From contig JABCZY010000005.1 of the NCBI GenBank assembly GCA_013289395.1, forward strand, positions 1 to 43,507: 43,507 bases of DNA, written 5' to 3'. Position numbers and translations under genes: made by a program. Below the pieces are notes generated by a model, which had not been told where the DNA came from, did no database searches, and was given only the letters and a program-made list of their open reading frames with translations. The stretch is from Bacteroidota bacterium (GTDB taxonomy: Bacteria; Bacteroidota; Bacteroidia; JABEUT01). Each line of letters opens with the position of its first letter. The first letter of the stretch is position 1. Below, one piece after another: positions 1-43,507 of this stretch.

Positions 1-806
1 TTGCCGATTTTAATGCAGCAGAAAGCATGATACGTGAAATGGTGCGTATGTTGTATTCAGGTAAAAAGTGGTTTACACCTGCATTGCGTATGGTTATATG
101 TATCCCTTCAGGTATTACACCGGTAGAGCAACGTGCGGTAAGAGATTCTGCTGAACACGCTGGTGGAAAAGAAGTTTACTTGTTACATGAGCCAATGGCT
201 GCTGCAATAGGTATCGGCATTGATGTTGAAGAACCAATGGGTAACCTGATCGTCGATATTGGTGGTGGTACAACCGATATTGCCGTAATTGCTTTAGGTG
301 GTATTGTTTGCGATAACTCAATTCGTGTAGCGGGCGATGAGTTTACAAGTGATATTGAAGAATATATGCGTCGTCAACATAATATGCTAATTGGCGAACG
401 TACTGCAGAACGTGTTAAGATAGAAGTAGGCGCTGCAATGACAGAAATTGAAAACCCTCCACCGGATTATCCAGTTCATGGAAGAGATTTGATGACAGGT
501 ATACCGAAAGAGATACAGGTTTCATATTCTGAAATTGCCCACGCAGTAGATAAGTCAATTTCAAAAATCGAAGAAGCTATTTTGCAAGCATTAGAAAAAA
601 CTCCACCTGAACTCTCAGCTGATATTTACAGAACGGGTATTTATTTAGCAGGCGGTGGTTCTATGTTGCGTGGCCTCGATAAGCGTATTTCAATGCGGAC
701 AAAATTGCCCGTGCATATTGCAGAAGATCCGCTTAGAGCGGTAGCAAGAGGTGCAGGTATTGCATTAAAGAATATTCACAGGTTCCCGTTCCTGCTCAAG
801 TCATAA
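1..806 (+). CDS. mreB: Rod shape-determining protein MreB (5' truncated by window edge)
   Basis: MreB is the bacterial actin that polymerises under the membrane and guides lateral wall synthesis. The reading frame is open from base 3 to the stop at 806, so the N-terminal part, with the first phosphate loop, lies outside the window. What remains aligns with the C-terminal two thirds of MreB: EPMAAAIG, the second phosphate motif DIGGGTTD, the adenosine-side ERVKIE stretch, and a C-terminal LAGGGSMLRGLD. The ATG at 27 is internal and not the true start. It is the first visible gene of a complete mreBCD-mrdA-rodA cluster, which strongly supports the identity. Confidence 0.96.
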   Translation, partial: ADFNAAESMIREMVRMLYSGKKWFTPALRMVICIPSGITPVEQRAVRDSAEHAGGKEVYLLHEPMAAAIGIGIDVEEPMGNLIVDIGGGTTDIAVIALGGIVCDNSIRVAGDEFTSDIEEYMRRQHNMLIGERTAERVKIEVGAAMTEIENPPPDYPVHGRDLMTGIPKEIQVSYSEIAHAVDKSISKIEEAILQALEKTPPELSADIYRTGIYLAGGGSMLRGLDKRISMRTKLPVHIAEDPLRAVARGAGIALKNIHRFPFLLKS

Positions 807-840
807 TTTTAAAGGTTAATTGTAAAACCAGCGCCAGCCA

Positions 841-1680
841 ATGTATGGCATAATTGCATTTTTCAGAAGACATTATTTTGCAGTTCTTTTCGTGGCCCTG
901 GAATTCCTGTCGCTCTATTTTGTTTTTAAGGATAACTATTATCACCAGGCCGGGTTCTTTAATTCAGCTAACAGTGTAGCCGGTTCGGTATATAAAACCT
1001 ATAACGGCATTACTTCCTATTTTAATCTGGCTAGTGAGAATGAACGCCTCGCGGTGGAAAATACAATGCTGCATAATACACTTGGTTCTACTCCTGATAC
1101 ATCTAAGCATTTAAAGGTTGCACACACGAATCCGTATGGCGACCAGTTTAATTTTATTACAGCGCAGGTTATCGATAATTCTACTAACCAGATAAACAAC
1201 TACCTGACACTAAACATTGGTAAGAACCAAGGCGTAGCAGAAGGAATGGGCGTTATATCGCCGTCCGGTATAGTTGGTGTGGTGATAGGTGTTTCCGATC
1301 ATTATACAGTTGTAATGTCGCTATTGCATAAGAATTACCAGTTAAGTGCTATGCTTAAAAAAGGTGGTGCATTTGGTACTATAACATGGGATGGCGGCGA
1401 TTTTCGTTTTGCATTGTTAAAGCAAATACCTATGAGCGAAACAGTTAAGGTTGGTGACACCATTGTTTCCAGCGGGTATTCCACACTCTACCCCAAAGGT
1501 ATTACGGTTGGTACTGTTGAAACAGTTGAACCTGTTCCTACTCAGTACTTTTATAAGATCAAGGTTCGATTGGCAACCAATTTCAAGAACTTGGGATTTG
1601 TATATGTAGTAAGCGATCTGATGAAAAAAGAGAAAACCGAATTGCAAGATAATGCGTACAAAGCCAATGAGGGAAAATGA
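841..1680 (+). CDS. mreC: Rod shape-determining protein MreC
   Basis: A 279-residue protein with one membrane helix at about residues 11-28, a short coiled-coil region at about 50-80, and a beta-rich extracytoplasmic domain containing the family stretches LTLNIGKNQGV and GDTIVSSGYSTLYPKGI. MreC links MreB to MreD and the PBP2/RodA synthase on the outer face of the inner membrane. It begins 34 nt after mreB and its stop overlaps the mreD start by 4 nt (ATGA at 1677-1680), which indicates translational coupling. Length and order are typical for Bacteroidota. Confidence 0.95.
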   Translation: MYGIIAFFRRHYFAVLFVALEFLSLYFVFKDNYYHQAGFFNSANSVAGSVYKTYNGITSYFNLASENERLAVENTMLHNTLGSTPDTSKHLKVAHTNPYGDQFNFITAQVIDNSTNQINNYLTLNIGKNQGVAEGMGVISPSGIVGVVIGVSDHYTVVMSLLHKNYQLSAMLKKGGAFGTITWDGGDFRFALLKQIPMSETVKVGDTIVSSGYSTLYPKGITVGTVETVEPVPTQYFYKIKVRLATNFKNLGFVYVVSDLMKKEKTELQDNAYKANEGK

Positions 1681-2189
1681 TAACAGACGTAGCTAAAAAT
1701 ATTGCTCGCTTTTTAATATTCCTGCTTATACAGGTGTCAATTTTAAAACATCTTGATCTGGGCAGGTTTATTAATCCGTTCCTGTATGTGATATTTATAC
1801 TTATGCTACCTATTAAGTCTAATCAGGCATTGGTTATGATACTTGCTTTCTTTACCGGCTTAACAATAGATATGTTTTATAACACTATGGGTTACAATGC
1901 TGCGGCCTGCGTATTTATGGCGTATTGTCGGCCACGTATTCTCAGAACATATGCACCAAAAGGTGAGTATGACACTTCTGCTAAACCTACTATTCAATCA
2001 TTGGGTTTGCCATGGGTGTTAAGCTATGTAGGCACCATGGTGTTTCTTCATCATCTGGTATTATTTTTTCTTGAAGCATTCACGCTATCCTCTTTCTTCT
2101 CCACATTAGGCATTGTAATTGTTAGCAGTATTAGTACTGTAGGGCTTATTGTGCTTAGCCAGTTTATTATGCAAAGAGGTAGAACATGA
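1677..2189 (+). CDS. mreD: Rod shape-determining protein MreD
   Basis: A 170-residue, strongly hydrophobic protein with about five membrane segments, as expected of MreD, the integral membrane partner of MreC in the elongasome. The sequence is poorly conserved in this family, so the call rests on size, topology (for example FINPFLYVIFILMLPI and FFTGLTIDMFYNT near the N-terminal half) and position between mreC and mrdA. It overlaps both neighbours by ATGA junctions. Confidence 0.9.
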   Translation: MITDVAKNIARFLIFLLIQVSILKHLDLGRFINPFLYVIFILMLPIKSNQALVMILAFFTGLTIDMFYNTMGYNAAACVFMAYCRPRILRTYAPKGEYDTSAKPTIQSLGLPWVLSYVGTMVFLHHLVLFFLEAFTLSSFFSTLGIVIVSSISTVGLIVLSQFIMQRGRT

Positions 2190-4093
2190 ACAATGCCTTA
2201 GCCATAAGGAAATATGTGATTGCCGGTATCTTTGCCGTGGCCTGCTTCACATTTGTATTCAGACTTTTTTACATGCAGGTTATTGACGACCAGTTTAAGC
2301 TAGATGCCAGTAACGAAACCTACAGGCACATGACACAGTACCCACCAAGAGGTTGTGTAAAGGACAGGAATGGTAAATTGCTTGTTACCAACGAAGCAGC
2401 GTATGACCTGATGGTTGTGCCTGGCCAGGTGAAAGATTTTGATACCAATTCATTTTGTTCAGACCTTGGAATTACCAAAGCAGATTTTATTTCGGGTATT
2501 AAAAAGGCAATTATTCTGAACACTGCATCTCATGCTTCGGTATTTATGAAAGAGGTGACTCCTGAGATATATGCAGCCTTTGAAGAGAAGATGTATAAGT
2601 ACCATGGTTTTTATTCTGAAGTGCGTACGGTGCGCAAGTACCCATTGAATATTGCGCCACATATACTTGGCTACCTGGGTGAGGTAAGTAAAGAACTGTG
2701 TAAGAACAACCCTAAATACAGGGAGGGCGATTATGTTGGTATGAGTGGTATTGAGGAATCATACGAAAGCGATCTGGCTGGGAAAAAAGGCGTGAGGATT
2801 ACGGTGGTGGATGCAAGTAATAAAGAAGTGGGTGATTACAAAAATGGTAAATATGATACTATGCCTGAACCCGGCAGCAACCTTACCTGCACGCTCGATG
2901 CAAACCTACAAGCCTATGGCGAAAAACTGATGCATAATAAAGCCGGGAGTATTGTAGCAATAGATCCTTCTTCAGGAGAGGTGCTTGCGCTTGTGTCATG
3001 CCCTGAATACGATCCAAACCTGTTAGTCGGTAGTATTCGTGCGCGCAACTATTCAAGCCTTGTTTTGGATACACTTGATATTCCTTTATTCAATAGGGCT
3101 TTAATGGCGCAGTATCCGCCCGGTTCTACATTCAAACCAATTGAAGCATTGATAGGGCAACAGGAAGGTGTGTTGAACGAACATACTGTTTATTACTGTG
3201 CTGGCTCCTACCCTGGTGGTAAACCTAAGTGCGATGCGCACCATGGTTCACTTGACCTTGAACCTGCAATTGCCAAATCGTGCAACACGTATTTCTCTTA
3301 TGTATTCATGAGCATTATGGGTAACCGCAAATACCCAACTATGGAGGAGGCGCTTGATTCATGGAGAAAATATGTAAACAGTTTCGGACTTGGTACGCGG
3401 CTTGATATTGACCTGCCAAGTGCCTTGCGTGGTAATGTGCCAACTGTTGAGCATTACAATCGTGTATTTGGAAAAGGTCATTGGAGGCCGTTTACAATTA
3501 TATCGCTTGGTATCGGGCAAGGCGAAATGGAAGTAACGCCTTTGCAGCTTGCCAATGAAGCATCTATTATTGCTAACCGTGGATATTACTTTATGCCACA
3601 TGTTATTAAATCTATTGGCGATAAGAACGAGATACAGAAAAAATATACAACCAAGCACTACACGCTGGTTGACCCGAAATATTTTGATGTTGTTGTACAG
3701 GGTATGTCCGATGTTGTATCTGATGGTACTGCAGCGGCCAGTAAAATACCTGGTGTAACTATGTGTGGAAAGACAGGTACCGCACAAAACCCTAATGGCC
3801 GCGATAACTCTTTATTTATAGCGTTTGCACCTATGGATCATCCTAAAATTGCACTTTGTGTTGTTATTGAACGTGGTGGCTGGGGTGCCGAATGGGCAGC
3901 GCCTATTGCCAGTTTAATGATAGAGAAATATCTGAACGATACAATCAAGCGAAAAGACATTGAAACAAGAATGCTGGATGGTAATACACTTCATTATTTA
4001 GAGGAAGAGAAGTTGCACCCTTCGCACACTTCTTCTGTTAAGCATCCTGCCCAAAAGCCTAAAAAGCAAACTGTAACAGCAATGAAACAATGA
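2186..4093 (+). CDS. mrdA: Penicillin-binding protein 2 (elongation transpeptidase)
   Basis: A class B PBP of 635 residues that cross-links side-wall peptidoglycan together with RodA. There is one N-terminal membrane anchor (about 12-32), a dimerisation/pedestal region beginning at YPPRGCVKDRNGKLL, then the transpeptidase domain. All three penicillin-binding motifs are present: S314-T-F-K (active serine), S365-C-N, and K529-T-G. A lysine-rich tail follows about residue 590. The start overlaps the mreD stop by 4 nt and the stop overlaps the rodA start by 4 nt, so the cluster is translated as one unit. Confidence 0.97.
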   Translation: MNNALAIRKYVIAGIFAVACFTFVFRLFYMQVIDDQFKLDASNETYRHMTQYPPRGCVKDRNGKLLVTNEAAYDLMVVPGQVKDFDTNSFCSDLGITKADFISGIKKAIILNTASHASVFMKEVTPEIYAAFEEKMYKYHGFYSEVRTVRKYPLNIAPHILGYLGEVSKELCKNNPKYREGDYVGMSGIEESYESDLAGKKGVRITVVDASNKEVGDYKNGKYDTMPEPGSNLTCTLDANLQAYGEKLMHNKAGSIVAIDPSSGEVLALVSCPEYDPNLLVGSIRARNYSSLVLDTLDIPLFNRALMAQYPPGSTFKPIEALIGQQEGVLNEHTVYYCAGSYPGGKPKCDAHHGSLDLEPAIAKSCNTYFSYVFMSIMGNRKYPTMEEALDSWRKYVNSFGLGTRLDIDLPSALRGNVPTVEHYNRVFGKGHWRPFTIISLGIGQGEMEVTPLQLANEASIIANRGYYFMPHVIKSIGDKNEIQKKYTTKHYTLVDPKYFDVVVQGMSDVVSDGTAAASKIPGVTMCGKTGTAQNPNGRDNSLFIAFAPMDHPKIALCVVIERGGWGAEWAAPIASLMIEKYLNDTIKRKDIETRMLDGNTLHYLEEEKLHPSHTSSVKHPAQKPKKQTVTAMKQ

Positions 4094-5355
4094 ACGACAG
4101 GCGTAGTAGCATAGTCCCTTACATCGACTGGTTCAGTATCGGTATATATGCCTTTCTTGTCCTTATTGGTTTTTTGAACATCTACTCTGCCGTATATAAT
4201 CCTGCCCATCCCTGGATGCTTGATTTCTCACAGCGTTATGGCAAGCAGTTTGTTTGGGTTATGACAGCCTTTCTTCTTGCCTTTCTCATTATGCTTACGG
4301 AGGCAAGTTTCTTTTCTGTGTTTGCGTATGCATTGTATGGAATATTTGTGTTTGCCATGTTGGCCGTGCGGTTCATTGGTAGAGATATTGCCGGTAGCCA
4401 TTCCTGGTTCCGCATAGGTGCAATAGGTATACAACCTGCCGAGCTTGGAATATTTGCTATTAACCTTGGCCTTGCCAAATACCTGAGTAACGAGAATGTA
4501 AAAATGGCTAAAACCAGTGTGCGATTAAGGGCCGTAGCCATGATAGTTACTCCCATTTTATTTGTGATTCTTGAAAATGAAACAGGTGTAGCTATAACAT
4601 ATACTGCATTCATATTTGTAATGTATCGCGAAGGATTGTCTGGTAACATATTGCTGGTAGGCTTTATTGCTATTGTGTTATTCATACTCGCTTTAGTGGG
4701 TAGTAAATTGGTTATTACCGGTGTACTTATAGGTATTGCACTTATTGCATTTGCATTATTTACGCGGCGAAAGCGAAAAGACCTTATACGTGTTGGTTTA
4801 ATATTGGGTGGTGGACTTGCCATGGTATGGGGTACCGATTTTGCCTACAAGCATCTCGAGCCACATCAGCGTAAGCGTATTGATGTATTCCTTGGCAGTA
4901 ATGTGAACAAGAGTAAAGAGGGTTATAACTTAAACCAGGCCGAGATTGCAATAGGCTCAGGTAGCTTTTTGGGTAAAGGTTATCAGCAAGGTACGCAGGC
5001 ACGTTTAAACTATGTACCTGCACACGCCACCGATTTTATTTTCTGTACTTTGTGTGAGGAGTGGGGTTTTGTCGGTGCTTCATTTATTGTGCTTTCATTT
5101 TTGACATTACTTATCCGTATTGTTTTCCTGGCTGAGCGGCAGCGTTCGCCTTTCAGCCGTATATATGGTTATGGTGTGGCTTCTATTTTCTTCATTCACG
5201 TGGCCGTTAACGTGGGTATGACCCTTGGCCTTGTTCCCGTTATTGGTATTCCTTTGCCTTTTATGAGTTATGGTGGTTCTTCGTTGTGGTCTTTTACCTT
5301 GCTGCTTTTTATCTTTCTCCGCCTCGATGCTAACCGCATGCAGATATTGAAGTAG
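4090..5355 (+). CDS. rodA: Peptidoglycan glycosyltransferase RodA (SEDS family)
   Basis: A 421-residue polytopic protein with about ten hydrophobic segments. SEDS-family hallmarks are visible: the RIGAIGIQPAELG stretch in the first half, the extracellular-loop signature YVPAHATDFIFC, and the C-terminal PFMSYGGSSLWSF. RodA polymerises lipid II and works as a complex with the PBP2 encoded just upstream (4-nt overlap). It is the last gene of the cluster; a GC-rich hairpin follows its stop. Confidence 0.96.
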   Translation: MNDRRSSIVPYIDWFSIGIYAFLVLIGFLNIYSAVYNPAHPWMLDFSQRYGKQFVWVMTAFLLAFLIMLTEASFFSVFAYALYGIFVFAMLAVRFIGRDIAGSHSWFRIGAIGIQPAELGIFAINLGLAKYLSNENVKMAKTSVRLRAVAMIVTPILFVILENETGVAITYTAFIFVMYREGLSGNILLVGFIAIVLFILALVGSKLVITGVLIGIALIAFALFTRRKRKDLIRVGLILGGGLAMVWGTDFAYKHLEPHQRKRIDVFLGSNVNKSKEGYNLNQAEIAIGSGSFLGKGYQQGTQARLNYVPAHATDFIFCTLCEEWGFVGASFIVLSFLTLLIRIVFLAERQRSPFSRIYGYGVASIFFIHVAVNVGMTLGLVPVIGIPLPFMSYGGSSLWSFTLLLFIFLRLDANRMQILK

Positions 5356-5370
5356 GGGCGGCCCACCCAA

Positions 5371-5387
5371 CCCTCCCAAAGGGAGGG
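5371..5387. repeat. Short dispersed palindrome CCCTCCC-AAA-GGGAGGG
   Basis: A perfect 7-bp stem with a 3-nt loop lies 15 nt after the rodA stop. It has no T tract. The same stem with a GTAA loop, again followed by CCTT, occurs at 11833-11850, so this looks like a member of a dispersed palindromic repeat family rather than a dedicated terminator. It may still slow transcription out of rodA. Confidence 0.6.
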
Positions 5388-5429
5388 CCTTGTTGTCATA
5401 TTGAGAACTTATCCGTTACTCCTTATTTC

Positions 5430-5437
5430 TAACTTTG
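5430..5437 (+). promoter_or_regulatory. -7 box TAACTTTG for the haem-c lipoprotein gene
   Basis: TAACTTTG fits the Bacteroidota -7 consensus TAnnTTTG and ends 17 nt before the ATG at 5455. I see no good -33 TTTG at the usual 19-21 nt spacing. Confidence 0.5.
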
Positions 5438-5454
5438 CCTAAGTTTAATTTCAA

Positions 5455-5754
5455 ATGAAAAAGGTATTTGTGCTTTCTGTCTTTATGTCTGTGCTTATTG
5501 CTTGTGGCGGAATATACAGTGCAAGTATTCCTGATAACCCTGTTTACAAACGCAGTAGCCCAGAGGCGCGCACATGGTATAAAGTTTGCAGCAGATGTCA
5601 CACTATATCACAAGCCATTCCTAAAAGCTGTCGTGCTTCATACTGGCCCATGGTAGTGAACAAAATGCAAAACATAAAAGGTGGCAACCAGTTTACTGAT
5701 GCACAAAAAGCACTTATACTTAAGTACCTTGTTGCCGGAGCTACTAAAGGCTAA
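5455..5754 (+). CDS. Small c-type cytochrome-like lipoprotein
   Basis: A 99-residue exported protein. The N-terminus is a lysine start, a hydrophobic core and a lipobox-like LIAC with Cys17, so it may be a lipoprotein. A single haem-c attachment motif C45-S-R-C48-H49 is present, and Met66 or Met71 could be the distal ligand. This fits a monohaem electron carrier facing the periplasm or an outer-membrane leaflet, but it is short for a classical class I cytochrome c. It has its own -7 box and no operon partner. The partner redox enzyme cannot be told from here. Confidence 0.65.
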   Translation: MKKVFVLSVFMSVLIACGGIYSASIPDNPVYKRSSPEARTWYKVCSRCHTISQAIPKSCRASYWPMVVNKMQNIKGGNQFTDAQKALILKYLVAGATKG

Positions 5755-5761
5755 GTCTTCT

Positions 5762-7249
5762 TTATTTTGTTAATTCGAATGGCGTACTGTCTCTATGGTC
5801 GCCTACAGTTACAGATATATTGTAAATGCCTGCAGCATATTTCGATATATCAAAATGATAATTTAATTCCTGTTCCGCTTTATTTATTTTTTCGGTAGAT
5901 ATTATTTTACCTGTTATATCAACTATCTGAACAGTTGCATCACCCGTTACACTTGATGAATAGTGCAGTGTGAAGCTACCCTTGCCAGGGTTCGGATAAA
6001 CAGTGATCAGGTTACTCGAAACAGAGTTTGTTTCAATTCCAGTTGGTGTATTGCATTCCGATGTACCTGTTTTATCAAGGGTAACAGAATCAATAATGCT
6101 GTTTGCATCATTGTATGAAGTGATGTGCATTTTACAACCATTCACGGTTATATAGTTATATCCGTTGGTAGAAATGAAATTTTTAAGTGCCCATGCATCG
6201 TTGCTGGAACCACTTGTGTAAAGGCTTGCGCCTGCACCACCAAAGGTTACCTCCATTCTGCCTTCTCCCGTTCCGCTACCATATTTTGCAACAGGTGCAC
6301 TTGTACTTACACTTAAATTGATCGGGTATGTGCGCTGGTAGTTATGGTCGTGGCCATTCAAAACAAGGTCAACACCATATTTATCAAACGCGGCCCAAAT
6401 GGTTGAACGAAATGAATCCATGTCGCCATTATGCTGCCCGTCGGTAAAAAAGGCGTAATGCAGCGATACTACTTTCCATGTAATGTTCTTGTTTGTTTGC
6501 GCTGCAGCCAGCGTAGAATCTAACCAGGCTAATTGTGTTGCATCAGATCCATTACTGTAAAATGTATTGGCATTAATAGTAATAAAAATGGTGTTGGCGT
6601 ATGTAACAGCATAATAAAGATTCTGGCTGTGTGTAGTTGGCAGGTCCCAGAGATTTGAAAATAAAGCCTCGTTAGAATAATCGTGGTTACCCTCAGCTTG
6701 CAGGTTTAAATTGTTTTGCAGGTAATTGGCTGCCGATGTAAAAAATGTATTGTATTCTGAAGCACTGGTTCCTGCTACAGTCAAGTCTCCATTAAACAAG
6801 CAAAATGAAGGATTCTGTGCACTTCCCAGGTTCGACACCTTGGTTAGTTCAGATGGTACATCTCTGCAATCGCCCATAGCGCAAAAAGAAAAACTGTTCG
6901 CATTTGCAGGCGGTGCAGTTTTAAATGTCATTTGGCTGCCCCATGTTTTTGCTTTTGAATCGTATAGCGAGTAGTATATGGTAGAACTGCCTGTTACAGT
7001 AGGGAATGTATATTTAAAGAAAAGTGTACCTGATGTATAACCGGTTCTTGATGTGCTAACAAACTTTCCTTTTTCATAGGAAGTAGTATAACCCCATTTA
7101 ATAGAGTCTTTGGTGCCTGTGTTGCTCCATGTAACAGTAAGTCCATTCAATGGGTCTTTGGTAGTGCCCCAACGAATTTGACTAATGGTTGCACTTGCTT
7201 GAAATGCTATAATAATGCCTACTAATGCTAACAGTAAATTCTTTTTCAT
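5762..7249 (-). CDS. Secreted purple acid phosphatase-like metallophosphoesterase with T9SS type A tail
   Basis: A 495-residue protein with a signal peptide (1-20), an N-terminal Fn3-like purple-acid-phosphatase domain (about 22-112), a calcineurin-like metallophosphoesterase domain, and a C-terminal type A sorting domain starting near VYPNPGKGSF. The metal ligands are all visible: D127 (MGDC), D155 (NGD), GNHD 187-190, H264, and GHDH 299-302. The family hydrolyses phosphate monoesters with a dinuclear metal centre. The sorting domain predicts export by the type IX system to the surface or medium. A role in phosphate scavenging is inference. It converges with the cytochrome gene. Confidence 0.88.
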   Translation of the reverse strand: MKKNLLLALVGIIIAFQASATISQIRWGTTKDPLNGLTVTWSNTGTKDSIKWGYTTSYEKGKFVSTSRTGYTSGTLFFKYTFPTVTGSSTIYYSLYDSKAKTWGSQMTFKTAPPANANSFSFCAMGDCRDVPSELTKVSNLGSAQNPSFCLFNGDLTVAGTSASEYNTFFTSAANYLQNNLNLQAEGNHDYSNEALFSNLWDLPTTHSQNLYYAVTYANTIFITINANTFYSNGSDATQLAWLDSTLAAAQTNKNITWKVVSLHYAFFTDGQHNGDMDSFRSTIWAAFDKYGVDLVLNGHDHNYQRTYPINLSVSTSAPVAKYGSGTGEGRMEVTFGGAGASLYTSGSSNDAWALKNFISTNGYNYITVNGCKMHITSYNDANSIIDSVTLDKTGTSECNTPTGIETNSVSSNLITVYPNPGKGSFTLHYSSSVTGDATVQIVDITGKIISTEKINKAEQELNYHFDISKYAAGIYNISVTVGDHRDSTPFELTK

Positions 7250-7379
7250 GATTTTTTTAATTGTTGATTTTTATCCAGGGTTTATATCAACTCGAACATC
7301 TTCTAAATGTTACTAAATTGTTAAGCGAATGTATGCAACATCTCCTGAAAAACCAAATTATAGGGGCTTTTTGTGTTTA

Positions 7380-7415
7380 CCCTCTCCTTGCAGGAGAGGG
7401 CCGGGGTGAGGTCGC
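7380..7415 (+). repeat. Dispersed hairpin repeat, copy 1
   Basis: A perfect 9-bp stem CCCTCTCCT/AGGAGAGGG with a TGC loop, followed by the conserved flank CCGGGGTGAGGTCGC. A second copy in opposite orientation sits at 11789-11824 and differs at only two positions over 36 nt. From memory, elements of this type are scattered through many unrelated bacterial genomes and give spurious translations like SLSLQERAGVR. Confidence 0.8.
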
Positions 7416-7422
7416 TTAGGGT

Positions 7423-7514
7423 GGTGGTGTACACTTTTTGCAATTTGTACACCATCAAGCCTTTGATTTTCAATTATATGAATTCAAAAAATGTATGTGT
7501 TTTTGTACACCACC
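7423..7514. repeat. Inverted repeat GGTGGTGTACA ... TGTACACCACC
   Basis: An exact 11-bp inverted pair (7423-7433 and 7504-7514) encloses about 70 AT-rich bases, with a further TTGTACACCA inside near 7445. It could fold as a long hairpin or be the ends of a small miniature element. No target duplication or coding content is apparent. Confidence 0.45.
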
Positions 7515-7528
7515 CCCATTTTCTTTTT

Positions 7529-7553
7529 GTCATGCTGAGCTTGTCGAAGCATC
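7529..7553 (+). repeat. Dispersed repeat of the GTCATGCTGAGCTTGTCGAA type
   Basis: The segment contains the short imperfect hairpin GCTT-GTCG-AAGC. From memory this sequence is a very widespread intergenic repeat that yields the spurious peptide MLSLSKHP; that peptide appears in the bogus frame here. Only one copy is seen in this window. Confidence 0.6.
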
Positions 7554-7726
7554 CGTTCGTAATTTTTAGTGAACCTATTCCTAAAAAAGGCTTGCGCTAA
7601 CAATGCAAAATTAAATCCGTGGTATTTTAAGTAAAAGAGAAAACTGCAAGAATTATTAACTACCTCTTACATTTCATTGATAATAACAATGAAATACAAT
7701 GGAAATTTTATACTGATGAGTATTAA

Positions 7727-8629
7727 CTAATTAAACGACTGCCTGAATTCCAAAGGCGAAAGACTCGTTTTACTCTTAAATAATTTTGAAAACGATTGAG
7801 AATGCTCAAAGCCCAATTCATAAGCAATTTCACTTACCGAGAGGCTTGTTGTAGAGAGTTTCTCTTTTGCCTTTTCAATCAGTTTATCATGTATATGTTG
7901 TTGAGTGCTTTGCCCTGTTAGTAACTTCAGCATACTGCTTAAATAGCTGGGTGATACATTTAACGTATCAGCTATATATTGAACCGCAGGCAACCCCTTA
8001 GTTACTATATCTTTAGTGAAATAATCTGAGAGTAGTTTTTCCAAACGATCAAGTATCTGATGATTGTTTATTTTTCTTGTAATGAACTGGCGCTGATAAA
8101 ATCGTTCTGAATAATTAAGTAAAGTTTCGATTTGTGAAATAATAATACTCTGACTGAATTTATCAATACTTGAGTGATATTCTTGCTGAATATTCCGAAT
8201 AATATTATTAATAGTTGCTTCTTCTTTTTCCGAAAGAAATAAAGCTTCGTTTACTGAATAGTCAAAAAACTCATATTGCTTTATAGTTTTTGCTAATGGT
8301 GTATTCCAAAGGAAATCCGGATGAATCAACAAAATCCATCCTGAACGTTTGGTAGTTACATTTTGTTCAGGCTCAACCCTCAGTACCTGATTAGGTGCCA
8401 TGAAATACATTACTCCTTCATCAAAATCATATTCCTGTTGCCCATAAAACATTTTCCCCACGCCCCTCTTTATGGATATAGAATAGTAATCAAATACTGC
8501 ACTGCCATGAGCAGGTGTTATAGTAGAATAATCTACTACACTAATTAAAGGGTGTTCCGGCGGTGGAAGACCACGAAGTCTATGAAAATCAGTAATTGTT
8601 TTTATCCTAAAAGGTTTTGTATTTACCAT
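7727..8629 (-). CDS. AraC/XylS-family transcriptional regulator
   Basis: A 300-residue protein with an N-terminal cupin-like ligand domain (about 30-130, including a HGSAVFDYYSISIKRG stretch) and a C-terminal double-HTH AraC domain: first helix-turn-helix around VQYIADTLNVSPSYLSSML, second around VSEIAYELGFEHSQSFSKLF, ending in the usual SPLEFR. It starts 13 nt after the SDR stop and is the last gene of a leftward trio with the SDR and NmrA-like genes, so it may control that group. The ligand is unknown. Confidence 0.9.
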   Translation of the reverse strand: MVNTKPFRIKTITDFHRLRGLPPPEHPLISVVDYSTITPAHGSAVFDYYSISIKRGVGKMFYGQQEYDFDEGVMYFMAPNQVLRVEPEQNVTTKRSGWILLIHPDFLWNTPLAKTIKQYEFFDYSVNEALFLSEKEEATINNIIRNIQQEYHSSIDKFSQSIIISQIETLLNYSERFYQRQFITRKINNHQILDRLEKLLSDYFTKDIVTKGLPAVQYIADTLNVSPSYLSSMLKLLTGQSTQQHIHDKLIEKAKEKLSTTSLSVSEIAYELGFEHSQSFSKLFKSKTSLSPLEFRQSFN

Positions 8630-8642
8630 ATCAAATTATGTT

Positions 8643-9407
8643 TTAAATAGCTTGTCCTCCCGAAACCTCAATACGCTGCCCATTTATCCAGTAGGCATCC
8701 TGAGTGCATAAAAATGCAACAACACCACCAATATCATCTGGTAAACCAACACGCCCCAATGGAGTAAGGCTTGCTATGTGAGCATTGATTTCTTTGTTAT
8801 CTCGCGCACGGCCACCACCAAAATCAGTTTCGATAGCTCCAGGAGCTACCACATTTACACGAATTTTCCTTGATCCCAATTCTTTTGCCATATAGCGTGT
8901 AAGTGATTCTATAGCCGTTTTTAAAGAGCCATATACAGAAGAGCCCGGCATGGTAATACGCGTAAGCCCGGAGGAAATATTGACAATGCCACCGCCATCA
9001 TTTATAAAAGGAAGCGATTTTTGTGTTAGGAAGAATACACCTTTATAATGGATGTTATAAATGGTATCCATTTGTTCTTCTGTTACCTCTGTAACTGGTA
9101 CATACAAAGCTGTACCTGCATTATTGATTAAAAAATCGAAATTAGAGTAGCCAGTTTTCTCTTTTAAATTATGTGTTACTTGTTTAATGAAAGCATCAAA
9201 CAATGCTATCTTGCTCGTATCTAACTGAAAAGCGTATCCGTTTTGCCCAAGCGACTGGATTTCAGCAACAACCTTATCCGCTGCTGCTTTATTGGTGTTG
9301 TATGTTAATACTACGTCAATGCCTTTTTTAGCAAGAGCTATTGCCATGTTTCTCCCTAAGCCTCTGCTTCCGCCTGTTACTAAAGCTATTTTATTTTTTG
9401 TACTCAT
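8643..9407 (-). CDS. Short-chain dehydrogenase/reductase (classical SDR)
   Basis: A 254-residue NAD(P)-dependent oxidoreductase with the classical SDR layout: cofactor motif TGGSRGLG at 11-18, NNAG at 95-98, catalytic Ser at 145/146, Y159-x3-K163, and a C-terminal GQRIEVSGGQAI typical of FabG-like enzymes. The substrate cannot be told. It lies 11 nt downstream of the NmrA-like gene and 13 nt upstream of the AraC gene, so all three are probably co-transcribed. Confidence 0.92.
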   Translation of the reverse strand: MSTKNKIALVTGGSRGLGRNMAIALAKKGIDVVLTYNTNKAAADKVVAEIQSLGQNGYAFQLDTSKIALFDAFIKQVTHNLKEKTGYSNFDFLINNAGTALYVPVTEVTEEQMDTIYNIHYKGVFFLTQKSLPFINDGGGIVNISSGLTRITMPGSSVYGSLKTAIESLTRYMAKELGSRKIRVNVVAPGAIETDFGGGRARDNKEINAHIASLTPLGRVGLPDDIGGVVAFLCTQDAYWINGQRIEVSGGQAI

Positions 9408-9418
9408 CTTAATTTATT

Positions 9419-10339
9419 TTAATGATTAAAACTACTTGAATTATTGTTATAAACTGCTGCAAAATCTTTCGCAAAACCCTTCAGCTTTGTTTTGCTTAAT
9501 GTTGGCCTGTTTTTATAATAGTCTTCATAAAGCACACCACCTCGTCTTGATGCATTCATTTCCATTAAGCCTTTAGCGATTTGAGGGTTCATGCCTGCCG
9601 CTACCATTCCATTGAATGATTGTTCATCGGAAACGATTACCCATTTTAGATCCTTTTTTCCAATTGCTTCGCCTAAGATTTTTGCCACTTCATTTGGCGA
9701 AACTTCGTCGCTTGCTATGTAACGAATCGCTCTTCCATTAAAAGGCTTTTCCATTTCTTCGGTGATAACGCTTGCAATATCCACCGGAGCAACCCAGGGT
9801 TCTTTTTCATCTCCGCCATAATTGGAAACAATAATACCCTTACTTTTTATCGTGGACATAAAAGCAAACATATTGTAATAGAAACCAACGGGGCGCATAA
9901 ATTTGATTGATACATCATTGGGCAACTGATTCAAAATGGCTTCTACTTTGTAATGAAAAGCCAGCATGCCGCTGCCTTTATCGGTATGAGCGCCAATACT
10001 GCTTAAATGCACTATCTTTTTCACCCCCGACTGTTCAATAGCTTGTTTGTAATTTTTGCCAATGTTGATGATGGCAGTCATGTAGTCAAGGTTTTGATTA
10101 AAGAAAAAACCTTCGCCAAGGGTTTCCATGACATATACAATATCTGCGCCAGTAAAGGATTTAGTGAGAAAATTTACATCTTGCATGGTTCCTATGGCCG
10201 CTTTTGCGCCCAATGCTTCGATTTCTTTTTGTCTCTCTGCATGGCTACTAATAACCGTAACTGTATGCCCTTTTTGTATTAACTCTATCGCGAGTGGCTT
10301 GCTGATGTGCCCCAATGAGCCTGTAAGTGTAATTTTCAT
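9419..10339 (-). CDS. NmrA-like NAD(P)-binding protein (atypical SDR)
   Basis: A 306-residue single-domain Rossmann protein. The N-terminus MKITLTGSLGHISKPLA has the atypical-SDR nucleotide motif with His in place of a usual Gly-rich turn, followed by VTVISSHAERQ, a specificity turn. There is no Tyr-x3-Lys catalytic pair in the expected place, as in NmrA/HSCARG-like sensors and quinone-type oxidoreductases. It is first gene of the leftward trio with the SDR and the AraC regulator; its promoter should lie in 10340-10450. Confidence 0.85.
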   Translation of the reverse strand: MKITLTGSLGHISKPLAIELIQKGHTVTVISSHAERQKEIEALGAKAAIGTMQDVNFLTKSFTGADIVYVMETLGEGFFFNQNLDYMTAIINIGKNYKQAIEQSGVKKIVHLSSIGAHTDKGSGMLAFHYKVEAILNQLPNDVSIKFMRPVGFYYNMFAFMSTIKSKGIIVSNYGGDEKEPWVAPVDIASVITEEMEKPFNGRAIRYIASDEVSPNEVAKILGEAIGKKDLKWVIVSDEQSFNGMVAAGMNPQIAKGLMEMNASRRGGVLYEDYYKNRPTLSKTKLKGFAKDFAAVYNNNSSSFNH

Positions 10340-10581
10340 GTTTCTTTTGTTTTAATTTGATAATGCAAAATTGCACCATAACAAAGAAACGGTTGTAGCC
10401 TAATCTACTATTATTGTATCCAAAACAAGGATCGTTTGGAATAAATATATTTGAATAAAAGAAAAATCCAGTATTACCTTTCAGAGTCTTTTAACAGAAT
10501 TAAACTAATTCTCAGAAACTAAAACTAAGGGATATAATCTTAAACTCAGGTGAAGGAACTATGAAATAATAGCTAGCAGAG
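10340..10581. other. Intergenic region upstream of the NmrA/SDR/AraC group
   Basis: It holds two small inverted repeats that could be operators: TGCAA-AA-TTGCA at 10364-10375, about 25 nt upstream of the NmrA-like start, and TCCAAA/TTTGGA at 10419-10440. I see no minus-strand TAnnTTTG. Nothing here looks coding. Confidence 0.35.
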
Positions 10582-11508
10582 TTATCTGCTTCTCCTCTTC
10601 AACTCCTCATACATCATTTCATAAGTAGGCATAGCAATACCAAACTGCTTACCTAACTTTATAACATAACCGGTTAATGAATCGAGCTCTGTGGCTTTGC
10701 CCTTTTGAAAATCGCGGTGCATAGAGGTTGTTGCACCAGCCGGGAGTTTAGTCATAACATCCACTGTTCTTTCAAATGCATCTGTCGGCACAAGCACACC
10801 CAGTTTTTCTGCCACAGGTTTTATTTCACTAATCAATTGCCGCAATAGTTTTTTGTATTCGTCACTTGCAGCAATCTCGTTCATGGTTTTATTAGTATAC
10901 GAGGTAATGGTTGCAGAAGGTGAGAGGAATAAATATTTTTCCCACATAGCTTGCAAAATATTGTCAGATAATGTTGTGGTAATTCCTGCATCAGTAAATA
11001 CCTTTTCTACTGCTTTCAGTTTTTTATCCGTTCCTGTTTTGCAGCCAAATACAAACCGTGGCGGGTTACCAGTTTCTTTCACTACGCCTGGTTCTGCCAA
11101 CTGAGATACTATATACACACAGCCATCCCACACTTCATTATTCGGCAATATGGCTCTTATACGTTCTGCGCTATTCACACCATTTAGTAATGGTAATAAT
11201 ACCGTATTACTATTTATGCAAGGCATTAATTGTTGTATACTCTGTTCTAAGTCGTATCCTTTGGTGCAACAAATTAAAAGGTCTACTATACCAATTTCAT
11301 TAGGGTTCGAGGTAACCAGTTTTGGATGAACGATAAAACTACCATTCTTGGTTTCTAATTTCAATCCATTTTGTTTTATGGCTTTTTCATTTTCTCCCCG
11401 TGCTATAAAATATACTTCCACGTCTTCCGAATTGGCATAATGCTTTGCCAGCATACCGCCGTAATATCCACCTACACCACCAATGCCTGCAATTGCAATC
11501 TTCATCAT
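10582..11508 (-). CDS. panE: 2-dehydropantoate 2-reductase family protein
   Basis: A 308-residue member of the ketopantoate reductase family, which reduces 2-dehydropantoate to pantoate with NADPH in pantothenate/CoA synthesis. Visible are the Rossmann motif G8-I-G10-G-V-G13, a likely catalytic Lys191 in MWEKYLFLS, and the C-terminal helical domain signature ELDSLTGYVIKLG. Paralogues with other substrates exist, so the exact reaction is not certain. The start codon overlaps the stop of the upstream small membrane protein by one base; a second ATG three bases in is an alternative. Confidence 0.82.
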   Translation of the reverse strand: MMKIAIAGIGGVGGYYGGMLAKHYANSEDVEVYFIARGENEKAIKQNGLKLETKNGSFIVHPKLVTSNPNEIGIVDLLICCTKGYDLEQSIQQLMPCINSNTVLLPLLNGVNSAERIRAILPNNEVWDGCVYIVSQLAEPGVVKETGNPPRFVFGCKTGTDKKLKAVEKVFTDAGITTTLSDNILQAMWEKYLFLSPSATITSYTNKTMNEIAASDEYKKLLRQLISEIKPVAEKLGVLVPTDAFERTVDVMTKLPAGATTSMHRDFQKGKATELDSLTGYVIKLGKQFGIAMPTYEMMYEELKRRSR

Positions 11509-11753
11509 TATTTCGGGCCGTCTATTTTATACCAAATATAAATACCTGCAAAAATAATACCCAATAATATAATGAAGGCTATGATAGAATTACGATTAGC
11601 AAAATTTATCGTCCAGCCACCTCCGTATCTTTTAGGAGGGAATAATCTTTTATCCTTAGGGTTGTAATAGAGAAGACCATCCTTCCAGTTAGCAGGATCT
11701 TTTCGCCAGGCTTCATACGTTTCGTTATCAGGTTTCTCGCTTCTATTTTCCAT
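11508..11753 (-). CDS. Small membrane protein, function unknown
   Basis: The start is placed at the ATG 11751-11753 (MENRSEKPDNE...). The longer frame to 11831 begins inside the dispersed hairpin repeat at 11789-11824 and runs across the promoter box, so its first 26 residues are artefact. The resulting 81-residue protein has a polar N-terminal part with the aromatic-rich stretch DPANWKDGLLYYNPKD, then one membrane helix (IIAFIILLGIIFAGIYIW) near the C-terminus. It overlaps panE by one base, implying a two-gene operon. I do not recognise the family. Confidence 0.7.
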   Translation of the reverse strand: MENRSEKPDNETYEAWRKDPANWKDGLLYYNPKDKRLFPPKRYGGGWTINFANRNSIIAFIILLGIIFAGIYIWYKIDGPK

Positions 11754-11764
11754 AACCTTTATTG

Positions 11765-11772
11765 CAAAAGTA
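11765..11772 (-). promoter_or_regulatory. -7 box TACTTTTG upstream of the small membrane protein
   Basis: The minus-strand TACTTTTG matches TAnnTTTG and lies 11 nt upstream of the ATG at 11753. It supports the shorter start. Confidence 0.5.
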
Positions 11773-11788
11773 AAGATAGGAAAAGAGG

Positions 11789-11824
11789 GCGACCTCACCC
11801 TGACCCTCTCCTGCAAGGAGAGGG
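11789..11824 (-). repeat. Dispersed hairpin repeat, copy 2
   Basis: This is the reverse-orientation copy of 7380-7415. The 9-bp stem (11804-11812 with 11816-11824) is identical; two substitutions are in the GGGTGAGG-side flank. Confidence 0.8.
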
Positions 11825-11832
11825 AATTCAAA

Positions 11833-11850
11833 CCCTCCCGTAAGGGAGGG
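11833..11850. repeat. Dispersed palindrome CCCTCCC-GTAA-GGGAGGG
   Basis: It has the same 7-bp stem as 5371-5387, here with a 4-nt loop, directly beside copy 2 of the larger hairpin repeat. The cluster of palindromes lies between the small membrane protein and pckA. Confidence 0.6.
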
Positions 11851-11903
11851 CCTTTAGTGTAGCCTATATTATTGTATTATTAATAAACACCCCATCACGA
11901 TTT

Positions 11904-11916
11904 CCCCCAATGGGGG
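11904..11916. repeat. Palindrome CCCCC-AAT-GGGGG with GGGGGGCG flank
   Basis: A third type of GC-rich hairpin lies in the same 110-bp gap. It sits 24 nt downstream of the pckA stop (minus strand) but lacks a T tract on that strand, so I treat it as a dispersed repeat that could also act as a weak 3' end. Confidence 0.5.
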
Positions 11917-11940
11917 ATTAAAGGGGGGCGGTATCGCTAT

Positions 11941-13551
11941 TTACGCATTCACAGCTGCCTTAGGTGCAGCCTTCATAACCTCTGCGCTCTCCTGGTTAGC
12001 ATATTGCTCAAAGTTCTTCACAAATGCATTAGCAAGGTCGTTAGACTTAGCATCATACGCATCCTTATCTTTCCATGTAAGCCTTGGATTAAGTATCTCA
12101 GCCGGTACATTAGGGCAAGAAGTTGGAATAGCTAAATCAAAAACAGGAAGTGTATCGAACTTCACCTTCTCTAACGAACCATTGAGTGCTGCAGTGATCA
12201 TAGCACGGGTGTACGAAAGTTTCATTCTGCTGCCCACGCCGTAAGGCCCGCCAGACCAACCTGTATTCACTAGCCACACATTTACTTTGTGCTTATCAAG
12301 TTTTTTGCCAAGCAGGTCGGCATATTTCATTGGGTGCAATGGCAAGAACGCTTTACCAAAGCAAGCAGAGAATGTTAATGTAGGTTCAGTAACACCAACC
12401 TCGGTACCTGCAACCTTAGCTGTGTAGCCTGATATAAAGTGGTACATAGCCTGGTTTGTAGTAAGCTTTGAAATAGGAGGAAGTACTCCGTATGCATCGC
12501 AGGTAAGGAAGAAAATATTTTTAGGCATGCCTGCTACTGATGGCTCAACAGCATTATCAATAAAGTTGATAGGGTAGGCAGCACGTGTATTTTCAGTTAC
12601 TGAAATATTATCGTAGTCAACAGTTGCAGTATTAGCATGGCAACGGGTATTCTCTAACAATGTGCCAAAACGAACTGCATCAAATATCTGCGGTTCTTTT
12701 TCTTTGCTAAGGTTTACACACTTTGCATAACATCCGCCTTCGAAGTTGAAAACAGATTTGTCTGACCAGCCATGTTCATCGTCACCAATAAGGCCACGTT
12801 CAGGGTCAGCAGAAAGAGTTGTTTTACCTGTACCCGATAAACCAAAGAAGATTGCTGTATCCTTGTCTTTACCAATGTTTGCAGAGCAGTGCATTGAAAG
12901 CACTCCCTGCATTGGCAAGGTATAGTTCAGCATGGTGAACATCGATTTCTTTATTTCACCTGTGTATGATGAACCACCAATAACCACTTGCTTATCGGTA
13001 AAATTCAACATGGTAAAGTTGTGCTGGCGTGTACCATCAACCTTTGCATCGGCTTTGAAACCAGGCAGGCAAATGATGTGCCACTCAGGTGTAAATGTCT
13101 TTAACTCATCGTGCGATGGGCGCAGGAATAAGTTGTTTGCAAACAAACTAGCCCAAGGTGTTTCGGTAATTACACGCACATTAACGCGGTGTTCTTTATC
13201 GGCACATACATAAGCATCGTGTACATAAACAGTTTTGCCTTTTGCATAATCCATCATCTTCTTACGAAGCGCGCTGAATTTTTCAGGCTCGAAAGGAAAA
13301 TTGATATCGCCCCACCACACAGTATCCTTGGTAATGGCATCCTTTACGGTAAATTTATCTTTTGGCGAACGGCCGGTAAACTCTCCGGTGTCGATCATTA
13401 ACGCGCCGGTATCATTAAATGTACCTTGACCAAGCTGTATAGTTTTTTCAATTAATTGCGCAGGATTGAGATTCCAGTAAATGGTATCAAGGCCGTCAAA
13501 GCCCAGGGTGGCTAGTGTTGCTGATTCTGCTTTTATCCCAATGTTCTTCAT
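11941..13551 (-). CDS. pckA: Phosphoenolpyruvate carboxykinase (ATP)
   Basis: A 536-residue ATP-dependent PEPCK, which converts oxaloacetate and ATP to phosphoenolpyruvate, CO2 and ADP in gluconeogenesis. Key motifs: TGRSPKDKF near 59-67 (substrate Arg61), P-loop GLSGTGKTT 237-245, metal-binding GDDEHGW 256-262, and EGGCYAK 271-277. Length is the family norm. It begins 31 nt after the stop of the M32 carboxypeptidase and is probably the last gene of the DUF423-M32-pckA transcript, although an own promoter in the 31-nt gap plus the M32 3' end cannot be excluded. Confidence 0.97.
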   Translation of the reverse strand: MKNIGIKAESATLATLGFDGLDTIYWNLNPAQLIEKTIQLGQGTFNDTGALMIDTGEFTGRSPKDKFTVKDAITKDTVWWGDINFPFEPEKFSALRKKMMDYAKGKTVYVHDAYVCADKEHRVNVRVITETPWASLFANNLFLRPSHDELKTFTPEWHIICLPGFKADAKVDGTRQHNFTMLNFTDKQVVIGGSSYTGEIKKSMFTMLNYTLPMQGVLSMHCSANIGKDKDTAIFFGLSGTGKTTLSADPERGLIGDDEHGWSDKSVFNFEGGCYAKCVNLSKEKEPQIFDAVRFGTLLENTRCHANTATVDYDNISVTENTRAAYPINFIDNAVEPSVAGMPKNIFFLTCDAYGVLPPISKLTTNQAMYHFISGYTAKVAGTEVGVTEPTLTFSACFGKAFLPLHPMKYADLLGKKLDKHKVNVWLVNTGWSGGPYGVGSRMKLSYTRAMITAALNGSLEKVKFDTLPVFDLAIPTSCPNVPAEILNPRLTWKDKDAYDAKSNDLANAFVKNFEQYANQESAEVMKAAPKAAVNA

Positions 13552-13582
13552 GTGAATTGTTTTGGTTGATTATTCGGGTTAA

Positions 13583-15076
13583 CTATTTTAAATTATATAT
13601 AACTGAGTACTTATCTGTAGCGTAGTTCATAAAATACTTAAAGTTCAGCTTTTCTCCGGTAACATGTTTGCAAAGATCGGCAGCTGAATAAAATTTACCA
13701 TGCTTGTGTATTTTTTCGCGCAACCAATTTAATAATGGTAGCATATTGCCTTTTTCAATGTGTTGTTGTAAGCCTTTAATTTCTTTGCTTGCAAAGTAAA
13801 AAAATTGCGCTGCATAAAAACTGCCTAATGAATAGGTAGGGAAATAACCTATGCTGCCATGCGACCAGTGAATATCCTGCAACACACCTTCTGAATCTTT
13901 TGTAGCGCTTACACCTAAATACTTTTTGTAATGCTCGTTCCAGAATGCAGGCAGATCTTTTACTTCAACGCTTCCATCCATCAGTGCCTTTTCTATTTCA
14001 TAACGCACAAGTATGTGGAAATGGTATGTCACCTCATCGGCTTCTATACGTATGAGTGATGGTTTCACCTGGTTTATACCCTTATAAAATTGATCGAGCG
14101 TTACACTTTTTAATTGTTCAGGGAAATAGCCTTGCAGTTTTTTGTAGTTCGCTTTCCAGTATGGTAAACCGCGGCCCACATTATTCTCCCACAGGCGCGA
14201 TTGTGATTCGTGTATGCCTAATGAAACAGCTTCGCCCAATGGCAAACCATATTGTGAAGCCGGCAAACCTTGTTCATATAAGCCATGGCCGCCCTCGTGT
14301 ATGCACGACCATATCATCGATTTCAGGTTGTTCTCAATTACTTTGGTGGTAACCCTTACATCAAGCGGACTGAAACTGGTAGTGAACGGGTGAATGGAAA
14401 TATCCTGGCGGCCTGCTTCAAAATCGTAGTGCATTTGCTTAAGCAGGTCGATACCAAAATTCCATTGCTTATCCTTATCGTAATGTTTGTGTGCAAAGGC
14501 ATCGCTGTTTTGTTTGGCAGCGGCAATCTTTTTCACAAAGCCTACTAATTGCTCACGAACGTCTTTAAACAGAATATCCAGGTCGGCCACATTAGCGCCC
14601 GGTTCATACTGATCTAATAAAGCGTTGTATGGATGCTTTTTGTACCCCAGCATTTCGGCTTCCTGCCTTTTCAGTTTTACCATTTTGGTAAAATGCGGGG
14701 CGAATATTTTAAAGTCGCTTTGTTGTTTTGCTTTTTGCCATGCCTGAAAACACTCTGATGTTGTTTTACTTAGCAACTCAACAAATTCGGTGGTATATTT
14801 TTTACTTTGCTTGTAATCCTTATAGCTTTCCTCAACATTTCGGCTTTGCTTCTTATCAAGCTCCTTGCTTTTATGTAATTTCTTAAGCAATTCGCCCAAA
14901 TCCTTCTCAACCGACATTTCATGACCAATACCCGATAAGGTTGAAATTTGCTGCGCCCTGAAATCGGCTCCTTTTTCCGGCATATACGTCTCCTGGTCCC
15001 AGCCAAGCACCGCCAGCGTATATTCTAAGTCTGCTATTTTGCTGAGTTTGGCTTTATATGAGTCGTACTTCTTCAT
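13583..15076 (-). CDS. Carboxypeptidase M32 (Taq type)
   Basis: A 497-residue cytoplasmic zinc metallocarboxypeptidase that removes C-terminal residues from peptides. The zinc motif H260-E-G-G-H264 is followed by the M32-specific HESQSR (289-294, E290 the third ligand region) and RLWEN. The N-terminal LGWDQETYMP is also a family mark. There is no signal peptide. It lies 8 nt downstream of the DUF423 gene and 31 nt upstream of pckA on the same strand. Confidence 0.95.
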   Translation of the reverse strand: MKKYDSYKAKLSKIADLEYTLAVLGWDQETYMPEKGADFRAQQISTLSGIGHEMSVEKDLGELLKKLHKSKELDKKQSRNVEESYKDYKQSKKYTTEFVELLSKTTSECFQAWQKAKQQSDFKIFAPHFTKMVKLKRQEAEMLGYKKHPYNALLDQYEPGANVADLDILFKDVREQLVGFVKKIAAAKQNSDAFAHKHYDKDKQWNFGIDLLKQMHYDFEAGRQDISIHPFTTSFSPLDVRVTTKVIENNLKSMIWSCIHEGGHGLYEQGLPASQYGLPLGEAVSLGIHESQSRLWENNVGRGLPYWKANYKKLQGYFPEQLKSVTLDQFYKGINQVKPSLIRIEADEVTYHFHILVRYEIEKALMDGSVEVKDLPAFWNEHYKKYLGVSATKDSEGVLQDIHWSHGSIGYFPTYSLGSFYAAQFFYFASKEIKGLQQHIEKGNMLPLLNWLREKIHKHGKFYSAADLCKHVTGEKLNFKYFMNYATDKYSVIYNLK

Positions 15077-15084
15077 CTGTTTCG

Positions 15085-15498
15085 TTACTGTTTAACCACT
15101 TCTTTTTGCTTAATAGCCGATACTGCCAGGCAAGCCCATCCGCCTATAAAACATAATCCACCTAGCGGGGTTATGGGGCCTAACCATTTGAAATTCAGTC
15201 CGGTAATACTACCTGTGGAAAGAATGTAAATGGAACCTGAAAAGAGTATAATACCTAGCATAAATAATAAACCTATCGTTTTGTTATATAAAGGAAGCCT
15301 GTCCTTGATCAAAAAGACGCCCATAATTGCCAGAGTATGAACAAGTTGATATTGCACAGCGGTCTTATAAGCATCGAGGTCTTTCGCAGTCAGCGAGCCA
15401 CTCTCAACCTTGTCCCTTAAGTAATGGGCTCCAAACGCCCCCAGAATCACCGCCAGACACCCTGAAATGCCTGCAAATACCATAGCTCCGTTTCGCAT
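15085..15498 (-). CDS. DUF423 family membrane protein
   Basis: A 137-residue protein with four hydrophobic segments. The first contains the DUF423 hallmark GAFGAHYLRD after ISGCLAVIL, and the last ends at ITPLGGLCFIGGWACLAV. The function of the family is not established. It is first gene of the leftward DUF423-M32-pckA set and has a good -7 box 20 nt upstream of its ATG. Confidence 0.9.
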   Translation of the reverse strand: MRNGAMVFAGISGCLAVILGAFGAHYLRDKVESGSLTAKDLDAYKTAVQYQLVHTLAIMGVFLIKDRLPLYNKTIGLLFMLGIILFSGSIYILSTGSITGLNFKWLGPITPLGGLCFIGGWACLAVSAIKQKEVVKQ

Positions 15499-15518
15499 GG
15501 TTTTTTTGATTAAGGGCG

Positions 15519-15526
15519 CAAATGTA
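15519..15526 (-). promoter_or_regulatory. -7 box TACATTTG for the DUF423-M32-pckA transcript
   Basis: The minus-strand TACATTTG matches TAnnTTTG and ends 20 nt upstream of the DUF423 ATG at 15498. It fires away from the divergent promoter at 15595-15625. Confidence 0.5.
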
Positions 15527-15594
15527 TAACAAAATATTATTGAGCAGAAGGATAGTCATCATAGGTTTTCAACATGTTTATTTTCTGTTAATAT

Positions 15595-15625
15595 TTTGTT
15601 TTTTTACAAACATTTCCTATATTTG
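15595..15625 (+). promoter_or_regulatory. Complete Bacteroidota promoter TTTG-N19-TATATTTG
   Basis: A -33 TTTG (15595-15598) and a -7 TATATTTG (15618-15625) are separated by exactly 19 nt, the best match to the phylum consensus in this window. It lies 40 nt upstream of the ATG at 15666 and inside the falsely extended frame, which supports the downstream start. Confidence 0.75.
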
Positions 15626-15665
15626 TTATGTATATATAGAGTCCCCCTTTGTAAAATACATATTT

Positions 15666-17483
15666 ATGAAAAAATTTACGTTAGCATTCCCGGCAGCTAT
15701 TGTTTCTATATTAGCTATTACCAGTTTTTCTTCAAATGCTCAGATACTTTTCAGTAACGGTGCATTAGTGCATGTTACCCAAGGTGCCATAGTTCAGGTT
15801 AATGGTGGTTTTCAAGACGATAACCTTATTAACGGCGGTCAGGGTATTGTTACCAATGATGGTGATATGACTGTTACCAGCAATGGCGCATGGCCCGGAA
15901 ACATTCATATTTCGAATACTGCTACATTACAAGGTAATGGCAAATACCACCTTGACCAAGACTGGATAAATGATGCCATATTTTTAGATGGTAACAGCAC
16001 AGTGGACATGTACGGTAACCTAAAAGAACTTATTACAAGCAACAATGCCACTGTTACTACCTTCGATACACTTATGATGCGTGGTACAGGTACAGCCATG
16101 AATCGCAGAAAGCAACAAACACTTGATGCCAATGTTGACCATGCACTAATATTGAATGACAGGGTACTGTTTACTGCCGGTCACACTATGTTCATTACCA
16201 CACCGACTTTAAGCGCGGTTACAAACAATACAACTTACAATAGTGAAGGCTTCGTTTCGAGTATTGCTACAGGTAGCCTTTCAAGGGTTACAAATGCAAA
16301 CAGCATGTATTATTTTCCTGTAGGTGCCGATTCAGTTGTAACCCGTTACCGTAAAATACAACTTACTCCTGCAGCAGCAAACAACGATACATATACAGTG
16401 CGCCTTGCCAATAACGATGCTACCAACGATGGTGACAGTATCGGATTGCATGATACCTCATTCTGTAAATTGAACCCATTGTTCTATCATAAAATAAACC
16501 GTACTGCAGGTGCCGATAATGCCGATATTGATGTGTTCTACGATCCTTCAGCAGATGGCATCTGGAATATGCTTGGCCAATGGAATACACCTACAGCCAA
16601 CCAGTGGAACAACTTAGGCGCTGTTACCTATACTCCTTCTGCACCGTATAGCGATGTGTTAAAAGCAAACTGGGCCGATTTTTCGAATGACCCATACATA
16701 TTAGGCGAACATAAACCTACCGCTCCAAGCCTTACAGGTGGCCCATATTGCGCCAGCGGAACCGGGACATTTACTGCTACAGGAGATAGCGGCTCATATA
16801 TATGGACAGTTCCTGCAGGTGATACCATATTATCGGGTAACGGAACAGGTTCTATTGTTGTTCAAGGGAGTGTGCCGGGTAACATAACTGTATTTAATCA
16901 ACTTACAGGTTGCTCTTCTTCACTGTCATCAACAACTATTACCTTAATACCTTCTCCAACTGCCGGATTTGATACAGCATCAAACACTAGTTCTAATGGA
17001 GTATATAGCAATACATACCAGTTTACCGATACCAGTAAACCGGCTCCTATAACTTCATGGTACTGGACCTTTGGAGATGGTGATACAGCTAACATTGCTG
17101 ATCCGGGCTATACATTTGAAGCCGGTACCTACCAGGTAACTGAAACCGTAACCAATGCACAAGGATGTAAAGCAAGCAAGACCGAGACACTTACTGTTAA
17201 GGAAGGAATATTTATTCCAAACGTGTTTACACCTAATGGTGACGGACAGAACGACGTGTTCCTTATATCTGCTGTAGGTGTAAAAGTGTTTTCTATTGAA
17301 ATATTCAACCGTTGGGGCGAAAAAGTATTTACATCTACCTCTCCTCAAATATCATGGGACGGTAGAACTACCGCTGGTTTGAAAGCATCAGATGGAAATT
17401 ACTACTATATCCTTACTGCTACCTCTTACTCTGGTAAAGACTGGAGTACACATGGATACCTGCAGTTGATTTCAGGTAACTAA
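15666..17483 (+). CDS. Exported PKD-domain protein with T9SS type B (gliding-associated) C-terminal domain
   Basis: The start is moved to the ATG at 15666 because it gives a clean signal peptide (MKKFTLAFPAAIVSILAITS...NAQ) and lies just after a full promoter; the frame is open upstream to 15522 but that part reads through the promoter. The 605-residue protein has a long beta-rich central region, a PKD domain at about 434-513 (SWYWTFGDGDTA), and a type B sorting domain at about 514-605 (NVFTPNGDGQNDVF, FNRWGEKVF, DGNYYYILT). It should be exported by the type IX system and be a surface or adhesin-like protein; the ligand is unknown. A strong terminator hairpin follows. Confidence 0.9.
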   Translation: MKKFTLAFPAAIVSILAITSFSSNAQILFSNGALVHVTQGAIVQVNGGFQDDNLINGGQGIVTNDGDMTVTSNGAWPGNIHISNTATLQGNGKYHLDQDWINDAIFLDGNSTVDMYGNLKELITSNNATVTTFDTLMMRGTGTAMNRRKQQTLDANVDHALILNDRVLFTAGHTMFITTPTLSAVTNNTTYNSEGFVSSIATGSLSRVTNANSMYYFPVGADSVVTRYRKIQLTPAAANNDTYTVRLANNDATNDGDSIGLHDTSFCKLNPLFYHKINRTAGADNADIDVFYDPSADGIWNMLGQWNTPTANQWNNLGAVTYTPSAPYSDVLKANWADFSNDPYILGEHKPTAPSLTGGPYCASGTGTFTATGDSGSYIWTVPAGDTILSGNGTGSIVVQGSVPGNITVFNQLTGCSSSLSSTTITLIPSPTAGFDTASNTSSNGVYSNTYQFTDTSKPAPITSWYWTFGDGDTANIADPGYTFEAGTYQVTETVTNAQGCKASKTETLTVKEGIFIPNVFTPNGDGQNDVFLISAVGVKVFSIEIFNRWGEKVFTSTSPQISWDGRTTAGLKASDGNYYYILTATSYSGKDWSTHGYLQLISGN

Positions 17484-17510
17484 TAAAGAAATTGTAAGAA
17501 TAAATACTGA

Positions 17511-17535
17511 TTAGCCCCGCTTCGTGCGGGGCTAA
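17511..17535 (+). terminator. Terminator hairpin after the type-B-sorted protein
   Basis: A perfect 10-bp stem TTAGCCCCGC/GCGGGGCTAA with a TTCGT loop lies 27 nt after the stop at 17483. The following T content is modest (TAATTTAC). Confidence 0.75.
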
Positions 17536-17575
17536 TAATTTACACATCTCTTCTTCAAATTACAGTTTTTAAGCC

Positions 17576-17583
17576 TAAATTTG
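17576..17583 (+). promoter_or_regulatory. -7 box TAAATTTG directly before recF
   Basis: TAAATTTG matches the consensus and ends only 4 nt before the recF ATG, so transcription would begin at or next to the start codon. There is no clear -33 TTTG 19-21 nt upstream. Confidence 0.45.
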
Positions 17584-17587
17584 GCGC

Positions 17588-18712
17588 ATGTATCTTAATA
17601 ATATTTCTGTAATCAATTTTAAAAATTACCGGCAGGCGAACTTTGAATTTTCGCAGGGCATAAATTGTTTTGTGGGGCACAACGGAGCAGGTAAAACCAA
17701 TATGCTCGATGCAATACATTACCTGTCTTTCTGTAAAAGCTATTTCAATTCATTCGATAACCAGAATATATTTCATGATGAGGACATGTTTGTTATACAA
17801 GGCATGTTCCATAAAAATAATGAGCTAGAGGAAATTTACTGTGCGCAAAAAAAGAACGACCGCAAGCAATTCAAACGAAATAAAAAAGATTACGACCGCC
17901 TTTCAGAACATATAGGATTATTGCCTGTGGTTATGATATCGCCAACCGATATTGAACTGATACACGAGGGCAGCGAAGTGCGAAGAAAATTTGTTGACAG
18001 TATTCTCTCACAGATAGATTCAACTTACTTAACCAACCTTATTGAATACAATAAGGCATTGTTGCAGCGTAATGCTATGCTGAAGCGTTTTTACGAAACC
18101 GGTAAGTGGGATGATACCCTTATGGCCATATGGGATGAACAGTTAATTGAAAAAGGTATAGCCATATTTACAAAACGAAAAGAGTTTACAGAATCATTTA
18201 CAGGGCTTTTTGAAAAAGTATATGCTGAAATATCGGGCTCACGTGAGGTGGCTAACCTTGCTTATTCAACGCAACTAACAGAAGGCGACTATGCTACACT
18301 GTTTGCTAAGGCGCTTGATAAGGACAGAATGGTACAGTACACTACCATGGGTATACATAAAGATGATTGGGCGTTTTTAAAAGATGGCCACCCGTTGAAA
18401 AAGTTTGCATCGCAGGGCCAGCAGAAGTCATTTATAATAGCATTGAAAATTGCCCAGTTCCATTTTCTTAAAAAACTTGTAGGTTTTCCTCCTATAGTTT
18501 TGCTTGATGATATATTTGATAAGCTTGATGAAGCACGCGTAAGCTACCTTATTGATATGGTAACCGGTAAAGACTTTGAACAAGTGTTTATTACCGATAC
18601 AAGCCATACGCGAATGAAAAAATTGCTTGAAAAGAAAGAGAAGGATTACAGAATATTCCCGATAAGTGAAGGAAGTATGACTGAAGTTCAGGAACCTGAT
18701 TTTGCACAATAA
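17588..18712 (+). CDS. recF: DNA replication and repair protein RecF
   Basis: A 374-residue SMC-like ATPase that loads RecA at gapped DNA with RecO and RecR. The N-terminal VINFKNYRQ is the family start, the Walker A is G30-H-N-G-A-G-K-T37, the ABC signature region is ASQGQQKSF, and Walker B is VLLDDIFDKLD. It overlaps the DUF721 gene by one base (TAATG), a common Bacteroidota pairing. It may be transcribed without a leader. Confidence 0.96.
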   Translation: MYLNNISVINFKNYRQANFEFSQGINCFVGHNGAGKTNMLDAIHYLSFCKSYFNSFDNQNIFHDEDMFVIQGMFHKNNELEEIYCAQKKNDRKQFKRNKKDYDRLSEHIGLLPVVMISPTDIELIHEGSEVRRKFVDSILSQIDSTYLTNLIEYNKALLQRNAMLKRFYETGKWDDTLMAIWDEQLIEKGIAIFTKRKEFTESFTGLFEKVYAEISGSREVANLAYSTQLTEGDYATLFAKALDKDRMVQYTTMGIHKDDWAFLKDGHPLKKFASQGQQKSFIIALKIAQFHFLKKLVGFPPIVLLDDIFDKLDEARVSYLIDMVTGKDFEQVFITDTSHTRMKKLLEKKEKDYRIFPISEGSMTEVQEPDFAQ

Positions 18713-19002
18713 TGAGAAGCAGTAACGACCAGAAATTAGGTGATGCCATTAAGGAGATGCTGAAATTGTATCGCCTGGATGATAAGATAGATGAGCATAA
18801 ACTAATACGCTCTTGGGAACAAGCAGTAGGTGCTTTAGTTGCCAGGCATACTAAAGCCATTTACATAGCTGATCGGAAGCTCTTTGTAACCATTGACTCA
18901 GCTGTGGTACGGAATGAAGTTTTATACGTACGCACCAAGATCATTAAAGACCTGAACGAATTAGTCGGGGCAAAAGTGGTCGACGAATTGGTATTGCGTT
19001 AA
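18712..19002 (+). CDS. DUF721 / DciA-like protein
   Basis: A 96-residue protein of the DUF721 family: the IRSWEQAVGALVARHTKAIYI stretch (W near residue 38) and the RNEVLYVRTKIIKDLNELVG end are typical. DciA proteins of this family are linked to loading of the replicative helicase in bacteria lacking DnaC, so a role in replication is likely. It is translationally coupled to recF. Its stop overlaps the stop of the convergent histidine kinase gene by 4 bases. Confidence 0.85.
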   Translation: MRSSNDQKLGDAIKEMLKLYRLDDKIDEHKLIRSWEQAVGALVARHTKAIYIADRKLFVTIDSAVVRNEVLYVRTKIIKDLNELVGAKVVDELVLR

Positions 19003-21584
19003 GACAGCGACTTGCTCTTTTTCATTACCTGTACGATAATACTATAGAGCTCATCGGGCTTAAATGGTTTTGAAATATATTCGTTCATACCGGCCTCAAT
19101 ACATTTTTCATATTCACCACGGTATGCCGATGCTGTCATAGCAATTATAGGTATGGTTGAAAGCGGTGGCTGCATTTGTGTACGTATAAATGCTGTGGTT
19201 TCAATACCATCTTTTTCGGGCATTTGAAGGTCCATTAATATAAGATTGTATTTTTTGTTCTTCAGCATATCAATGGCTATTGCGCCATTGTCAGCAATTT
19301 CAACTGTTGCGTTCCATTTTGTAAGTGTTCTTTCTCCCACCCTCTGATTTACTTTATTGTCTTCAACAAACAGAATATGCATTCCGGTGAGGTCTTTTAC
19401 TTTGTTTAGTTCAGTTGAAATTAATTCTTCATGCAGATCATGATATTTAGCATATTCAATACAGAACGAAAATGTAGAACCTTTACCTAATTCACTTTCT
19501 GCATTCATTTTTCCGCCCTGCAGTTCAACCAACTTTTGGGTAATATTTAATCCCAGACCCGTTCCGCCATATTTTCGGGTAGTGTTCACATCCGCCTGAA
19601 CAAAGGGTTCAAAAACCACAGCCAGTCTTTCTTTTGGTATGCCGATGCCTGTATCTTTTATAGTGAATTCTACGTTTATTTTCTCGGCACTTTCATGCTT
19701 TACTGCAACATCAAGTGTTACTTCACCTTTTTCAGTGAACTTGATTGCGTTACCTCCAAGATTCCATAGTATTTGTGAAAGCCTTACAGAATCACCTACT
19801 ATATAATCGGGTAGTGCAGCATCGGTATGTGTGTTAAATTTTATGTGCTTTTCTTTTGCCCGTATGCCCAGTGTCAGGTCCATTCCTTTTATTAGTTCTT
19901 TTATGTTGAATGGTTCATTTTCAAATGTAATTCGGCCAGCGTTTATTTTCGACAGATCGAGTATATCATTAATAATTGATAATAACCTGTTAGCAGAGTC
20001 TTTAATTCCACTGACATATTCATCCTGTTCTTCTGTAAGCTTTGTATCGTTAAGCAGGTTAGCCATGCCCATCACACCATTCATGGGAGTTCTTATTTCA
20101 TGGCTCATGCTTGCCAGGAACATTTCTTTGGCTTTGGTTGCGGCCTCTGCTTCTTCTTTTGCGGCAACAAGTTGTTGTTCCAGTTTCTTTCTTTCCGTAA
20201 TATCAGTGAATAATACAAGGCTGAATTTTTCTCCGTTTAATTCGATCAGTTGATTGGAATAGAGTGAAACAATAGGCCTGCCGGAACGATGATACATTAT
20301 TTGCTCAAGGTTTTTTGATGATCCTACTTTCTTGATCCGTTCAATAATTGCTGCTCTTTCAGCTGCACCTATTATTCCTAACTCCATCGGAGTGTGCCCT
20401 ATTGCTTCGTCACGTGTATAGCCTACCATATCAAGATACGCTGCGTTAGCATCAAGTATTCTGCCCGGGCTTAGCTCAAAAACTGCTATACCAATAGGGC
20501 TGAAATCAAAAAGGGTCTGGAATTTTTTATTGCTTTCGAATAATTGCATTTCCAACTCTTTCCTTGCACTAATGTCGCGTACAATGCATTGAAAGTCGCT
20601 GATACGGTTTCCATCGGTTATAAGTGCAACCGTTTGCTCCACCCATTTTTTCTTCCCGTTTTTCTGTAGTATCTGAAATTCTAAAATGGTTTCATTTATT
20701 CTGTCTTTAAATTGTTCTGCATAAAATGCTTTAACTCCGTTTAACATTTCAGGCACAATAAGGAATGTAAAATCTTTTCCAATCAATTCATCCGGCTCAT
20801 AACCGGTCAGCCCTTTTACCCTATGGTTAACAAAAGTAAACATGCCTTTATAGTTATTAGTGAATACAACATCACCAACATCTTCCACCATAGCACGGTA
20901 TTTTTTCTCGCTTTCACTTAGCTTCTTCTCTGCCTCTATTGTTCTGTTCATATCACCATTAAGGCTATACAATACCCATACACCAAACAAAAATGAAATG
21001 CCGCAGCCTAATAAAATAGTAATAACCGAACGATGAATGGCAGCCTGGTTATCCGCAATCCTTATTTTCAATAACCTGTTTTCTTCATTTTGCATTTGAT
21101 TTACCAGGGCTTGTATTTTTATCTCAAGAGAATTTTCTGACGCACTTTCCATCATTTTTTGCGCTTCTGTTAATGACTTGCTTCTTGCATCAATAGCATC
21201 GTAGAAATAACTTATGCGCGCATTTATAAGAAGTGACAGATCAGATGCTCGCTTTTCCTGTACAGCATTATCTTTTACTAATTGTTCAAGCTTGTGCAAA
21301 TACTCATTGTTCAAGATCGATGCTTTATAGCAGGCGTCTATAAATTTATTCTCGCGGGTAAGTAAATAGCCACGTGTGGCATCTTCCATGTCGGTATTTA
21401 CAGCCAGCACTTGTTCAATATTATATAAAACATCCTGTGTGTGATTTGTCATTTCAGCAGAATGAACGCCCAGGCGTGTATTGTAATATGAATAGATGGC
21501 AACCGAAATCAGCGCACTGAATGCGAGGCAAAAAACATAAATTATTTTTTTATGGATCTTCAAACTCCTGGGGGTATTACACAA
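18999..21584 (-). CDS. Hybrid sensor histidine kinase (CHASE3-PAS-PAS-HisKA-HATPase-REC)
   Basis: The start is a TTG at 21582-21584; a second TTG seven codons on is possible and both keep the first membrane helix (about 14-32). The order is: CHASE3-like extracytoplasmic domain (about 40-185), second helix (about 186-208), PAS (225-340), PAS (350-465), HisKA with H495 in SMSHEIRTPMNG, HATPase (N612; DTGIGIP and GTGLGL), and a C-terminal receiver with D785 (LMDLQMP) and K839. There is no Hpt domain, so output should need a separate Hpt protein; a free one is encoded at 25255-25605. The input signal is unknown. Confidence 0.93.
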   Translation of the reverse strand: MCNTPRSLKIHKKIIYVFCLAFSALISVAIYSYYNTRLGVHSAEMTNHTQDVLYNIEQVLAVNTDMEDATRGYLLTRENKFIDACYKASILNNEYLHKLEQLVKDNAVQEKRASDLSLLINARISYFYDAIDARSKSLTEAQKMMESASENSLEIKIQALVNQMQNEENRLLKIRIADNQAAIHRSVITILLGCGISFLFGVWVLYSLNGDMNRTIEAEKKLSESEKKYRAMVEDVGDVVFTNNYKGMFTFVNHRVKGLTGYEPDELIGKDFTFLIVPEMLNGVKAFYAEQFKDRINETILEFQILQKNGKKKWVEQTVALITDGNRISDFQCIVRDISARKELEMQLFESNKKFQTLFDFSPIGIAVFELSPGRILDANAAYLDMVGYTRDEAIGHTPMELGIIGAAERAAIIERIKKVGSSKNLEQIMYHRSGRPIVSLYSNQLIELNGEKFSLVLFTDITERKKLEQQLVAAKEEAEAATKAKEMFLASMSHEIRTPMNGVMGMANLLNDTKLTEEQDEYVSGIKDSANRLLSIINDILDLSKINAGRITFENEPFNIKELIKGMDLTLGIRAKEKHIKFNTHTDAALPDYIVGDSVRLSQILWNLGGNAIKFTEKGEVTLDVAVKHESAEKINVEFTIKDTGIGIPKERLAVVFEPFVQADVNTTRKYGGTGLGLNITQKLVELQGGKMNAESELGKGSTFSFCIEYAKYHDLHEELISTELNKVKDLTGMHILFVEDNKVNQRVGERTLTKWNATVEIADNGAIAIDMLKNKKYNLILMDLQMPEKDGIETTAFIRTQMQPPLSTIPIIAMTASAYRGEYEKCIEAGMNEYISKPFKPDELYSIIVQVMKKSKSLS

Positions 21585-21685
21585 TTATAATACAATATCA
21601 ATTTATTCTGCAAGGTATTGCAGAGATTAAGGATGCTATATGAGCAAAATCAGTATATATACTGATGGAAATCATACGGACAGAA

Positions 21686-21716
21686 AAGGGTGGCGACCCC
21701 CCGGTTCACCACCCTT
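21686..21716 (-). terminator. Terminator of the LamG protein gene
   Basis: An 8-bp stem AAGGGTGG/CCACCCTT with a 15-nt GC-rich loop is followed on the minus strand by TTTTCTG. It lies about 40 nt beyond the stop at 21758. Confidence 0.65.
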
Positions 21717-21757
21717 CCTGTACATGGCCATTTATGGCCTTTCCTCACCTTATGTAT

Positions 21758-23551
21758 TTAGAGTTTGATTATTTTTTGAACCGTACTTTGGCCACTGGCA
21801 AGATCAGTTACATGTACAAAATAAATTCCGCTTGTTAACAGATATCCCTTCTGATACTCATATTGGGTATTCCCTTTTGCACAGATAATAGTTTCACCAT
21901 CAATAAAAGCGCCTGTTGAGCTAAGTACTTCTACTGATAGTTGGGTTGCTTTATCGCTTTCAAAATTGATAGAAAAGCTGGTTTTAAATGGGTTAGGGTA
22001 AGTGTGTTGAGTAAGTAAGGATGTTGAATTGCTTTCGGTATACGTAACGATCACGTCTTCAAATGTTTTGGATTTTCCATCGAAATCGGTTTGCTTTAAG
22101 CGGTAATACGATGTGCCTGCAACCGGATTCTCATCTTTTGCTGAATAACTTAGGGTATAGTCCGAATTACCTGCGCCATCCACAATAGCTACTGTTTCAT
22201 AGTGTGTGCCATCGGTAGTTCTTTCTACAGTAAAGTAATGGTTATTTACTTCAGTTGCAGTCGACCATTTAATATCCACTACATTGCCGTCAGGAATTGC
22301 ACTAAAATTTAACAGGCTAATAGGCATTGGGCTTATTTTAAGTTCAGGAATAAACTCATTCCTTCCGCTTTGCCCTGCTTTTTGTAATACTGATGTTGAT
22401 GCAATGACGGTGGTTCCAAGATCAGTCCAGGTCATAACAGTATTATCGGAGCGATTTGCCAGGCCACCAATATTCTGGGCAGTTACCATTGGGTTTCCCG
22501 TATAGTAGTAGTTAACCTTATAGGTAGGTGAAGTGGAACCTATTATAAACACACCATAATAGTAGCCGGTAGCAAGTGATGTGTAGCCTGCAGGGGCCGT
22601 TGTAGTATTAGGCACAGTATCAATGCAATACAATTGTATGCCGGTAGGGGTTGAGCTGAAATTGGTTATAGATAGTGAATCGCCATAGCTTGAGTTGTTG
22701 ATAGATAAACGGCTACCTCCATATGTATTAACACTTGCATCGCCTATTGGTGCACCCGACCAAACAATAGTGGTATTTGAAGAAGTTCCTTTACGGCCGT
22801 TTGATGTAACATCACTTACACGAGTGCCAGATGTTTCATTCATTCTAAAGTATGCAACCAGGCCCAATTCGGCTCCTTGTAACTTTTTGCACATATATGC
22901 CCGAATCTGTGTTTGTGTAAGTGCCACATTCCAAATACTAACTTCATCAATATCACCATTAAACCTGCGGTACGCATTTCCCGGATTTGCCCACTCGCCA
23001 AAAACAAGATTATACTGTCCATTGTAGTTATTTATGTTTCCGGTTTGAGCATACCGTGACTCAAGTACACCATTTACATATATATTAACGTAGCTTCCAT
23101 CATAAACACCTGCTACATGGTACCATTGGCCGGTAACAGGGCTTGTTACGCTTTGTACATATTGTCTGCCATTACTGGTTTGTACAGCAAATTCAAATAA
23201 TGTATTCAACTGGCTATGTTGTAACCAGAACTGTCCGTCGTCTCCGCTTGCGCTGCTATTACCATTATCAATTGCTACAATACCTGCCCAATTACCCTCA
23301 TTGGTAGTGCTGTTGCATTTTACCCATACAGTTACTGTCATGGTATTGCCTGAGAGCCCCAGGTTATTATTGTTGAATGTTACTCCTGATGAAGTGCCAT
23401 TAAATTCAAGGCAATGCCCTGAATTGCCATTTACGGGTTGGGCTGCTGCAGTGCCTGCAAAAATGGTAACTAAAAAAAGAATTATAAAAAAGGTAATAAT
23501 AGTTATTGCTTCCAGGTTTCCGTTGCTATATCTGTTCTTCGCTGTTTTCAT
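21758..23551 (-). CDS. Exported LamG-domain protein with T9SS type A tail
   Basis: A 597-residue protein with a long signal peptide (about 1-38), a LamG/concanavalin-like jelly-roll (about 45-225; GHCLEFNGTSSGV, WYHVAGVYDGSYVNIYVNG, GDIDEVSIWNVALT), a middle region, an Fn3-like module around VDIKWSTATEVNNHYFTVER, and a type A sorting domain from about 520 (TYPNPFKTSF). It is predicted to be carried to the surface by the type IX system and to bind glycans or proteins; both are inference. Its upstream region has a LytTR-type direct repeat, as does that of the 23745-24410 gene, which shares the same VERTTDGTHYE-type module. Confidence 0.88.
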   Translation of the reverse strand: MKTAKNRYSNGNLEAITIITFFIILFLVTIFAGTAAAQPVNGNSGHCLEFNGTSSGVTFNNNNLGLSGNTMTVTVWVKCNSTTNEGNWAGIVAIDNGNSSASGDDGQFWLQHSQLNTLFEFAVQTSNGRQYVQSVTSPVTGQWYHVAGVYDGSYVNIYVNGVLESRYAQTGNINNYNGQYNLVFGEWANPGNAYRRFNGDIDEVSIWNVALTQTQIRAYMCKKLQGAELGLVAYFRMNETSGTRVSDVTSNGRKGTSSNTTIVWSGAPIGDASVNTYGGSRLSINNSSYGDSLSITNFSSTPTGIQLYCIDTVPNTTTAPAGYTSLATGYYYGVFIIGSTSPTYKVNYYYTGNPMVTAQNIGGLANRSDNTVMTWTDLGTTVIASTSVLQKAGQSGRNEFIPELKISPMPISLLNFSAIPDGNVVDIKWSTATEVNNHYFTVERTTDGTHYETVAIVDGAGNSDYTLSYSAKDENPVAGTSYYRLKQTDFDGKSKTFEDVIVTYTESNSTSLLTQHTYPNPFKTSFSINFESDKATQLSVEVLSSTGAFIDGETIICAKGNTQYEYQKGYLLTSGIYFVHVTDLASGQSTVQKIIKL

Positions 23552-23570
23552 GTTGTTGACTTTATATATG

Positions 23571-23578
23571 CAAGTTTA
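23571..23578 (-). promoter_or_regulatory. -7-like box TAAACTTG of the LamG protein gene
   Basis: The minus-strand TAAACTTG differs from TAnnTTTG by one base. It lies 19 nt upstream of the ATG at 23551, and the direct-repeat element 23606-23642 begins 27 nt further upstream. The neighbouring bases (GCAA..TTACGGC on +) match those at the second promoter, 24435-24442. Confidence 0.5.
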
Positions 23579-23605
23579 CGGCACTTGCAGGGCCTATGTT
23601 CAGCC

Positions 23606-23642
23606 AAACCGACGACTGGTAAGTTTCACTCGACGATTGGTA
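23606..23642 (-). promoter_or_regulatory. LytTR-type direct-repeat operator A
   Basis: Two copies of CGACGAYTGGTA (23610-23621 and 23631-23642) differ by one base and are spaced 21 bp start to start, two helical turns, as in known LytTR operators. The 37-bp block matches 24470-24506 at 28 of 37 positions. It lies 55-91 nt upstream of the LamG protein start, just upstream of where a -33 element would be. Confidence 0.7.
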
Positions 23643-23696
23643 TTCAAGCCTGATACAAGGGGTTACAGTTCTTTGGCTGATGCCTCTTGGATAATT

Positions 23697-23722
23697 AAAA
23701 AAGGGGCTATGTAGCCCCCTTT
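23697..23722 (-). terminator. Intrinsic terminator of the 23745-24410 gene
   Basis: A GGGGCTA/TAGCCCC stem (23703-23709 with 23712-23718) flanked by A/T pairs is followed on the minus strand by TTTTTTAATTAT. It lies 23-48 nt past the stop and insulates operator A from upstream transcription. Confidence 0.8.
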
Positions 23723-23744
23723 CACCCTTTATCCCCTCACTTTA

Positions 23745-24410
23745 TTATTTAGCCATGCTCGATTCCAGCACTAATACTTTATTGAACTTAAGATTGTGGT
23801 AAGTCACATACAATACGTAAACACCTTTTTCAACTTTTGGCTCGATCTTATAGTTATTCAAACCCATTGAAACTTTACGGTTTTGAGATAGAATGGTTTT
23901 TCCATCTACACTGGTAATAGTAATAGAACAGGTGTCGTCACTTTTTGCATTTATTTGTATAAATACATCGGTTGATGTATTGAACCCCTCAATATCCTCA
24001 TTGTTTTCGCAAGGAGTATAGACTACCGTATTTAAATATGTCTGTTTCCCTTCATCAGAAAATTGAGAGATACGGTAATAGGATATTCCGGTTAAAGGAG
24101 TGTTGTCGATAACAGAGTATTGATGAGTTGAGAGACCCTGAATGGCCTGAACATCGCCTATTAACTCATAATGTACACCATCCTGTGTGCGTTCTATAGT
24201 ATAGTGGTCGGCATTGTCGTCGGTTACGTTCCACTTGATAATGGCTTCATTATTAGTGCATTCTGCTCTGTATGAACCAAATCTATCGGTCGATACTGGC
24301 GCTGCTGTTAAATTGGTTACTGCTAAAAGCAGAAGAAAAAGGATTGCCATAAAAGTTAAAGCTGTTCCGGTTTCTTTTTTGTCGCTGGTATATATGTCTT
24401 GTGTTTTCAT
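23745..24410 (-). CDS. Exported Fn3-like protein with T9SS-type C-terminal end
   Basis: The start is set at the ATG at 24410, which gives a signal-anchor (MKTQDIYTSDKKETGTALTF then a hydrophobic run to TAAP). The longer frame to 24527 would run through the promoter and operator B. The 221-residue protein has one Fn3-like module (IIKWNVTDDNADHYTIERTQ ... YYRISQFSDEGK) and a C-terminal domain (ITSVDGKTIL ... KVEKGVYVLYV) of the type A sorting kind. It is probably surface-exposed and coregulated with the LamG protein downstream, which has an own promoter of the same design. Confidence 0.8.
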   Translation of the reverse strand: MKTQDIYTSDKKETGTALTFMAILFLLLLAVTNLTAAPVSTDRFGSYRAECTNNEAIIKWNVTDDNADHYTIERTQDGVHYELIGDVQAIQGLSTHQYSVIDNTPLTGISYYRISQFSDEGKQTYLNTVVYTPCENNEDIEGFNTSTDVFIQINAKSDDTCSITITSVDGKTILSQNRKVSMGLNNYKIEPKVEKGVYVLYVTYHNLKFNKVLVLESSMAK

Positions 24411-24434
24411 GATGTTTGATTTTGTTTTATAGAG

Positions 24435-24442
24435 CAATATTA
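24435..24442 (-). promoter_or_regulatory. -7-like box TAATATTG of the 23745-24410 gene
   Basis: The minus-strand TAATATTG is one mismatch from TAnnTTTG, lies 24 nt upstream of the ATG, and is separated from operator B by 27 nt, exactly as at 23571-23578. Confidence 0.5.
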
Positions 24443-24469
24443 CGGCGGTATGTACCCTTACACTTATCA

Positions 24470-24506
24470 AAACCGATGAATGGAATACTTCATTCGATGA
24501 CTGGTA
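24470..24506. promoter_or_regulatory. LytTR-type direct-repeat operator B
   Basis: CGATGAATGGAA (24474-24485) and CGATGACTGGTA (24495-24506) have the same 21-bp period as operator A. The element lies between the leftward exported-protein gene and the rightward LytTR regulator gene, 27 nt from the leftward -7-like box and 30 nt from the rightward -7 box, so one site could serve both. Confidence 0.7.
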
Positions 24507-24536
24507 GGAATCTAGGACATGATTCATGGAAAATGC

Positions 24537-24544
24537 TACTTTTG
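24537..24544 (+). promoter_or_regulatory. -7 box TACTTTTG for the LytTR regulator
   Basis: It is a perfect TAnnTTTG ending 17 nt before the ATG at 24562. It falls inside the longer open frame that begins at 24526, so the shorter start is preferred. Confidence 0.55.
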
Positions 24545-24561
24545 GTTATGAAACCTCAACC

Positions 24562-25248
24562 ATGAATTGTATTATAATAGATGATAATGAAGTAGCCAGA
24601 GCAGCTGTTAAACATTGTGTGGAGAAAACCCCATTTCTTACGCTAACTGGTGTTTATACTAACCCTATTGAGGCTCTTGAAGCCATAAAGAATGATAAGC
24701 CTGACCTGTTACTGCTTGATGTAGAGATGCCTGAAATGAGCGGTATTGACTTTATTAAAACTTTCCACGATATACCCCAGGTAATACTTATAACATCTAA
24801 AAAGGAATATGCCGCTGAGGCATTTGATTTTAATGTTACCGATTATATTTTAAAACCTGTAGAATATCCCCGCTTTCTAAAAGCAGTTACCAAAGCAAAG
24901 GAAATGCAGGAGAGCCTTAAAAAGGAGACACCTGAAAGCAGTGAAATATTTATTAAGGTGACGAATAAATTTGTGCATCTTAACCTTAAGGATATACTTG
25001 TAGTTGAAGCATTAGCTGACTATGTGAATATTTATGTTGACAAGCAGCGATACACAGTTCTGTCTACTATGAAAGCAATTGAAGATAAATTGCCTAAGAA
25101 AGATTTTATACGTGTGCACCGTTCTTACATAGTGCGGATCGATAAAATTAAAGAGATAGATGACCAGGTAATTTCAATAGCTGATCAACACATACCCATA
25201 AGCCGCAATATGAAAGAGTCGGTAATGAATGCGTTAAACAAGCTATAA
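24562..25248 (+). CDS. LytTR-family response regulator
   Basis: A 228-residue regulator (start chosen at ATG 24562; the extra 12 residues from 24526 would overlap the promoter box). The receiver domain (1-115) has acidic D7/D8, phosphoacceptor D53 in LLDVEMPEMSG, T78 and K98. The LytTR DNA-binding domain (about 128-226) has the typical EALADYVNIYV, FIRVHRSYIV and IPISR stretches. LytTR proteins bind paired direct repeats; two such elements sit beside this gene. It is followed after 6 nt by an Hpt protein, its likely phosphodonor. Confidence 0.93.
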   Translation: MNCIIIDDNEVARAAVKHCVEKTPFLTLTGVYTNPIEALEAIKNDKPDLLLLDVEMPEMSGIDFIKTFHDIPQVILITSKKEYAAEAFDFNVTDYILKPVEYPRFLKAVTKAKEMQESLKKETPESSEIFIKVTNKFVHLNLKDILVVEALADYVNIYVDKQRYTVLSTMKAIEDKLPKKDFIRVHRSYIVRIDKIKEIDDQVISIADQHIPISRNMKESVMNALNKL

Positions 25249-25254
25249 TAGCGT

Positions 25255-25605
25255 ATGGCTGAGAACAATTCATTAAAGCACTTATACGCATTGGCCGAAG
25301 ATGACATGGAGTTTGTAAAGGAAATATTGGACCTGATGTCTAAAAATATTCCGATAGATGTAAAGTCAATTGAGGATGCCCTTGCAGCCAATGATCTTAA
25401 CCAGGCAAAAAGAGATTCGCATAGAATGAAATCATCAATTCAATATGGTGACTGTATTGAATTATCAGATCTTTTATCGGCAATAGAAAATAAAAAAGAA
25501 TCGGATACTGCTATTGCGCAAGTAAAGGAGATGATGCCTGAATTAAAAGAATTGTCGGATAAACTGATGGAGACAATCAGGGCAGAAAAGAAAAAGATAG
25601 GATAG
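25255..25605 (+). CDS. Stand-alone Hpt phosphotransfer protein
   Basis: A 116-residue all-helical protein. The Hpt motif is at H56 within AKRDSHRMKSSIQYGD, in the position of the usual AHxLKGSA. Hpt proteins shuttle phosphate between receiver domains. It is only 6 nt after the LytTR regulator and the nearest hybrid kinase, which lacks an Hpt, is 4 kb away at 18999-21584; a phosphorelay joining the three is inference. A terminator for the convergent ndk gene overlaps its 3' end. Confidence 0.85.
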   Translation: MAENNSLKHLYALAEDDMEFVKEILDLMSKNIPIDVKSIEDALAANDLNQAKRDSHRMKSSIQYGDCIELSDLLSAIENKKESDTAIAQVKEMMPELKELSDKLMETIRAEKKKIG

Positions 25606-25623
25606 ATTGCTCCACCCTATCTT
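25594..25623 (-). terminator. Intrinsic terminator of ndk, overlapping the 3' end of the Hpt gene
   Basis: The stem AAGATAGG/CCTATCTT has a 14-nt loop and is followed on the minus strand by TTTCTTTTCT. It begins 20 nt past the ndk stop (25644) and contains the Hpt stop codon at 25603-25605. Confidence 0.7.
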
Positions 25624-25643
25624 ATATAGTACCAATTAAATTT

Positions 25644-26063
25644 TTAGAACCTTTCCAGCATTGAAAAGAAGAAATCTCCTTCGATCTTTGCATTTTCATC
25701 GCTATCAGAACCATGAACCGCGTTATCTGATATAGAACGTGCATATAACTTGCGGATTGTAGCTGCATCAGCCTTGGCCGGGTCGGTAGCACCAATAAGC
25801 TTACGGAAATCGTTAACTGCATCAGCTTTTTCTAAAATAGCCGCTACAATAGGTCCCGATGACATAGAATCAACCAATTCTCCATAAAAAGGACGCTCTT
25901 TATGTACTGCGTAAAAGGCACCTGCAGCCTCTTTGCTAAGACGGCATTGCTTCATTGCAACTATCTTAAAACCAGCCTTTTGTATCATTTGTAATATAGC
26001 ACCTGCATTGTTTTCAGTAACTGCAAGTGGCTTAACCATAGTAAATGTTCTGTTCGTAGCCAT
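25644..26063 (-). CDS. ndk: Nucleoside diphosphate kinase
   Basis: A 139-residue enzyme that balances NTP pools by transferring the gamma-phosphate through a phosphohistidine. The active-site motif NAVHGSDS with H117 and the N-terminal [10 protein letters not shown] with K11 are intact. Length is standard. It is divergent from nrnA, with back-to-back -7 boxes in the 64-bp gap. Confidence 0.97.
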
Positions 26064-26088
26064 AATGTCTGTTTTTTTAAAGTGTCCG

Positions 26089-26096
26089 CAAATATA
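26089..26096 (-). promoter_or_regulatory. -7 box TATATTTG for ndk
   Basis: It is a perfect minus-strand TAnnTTTG, 25 nt upstream of the ndk ATG and 3 nt from the divergent nrnA box at 26100-26107. Confidence 0.55.
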
Positions 26097-26099
26097 AAT

Positions 26100-26107
26100 T
26101 AACTTTG
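26100..26107 (+). promoter_or_regulatory. -7 box TAACTTTG for nrnA
   Basis: It is a perfect plus-strand TAnnTTTG ending 20 nt before the GTG start at 26128. Because the two -7 boxes are head to head, the two polymerases would compete for the same DNA. Confidence 0.5.
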
Positions 26108-26127
26108 CAACCTGTAAATTAAATTTT

Positions 26128-27147
26128 GTGACTGAACAAGAGCTTTTAAAATTGAAGGAAATAATTGGTGAACCTCAAAAGGTTACCATTATAATGCATA
26201 AATCTCCTGATGGGGATGCAATTGGTTCATCGCTTGGCTTATTTCATTTCCTAAAAAGGTTCGGCCATACCGTAACCGTACTTTCTCCTAACGTGTATCC
26301 TGATTTTTTGAAGTGGATGCCTGGTGCAAAAGATATTATTACCTACGATAAGAAACCGGCTGAAGCATTGGCAGCCATTAAGTCGGCTGATCTTATTGCT
26401 TGCCTTGATTTTAACGGACTTAAGCGTATTGATGAATTGGGCCCCGCTGTGGCAAAATCAAAGGCTGTTAAGCTTGTGGTTGACCATCACCCGCAACCTG
26501 AACAGTTTGCGGACCTGATGTTTCATAGTGTGAGTGCATCATCTACGGGTGAATTGATATTTGACCTGATAGAAAAATTGGGTGAGAAAAAGAAAATAAA
26601 TAAGTCGATAGCCAATTGCCTATATGCCGGAATAATGACCGATACAGGCGGATTCAGGTTTTCGTCAACCAGCACGCATACCCATTATGTGGTGGCGGAA
26701 TTAATGGAGAAAGGAGCTGAGATAACAAAGGTATATGAACTTGTAAATGATGCGAACCGTGAGATCAGGCTAAGGCTAACCGGTTTTGCATTACTTGAGA
26801 AAATGAAAATTTTCCCGGAATATTCTACCGGGTTTATAGCATTAACCCTGAGTGAACTGGAGCGTTTTGATTATAAGGATGGCGATACAGAAGGATTGGT
26901 AAACCAACCCTTGTCTGTTAAAGGTGTGGGCTTTTCAGCATTGTTTACCGAAAAGGAAGATGGAATGATACGTATTTCATTCCGTTCGAAACATAAATTT
27001 GACGTGAATAAATTTGCCCGCGCTCATTTTGGAGGCGGTGGGCACGTGAACGCAGCCGGTGGAATAAGTGATCTTTCAATGGATGAAACCATTATTAAAT
27101 TCCTGGGCCTGTTGTCTACTTATAAAGCCGAGTTAAAAGGGAAATGA
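26128..27147 (+). CDS. nrnA: DHH/DHHA1 phosphoesterase, NrnA-like
   Basis: A 339-residue protein of the NrnA group, which degrades oligoribonucleotides (nanoRNA) and can dephosphorylate pAp. It starts with GTG. Visible metal motifs: H24...D28-x-D30 (HKSPDGDA), D94 (CLDFNG), D119-H-H121, and the DHHA1 glycine motif [11 protein letters not shown] near residue 303. It overlaps the following FKBP lipoprotein gene by ATGA. Activity on cyclic dinucleotide breakdown products is possible but not shown by the sequence. Confidence 0.92.
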
Positions 27148-27707
27148 AACCTCGTTCAATAAATAACATTTTTATTTTCTGCGTTTCTGCTTTGGCTCTT
27201 ATCGGATGCAATACTGATGAGCCAAGAAAGAAGCATCCTGAAATAAGCCAGAAAGAAGTTAATAATGGGCTAATTAACTCGCATAAAGAATTTCTGCTTC
27301 AGCAGGAAGATGAAATAAAACAATATGTGGCAAGACATAATTACGATATGCAAAAAACTGCATCGGGTATTTATTATAAAATAAATGAACACGGTAAAGG
27401 CGAACAAGCTAAAGTGGGTGAGTTTGCTTCAGTAAGCTATACCATAAGCCTGCTTGATGGTACTGTATGTTACGATACTAAGAACGAAGGGCCAAAGCAA
27501 TTTAAGGTAGGCGAGGATGAAGTAGAGTCTGGTGTACATGAAGCAGTTCAGCTTATGCATGTAGGCGACAAGGCTACGTTTATTATTCCTTCTAACCTGG
27601 CAAATGGCCTGGTTGGTGATAAGGACAAAATTCCTCCGGGGGCAATAGTAATTTACGATATCAATTTACTATCTGTTACACATACTACTTCTTCACTGGC
27701 GAAGTAG
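27144..27707 (+). CDS. FKBP-type peptidyl-prolyl isomerase lipoprotein, GldI-like
   Basis: A 187-residue lipoprotein: signal with lipobox LIGC (Cys22), a helical linker (about 30-75) and an FKBP domain (about 90-182; GEFASVSYTISLLDGTV, IPPGAIVIYDINLL). This layout matches GldI, the gliding-motility PPIase of Bacteroidota, although other FKBP lipoproteins look similar. The presence of type IX cargo genes nearby is consistent with a gliding/T9SS role. It is translationally coupled to nrnA and its last 23 bases overlap the convergent capD-like gene. Confidence 0.8.
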   Translation: MKPRSINNIFIFCVSALALIGCNTDEPRKKHPEISQKEVNNGLINSHKEFLLQQEDEIKQYVARHNYDMQKTASGIYYKINEHGKGEQAKVGEFASVSYTISLLDGTVCYDTKNEGPKQFKVGEDEVESGVHEAVQLMHVGDKATFIIPSNLANGLVGDKDKIPPGAIVIYDINLLSVTHTTSSLAK

Positions 27708-29580
27708 CTGCATCAAGTTTTTCAAATACTGAATTATTACTCAGGAATTCCGGTACAAGGTTTTTCATTTTTTGTACGATCTCCATTTCATCTTGCTTGG
27801 TAGCAACTAGTATCAGCTCATCTATTAATGAAATAATAGTTTCGTAATCGTATTCTTTAACCTTAGCTATCAGTATTTGTGCGTGGTGTGTTGGCAATGA
27901 ATTTTCATTATTATGTAACAACTCTTCATATAGTTTCTCACCTGGCCTTAAACCGGTAAATGCAATTTTAATATCCTTGCCTAGCGTTAACCCGGAAAGT
28001 TGTATCATTCGCATAGCAAGGTCAACGATCTTTACTGACTTCCCCATGTCAAAAACAAAGATCTCTCCACCTTTACCTATTGCACCTGCTTCCAATACCA
28101 ATTGACAAGCTTCCGGTATGGTCATAAAGTAACGTGTTATCTCAGGGTCAGTAATAGTAACAGGGCCGCCTTTTTCTATCTGTTGCCTGAAACGTGGTAT
28201 TACCGAGCCATTTGAACCCAATACATTTCCAAAGCGTGTAGTTACAAAACGTGTATTGCTTCTTTTATTTAATGCCTGCACATATATCTCTCCAATTCGT
28301 TTTGAAGCGCCCATTACACTGGTAGGGTTAACAGCTTTATCGGTGGATACCATTACAAATTTCTCAACATTATATTTAACCGATATATCCGCTACTGTTT
28401 TAGACCCTTTTACATTTACAAGAATGGCTTCTGCCGGATTATCTTCCATTACCGGTACATGTTTGTATGCAGCAGCATGGAATACGATCTGGGGTTTATT
28501 TTTCTCGAAAATGTGTTCCATCCTGTCGTAGTTGCATATATCAGCAATGTACGATCGGTAAACAAGTTCAGGAAATTCTTTCAGGTCAAGCTCAAGGTCA
28601 TATAGTGCCGATTCGGCCTGGTCAACAAGTATAAGTTTTTTAGGGCCGAATGGAATTATCTGCCGTACGATTTCAGAACCAATTGAACCTGCAGCACCAG
28701 TGATGAGTACGGTTTTGTTTTTTATCTCAGCATCTATCTTGTCCTTATCAAGAATTATGGGATCACGTTCCAATAGGTCCTCAATACGAACACGTTTTAT
28801 TTGTTTAAAGCTCAACTCTCCGTTTGTCCAGTTATTTATAGGTGGCACATTGAGCACCTTTGTACCATATGCTAAACAGGTATCTATTATTTTATTCTTT
28901 CTTTCAAACGAAACATTAGAGTCTGCCATTACCAGGTGTGCTACATTGTTATCAGCAAGCAGTTCCTTCAGTTTATCTGGCGAATAAATAGTGATACCTT
29001 CTAATCGTTTGCCCCATGTACTGGGCTCTTCATCTAAAAAAGCAACAACATCGTATTTTGTTCCGGCATCACGGTCAACGGCTCTTTTGGTAATTATACC
29101 TGCTTCGTCAGCTCCATAAATAATTATACTGCGTTTGGTTTTAGCAGGGTTAAATGCACCTGCATAAAGCGATTTGTAAATGAGCCTTGCCGCGATCATA
29201 ATAAATGTAGTGGCAAGATATTCACTTACAATAATAGAGTAGGGAACAATAAAATGACTGTCAATTAAATACCTTACTATGTTGGCAATGGCGAAAAAAG
29301 CACTTACGAGCGTAAGCACTACCACCATTTGCTGAACATCCCTTGCTTCGGTGTAGCGTATTATGTTTTTATAAATACCCGTAATATAAAAACTGGCAGC
29401 CCTGCTTACCAATACAAAAGGAAAAACGTAAACAAATGTAACTCTTTCAGAAAGGGGAATGGAAAAATTGAACCTGAGAAGATAGGCAAGCACCAACGCA
29501 CAAAAACAAAAAAATACGTCGATCACCAGCACGAATTGGCGTGGTAGGTGACGACGTATAATTTCTAAAGGTACTGCCAT
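27685..29580 (-). CDS. Membrane nucleotide-sugar dehydratase, CapD/FlaA1-like
   Basis: A 631-residue protein with four N-terminal membrane helices (about 15-140), a first Rossmann-like domain (IIIYGADEAG) and a C-terminal extended SDR domain with TGAAGSIG at 294-301. The catalytic region STDKAVNP...MGASK (412-427) has Met in place of the usual SDR Tyr, the hallmark of the UDP-GlcNAc 4,6-dehydratase group (PglF/WbpM/CapD). It should make an early sugar intermediate for surface polysaccharide or protein glycans. It is the last gene after sppA and purE, 8 nt from purE. Confidence 0.92.
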   Translation of the reverse strand: MAVPLEIIRRHLPRQFVLVIDVFFCFCALVLAYLLRFNFSIPLSERVTFVYVFPFVLVSRAASFYITGIYKNIIRYTEARDVQQMVVVLTLVSAFFAIANIVRYLIDSHFIVPYSIIVSEYLATTFIMIAARLIYKSLYAGAFNPAKTKRSIIIYGADEAGIITKRAVDRDAGTKYDVVAFLDEEPSTWGKRLEGITIYSPDKLKELLADNNVAHLVMADSNVSFERKNKIIDTCLAYGTKVLNVPPINNWTNGELSFKQIKRVRIEDLLERDPIILDKDKIDAEIKNKTVLITGAAGSIGSEIVRQIIPFGPKKLILVDQAESALYDLELDLKEFPELVYRSYIADICNYDRMEHIFEKNKPQIVFHAAAYKHVPVMEDNPAEAILVNVKGSKTVADISVKYNVEKFVMVSTDKAVNPTSVMGASKRIGEIYVQALNKRSNTRFVTTRFGNVLGSNGSVIPRFRQQIEKGGPVTITDPEITRYFMTIPEACQLVLEAGAIGKGGEIFVFDMGKSVKIVDLAMRMIQLSGLTLGKDIKIAFTGLRPGEKLYEELLHNNENSLPTHHAQILIAKVKEYDYETIISLIDELILVATKQDEMEIVQKMKNLVPEFLSNNSVFEKLDAATSPVKK

Positions 29581-29588
29581 TATATAGT

Positions 29589-30104
29589 TTAGTGCTTAAC
29601 CATGAATTTAAAATCAAGCTTATTTATTTCTTCAGCCGATTTATATATCTTTTCCCTAAGCTTTTCTTTAAATGCAATTACTTTTTTCTGCAATGCAGGA
29701 TCGCCAGTAGCAATTATTTGTACTGCAAGTATGCCTGCATTATGTGCACCGTCAAGTGCAACAGTTGCTACCGGTACGCCACCAGGCATTTGCAAAATAG
29801 AAAGAATAGAATCCCATCCGTCAATTGAATTGGTAGACTTAACCGGTACACCTATAACAGGCAATGGTGTTAATGCTGCTACAACACCTGGTAAATGTGC
29901 TGCTCCTCCTGCTCCGGCTATCATAACTTTCATGCCACGTTTGGCTGCATTGGCCGCATACTCCATCGCCTTATCAGGGGTGCGATGCGCCGATAGCACA
30001 TTAATTTCAAAAGGTATTTCAAAACTTTCTAATACAGCTGCTGCTTCTTTCATCAATGGCAGATCTGATGCGCTGCCCATCATAATTCCTACTAATGCTT
30101 GCAT
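29589..30104 (-). CDS. purE: N5-carboxyaminoimidazole ribonucleotide mutase
   Basis: A 171-residue class I PurE, which converts N5-CAIR to CAIR in purine synthesis. The active-site loops GSASD (10-14), SAHRTP (38-43, with His40) and GAGGAAHLPG (64-73) are all present. Its partner purK is not in the window. It lies 21 nt after sppA and 8 nt before the capD-like gene, an unrelated but close-packed group. Confidence 0.96.
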   Translation of the reverse strand: MQALVGIMMGSASDLPLMKEAAAVLESFEIPFEINVLSAHRTPDKAMEYAANAAKRGMKVMIAGAGGAAHLPGVVAALTPLPVIGVPVKSTNSIDGWDSILSILQMPGGVPVATVALDGAHNAGILAVQIIATGDPALQKKVIAFKEKLREKIYKSAEEINKLDFKFMVKH

Positions 30105-30125
30105 ACGTTTGTTTTTATTTGTTGG

Positions 30126-31919
30126 TTATTCAATTATTAATTGGTAAGGCATCCTGGCCTGCACACCTTTCATTTGGATTGCTTTCGATAATTCCTGCAC
30201 AGGCTCATACATATTTCCAAGTTCTTTTTCCAGTATTTTACTTTCAGCATCATCGCCTGAGAAACGGCTTAAGAGTTTCCGTAACGGACTGATCATGCCG
30301 GGTAATTCCTCAATGGTATATGAAGTTATATGTGCTTTTTTTGCGGCTATTGCAATGGCCATCTTCATGCCGCCCAGTGTATCAACAAGGCCTATTTGCA
30401 AAGCCTGTGTACCGGTCCATACTCTTCCTTGTGCAATACTGTCAACCTGTGCAGTAGTAAGTTTACGTCCATCTGCAACCCTGGTTAAAAAAGTGTGATA
30501 GAAATTTTCTATGCCGCCCTGCAACACAGCTGCTTCACTCGACATTAAGGGATACAAAACAGAACCAGCTGCAGCATGTGTATTAGTGCTTACGGTATCT
30601 ACAGTTATTCCAAGTTTATCGCTTAAAAAGCCCTGTGCATTAGGTATAAGGCCAAATACACCAATTGAGCCAGTAATGGTATTAGGCTCAGCTACAATTT
30701 CATTTGCATCGCAAGCAATATAATATCCACCCGAAGCGGCATAATCGCCCATAGATACTACAACAGGTTTAACTTTCTTGGCCATATCCACTTCTCTCCA
30801 TATAATATCTGATGCAAGTGCATCTCCTCCCGGAGAATTTACGCGTAACACGATGGCTTTAACATTTGCATCGAGCCTTGCCTGTTGAATGGCTTCTGAA
30901 ATTCGCTTTGAACCAATGTCATCACCATTTCCATTGCCCTGCACAATATCTCCGTATGCATAAATAATTGCAATTTTCGATAGCGGGGTTTTGGGTATAC
31001 CACTTTGATATTCTGAAGGAGTAAATGTTTCTCTGTAATCATCAAGCCCGATAAATGAAATATTCTTGGTGGCAGGTAGAGAAAGTTTTGTTTTTATTTT
31101 ATCGATCACTTCATCCGGATATAACAGGTCATCAACGAACTTATTTTCTTTAGCCAACTGTGCTGTGTGAACGGTTAGGTTATCAATTAATTCATTAAGT
31201 GTAGCTACTGTAATATTACGCGAAGCGCCTATTTCGCCAAGCATTTTATCCCAAACCGATGTAAGCAGCATGCGGGTTTGCAGTTTATTATCAGGGCTCA
31301 TTTTTTCAAGTATGTAAGGCTCTACAAAACTTTTATACCTGCCATGGCGGAATACCTGAACTTCAATACCCAATTTATCTAATGCTTTTTTATAGAACAT
31401 TATTTGAGCCGAAAGTCCCTTCATAAATATTTCACCTTCGGGGTATAAGTATACGTTGTCTGCTACCGATGCCAGGTAGTATGATTTCTGACTGTAACCC
31501 GAACTATATGCTATTATAAACTTGTGCGATTCTTTGAATTTCAATAACTCATTGCGGATATTCTCTACAGTGGCAATACCTGAAGGCACATCGGAAAGAT
31601 CCAGGAATATTCCCTTAATGGAATTATCGGTAGCTGCATGCTGAATATCAAGTATAATATCATTCAGGCCTGAGTTTTCTGTGAATACTTTCTCATTATC
31701 ATCCAATTTAAAGTTGAACGATCTTTCAGGTGAACGTTCTTTTATTTCATGGCTTAACCTTATTTCCAGAACGGATGATGAGCTGGTTATTGTGGTGCTA
31801 TCTTTCTTGATTGATTTAACAGCACTGTTAACCATTCCCACCACAAATATGAAAATGAGAAAAAAGGCCAGAAATATACCTATCAGGGCTCCAAATAAAG
31901 AGGCGAAGAAGTTTCTCAT
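30126..31919 (-). CDS. sppA: Signal peptide peptidase SppA, 67K type
   Basis: A 597-residue membrane serine protease that digests left-over signal peptides. There is one N-terminal helix (about 8-30) and two tandem ClpP-like domains. The Lys/Ser dyad is recognisable: K196 in YKSFVEPY and S396 in GDYAASGGYY, both matching the E. coli dyad positions, with GSIGVFG further on. It is first gene of the leftward sppA-purE-capD-like group. Confidence 0.95.
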   Translation of the reverse strand: MRNFFASLFGALIGIFLAFFLIFIFVVGMVNSAVKSIKKDSTTITSSSSVLEIRLSHEIKERSPERSFNFKLDDNEKVFTENSGLNDIILDIQHAATDNSIKGIFLDLSDVPSGIATVENIRNELLKFKESHKFIIAYSSGYSQKSYYLASVADNVYLYPEGEIFMKGLSAQIMFYKKALDKLGIEVQVFRHGRYKSFVEPYILEKMSPDNKLQTRMLLTSVWDKMLGEIGASRNITVATLNELIDNLTVHTAQLAKENKFVDDLLYPDEVIDKIKTKLSLPATKNISFIGLDDYRETFTPSEYQSGIPKTPLSKIAIIYAYGDIVQGNGNGDDIGSKRISEAIQQARLDANVKAIVLRVNSPGGDALASDIIWREVDMAKKVKPVVVSMGDYAASGGYYIACDANEIVAEPNTITGSIGVFGLIPNAQGFLSDKLGITVDTVSTNTHAAAGSVLYPLMSSEAAVLQGGIENFYHTFLTRVADGRKLTTAQVDSIAQGRVWTGTQALQIGLVDTLGGMKMAIAIAAKKAHITSYTIEELPGMISPLRKLLSRFSGDDAESKILEKELGNMYEPVQELSKAIQMKGVQARMPYQLIIE

Positions 31920-31949
31920 TTTGTTCAGTTATGTTCCCTGCAATATTAA

Positions 31950-31981
31950 CAAAAAAAGACCCTGAATTTTCATCAAGGTCT
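31950..31981 (-). terminator. Intrinsic terminator of the phospholipase D-like gene
   Basis: On the minus strand the stem AGACCTTGA/TCAGGGTCT (9 bp, one G-U pair) with a 7-nt loop is followed by TTTTTTT. It lies 30 nt beyond the stop at 32011 and directly before sppA. Confidence 0.85.
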
Positions 31982-32010
31982 CTTTCTTGTAATAAATAAT
32001 AAAGGTCCTG

Positions 32011-33492
32011 CTATTCCTGTACCAGTTTACGGGTATAAATACGGCCGCCTTCAATCACTTGTAAAATATAAATACCCGCTGCATTACCATTGAATTGGTA
32101 TGTATGCTGGCCGGCTTCCAGTGTATTTCCGTTTAAAAGCGTAGCAACCTTTTCGCCCATTATGTTGTAAACGGTCATGGTCACTTTGGTATCCTGAGTC
32201 AGGGTATAATTGATATGTACACTTCCATTGTAAGGATTAGGGAAAACGTCAAGGGTTGAATTAGTATTATCAATTGTATTTATACCAGTTGGCCCAGGGC
32301 AAGGGTTCTTAGGAGGAACAACTGAAGCACCACCTATTGTTTTGAAATCGCCGCCAAAAGACTGTAAGTACTCATTTGCAATAGTGTCATTATGTACTAT
32401 AACTGTATTTTCATCATTTTCTGCATCGGCCGATGAGGTCCAGTTATGTGAGCCGGTCAATACTTTAGGGTCATCACATGGTGCCGAAGGATTCACAATA
32501 ATATATTTATTATGGTAGAGACAGCTGCTGCTTACAAAACCATGAAAATTGGAACCAAGACCATTTGGTAATGTTGTTGTATATGGCGTATATGTTCCGC
32601 TGCTAAAGTTATCAAGTATGGCATACGCAGTTGCACCAGCCTTTTTCTGATTTACTATATCAGTTGCATCGGTGGTTTCAGTAAATGTAAACATGCCACA
32701 ATATTCATCAACTGTTGCTGCTCCTATAGTCTTTACTATTTGATTATTTACACTATCAGAAGGGCTGAAGTACAGATCAACCTTTGAGCCACCAATTGTA
32801 AAGTGATGTGTGCCAGAATTAGGTTTACATGAACCGAACTTACCTGTCCCTGCAGCGCCACCATGGGTAGTATCGCCCCACATGATATTAAATTCGTTGG
32901 TAAATGCCCGAGCCAATACTTTCGACTGGAATACAATGGCGTTATTATAATCGCAACTGCTCATTGCATCATCCCAGTCAGGTGAACCTGTCCATACCCA
33001 TACACCTGTACTATCGGAATTATATTCGTCAATAATTACAAACTTGTTATGCATAATGTTATACTTTTCGCTGCCATTACTGGTGGTACAACTTGCATTA
33101 CCCTGAGTAGGGCTAGTAAGTACAGGTATGGCGGCAGACATAGCCTTTACGCCAGTGTTCTTAGTTGAATAGCTATAGTCCTGTATGTAACGTATTTTAA
33201 CGCCTCTTTTATTAGCAGCAGTAATAGCAGTTTGAATTGGGTCTGTGCCGGATAAGGTTATCCATTCGTATTGGGCAATATCAATAGTGTACTTTGCCTT
33301 ATTTATATATGCCGCCAGGGTATCGAAAATAGAATTATTACAATACACTGCCTTTACACCAGTAGACAACGTATTATCGACTGGTTGTGTGAAATAGCAC
33401 TTAATGTAATTGGTGATATTTTTTTGAGCGGAAATGGAAGTTGTAATTGCGAAAAGTAAAATTACAACAGGGAGTAATTTTTTGTTTTTCAT
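32011..33492 (-). CDS. Exported phospholipase D-like protein with T9SS type A tail
   Basis: The start is set at the ATG at 33492 (MKNKKLLPVVILLFAITTSI, a signal peptide), 12 codons inside the longest frame. The 493-residue protein has two PLD-like halves. The first HKD motif is complete (H148-x-K150-x4-D155, followed by TGSPDWDD); the second keeps H327 and K329 but has N334 for Asp (YHNKYIIVNP, then TGSHNWT). The C-terminal type A sorting domain starts at about FPNPYNGSVH. Such proteins cut phosphodiester bonds in lipids or nucleic acids; the substrate here is unknown. Confidence 0.9.
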   Translation of the reverse strand: MKNKKLLPVVILLFAITTSISAQKNITNYIKCYFTQPVDNTLSTGVKAVYCNNSIFDTLAAYINKAKYTIDIAQYEWITLSGTDPIQTAITAANKRGVKIRYIQDYSYSTKNTGVKAMSAAIPVLTSPTQGNASCTTSNGSEKYNIMHNKFVIIDEYNSDSTGVWVWTGSPDWDDAMSSCDYNNAIVFQSKVLARAFTNEFNIMWGDTTHGGAAGTGKFGSCKPNSGTHHFTIGGSKVDLYFSPSDSVNNQIVKTIGAATVDEYCGMFTFTETTDATDIVNQKKAGATAYAILDNFSSGTYTPYTTTLPNGLGSNFHGFVSSSCLYHNKYIIVNPSAPCDDPKVLTGSHNWTSSADAENDENTVIVHNDTIANEYLQSFGGDFKTIGGASVVPPKNPCPGPTGINTIDNTNSTLDVFPNPYNGSVHINYTLTQDTKVTMTVYNIMGEKVATLLNGNTLEAGQHTYQFNGNAAGIYILQVIEGGRIYTRKLVQE

Positions 33493-33611
33493 ACAGGATT
33501 TATTGATTAATTTCACGAATATATGCACTTAACATAACATTTCCATAACATTTGAGAAATATTTAAGTGAAATGACTACCATATAAAAAACTAAAAGGTT
33601 TTAGTCTTTCA

Positions 33612-33643
33612 GATTGAGTTATATAACTCTTTGATTGAGTGAT
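33612..33643. repeat. Direct repeats GATTGAGT with 21-bp period around a 14-bp palindrome
   Basis: GATTGAGTTAT (33612-33622) and GATTGAGTGAT (33633-33643) are 21 bp apart start to start. The perfect palindrome GAGTTATATAACTC (33616-33629) overlaps the first. The element lies 120 nt upstream of the phospholipase D-like start, between it and the terminator of the HTH gene, and could be a regulatory site. Confidence 0.45.
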
Positions 33644-33682
33644 TTATAGGTATTATTCTACTAAAAAGTAATAAAAGAACCC

Positions 33683-33704
33683 CCGCCTTATGTTAATAAG
33701 GCGG
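33683..33704 (-). terminator. Terminator of the triple-HTH gene
   Basis: A perfect 9-bp stem CCGCCTTAT/ATAAGGCGG with a GTTA loop is followed on the minus strand by GGGTTCTTTTATTACTTTTT. It lies about 46 nt past the stop at 33751. Confidence 0.75.
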
Positions 33705-33750
33705 AGTTCTCAAAACACAATTCGCATTCCCTCATCTGCCAGCACAATCT

Positions 33751-35067
33751 TTAAGCCACTCGGTTAAACGTTCCTTCTTCACTTAACCGTGTATTAAAAT
33801 TTACCTTGGGCAATTCAATAAAATGCCTGCGCACGTAACGGTATAGTTTGTTATAGCTAAGGTTTGATTTATGAAAAGTTTTAACCCAGTTATGTAATTC
33901 AGTAAGATTCATATCAGGATTGCTTTTCAACTTTTTATCGATTGAATTATGAAGACTGTCTGGTAGTTCAAGTTTTTTTCTCCCTCGTATTTTAATCTCC
34001 ATTAGGCCATTGAAACCTTCTTCTTTATACATTTTAAACCAGCGGTGAATACTGCCCACTGCAACACCCGATAATTTTGCCAATTCAATTTTAGTAAGCC
34101 CGGGCAATGTTTTTAGTGATAGCAGCATTTTTATTCGCTGTTTTTTTGACGCTGAATTTTTCATATATAGCTCCTTCAATTGCTGTGCGCTTTCTTTTAC
34201 CGGCATTTGTAAAACCCTTGCGGCATCCAGTTCCGATGCAAAATGCCTGTGTATGTATCTGTGCAGGGTATAGTATTTTATACCAGGTAAATATTTTCTG
34301 CGTATCTCTTTATAAAGTGCTGAGAAATTATTGAACTTGCCTTGCTGAAATTGTTTTTCAATATACTTAAGTACTTCCGGCGTAATAACCAATTCAAGAT
34401 TATATTTCAGCATTTCATCTATTCCACCTTGCCGGTATATGTTTGTCCACTTTAATATGCTACCATAACTAACGTTCAGTTCTTTAGCTAATTCAGCTCT
34501 CGATAGTTGCTCGTTCTGTTTTAGGGTCATCAGCATTTTTACCCGCGGCTTTATCCTTGGCAGGCATTTAGTTTGCAATGCTTCCAATTCAGTAATCGAT
34601 TCTTTTATTGAAAGCTCCAATATTCTTCCAATTTTAAGTTCTTTGCCAAAATAAAGGTTAAGGTATTTAATAAGGGTAGAATATTTTATTGAAGGAAAGT
34701 AGCGGTCTTTAACCCATTCATGTAGTTCTACATAGGTTTGAAATGGCTCTGCTTTATGTTGTTTTTCGATTGCCTCATAAACTTCAGGCGGAAACCCCAA
34801 TGTTCTTCTGTCAGGGCTTTTGTATTTTCCTCTTTTTATTTCGAGCAGTTTTTCAAGCCCGCCTTCTCGGTAAAGCTCAAGCCATTTAGTTATGCTGTTA
34901 TATGCTACATCAAGTTTTCTTGCCAGTTTTGGCTTTGTGGTTACCGGGTTTTTGGCCAGTAGTATTAATAGTTGAATACGAGGCTTCAGAAAATCTTTGC
35001 TTTCCTTATATAGTTCAGCTAGCTCGTCTGACGATTCTTTTATAGAAATGTGTTTAATAGGTTTCAT
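33751..35067 (-). CDS. Protein of three tandem transposase-type HTH modules
   Basis: A 438-residue protein made of three repeats of about 140 residues (about 8-150, 152-287, 289-420). Each begins with a KES..EL helix, then a basic helix-turn-helix (unit 1 TKPKLARKLDVAYNSITKW; unit 2 SRAELAKELNVSYGSILKW; unit 3 TKIELAKLSGVAVGSIHRW), YxxGG, and a second winged part ending in a Y..L.RY...HF motif. Single modules of this kind are the DNA-binding part of IS630-type transposases and related proteins, but there is no DDE catalytic domain. It is likely a DNA-binding protein with several contacts. No partner gene is apparent. Confidence 0.8.
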   Translation of the reverse strand: MKPIKHISIKESSDELAELYKESKDFLKPRIQLLILLAKNPVTTKPKLARKLDVAYNSITKWLELYREGGLEKLLEIKRGKYKSPDRRTLGFPPEVYEAIEKQHKAEPFQTYVELHEWVKDRYFPSIKYSTLIKYLNLYFGKELKIGRILELSIKESITELEALQTKCLPRIKPRVKMLMTLKQNEQLSRAELAKELNVSYGSILKWTNIYRQGGIDEMLKYNLELVITPEVLKYIEKQFQQGKFNNFSALYKEIRRKYLPGIKYYTLHRYIHRHFASELDAARVLQMPVKESAQQLKELYMKNSASKKQRIKMLLSLKTLPGLTKIELAKLSGVAVGSIHRWFKMYKEEGFNGLMEIKIRGRKKLELPDSLHNSIDKKLKSNPDMNLTELHNWVKTFHKSNLSYNKLYRYVRRHFIELPKVNFNTRLSEEGTFNRVA

Positions 35068-35139
35068 GCTATAGTAATTAATAGGGTATAGTTTTTCGCT
35101 CTATTGAATATGTTCATGCAGTTTAATGCACAGAAAGAA

Positions 35140-35179
35140 GTAACGCCGTACATAGCCTTAATGGCTACATTGGCGTTAC
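35140..35179 (-). terminator. Terminator at the end of the TonB-receptor operon
   Basis: The outer stem GTAACGCC/GGCGTTAC and inner stem TAGCC/GGCTA form one composite hairpin, followed on the minus strand by TTCTTTCTG. It begins 8 nt past the stop at 35187. Confidence 0.65.
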
Positions 35180-35186
35180 AATGAAA

Positions 35187-35720
35187 TTAACAAAGCGTTG
35201 GGGGATGCCAGATGCCGGCCGGCAATAATATGGAATAGAGGCTTCCTTCCTTTATGAATGTAGAAGAAACTTTCTCGTATGTTGAGAATTTGAATGTAAG
35301 ATCAATGGGCATATATTCTTTTGTGATCTTGCTGATAATATCTGTATCACTGCTATTTGATTGCTGCTGTGTAGGGAAGAATTTATCAGCAAACTTCTGA
35401 AATGCATTCACGATCTCGGTTTCCTCATTATCGCAATAGCAAGTAATTTTTATTCCTTCTTGTGTTTTTTCTATATCAATTATATCATATCGTTGGCCAT
35501 TAGTGCTGAATTCTTTATTGGCTTCAATCCACTGTATTGAGGCATATTGACTGTTTGTAAATAGAAAGCACTTTGTATCTAAAGTTTTGAAACCTTGATT
35601 TTGTATAAATACGGTTGCTTCGTACTTTGCCTTGTTCATTTTTGCCCAATACAGTAATTGAATACCGCCTAAGTAAAGCAGGAATAAAGATGTAAGAAAT
35701 ATGCAGGCAATTTTTTTCAT
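35187..35720 (-). CDS. Small membrane-anchored protein with GIWHPP..C tail (copy B)
   Basis: A 177-residue protein with an N-terminal hydrophobic segment (about 4-26) and a soluble domain, ending in PAGIWHPPTLC at the very C-terminus. It is a paralogue of 38392-38937: both share a SQY..I/L.W.E.NKEF..NGQ.YD core, a YCD..ET segment, an FP....S stretch, EY.P, and the WHPP tail with terminal Cys. The two copies flank the TonB-dependent receptor. The Cys/His-rich end hints at metal binding or a sorting/anchoring signal, but I do not recognise the family. A 12-bp hairpin lies between the receptor stop and this gene. Confidence 0.75.
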   Translation of the reverse strand: MKKIACIFLTSLFLLYLGGIQLLYWAKMNKAKYEATVFIQNQGFKTLDTKCFLFTNSQYASIQWIEANKEFSTNGQRYDIIDIEKTQEGIKITCYCDNEETEIVNAFQKFADKFFPTQQQSNSSDTDIISKITKEYMPIDLTFKFSTYEKVSSTFIKEGSLYSILLPAGIWHPPTLC

Positions 35721-35738
35721 GTGTTACAAATTAGATAG

Positions 35739-35774
35739 ACGCAAGCCCTGGGCTTTTAATGCCAGAGCTTGCGT
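35739..35774. other. Hairpin between the TonB receptor region and copy B
   Basis: The stem ACGCAAGC/GCTTGCGT continues into CTGG/CCAG after one C-A mismatch, with a 10-nt loop. It begins 10 nt after the receptor stop (minus strand, 35784) and ends 18 nt before the copy B start. It could be a partial terminator or processing site that lowers copy B expression. Confidence 0.6.
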
Positions 35775-35783
35775 TTAATTTGT

Positions 35784-38294
35784 TTAGTCAGCCTTTATCT
35801 CAGAATTCTTAGAAAGAGCGAAAGGTATTATAAGTTTAATACTAACGTTTCTGCCCATATTAAATACGCCTACACGGTTATCGTAAGGGTTATATGCATA
35901 GTATTTGAAACGACTCATATAATCCATATATCCCGTATTAAGCAGGTTATTACAAATTATATATAGTTCGCAAAACTTATGTCCGTTAGTAATAATATCT
36001 CCTCCAATACCTGCATTGAACAATGTGTAACCCGCAGTGGCCGCTTTACTTGCTGCATATATCTGCGGGCTATTAGCAATGTCAATGCCATTGTAAATAG
36101 CATATTGCTGGTAAATTTTATTTTGCTGCGATTCATTAAGTACTCCTATTTTGAAATAGGCATCTCTGATATTTTCGCCAATTTTATTTATATGGAATTT
36201 CAGGTCAGCTGTTACTCGTGTAGGAGGTACAAATGGTAATACATGTACCGAATCAGGAACATTTAATAAGCCACCATCAACCATACTTAATGATACATTC
36301 AGATCTACCCATGACAAGGTGGAAGGATGTACATCAAGCACTACTTCGCCACCTGATAAACGAGCCTGGCCTTGTGTATATTTATAAACAGGAGCAGGGC
36401 CTAAGCCAATACTGGTAAAGGTATTGTTAACAGAGTCGGGTATGCCTTTGGCATAAATAAAATCGTTAATGTTATTGATAAAATAATTGGCTTCAAATGT
36501 TACATCTTTACAGTTGATACCAAAAGTTCCGTCAATTTCGGTATTGGTTTCAGGCTTCAGCGAAGGGTCTCCAAGTTCCCAAACAACTGTACCATCATGC
36601 ACTCCGTTAGCGCCACATTCAGCAACATTAGGCGCTCTCCATCCTTGTGCTGCATTTACCTTTACATACACATTCTTGGTTATATCATAGGTTCCGCCAA
36701 TGCTCCACGACATTCCACTGAAATGAGAAGTAAAGCCGGTAAATTCATGAATTCCGCCCGGCGTGTTTGCCGCTACAGGTACTTGTGTTGAGTCAACCCA
36801 GTGGTCAATACCATTAAATGTGCGGGTGTCGTACCTAACTCCACCGCTTAAATAAAACTTATCGTTTATTTTTTCATTTGCTATTGCAAAGCCACCCATT
36901 GTAAGGTAATTGTAGTTTGGTATCAGCATAAATGTACCAAGGCTTTGCGATGTTTGTGATACACCATTCGATCCTACAGAAAAGTTAAAACCTCCTAGTT
37001 GCGGAGATACATAACGTAGGTCGTATGTAACAGCGTCTGAATAGTACCATATATCAGCTGAATTGGGCTGAGTAGGGTCGTTAAATTCCTGCCTTACATT
37101 TTTTTGATACGAGAAAATGGCGTTAATATGACCACCACCTACTGCTAAACTATTATCCCAAACAAGTTTATCGTGCTGAATGTGTTGGTATATAACAAAA
37201 GGGGTGTAGCTCATTTCTTCCTGCTTAGTTGCAATTTCGTAACTTGGTGCACCTCCATTCAGATCAGGATAAGAAACTTGCCTCATTTGTAAACCTGTAG
37301 CTGAGTCTCTTGCCCCATCAACAATACCGGTCCACATGCTGAAATAGCTTGCGTGTAATTGGCTGTATCCCCATTTACGATGTATGCCAATAGTTCCATC
37401 GGCATTAAAATTACTGAACTGACTGTTTATTACATAACCATCATATGGGTTCTGGTATGCATGTGCCATTATGTTATCAACACGTGCACTCCATGAAACA
37501 CCACCATTGGTAGTTCCTGCAATATGTGCCATATTATTTATCAGGCCATTATTTGTTTGATAATTAAATAACACATCGCCTTGTGTTTGGCCATTTGGTA
37601 AGGCCTGTTCAGGTATCAGGTTAAGCACACCTGCAATTGCATCTGACCCATATGCCAGTGATCCCGGGCCTTTTAATATTTCATACCTGTTTACTGCATC
37701 AGGGTCTGCTTCAATACCAAACTCATCAAACCAAGGTTGGTCAACTTGTTCAACTCCATCGTTTACGGTAAGTACACGGTTGTATCCTAAGCCACGTATA
37801 ACTGGCTTGGAAATGCTTTGACCATCTGTTATACCCCATACACCCGGAGTTTGAGCAACGGCGTCAATTACATTTGTTGAAGAATTTTCATTGAGATATT
37901 CTTTTGATACTTCAGTTATTGCTTGCGGTGTATGCTGCATGCTCGATGCTTTTGATGTACCTGTTACCACAACCTCGTGCTCTTCAACTTCCGATGCCGA
38001 TAATGCCATGTTGAAAGTTGTACTGCCATTAACAGTTACAGTTTGTTCCCTGTCAGCATATCCCAGCATTTGCACTTCAATCACATAGGTTCCTTTAGGC
38101 AGATCATTCATAGTATACGTTCCGGTTGCATCGGTTTGTGCGGCCTTTTTAAGGTCGGCTATATACACAACTGCACCCGGTAATCCGTTGCTATTGGTAG
38201 TATCAGTAATTTTTCCGGTTAATGTATTTTGCGCAAAAGCTGAAAGGCCTGCAAATACGAATGCAATAAGCAATAATATCTTAGATGTTCTCAT
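35784..38294 (-). CDS. TonB-dependent outer membrane receptor
   Basis: An 836-residue receptor: signal peptide (1-22), a carboxypeptidase-regulatory-like beta-sandwich (about 24-105; GKITDTTNSNGLPGAVVYI), the plug (about 115-225; TPQAITEVSKEYL, IRGLGYNRVLTVNDGVEQ, RYEILKGPGSLAYGSDAIAG), then the beta-barrel ending NVSIKLIIPFA. It uses TonB energy to import a ligand too large or scarce for porins. The ligand is not readable from the sequence. It lies between two paralogous GIWHPP-tail proteins and downstream of a family-5 solute-binding lipoprotein. Confidence 0.93.
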   Translation of the reverse strand: MRTSKILLLIAFVFAGLSAFAQNTLTGKITDTTNSNGLPGAVVYIADLKKAAQTDATGTYTMNDLPKGTYVIEVQMLGYADREQTVTVNGSTTFNMALSASEVEEHEVVVTGTSKASSMQHTPQAITEVSKEYLNENSSTNVIDAVAQTPGVWGITDGQSISKPVIRGLGYNRVLTVNDGVEQVDQPWFDEFGIEADPDAVNRYEILKGPGSLAYGSDAIAGVLNLIPEQALPNGQTQGDVLFNYQTNNGLINNMAHIAGTTNGGVSWSARVDNIMAHAYQNPYDGYVINSQFSNFNADGTIGIHRKWGYSQLHASYFSMWTGIVDGARDSATGLQMRQVSYPDLNGGAPSYEIATKQEEMSYTPFVIYQHIQHDKLVWDNSLAVGGGHINAIFSYQKNVRQEFNDPTQPNSADIWYYSDAVTYDLRYVSPQLGGFNFSVGSNGVSQTSQSLGTFMLIPNYNYLTMGGFAIANEKINDKFYLSGGVRYDTRTFNGIDHWVDSTQVPVAANTPGGIHEFTGFTSHFSGMSWSIGGTYDITKNVYVKVNAAQGWRAPNVAECGANGVHDGTVVWELGDPSLKPETNTEIDGTFGINCKDVTFEANYFINNINDFIYAKGIPDSVNNTFTSIGLGPAPVYKYTQGQARLSGGEVVLDVHPSTLSWVDLNVSLSMVDGGLLNVPDSVHVLPFVPPTRVTADLKFHINKIGENIRDAYFKIGVLNESQQNKIYQQYAIYNGIDIANSPQIYAASKAATAGYTLFNAGIGGDIITNGHKFCELYIICNNLLNTGYMDYMSRFKYYAYNPYDNRVGVFNMGRNVSIKLIIPFALSKNSEIKAD

Positions 38295-38335
38295 AGTATA
38301 TATAATTTGAATTTGGTGCTAATAAAATCTTTTTC

Positions 38336-38381
38336 AATAGCCACAGGCTATTAAAAAATTACATTCCAAAACAAAGGAATG
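38336..38381. other. Two hairpins in the leader of the TonB receptor
   Basis: AATAGCC-ACA-GGCTATT (38336-38352) and CATTCC/GGAATG (38362-38367 with 38376-38381) lie between copy A stop and the receptor ATG at 38294. Neither is followed by a T tract on the minus strand, so they are more likely mRNA structures or operators than terminators. No known riboswitch is recognised. Confidence 0.45.
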
Positions 38382-38391
38382 CGAAGTAAAA

Positions 38392-38937
38392 TTAGCAGCA
38401 GGAAGGGGGGTGCCATATACCTTTATCAGGGCATATGGAATGAATATTTACGGTGTGTAAATATTGCTTAACGTAAGTAACATCGGGCGTTACTGTGTGA
38501 ACTATATTAAGCGGAATGTATTCTTTCTGGAATGCAGTAAGGATGCTTTCAGTATGTTTATCGGACTTATTATTTGAAGGGAAAAGTTGTTTAACAAAAT
38601 TGTTCAAGGCCTTTACCCACTGTGTTTCGTTCTTATCACAATATACTTCGGCAACGTATTCAGTATTGCTTTTAGTTATACTAACCACATCATATAATTG
38701 ACCATTACTTACAAACTCTTTATTTCCTTCTGCCCATTTTAGTTTATTGTATTCAGACTGAGGGAACGTGATCTTTTCTAAAACAGTTTCTTTACTCTTC
38801 ATTGCTACAGATGCTTCATACCTGGCATCGGCAGTTATCATAAAATAAATAAGGCGATATCCTGCAAAGTAATATACCATGGCAAACAACAAGGTTGCTG
38901 CTACGGTACGAATCCATGTAGGAGTGTGTTTAAGCAC
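38392..38937 (-). CDS. Small membrane-anchored protein with GIWHPP..C tail (copy A)
   Basis: The start is taken as the GTG at 38935-38937, one base after the stop of the solute-binding lipoprotein, because it gives 181 residues with a clean N-terminal membrane segment (about 9-33), close to copy B (177). A longer frame to 39018 would overlap the lipoprotein gene by 80 bases. The protein ends PDKGIWHPPSCC. The shared core with copy B is described there. The junction suggests translational coupling to the solute-binding gene, and the receptor gene follows after 97 nt. Confidence 0.75.
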   Translation of the reverse strand: MLKHTPTWIRTVAATLLFAMVYYFAGYRLIYFMITADARYEASVAMKSKETVLEKITFPQSEYNKLKWAEGNKEFVSNGQLYDVVSITKSNTEYVAEVYCDKNETQWVKALNNFVKQLFPSNNKSDKHTESILTAFQKEYIPLNIVHTVTPDVTYVKQYLHTVNIHSICPDKGIWHPPSCC

Positions 38938-38938
38938 G

Positions 38939-40729
38939 TTATTTTTTCTTAGTAGAAGAAGAGTCCGCCATTTTGTTCTCAGCAGTTTTTTCATCAATAT
39001 ACACAGCTGAAACATCAAGGTAATTCATAGAATTGGTATGAAGATCTTTAACAGCCCAATGTGTAAGGCTATAATTCTGGTCATACCAAAGCACCATTAC
39101 GGGTGCATCATTTATTGCCATCTGTTCAGCTTGCTGATAGTATTTATACGATGTCTTCAAAGAATCTGAAGTGCGGCCCATCTCAACCAGCTTATCGTAT
39201 TCGCTGTTTTTGTAACGTGTTATATTATAATACGAAGGTTGTCCTATTGAATCAGGAACATTGGAACTGAGGAATAACATTAGAAAATCAAGTGGGTTTG
39301 GATAATCAGCGGTCCAGCCAACGCCGATCATTTGAAATTTTGAATACCGTTCATCCTGAAGCTTTTGTGCAAAAGGAGCAATGTTGAAGTTTATATGCAC
39401 ATTCAGGTTAGTTAACAATTCTTTTTGAACTTCTAAGGCAACACTTGTATTAATTCCGCCACCATCATTAATTTCAAGTGTTATGGTAGGGAATTTTTTC
39501 CCATCAGGGAATCCGGCATCACTGAGTTGTTTCTTAGCGACCTCAATATTCAGCGAATCTCCTTTTATATTATTAATGTCGTAGTTATTTTCAGGCTTAT
39601 CAGCATACATAAACGAAGGTGGCGTAACACCATGTGTACCCGGTGCAAATGCTTCACCCTGCAAAACCTCGCTCACAATTTTATTACGGTCAATAGCAAG
39701 GTTAAATGCTTTACGAACACGTATATCATTAAACGGAGCAGTCGATAAGTTAAATGCGTAATACTTCGTTGACATTACAGGAACCCGTGATAATAAGTAT
39801 TTAGGTGGCTTATGTTGAAAATCTGAGATCTGTTCCTCAACCATTTTATCAACTTGTGTAGAAGGTACACTAGCTACGTAATCGATCTTTTTTTCCTGGA
39901 AGGCTTTAAACTCCTCAGTTCTGCTCGGAATGAAGCTAATTATAACAGAATCGAGAAAGGGCAACTGGTTTCCAATGCTATCGTGCCTGAAGTAATTTGG
40001 ATTAGCTGTCAGTATAAGGTTTGCTGTATCGCTAACAGGGCCGCAAATGAATGCGCCGGTACCAACATGCATGTCTTTACCGTATTTCTCAACGGCTTCT
40101 TTGGCAATAACAAATCCACCAACCCCTGCAAGCATGTTAAGAAAAACAGGGTTCTTTTTTATAAGCTTTAACTCAATGGTTGAGTCATTTACTACTGTTA
40201 CTCCTTTAATACCCGAAGATGGTGTGCCTTTTTTGCTGCTTTCAAAATACTCGTCTGCACCTACCACATTATCTTTAAACGAAATTGAATAAACAACGTT
40301 ATCAGGCGTTGCGGTACAAAGCTTTTCCATTGAATACTTAAAATCGTTGGCAGTTACTTTTCGGCCTTTACCATTACTAAAGCACTGATCGTCCTGGAAG
40401 GTCACATCGGTACGGAGGTGAAAGGTATATACGGTTCCGCTTGCATCCAGGCTCCAGCTCTTGGCAATATCAGGTGAAATAGCAAGATCTCTTGGGTCAA
40501 GCTTTACAAGGCCATCATATATCTGACAAGCAACATTATAGGATACATTATCGAAAATATAATAAGGGTATAGATTAAGAACTGGGGTATTATTGTTTAA
40601 ATGCAAGGTTCCGCCATAGAAGCGATTGCCTTTGGCAACTTTTTTCGCGCCCTTGCCTCCCAATTGTTTGCACGAATAGGTGAAACATAAAGCGCAGGTT
40701 ATACCAATTAGTAATAAAAATCTTTTCAT
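38939..40729 (-). CDS. Family 5 extracellular solute-binding lipoprotein (OppA/DppA-like)
   Basis: The start is set at the ATG at 40729, giving a lipoprotein signal MKRFLLLIGITCALCFTYSC (Cys20); the frame to 40804 reads through the promoter. The 596-residue protein has the SBP_bac_5 layout: YDGLVKLDP, IAKSWSLDASGTVYTFHLR, GTGAFICGP, VRKAFNLAIDR and a long C-terminal lobe. Relatives bind oligopeptides, nickel or other small ligands for ABC importers. No permease or ATPase gene is adjacent; instead copy A, the TonB receptor and copy B follow on the same strand. Confidence 0.92.
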   Translation of the reverse strand: MKRFLLLIGITCALCFTYSCKQLGGKGAKKVAKGNRFYGGTLHLNNNTPVLNLYPYYIFDNVSYNVACQIYDGLVKLDPRDLAISPDIAKSWSLDASGTVYTFHLRTDVTFQDDQCFSNGKGRKVTANDFKYSMEKLCTATPDNVVYSISFKDNVVGADEYFESSKKGTPSSGIKGVTVVNDSTIELKLIKKNPVFLNMLAGVGGFVIAKEAVEKYGKDMHVGTGAFICGPVSDTANLILTANPNYFRHDSIGNQLPFLDSVIISFIPSRTEEFKAFQEKKIDYVASVPSTQVDKMVEEQISDFQHKPPKYLLSRVPVMSTKYYAFNLSTAPFNDIRVRKAFNLAIDRNKIVSEVLQGEAFAPGTHGVTPPSFMYADKPENNYDINNIKGDSLNIEVAKKQLSDAGFPDGKKFPTITLEINDGGGINTSVALEVQKELLTNLNVHINFNIAPFAQKLQDERYSKFQMIGVGWTADYPNPLDFLMLFLSSNVPDSIGQPSYYNITRYKNSEYDKLVEMGRTSDSLKTSYKYYQQAEQMAINDAPVMVLWYDQNYSLTHWAVKDLHTNSMNYLDVSAVYIDEKTAENKMADSSSTKKK

Positions 40730-40754
40730 AGAATATAATACGGGGTATTTTATG

Positions 40755-40762
40755 CAAAAATA
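40755..40762 (-). promoter_or_regulatory. -7 box TATTTTTG for the solute-binding/TonB operon
   Basis: The minus-strand TATTTTTG fits TAnnTTTG and lies 25 nt upstream of the ATG at 40729. An identical box at 40796-40803 is a second candidate. Confidence 0.45.
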
Positions 40763-40912
40763 GCATTCGCCCCTATAATAGTATACAAAAATAGTGATTT
40801 TCATGGGTTAAAAGCAAAAAAATAAAAAACTCTTTCAAATATTGAATTAAGTTGTTAATATTGCACCGCGAAAAATTTGAGGACCAGACGTTAGTTGGAA
40901 TAATAGTTTTTC

Positions 40913-40920
40913 TATATTTG
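40913..40920 (+). promoter_or_regulatory. -7 box TATATTTG for the 40929 gene
   Basis: It is a perfect -7 box with a possible GTTA 19 nt upstream. It ends only 8 nt before the GTG at 40929, so either the leader is a few bases long or the real start is the in-frame GTG at 40941. Confidence 0.55.
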
Positions 40921-40928
40921 TACGCATT

Positions 40929-41732
40929 GTGAATAGGAAAGTGAAGAAGATAATTTTGTTTTTCGGCATATTGATTGCCGGATTAAGTGTGTCCCATGCT
41001 GGAGTAATAGTGCTTGAAGGTAACTATCAGGGAAAAAATTTATACGTACAAAACCCATTTGCGAGTAGCGGTGTAGGTTTTTGCGCATATGAAGTTACTG
41101 TAAATGGACAGGTTACTACTGATGAGGTAAACTCAAGCGCTTTTGAAATTGATTTTAAGAACCTAGGATTAAAGCCTGGCGATAAGGTAGTTGTAAAAAT
41201 TGAGCATAAGGATGATTGTACTCCTAAAGTACTTAATCCTGAAGTATTGAAACCAAAGAGCACATTCACAACCCAATCTATAAGTGTTGATCCTAAAACC
41301 AGCACACTTAAGTGGACTGCTAAAGATGAAAGCGGTAAACTTACCTATACCATTGAACAGTTCAGATGGAACAAATGGGTTAAGGTTGGTGAAGTTGATG
41401 GTATAGGAACACCTGATGCGCATGAATATCAATTTAAGGTATCTCCAAATTCAGGAAAAAATAAATTCAGAGTAAAGCAAGTTGACTATACCGGTCAACC
41501 TCGTTTGTCGAACCCTACTGATTTTAACTCAGATATACCTGCAGTAACAGAAGGCCCTGAGAAAGTTAAGGATTTTATTAATTTCTCTACGGCTACCATG
41601 TATGAAATATACGATGAGTATGGCAATATTGCTAAGAGAGGCTTTGGTGATAAGGTTGATGTTACTGATTTGAAAAAGGGAATTTACTATTTGAACTATG
41701 ATAATAGCATGACCCAATTTATTAAGAAATAA
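40929..41732 (+). CDS. Exported protein with T9SS-like C-terminal domain
   Basis: A 267-residue protein starting with GTG; the in-frame GTG at 40941 would give the signal peptide (M)KKIILFFGILIAGLSVSHA and a more normal leader. After the signal come two beta-rich modules (VIVLEGNYQGKNLYVQNPF; an Fn3-like SLKWTAKDESGKLTYTIEQF-type region) and a short C-terminal domain (IYDEYGNIAKRGFGDKVDV ... LKKGIYYLNYD) resembling type A sorting ends. I do not recognise a specific family. It is a single-gene unit with a strong terminator. Confidence 0.78.
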   Translation: MNRKVKKIILFFGILIAGLSVSHAGVIVLEGNYQGKNLYVQNPFASSGVGFCAYEVTVNGQVTTDEVNSSAFEIDFKNLGLKPGDKVVVKIEHKDDCTPKVLNPEVLKPKSTFTTQSISVDPKTSTLKWTAKDESGKLTYTIEQFRWNKWVKVGEVDGIGTPDAHEYQFKVSPNSGKNKFRVKQVDYTGQPRLSNPTDFNSDIPAVTEGPEKVKDFINFSTATMYEIYDEYGNIAKRGFGDKVDVTDLKKGIYYLNYDNSMTQFIKK

Positions 41733-41754
41733 AGGCCTTCACAAAATATTTTAC

Positions 41755-41785
41755 AAACCCGAGGAAACCCTCGGGTTTCTTTTTT
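41755..41785 (+). terminator. Strong intrinsic terminator
   Basis: A 10-bp stem AAACCCGAGG/CCTCGGGTTT with a 4-nt loop is followed by a run of T with one C (41776-41785). It lies 22 nt after the stop at 41732 and 9 nt before the next ATG. Confidence 0.9.
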
Positions 41786-41794
41786 ACAACCAAT

Positions 41795-42208
41795 ATGATA
41801 AACAAAATAGAACATCTTGGCATAGCAGTAAAAAATATAGAAGAAGCCAATGCTATTTATAAAACCCTTTTGGGTGTGGCTGCATACAAAACGGAACAGG
41901 TAGCATCGGAAAATGTTAATACATCATTCTTTAAGGTAGGAGAAAGCAAGATAGAGTTGCTCGAAGGAACATCACCGGAAAGTGCAATAACCAAGTTTAT
42001 AGAGAAAAAGGGTGAGGGTATTCACCACATAGCCTTTGATGTAGACGATATTGAAGCCGAAATGGAGAAGCTGAAGAAGCAGGGTTTTACCTTGCTCTCT
42101 GATAGGCCTAAGCAGGGTGCCGACAATAAATTAATATGCTTTGTGCATCCTAAAAGTGCAAATGGAGTACTTATAGAGCTTTGCCAGGAAATTAAGAAGC
42201 AGGGCTAA
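41795..42208 (+). CDS. mce: Methylmalonyl-CoA epimerase
   Basis: A 137-residue VOC-fold enzyme that interconverts the (R) and (S) forms of methylmalonyl-CoA in propionate metabolism. The start IEHLGIAVKNIEEA with H7, the GIHHIAFDV strand (H78 region) and the final LIELCQE (E128) supply the metal ligands typical of the family. No methylmalonyl-CoA mutase gene is in the window. Its last 17 bases overlap the convergent HAD phosphatase gene. Confidence 0.9.
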   Translation: MINKIEHLGIAVKNIEEANAIYKTLLGVAAYKTEQVASENVNTSFFKVGESKIELLEGTSPESAITKFIEKKGEGIHHIAFDVDDIEAEMEKLKKQGFTLLSDRPKQGADNKLICFVHPKSANGVLIELCQEIKKQG

Positions 42209-42830
42209 AGTAATCGAACAAATTAATTGTTTTGGTGCAGTGCAGGGTTTGTATGCCTGTTGAGTTGGCTCCTTCAATGTTTTGAATAGAGTCATCTATA
42301 AAAAGGGTAGAAGCGGGGTTCAATCCGTTTTCACTAAGCACATGCTCGAATATTTCTGTATCGGGCTTCCTCATCTGCATTTTACACGAATAGTATTCCT
42401 TTTCGAATAACTTACCCATTATACCGGGCTCGAGCGAACTGTCCATCATTTCAATGACCGCCGGCAGGTGTATTTCATTGGTATTACTAAGTAATAATAT
42501 TTTATACCTGTTCTTTAGCTCTCTCAGTAGTGTTACCTTTTCTTTTGGGAAGCCTATAAGCAATGCATTCCAAGCATTATCTACCTGTTCATCAGTAGTG
42601 CCTTGTGGCAACCATTTAAGCACTTCATTTCTGAAATGAGCAGGCGTAACAAGACCTTTTTCAAATTCATCAAACACTCCGCTTTGAACCTGCTGTGAAT
42701 ATTGTTTATCAAAATCCTTTGCCCCTAAAGCAATAAAAGCCTTCTGGGTAAGGGAGTAATCAATATCAAACAGAACCCCACCCAGGTCAAAAACAACGGT
42801 TGTAATAGTTGCAGGTACTTTTTGGTTCAT
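42192..42830 (-). CDS. HAD-superfamily phosphatase, YihX-like
   Basis: A 212-residue hydrolase. Motif I is F-D15-L-G-G-V-L-F-D-I-D with Gly at the usual +2 Asp position, as in YihX-type enzymes (DLGN). Motif II is LLLSNTNEIH (S115), motif III K155 in MRKPD, motif IV IDD (179-180). The match to YihX, an alpha-D-glucose-1-phosphate phosphatase, extends through SNTN and GMRKP-like stretches; substrate is inferred from that likeness. Divergent from the tRNA gene. Confidence 0.88.
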   Translation of the reverse strand: MNQKVPATITTVVFDLGGVLFDIDYSLTQKAFIALGAKDFDKQYSQQVQSGVFDEFEKGLVTPAHFRNEVLKWLPQGTTDEQVDNAWNALLIGFPKEKVTLLRELKNRYKILLLSNTNEIHLPAVIEMMDSSLEPGIMGKLFEKEYYSCKMQMRKPDTEIFEHVLSENGLNPASTLFIDDSIQNIEGANSTGIQTLHCTKTINLFDYFSPAS

Positions 42831-42871
42831 AGTAACGTATAAATTTTTAAATTCGCAGCCTCAATTTATCA

Positions 42872-42945
<74 letters not shown>

Positions 42946-42955
42946 CTTAATAATC

Positions 42956-42987
42956 AAGCACTTACGAGTTTCGTAGGTGCTTTTTTT
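42956..42987 (+). terminator. Intrinsic terminator of the tRNA gene
   Basis: A 12-bp stem AAGCACTTACGA/TCGTAGGTGCTT (one T-G pair) with a GTT loop is followed by seven T. It begins 10 nt after the tRNA. Confidence 0.92.
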
Positions 42988-43058
42988 ATTTGAGGTGTTT
43001 CTTGAAATAACTGATAAGAACTGAATGCAAATATAATGAATCAGTGTAAAGTTTGATG

Positions 43059-43083
43059 CGCTGCTCTAACCGTCTGAGCTATA
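43059..43083 (-). repeat. Inverted 25-bp copy of the tRNA 5' half
   Basis: These 25 bases are the exact reverse complement of 42877-42901, that is the last base of the acceptor 5' strand, the whole D arm and the 5' side of the anticodon stem. Similarity stops sharply at both ends. The copy lies between the tRNA terminator and the stop of the partial YD-repeat protein. Confidence 0.85.
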
Positions 43084-43095
43084 ACATAGCTAGAT

Positions 43096-43507
43096 TTAAG
43101 GGTAATATTCTATTACTCTCTCTCCTATCCTTATGGCTTTCCCATTCTCAAAAGCAATTGATTTAAGCCAATTACCTTCTTTATCATTATTATAGTATTT
43201 GAAAGTAGTTCTGGAAATTAAACTGTCTTTTAAAGAAAACCGATTTATCTCAACTGAATTACCATTTTTATCATGTTTGAAAGTGGTCCTATTTGGAGAT
43301 ATACCATAATCAGTGTATTCCACAACCATATTATTATTATCATATTTTGTTGTTGTCCTTCCATGTGCTGGGGCCTGAACTTCGTAATTTACCGCTTCTC
43401 TAGCATAACTATTTTCTTCAATAACATTACCTCTACTATCACATTTTAGAGAATCATATCTTGTAATGCGCCCAGTGTTATCAAACCATTTATATCCTAC
43501 TATATTA
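43096..43507 (-). CDS. YD-repeat-like protein, 5' end beyond the window
   Basis: The frame is open from the stop at 43096 to the window edge, giving 136 codons plus one partial; the Met at 43329 is internal. The visible part carries several related units with K.D..GN or KYDNN, for example RTTFKHDKNGNSVE, SRTTFKYYNNDKEGN and GRTTTKYDNNN, resembling the YD/RHS-like repeats found in Bacteroidota surface proteins. It ends GERVIEYYP. Function is not known, and the N-terminus (signal peptide) is out of view. Confidence 0.6.
   Translation of the reverse strand, partial: NIVGYKWFDNTGRITRYDSLKCDSRGNVIEENSYAREAVNYEVQAPAHGRTTTKYDNNNMVVEYTDYGISPNRTTFKHDKNGNSVEINRFSLKDSLISRTTFKYYNNDKEGNWLKSIAFENGKAIRIGERVIEYYP

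Follow-up and report, generated by a model that had tools for sequence, protein, structure and literature searches.

Putative LytTR-type operators, few and conserved, in front of genes for exported surface proteins: a probable regulon of the neighbouring LytTR regulator

Two similar 37-bp elements precede two exported-protein genes beside a LytTR response regulator gene in a 43,507-nt stretch of DNA from a Bacteroidota bacterium (hereafter the window, meaning the whole stretch analysed), and the question raised by this locus is whether the elements are operators of that regulator. The elements (23606-23642 and 24470-24506) were recomputed exactly as given in the original prediction, being identical at 28 of 37 positions, and the core of each (23610-23642 and 24474-24506, respectively) consists of two 12-bp direct repeats with a 21-bp period. 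Read towards the genes, both follow TACCAnTCRTCG-N9-TACCAnTCRTCG and then GTTT, with TTCCATTCATCG instead as the proximal half of operator 2, and both lie in a common context (GCAAGTTTACGGC and GCAATATTACGGC, respectively). When up to 3 mismatches were allowed, the paired motif was found at 2 sites in the window (each with 0 mismatches) and at none in 100 shuffled versions of it. One 12-mer taken alone, with up to 2 mismatches, occurred 23 times in the window against 19.6 expected, which is the chance level, and the 21-bp pairing is therefore the unusual part. The features of the locus are collected in Table 1.

Table 1. Observed and predicted features of the LytTR locus in the window
Feature	Position	Strand	Details
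Hybrid histidine kinase CHASE3-PAS-PAS-HisKA-HATPase-REC	18999..21584	-	His495, receiver Asp785
Exported LamG/ConA-like protein, 597 aa, T9SS type A sorting domain	21758..23551	-	Laminin_G_3 8.3e-27, Por_Secre_tail 2.2e-7, TIGR04183 30.4 bits
-7-like box of LamG gene	23571..23578	-	TAAACTTG; 31 nt from operator 1
LytTR-type operator 1 (predicted)	23610..23642	-	TACCAATCGTCG-N9-TACCAGTCGTCG gene-ward; as 9-mers ACCAATCGT-N12-ACCAGTCGT
Small exported protein, 221 aa, weak T9SS type A sorting domain	23745..24410	-	TIGR04183 23.1 bits vs cut-off 23
-7-like box of small exported gene	24435..24442	-	TAATATTG; 31 nt from operator 2
LytTR-type operator 2 (predicted)	24474..24506	-	TACCAGTCATCG-N9-TTCCATTCATCG gene-ward; between small exported gene and regulator gene
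Candidate -7 box of regulator gene	24538..24545	+	TACTTTTG; 31 nt from other side of operator 2 (counted)
LytTR response regulator	24562..25248	+	Pfam Response_reg 4.5e-20, LytTR 1.8e-21; ORF open from 24526
Stand-alone Hpt protein	25255..25605	+	Pfam Hpt 3.4e-8; His56; starts 6 bp after regulator gene

Two copies of the element had been predicted, and while both are present in the window, the genome total is at least three. In the genome to which the window belongs (G000; 1.87 Mb, 52% complete), a search that allowed up to 3 mismatches gave exactly 3 sites, each of them a perfect match, and the reversed pattern as a control gave 0 sites in the same 1.87 Mb. The third perfect copy, recovered by this search with the motif of the original prediction, is located on an unlinked contig (C6:24533-24565) and precedes the gene of a collagen-like exported protein (655 aa, with a signal-like N-terminus as judged by eye). 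All 3 sites in the assembled half of the genome precede a gene with a -7-like box, and this is not the picture of a motif scattered over the genome without link to promoters, which had been named beforehand as the refuting case. The element as a dispersed repeat was rejected as well, because only three copies were found in the own genome, each preceding a gene. Behind the third operator, the collagen-like gene, a gene for a T9SS protein and a gene for a T9SS protein with 14 GloVer-type repeats are arranged at L004:7650-14529.

Both window genes had been predicted to encode type IX-exported proteins, and the products of both passed the TIGR04183 cut-off of 23 bits, the small one barely. In the third cluster, two of the three encoded proteins exceeded the same cut-off and the collagen-like product of the first gene did not; at the corresponding locus of a related genome (G003, described below), all 3 exported proteins exceeded it. 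All three target clusters in G000 thus hold at least one T9SS gene. The link between operator and T9SS cargo is suggestive only, because T9SS genes are common in G000 (94 sorting-domain matches, with 150 of 155 candidates scored) and the first gene of the third target is without a T9SS domain. The small exported protein gave no Pfam family at E 0.001, and its homologs in G003 are 45% and 51% identical to it. A partial match to the TafC fimbrial model, far below the cut-off, was noted for the LamG protein and its G003 ortholog (E 8.6e-9 and 6.3e-8, respectively).

The family-level set for the analysis of conservation comprised 11 genomes, all of one genus, and an order-level search gave the same 11. 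With up to 2 mismatches, the motif was found in G000 and G003 only, and the reversed-pattern control gave one site each in G001 and G007. The operator-bearing contig of G003 (JABDGY010000014.1, also labelled L042) is syntenic with the window locus and carries an ortholog of the regulator (82-84% identical), an adjacent Hpt gene (product 60% identical), two tandem small exported genes, a LamG gene and, in the same position as in the window, the start of the hybrid kinase gene (56% identity over 187 aa at the contig end). The element precedes all 3 exported genes at this locus, one copy each, and the copy at L007:5189, of which one half-site is degraded, was recovered by a matrix scan. The two copies of the small exported gene (L007:5290-6860) thus each have their own operator. 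Operators are known from two species only, and the pattern of presence and absence is soft because the operator-bearing genomes (G000 52% and G003 60% complete) and most of the nine operator-free ones (three at 96-99%, six at 57-86%) are incomplete.

Among 395 genomes of the class, searched with up to 1 mismatch, matches outside the genus were found in 4 genomes (G141, G222, G371 and G234) versus 3 for the reversed pattern (G121, G188 and G227) in the same 384 genomes, and the class-wide matches outside the genus are therefore background. The sites in G222 and G371 fall in the same long coding frame, which a scan of the G371 copy identified as a class I tRNA synthetase, and the site in G141 is upstream of the gene of a receiver-only response regulator that adjoins a haem-NO-binding gene. 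A LytTR domain was found in none of the proteins scanned near the out-of-genus sites at two loci (three proteins of L122 and two of L125). The window-type motif was absent at the 14 loci examined of genus regulators with 33-45% identity to that of the window. It was also not found in several genus members at L029, L030, L031 and L033, where a LytTR regulator 43-47% identical to that of the window adjoins further receiver and kinase genes. Regulators from other Bacteroidetes with 52-57% identity (L043-L048; the L043 sequence covers just 354 bp upstream of its regulator) were accompanied by no such element in the sequence covered; L042, on the contig of G003, was the sole locus among 80 to have it. 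A promoter sequence model was built from the six operator sites of G000 and G003 and so recovers them by construction; beyond these six, the strongest match had E = 0.089 when, in each of the 11 genomes, 150 out of 235-601 candidates were scored.

Nearly all LytTR sites are two repeats of 9-11 nt that are 11-13 nt apart (PMC4847170, in the part of the paper available). The elements agree with this norm, as 9-mers ACCAnTCRT separated by 12 bp, and ACCAnTCRT-N12-ACCAnTCRT is intact in both halves in 4 of the 6 operators; the proximal half-site is off consensus in 2 of the 6, namely before the small exported gene of G000 (TCCATTCAT) and before the first small exported gene of G003 (GCTACTCAT). 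The repeats are also placed as in LytTR operators, immediately upstream of a core promoter at a fixed distance, and a LytTR regulator gene adjoins them in both species. The -7-like boxes of the two window genes, together with the shared context, were recovered on the minus strand where they had been predicted; they are present at equal distance, but in the form TAnnnTTG and without the full TAnnTTTG. The boxes of the six related promoters are TAAACTTG, TAATATTG, TAATATTA, TAAAATTG, TAAACTTG and TAGAATTG, and in every one of them (3 in G000 and 3 in G003) the element ends 31 nt before the TA of this box. If the TA is placed at -12, the centre of the element is computed to be near -60. A scan for sigma-70 promoters and terminators gave about the same level as its shuffles.

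A -33 motif is expected with its TTG ending 17-23 nt before the TA, and within this range it was absent in all six promoters inspected. T at -8 is missing in all six as well; in the Flavobacterium promoter consensus (TTTG / TANNTTTG), T at -8 is almost invariant (PMC6847099, as far as the accessible text goes). When 5 of the 15 possible promoter pairs were compared, the 37-bp element was identical at 28-33 of 37 positions and the 26 bp between element and box at 10-17 of 26. The element is thus kept better than the stretch to the box, and the spacing is fixed, which suggests selection for the element, for the box and for the distance between them.

The same comparison bears on the reading that the similarity is a leftover of a promoter duplicated together with a gene family, with no LytTR binding at all. 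G003 carries the small exported gene as a tandem pair, and most of the small protein of the window is similar to the C-terminal region of the LamG protein (32% over residues 48-203), so that the adjacent genes may be related by duplication. The promoters of the LamG and collagen-like genes, however, which are on separate contigs and serve unlike proteins, keep the element at 33 of 37 positions and the stretch to the box at only 10 of 26, and the exact spacing in all six promoters speaks in the same direction, which makes simple descent from one duplicated promoter very improbable.

Control could also run in the other direction, with the regulator binding and repressing, or with the promoters being controlled both ways, since the element adjoins the promoter and the direction is not readable from sequence. 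This is considered distinctly improbable: the absence of a -33 motif and of T at -8 in the -7 box, in six of six cases, indicates weak promoters in need of help, and the repeat pair is located upstream of the core promoter, as at the promoters activated by AgrA and in the LytTR Regulatory System (LRS) (PMC4227749 and PMC6193735, respectively, in the portions available).

Activation by a LytTR protein being preferred, it remains to be considered which LytTR protein is involved. In the 11 genus genomes, 58 LytTR matches were found (1 to 9 per genome), so that LytTR proteins are common in the group, and G000 holds at least 5 in its assembled half. The elements could thus be LytTR operators worked by another of these proteins, with the neighbouring regulator having other targets. 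A reciprocal-best-hit test was performed with 56 of the 58 matches, omitting a broken frame (G010:C4) and a match below the cut-off (G005:C1). The window regulator had a reciprocal best hit in G003 alone, 1 of the 10 other genus genomes, and none in the nine operator-free genomes, whereas the other four LytTR proteins of G000 had partners in 8, 8, 7 and 7 of the 10 genomes, mostly operator-free ones. Two of these four (C52 and C50) have no partner in the operator-bearing G003, and the other two (C30 and C72) have one each in G003 and six elsewhere. With the ortholog of the neighbouring regulator solely in the operator-bearing genome, and with operator 2 lying within the upstream region of its gene, control by another LytTR protein is improbable.

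For the regulator gene, 24562 (MNCIIIDD...) is a likelier start than 24526, where its longest ORF opens, because relatives begin at MNCIIIDD or alike. With numbering from 24526, the receiver Asp is residue 65 and FIRVHRS at residues 194-200 corresponds to the FhRhHRS motif. A sequence search of the PDB with the regulator matched the receiver part among the best 60 of 176 matches. All four modules of a phosphorelay were found at the locus, with HisKA His495 and receiver Asp785 in the hybrid kinase, His56 in the Hpt protein and Asp65 in the regulator, which we take to be the phosphorylation sites on the basis of known sequence motifs. The hybrid kinase is probably the sensor, and the Hpt protein the partner, of one phosphorelay with the regulator, because of the gene positions at the locus, which are kept in G003. 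The regulator gene may in addition be autoregulated: its candidate -7 box would be served by operator 2 from the other side, and the G003 gene has the box TATTTTTG at 33 nt from the operator. The distance from box to ATG is 17 nt in both genomes, the spacing to the operator differing (31 vs 33 nt), and autoregulation through operator 2 is regarded as possible.

The original prediction of a dedicated LytTR regulon is strengthened by the third copy, the syntenic conservation, the 31-nt spacing in all six promoters, the published form of the repeats and the co-occurrence of regulator and operators. Judging from the sequence, the few conserved LytTR-type operators and the exported surface protein genes behind them most likely form a regulon of the neighbouring regulator, and we hold it to be quite probable that the elements are the operators of this regulator (24562-25248), that it is phosphorylated by the relay and that it activates the exported surface protein genes. 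The mechanism that we infer for binding, activation and phosphate transfer is as follows. Phosphate would probably pass from the hybrid kinase (18999-21584) to its own receiver, to the Hpt protein (25255-25605) and finally to the receiver of the LytTR regulator. Each repeat would provide one ACCAnTCRT half-site, and the 9-12-9 bp pair, with its centre some 60 bp before the expected transcription start, would bind two copies of the regulator on the same side of the helix. The bound regulator would contact RNA polymerase, and transcription probably depends on this contact, because the promoters are without a -33 motif and their -7 box is defective. The output would be the LamG protein, the 221-aa protein and, from the unlinked cluster, the collagen-like protein followed by two T9SS-sorted proteins.

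A LytTR regulator gene with a histidine kinase gene is also found divergent from a DoxX gene in three genus genomes (L037:8960-9160, L038:8885-9085 and, on the minus strand, L040:5910-6140). The regulators of these loci are 37-39% identical to that of the window (families were scanned for one of the three loci). The intergenic region is conserved, with a 9-12-9 repeat of other half-sites in 2 of the 3 loci (half-sites matching each other at 7 of 9 positions; 4 of 9 in G007), at the same place, 32 nt before TATGTTTG, in all three. In a control on the 18 loci that lack the window-type operator, 4 repeat-plus-box matches were obtained versus a mean of 2.95 in 20 shuffles; at 32-33 nt there were 3 matches versus a shuffle mean of 0.5 (largest 2), but 2 were also found in reversed sequence. 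Of the 6 window-type operators themselves, no more than 4 got through the repeat-plus-box filter. The DoxX-locus repeat was demoted as independent support for LytTR operators, the filter being near chance in the control, and is recorded only as a lead to a possible further class of LytTR operator among these genomes.

In the literature surveyed, which was thin on subscription journals, no description of a LytTR regulon for type IX cargo in Bacteroidetes was found. The type of switch, a LytTR direct-repeat operator, is known, and the target set, the relay and the Bacteroidetes setting appear to be undescribed. A wider reading, offered tentatively, would be that a four-step relay ending in a LytTR regulator is a dedicated switch for an exported surface coat (LamG, small sorted and collagen-like proteins) in a Bacteroidetes lineage, that the LytTR pair replaces the missing -33 motif, and that the fixed spacing from repeat to -7 box marks LytTR-activated promoters in the group, whose regulons could then be read from sequence. 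With an operator defined at a fixed distance to the -7 box, such regulons would become predictable from genomes and testable in culturable relatives, and the locus suggests that individual exported surface proteins have signalling systems of their own to switch them.

The arrangement was compared with four published systems, each as far as the available parts of the cited papers describe it. In the LRS of Streptococcus mutans and others (HdrR and BrsR), 9-bp ACC-type direct repeats 12 bp apart, e.g. ACCACTTAT-12 bp-ACCGCTTAT, are also located just before the core promoter, with a strong bias for a 10-bp gap to the -35 (PMC6193735). For the tabulated LRS operators in which the gap is 10 bp, the -35 is 6 bp and the spacer is 17 bp, the -10 box is computed to lie 42 nt from where the proximal repeat starts, and here the -7 box is likewise computed to lie 42 nt from where the proximal 9-mer starts. 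LRS regulators are paired with an inhibitory membrane protein, whereas a receiver-LytTR protein is accompanied here by a hybrid kinase and an Hpt protein, and the Bacteroidetes-type -7 box and the exported surface protein targets also differ from LRS (PMC6193735). The locus was therefore rejected as an LRS: in place of an inhibitory membrane protein without a kinase, a receiver domain is present and the neighbours are an Hpt protein, a hybrid kinase and exported proteins.

In Bacteroides thetaiotaomicron and B. ovatus, LRS-like operons also have repeats before a Bacteroidetes promoter and an adjoining LytTR gene, in the arrangement TCCGGTATTCA-11 bp-ACCGGAAATCA, 11 bp, TGTA-19 bp-TATCTTTG; unlike here, the LytTR regulators are membrane-spanning, autoregulation is presumed and the period is 22 bp (PMC6193735). 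YpdB of Escherichia coli is, as predicted here, a LytTR response regulator acting on two direct repeats, and its system differs in the LytS-type kinase, the single target yhjX and the repeat GGCATTTCAT (PMC4847170). AgrA of Staphylococcus aureus differs in its targets, kinase type and half-site sequence, and it shares with the present regulator the receiver-LytTR composition, the FhRhHRS motif (FIRVHRS here), suboptimal core promoters and a direct-repeat pair that sits near -60 (PMC4227749).

What the first reader, a model, noticed from the sequence alone, without database searches (positions are those of the whole stretch)
35187..40729. Paralogous GIWHPP-tail proteins flanking a TonB receptor, downstream of a family-5 binding lipoprotein
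Two small membrane-anchored proteins (177 and 181 residues) share a core and a strictly C-terminal GIWHPP..C end (TLC and SCC). They sit on either side of a TonB-dependent receptor in what looks like one transcript headed by an OppA-like lipoprotein. A conserved Trp-His-Pro-Pro and terminal Cys at the very end suggests metal binding, a lipid or thiol linkage, or a docking tail. Duplication around one receptor suggests the proteins work with it. I do not recognise the family.
Basis: partly seen in the sequence, partly recalled or inferred. Interest (0 to 1): 0.65.

Follow-up and report, generated by a model that had tools for sequence, protein, structure and literature searches.

The report
Exported leader proteins with ribosome-stalling tails
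The two small proteins are most likely not partners of the outer-membrane receptor but self-sensing leader proteins, whose final Pro-Pro residues probably stall the ribosome making them and so switch the next gene on or off, a widespread and apparently undescribed way for Bacteroidota to control nutrient receptors.

Summary
In detail: A (177 aa) and B (181 aa) are paralogues with a WHPP tail beside a TonB-dependent receptor (TBDR). They belong to an unnamed family, spread through Bacteroidota, with no Pfam or NCBIfam match.

Over 209 members, almost all end in Pro-Pro (121/125 and 79/84 within the last ten residues; other genes 6/1144). The tail follows a mostly disordered, unconserved spacer of fixed length (37±2 residues, about one ribosome tunnel). 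The gene sits directly upstream of a TBDR in 162/209, and otherwise usually upstream of another gene on the same strand, such as an outer-membrane protein or PAP2 enzyme. Here A precedes an HTH gene, not the receptor. The mRNA tends to pair the leader's stop region with the region before the next start, about twice as much as controls.

The unrelated DUF6660 family shows the same tail (W-x-PP, one WHPP), spacer, hairpin and position, but mostly before metal-efflux pumps. A receptor-docking tail cannot explain this. A ribosome-arrest tail can, as in CruR and CutF.

Best reading: an exported nascent-chain sensor that controls the next gene in cis by translation arrest. Arrest, direction of control and ligand are untested.

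The parts
38392..38937 (-). Leader protein B, 181 aa, GTG start 1 nt after the SBP stop; N-terminal membrane anchor, periplasmic core, spacer, WHPP tail; directly upstream of the TBDR
38395..38415 (-). B tail WHPPSCC, the proposed ribosome-arrest motif
   Evidence: PP conserved across the family; sequence read
38314..38400 (-). RNA structure between B's last codons/stop and the region before the TBDR start; 3' arm ends 19 nt before the ATG at 38294
   Evidence: fold z -5.31, 0/200 shuffles as good; family-wide enrichment
35784..38294 (-). TonB-dependent receptor, 836 aa, proposed target of B
   Evidence: Pfam Plug, TonB_dep_Rec_b-barrel, CarbopepD_reg_2; TIGR01785 hemin-type best, below cut-off
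35726..35783 (-). Strong hairpin between TBDR stop and A start; possible terminator or attenuator separating the two cassettes
   Evidence: z -6.65
35187..35720 (-). Leader protein A, 177 aa, same architecture; upstream of the HTH gene
   Evidence: AlphaFold2
35205..35312 (-). A spacer (residues 137-172), unconserved and predicted disordered, about one ribosome-tunnel length
   Evidence: low pLDDT, mostly 52-62; column information 0.3-0.65 bits; length 37 +/- 2.1
35190..35210 (-). A tail WHPPTLC, the proposed arrest motif
35097..35197 (-). RNA structure whose outer stem pairs A's last codons/stop with the region before the HTH gene
   Evidence: z -6.04, 0/200 shuffles
33751..35067 (-). Triple helix-turn-helix protein, 438 aa, proposed target of A
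   Evidence: HTH_23/HTH_29/HTH_32; same neighbour in L031 and L032
38939..40804 (-). SBP_bac_5 (OppA-like) lipoprotein heading the B-TBDR operon; also upstream of leader-TBDR in L035, L036, L038, L039

Best explanation
A and B are exported, cis-acting nascent-chain regulators. The N-terminal helix targets the growing chain to the Sec translocon, and the roughly 110-residue core emerges outside. When the core has cleared the ribosome, the C-terminal Pro-Pro (WHPP here, usually PPP) reaches the peptidyl-transferase centre and translation pauses. Whether the pause holds depends on the state of the core or its export, for instance whether it has bound a ligand linked to the downstream transporter. 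A paused ribosome sits on the 5' arm of an RNA structure that otherwise joins the leader's stop codon to the region before the next start, so pausing frees that start (or shields the RNA from Rho) and turns the next gene on. B would control the TBDR and A the HTH gene. Shown here: family, tail, fixed spacer, upstream-only position, RNA-pairing enrichment, and the parallel with DUF6660. Inferred: arrest itself, sign of control, and the ligand (iron, heme or another metal is a guess from the operons).
For: Tail: PP in the last ten residues in 121/125 members, all 125 within the last 23; other genes 6/1144. In named genomes 79/84, 83/84 within 25. PP columns carry 4.6 bits, the 30 columns before 0.3-0.65. 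All four Pro codons are used as elsewhere, so the selection is on amino acids. Spacer: 37 +/- 2.1 residues from core end to PP; low-confidence and unstructured in AlphaFold2 for A, core mostly 84-97 pLDDT. Position: next gene is a TBDR in 162/209, TBDR immediately upstream in 4/209; same-strand next gene within 350 nt in 197/204 against 927/1376 other genes. RNA: stop-zone/start-zone pairing 6.8 vs 3.4 (p 6e-5) and 6.7 vs 3.3 (p 3e-5); a modelled ribosome at PP opens the -30..+3 zone more than in controls (0.070 vs 0.020, p 9e-7). Parallel: DUF6660, unrelated, 36/36 PP tails mostly W-x-PP, spacing 41 +/- 1.5, mostly upstream of RND pumps, same hairpin. Precedents: CruR RAPP upstream of a TBDR (PMC9426467; arrest shown in PMC12992588), CutF (PMC9973294), FXXYXIWPPP arrest (PMC11669330).
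Against: No experiment shows arrest. The tail is not RAPP or RGPP, and most members have S or T before PPP, contexts that stall weakly in E. coli reporters (PMC4176338); CutF's Pro-rich tail alone also failed to stall a reporter (PMC9973294). With a narrower start zone (-16..+3) and gaps of 15-160 nt the footprint model showed no gain over controls, so the result depends on the zone. About half of the loci lack a strong stop-to-start hairpin, and five related loci of B gave no consensus fold. No ligand pocket or known fold was found. Named and unnamed sets share at least two contigs, and p-values treat loci as independent.
Confidence: 0.74

Rival explanations
1. Trans-acting receptor partner: a periplasmic anchored protein whose tail docks on the TBDR plug or N-terminal domain, or helps its assembly.
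For: TBDR is the next gene in 162/209; the tail is strongly conserved; a folded periplasmic core exists.
Against: Position is upstream only; about a fifth precede non-TBDR genes with the same tail; the spacer is fixed in length but not in sequence; DUF6660 bears the same W-x-PP end before RND pumps; RNA pairing to the next start is unexplained.
Confidence: 0.11
2. Cis control without arrest: the leader is a translational-coupling or attenuation ORF, and the PP codons matter only by slowing termination near the stop and so timing the hairpin.
For: Stop-to-start hairpins; PP usually lies 2-5 codons before the stop; upstream-only position.
Against: A 110-residue conserved exported core and a fixed tunnel-length spacer would be unnecessary.
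Confidence: 0.11
3. Metal-binding or lipid/thiol-anchored tail (WHPP..C) on a stand-alone periplasmic metal protein.
For: Trp, His and terminal Cys in most members of the window's own lineage.
Against: W, H and C are replaced by S/T, P and E/K/R/D over most of the family; only PP is kept.
Confidence: 0.03

Closest known systems
CruR (DUF2946, Bordetella pertussis bp2923, upstream of TBDR bfrG; PMC9426467, PMC12992588)
   Same: Small exported leader ORF directly upstream of a TBDR gene, PP-containing motif a few residues before the C-terminus, fixed spacing from sensor motif to tail, intergenic control
   Different: RAPP tail and CXXC copper motif, 145 aa, Rho-dependent termination shown; this family has WHPP/PPP, no CXXC, a larger folded core and stop-to-start hairpins, and no DUF2946 match
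CutF (Rhodobacter capsulatus, upstream of cutO; PMC9973294)
   Same: Exported nascent-chain sensor with Pro-rich C-terminus and a stem-loop masking the next gene's ribosome-binding site
   Different: CxxxC copper site, controls a multicopper oxidase, different sequence family
DUF6660 (PF20365), Bacteroidota, no paper found in the library searched
   Same: Export signal, W-x-PP tail (one member VWHPPSIV), spacer of about 41 residues, stop-to-start hairpin, directly upstream of a transporter gene
   Different: Short Cys-rich core (CSPFCxCxCC), upstream of CusA/CzcA-type RND pumps in most loci; no sequence similarity outside the tail detected by Pfam scan
SecM/ApdA/ApdP/MifM monitoring arrest peptides; artificial FXXYXIWPPP arrest peptide (PMC10987492, PMC11669330)
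   Same: Exported or membrane leader with a C-terminal arrest motif that regulates the next gene; the IW-PP context of the artificial peptide resembles IWHPP/IWQPP
   Different: The natural ones control Sec/YidC genes and sense export, several with RAPP-like motifs; the IWPPP one is artificial

Membership tests
Regulatory nascent-chain (arrest-peptide) leader proteins | Small exported or membrane protein | tested here: met
   N-terminal helix 2-41 with hydrophobic anchor, then folded core; hydrophobic N-terminus in nearly all members
Regulatory nascent-chain (arrest-peptide) leader proteins | Encoded directly upstream, same strand, of the regulated gene | tested here: met
   197/204 with same-strand next gene within 350 nt; 162/209 TBDR
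Regulatory nascent-chain (arrest-peptide) leader proteins | Conserved potential stalling motif near the C-terminus | tested here: met
   PP/PPP in the last ten residues 121/125 and 79/84
Regulatory nascent-chain (arrest-peptide) leader proteins | Experimentally shown ribosome stalling and effect on the downstream gene | not testable with these tools
   needs toeprinting and reporters
RAPP-type arrest peptides (SecM/ApdA/ApdP/CruR class) | RAPP-like motif (R/Q/H-A/G-P-P) | tested here: not met
   Residues before the last PP are mostly SP, TP, WH, VP
DUF2946 (CruR/CutF) | Match to PF11162 and CXXC motif | tested here: not met
   No PF11162 match in 43 members; one conserved Cys only
DUF6660 | Match to PF20365 | tested here: not met
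   No match in 43 members; only the tail is alike
TBDR accessory/docking protein | Exclusive association with TBDR in either gene order | tested here: not met
   Upstream only; about a fifth with other genes

The most novel reading that the evidence does not exclude
Bacteroidota use a general, so far undescribed regulatory device: at least two unrelated families of exported sensor proteins (this unnamed family and DUF6660) that converge on the same anatomy, namely export signal, sensor core, tunnel-length spacer, W-x-PP or PPP arrest tail, and a stop-to-start mRNA hairpin, to control TonB receptors, metal-efflux pumps and other surface genes by nascent-chain sensing outside the RAPP motif class.
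Probability: 0.6. Interest if true: 0.78.

Novelty: new variant of a known kind. Interest (0 to 1): 0.68.

Why it matters
TBDRs are the main nutrient gates of Bacteroidota, yet their control is known mainly through sigma/anti-sigma pairs, riboswitches and sRNAs (general knowledge). A leader family found in about a fifth of the genomes sampled (62/296), plus DUF6660 in a similar share (35/198), would add a class of regulators that sense the periplasm with the chain still on the ribosome and act only in cis. It would give two uncharacterised families a testable function, extend arrest tails beyond RAPP, and warn annotators against reading such proteins as receptor subunits.

Tried and rejected
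Metal-binding or lipid tail: rejected because W, H and C are not conserved outside the lineage. Known families: Pfam, NCBIfam, PDB sequence and fold searches gave nothing credible. Cobalamin or other riboswitch upstream of the FecBCD-type operons: none. Conserved nucleic-acid motif rather than peptide: rejected because Pro codon use in the tail equals background. Covariation in the B-TBDR intergenic region of five relatives: no consensus structure. Promoter-like sites were rare both upstream of the leader and in the gap (20/188 vs 8/192), so they are not decisive. First footprint test with a narrow start zone was negative.

Full report
1. What is there. On the minus strand the order is SBP_bac_5 lipoprotein (40804-38939), B (38937-38392, 181 aa, GTG start 1 nt after the SBP stop), TonB-dependent receptor (38294-35784), A (35720-35187, 177 aa), and a triple-HTH protein (35067-33751). 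A and B are paralogues (32% identical, E 2e-28) and end GIWHPPTLC and GIWHPPSCC. Two details change its meaning. A is followed by the HTH gene, and A's orthologues in two congeners (L031, L032; 54% and 51% identical) precede the same HTH gene and are not preceded by a receptor. A strong hairpin (z -6.65) lies between the receptor's stop and A. This is two adjacent leader-plus-target cassettes, not a pair built around one receptor.

2. The family. Neither protein matches Pfam or NCBIfam, nor do 43 members taken together. A single-sequence search found relatives in 35 of 100 related genomes; a profile search found them in 62 of 296 genomes of the phylum; a core-motif search of named genomes confirmed 203 relatives, the best 80 including Polaribacter, Pontibacter, Flavobacterium and Bizionia, and also Ignavibacteria and a KSB1 genome. 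I gathered 125 members from the first two searches and 84 from the third.

3. The tail. Pro-Pro lies in the last ten residues of 121/125 members; the other four have it 10 to 21 residues before their annotated end. Unrelated genes of the same loci show it in 6/1144. In the named-genome set, found with a pattern that uses only the core, it is 79/84 (83/84 within 25 residues). The PP columns carry 4.6 bits each, while the 30 columns before the tail carry on average 0.3-0.65 bits. The usual form is S/T-P-P-P-E/K/R/D; WHPP with a terminal Cys is the window lineage's version. The four Pro codons are used as in other genes, so selection acts on the peptide, not on a nucleotide motif.

4. The spacer. 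From the last conserved core residue (Tyr/Phe at position 136) to PP is 37 residues with a standard deviation of 2.1; from Asp97 it is 76 with 2.9. AlphaFold2 on A gives a confident membrane helix and core (helix 2-41, strands and helices 49-114, pLDDT mostly 84-97) and a low-confidence coil from about residue 137 (pLDDT mostly 52-62). In the Polaribacter homologue the core is the same, with an extra helix to 154 and coil after. A stretch unconserved in sequence but constant in length, about what the ribosome exit tunnel holds (general knowledge), is what an arrest peptide needs. CruR likewise keeps CXXC-to-RAPP spacing at 45 within one or two residues (PMC9426467).

5. Position. Among 209 members the next gene is a TBDR in 162, another same-strand gene in 41, opposite in 1, contig end in 5; a TBDR lies immediately upstream in only 4. 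A same-strand next gene within 350 nt is found for 197/204 members against 927/1376 other genes. The non-TBDR targets include Phenol_MetA_deg outer-membrane proteins followed by PAP2 enzymes, haloperoxidase-like PAP2 proteins, CMD proteins, and the HTH gene. Some TBDR cassettes continue with an IsdE/BtuF-like binding protein and further ABC-importer genes, or with PepSY_TM, which suggests iron, heme or another metal but does not prove it. No riboswitch was found.

6. RNA. In the window the segment from B's tail to the receptor folds with z -5.31 and that from A's tail to the HTH gene with z -6.04 (0/200 shuffles each); in both, the outer stem includes the leader's last codons or stop. Across the family, pairing between the stop zone and the 30 nt before the next start averages 6.8 against 3.4 in distance-limited controls (p 6e-5), and 6.7 against 3.3 in the named set (p 3e-5). 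A modelled ribosome parked on PP opens the -30..+3 zone by 0.070 against 0.020 in controls (p 9e-7). With a narrower zone (-16..+3) I saw no difference, and B's five close relatives gave no consensus fold, so the RNA part is moderate evidence. The p-values treat loci as independent.

7. A second family with the same anatomy. DUF6660 has a short Cys-rich core unrelated to this family, but 36/36 clear members end in PP (mostly IWQPPK-x; one VWHPPSIV), with 41 +/- 1.5 residues between the last Cys and PP. Most stand directly before a CusA/CzcA-type RND pump: 27 were classified by script, seven more carry the same N-terminal or PDVTNN signature on reading, and two precede what reads as a TBDR (L076, L269). 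The same stop-to-start hairpin is seen in 13 measured cases (7.2 observed, 1.2 shuffled). A receptor-docking tail cannot account for this.

8. How it works. Most likely the nascent chain enters the Sec pathway, the core folds or binds its signal outside, and translation pauses on Pro-Pro unless the core or its export releases it. The paused ribosome keeps the stop-to-start structure open (or shields the mRNA), allowing the next gene to be expressed. By analogy with CruR, arrest would mean 'on' and ligand would mean 'off'; CutF works with the opposite response to copper (PMC9973294), so the sign is open. The signal is unknown; conserved E70, D79, C94, D97 and E100 are candidates.

9. Comparison. 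CruR, CutF and the RAPP-type peptides are the nearest known kind. The family is not DUF2946 and lacks RAPP and CXXC, so it is not filed under them. FXXYXIWPPP is an artificial arrest peptide with a similar IW-PP context (PMC11669330). Against the idea, S or T before PPP stalls weakly in E. coli (PMC4176338). The EMBO J survey reports RAPP/RGPP leaders upstream of TBDR genes across Gram-negatives (PMC12992588); this family lies outside those motifs. Its supplementary lists were not read.

10. Verdict. It is a new variant of a known kind, of real interest because it is widespread, unnamed and directly testable.

Noticed in passing
L068-L080, L267-L294: DUF6660 proteins carry a W-x-PP tail at fixed distance from a Cys cluster and sit directly upstream of CusA/CzcA-type RND pumps with a stop-to-start hairpin; a likely metal-sensing arrest leader with no paper found.
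   Followed up: partly
window 35726-35783: Very stable hairpin between the receptor's stop and gene A (z -6.65); possible terminator or attenuator.
   Followed up: partly
window 33751-35067; L031 8781-10172: Protein of three repeated transposase-like HTH units that follows gene A and both of its orthologues found in this genus; function unknown.
   Followed up: no
L043 8934-15223; L125; L192; L210: Two or three leader genes close together, in L043 as two tandem leader-TBDR cassettes with similar hairpins in the gaps, as expected if the leader acts in cis.
   Followed up: partly
L148, L149, L152, L159-L177, L181-L185: Family members upstream of Phenol_MetA_deg outer-membrane proteins and PAP2/haloperoxidase-like enzymes instead of receptors; the common signal is not obvious.
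   Followed up: partly
window 32011-33528: PLD-domain protein with a type IX secretion tail near the locus.
   Followed up: no
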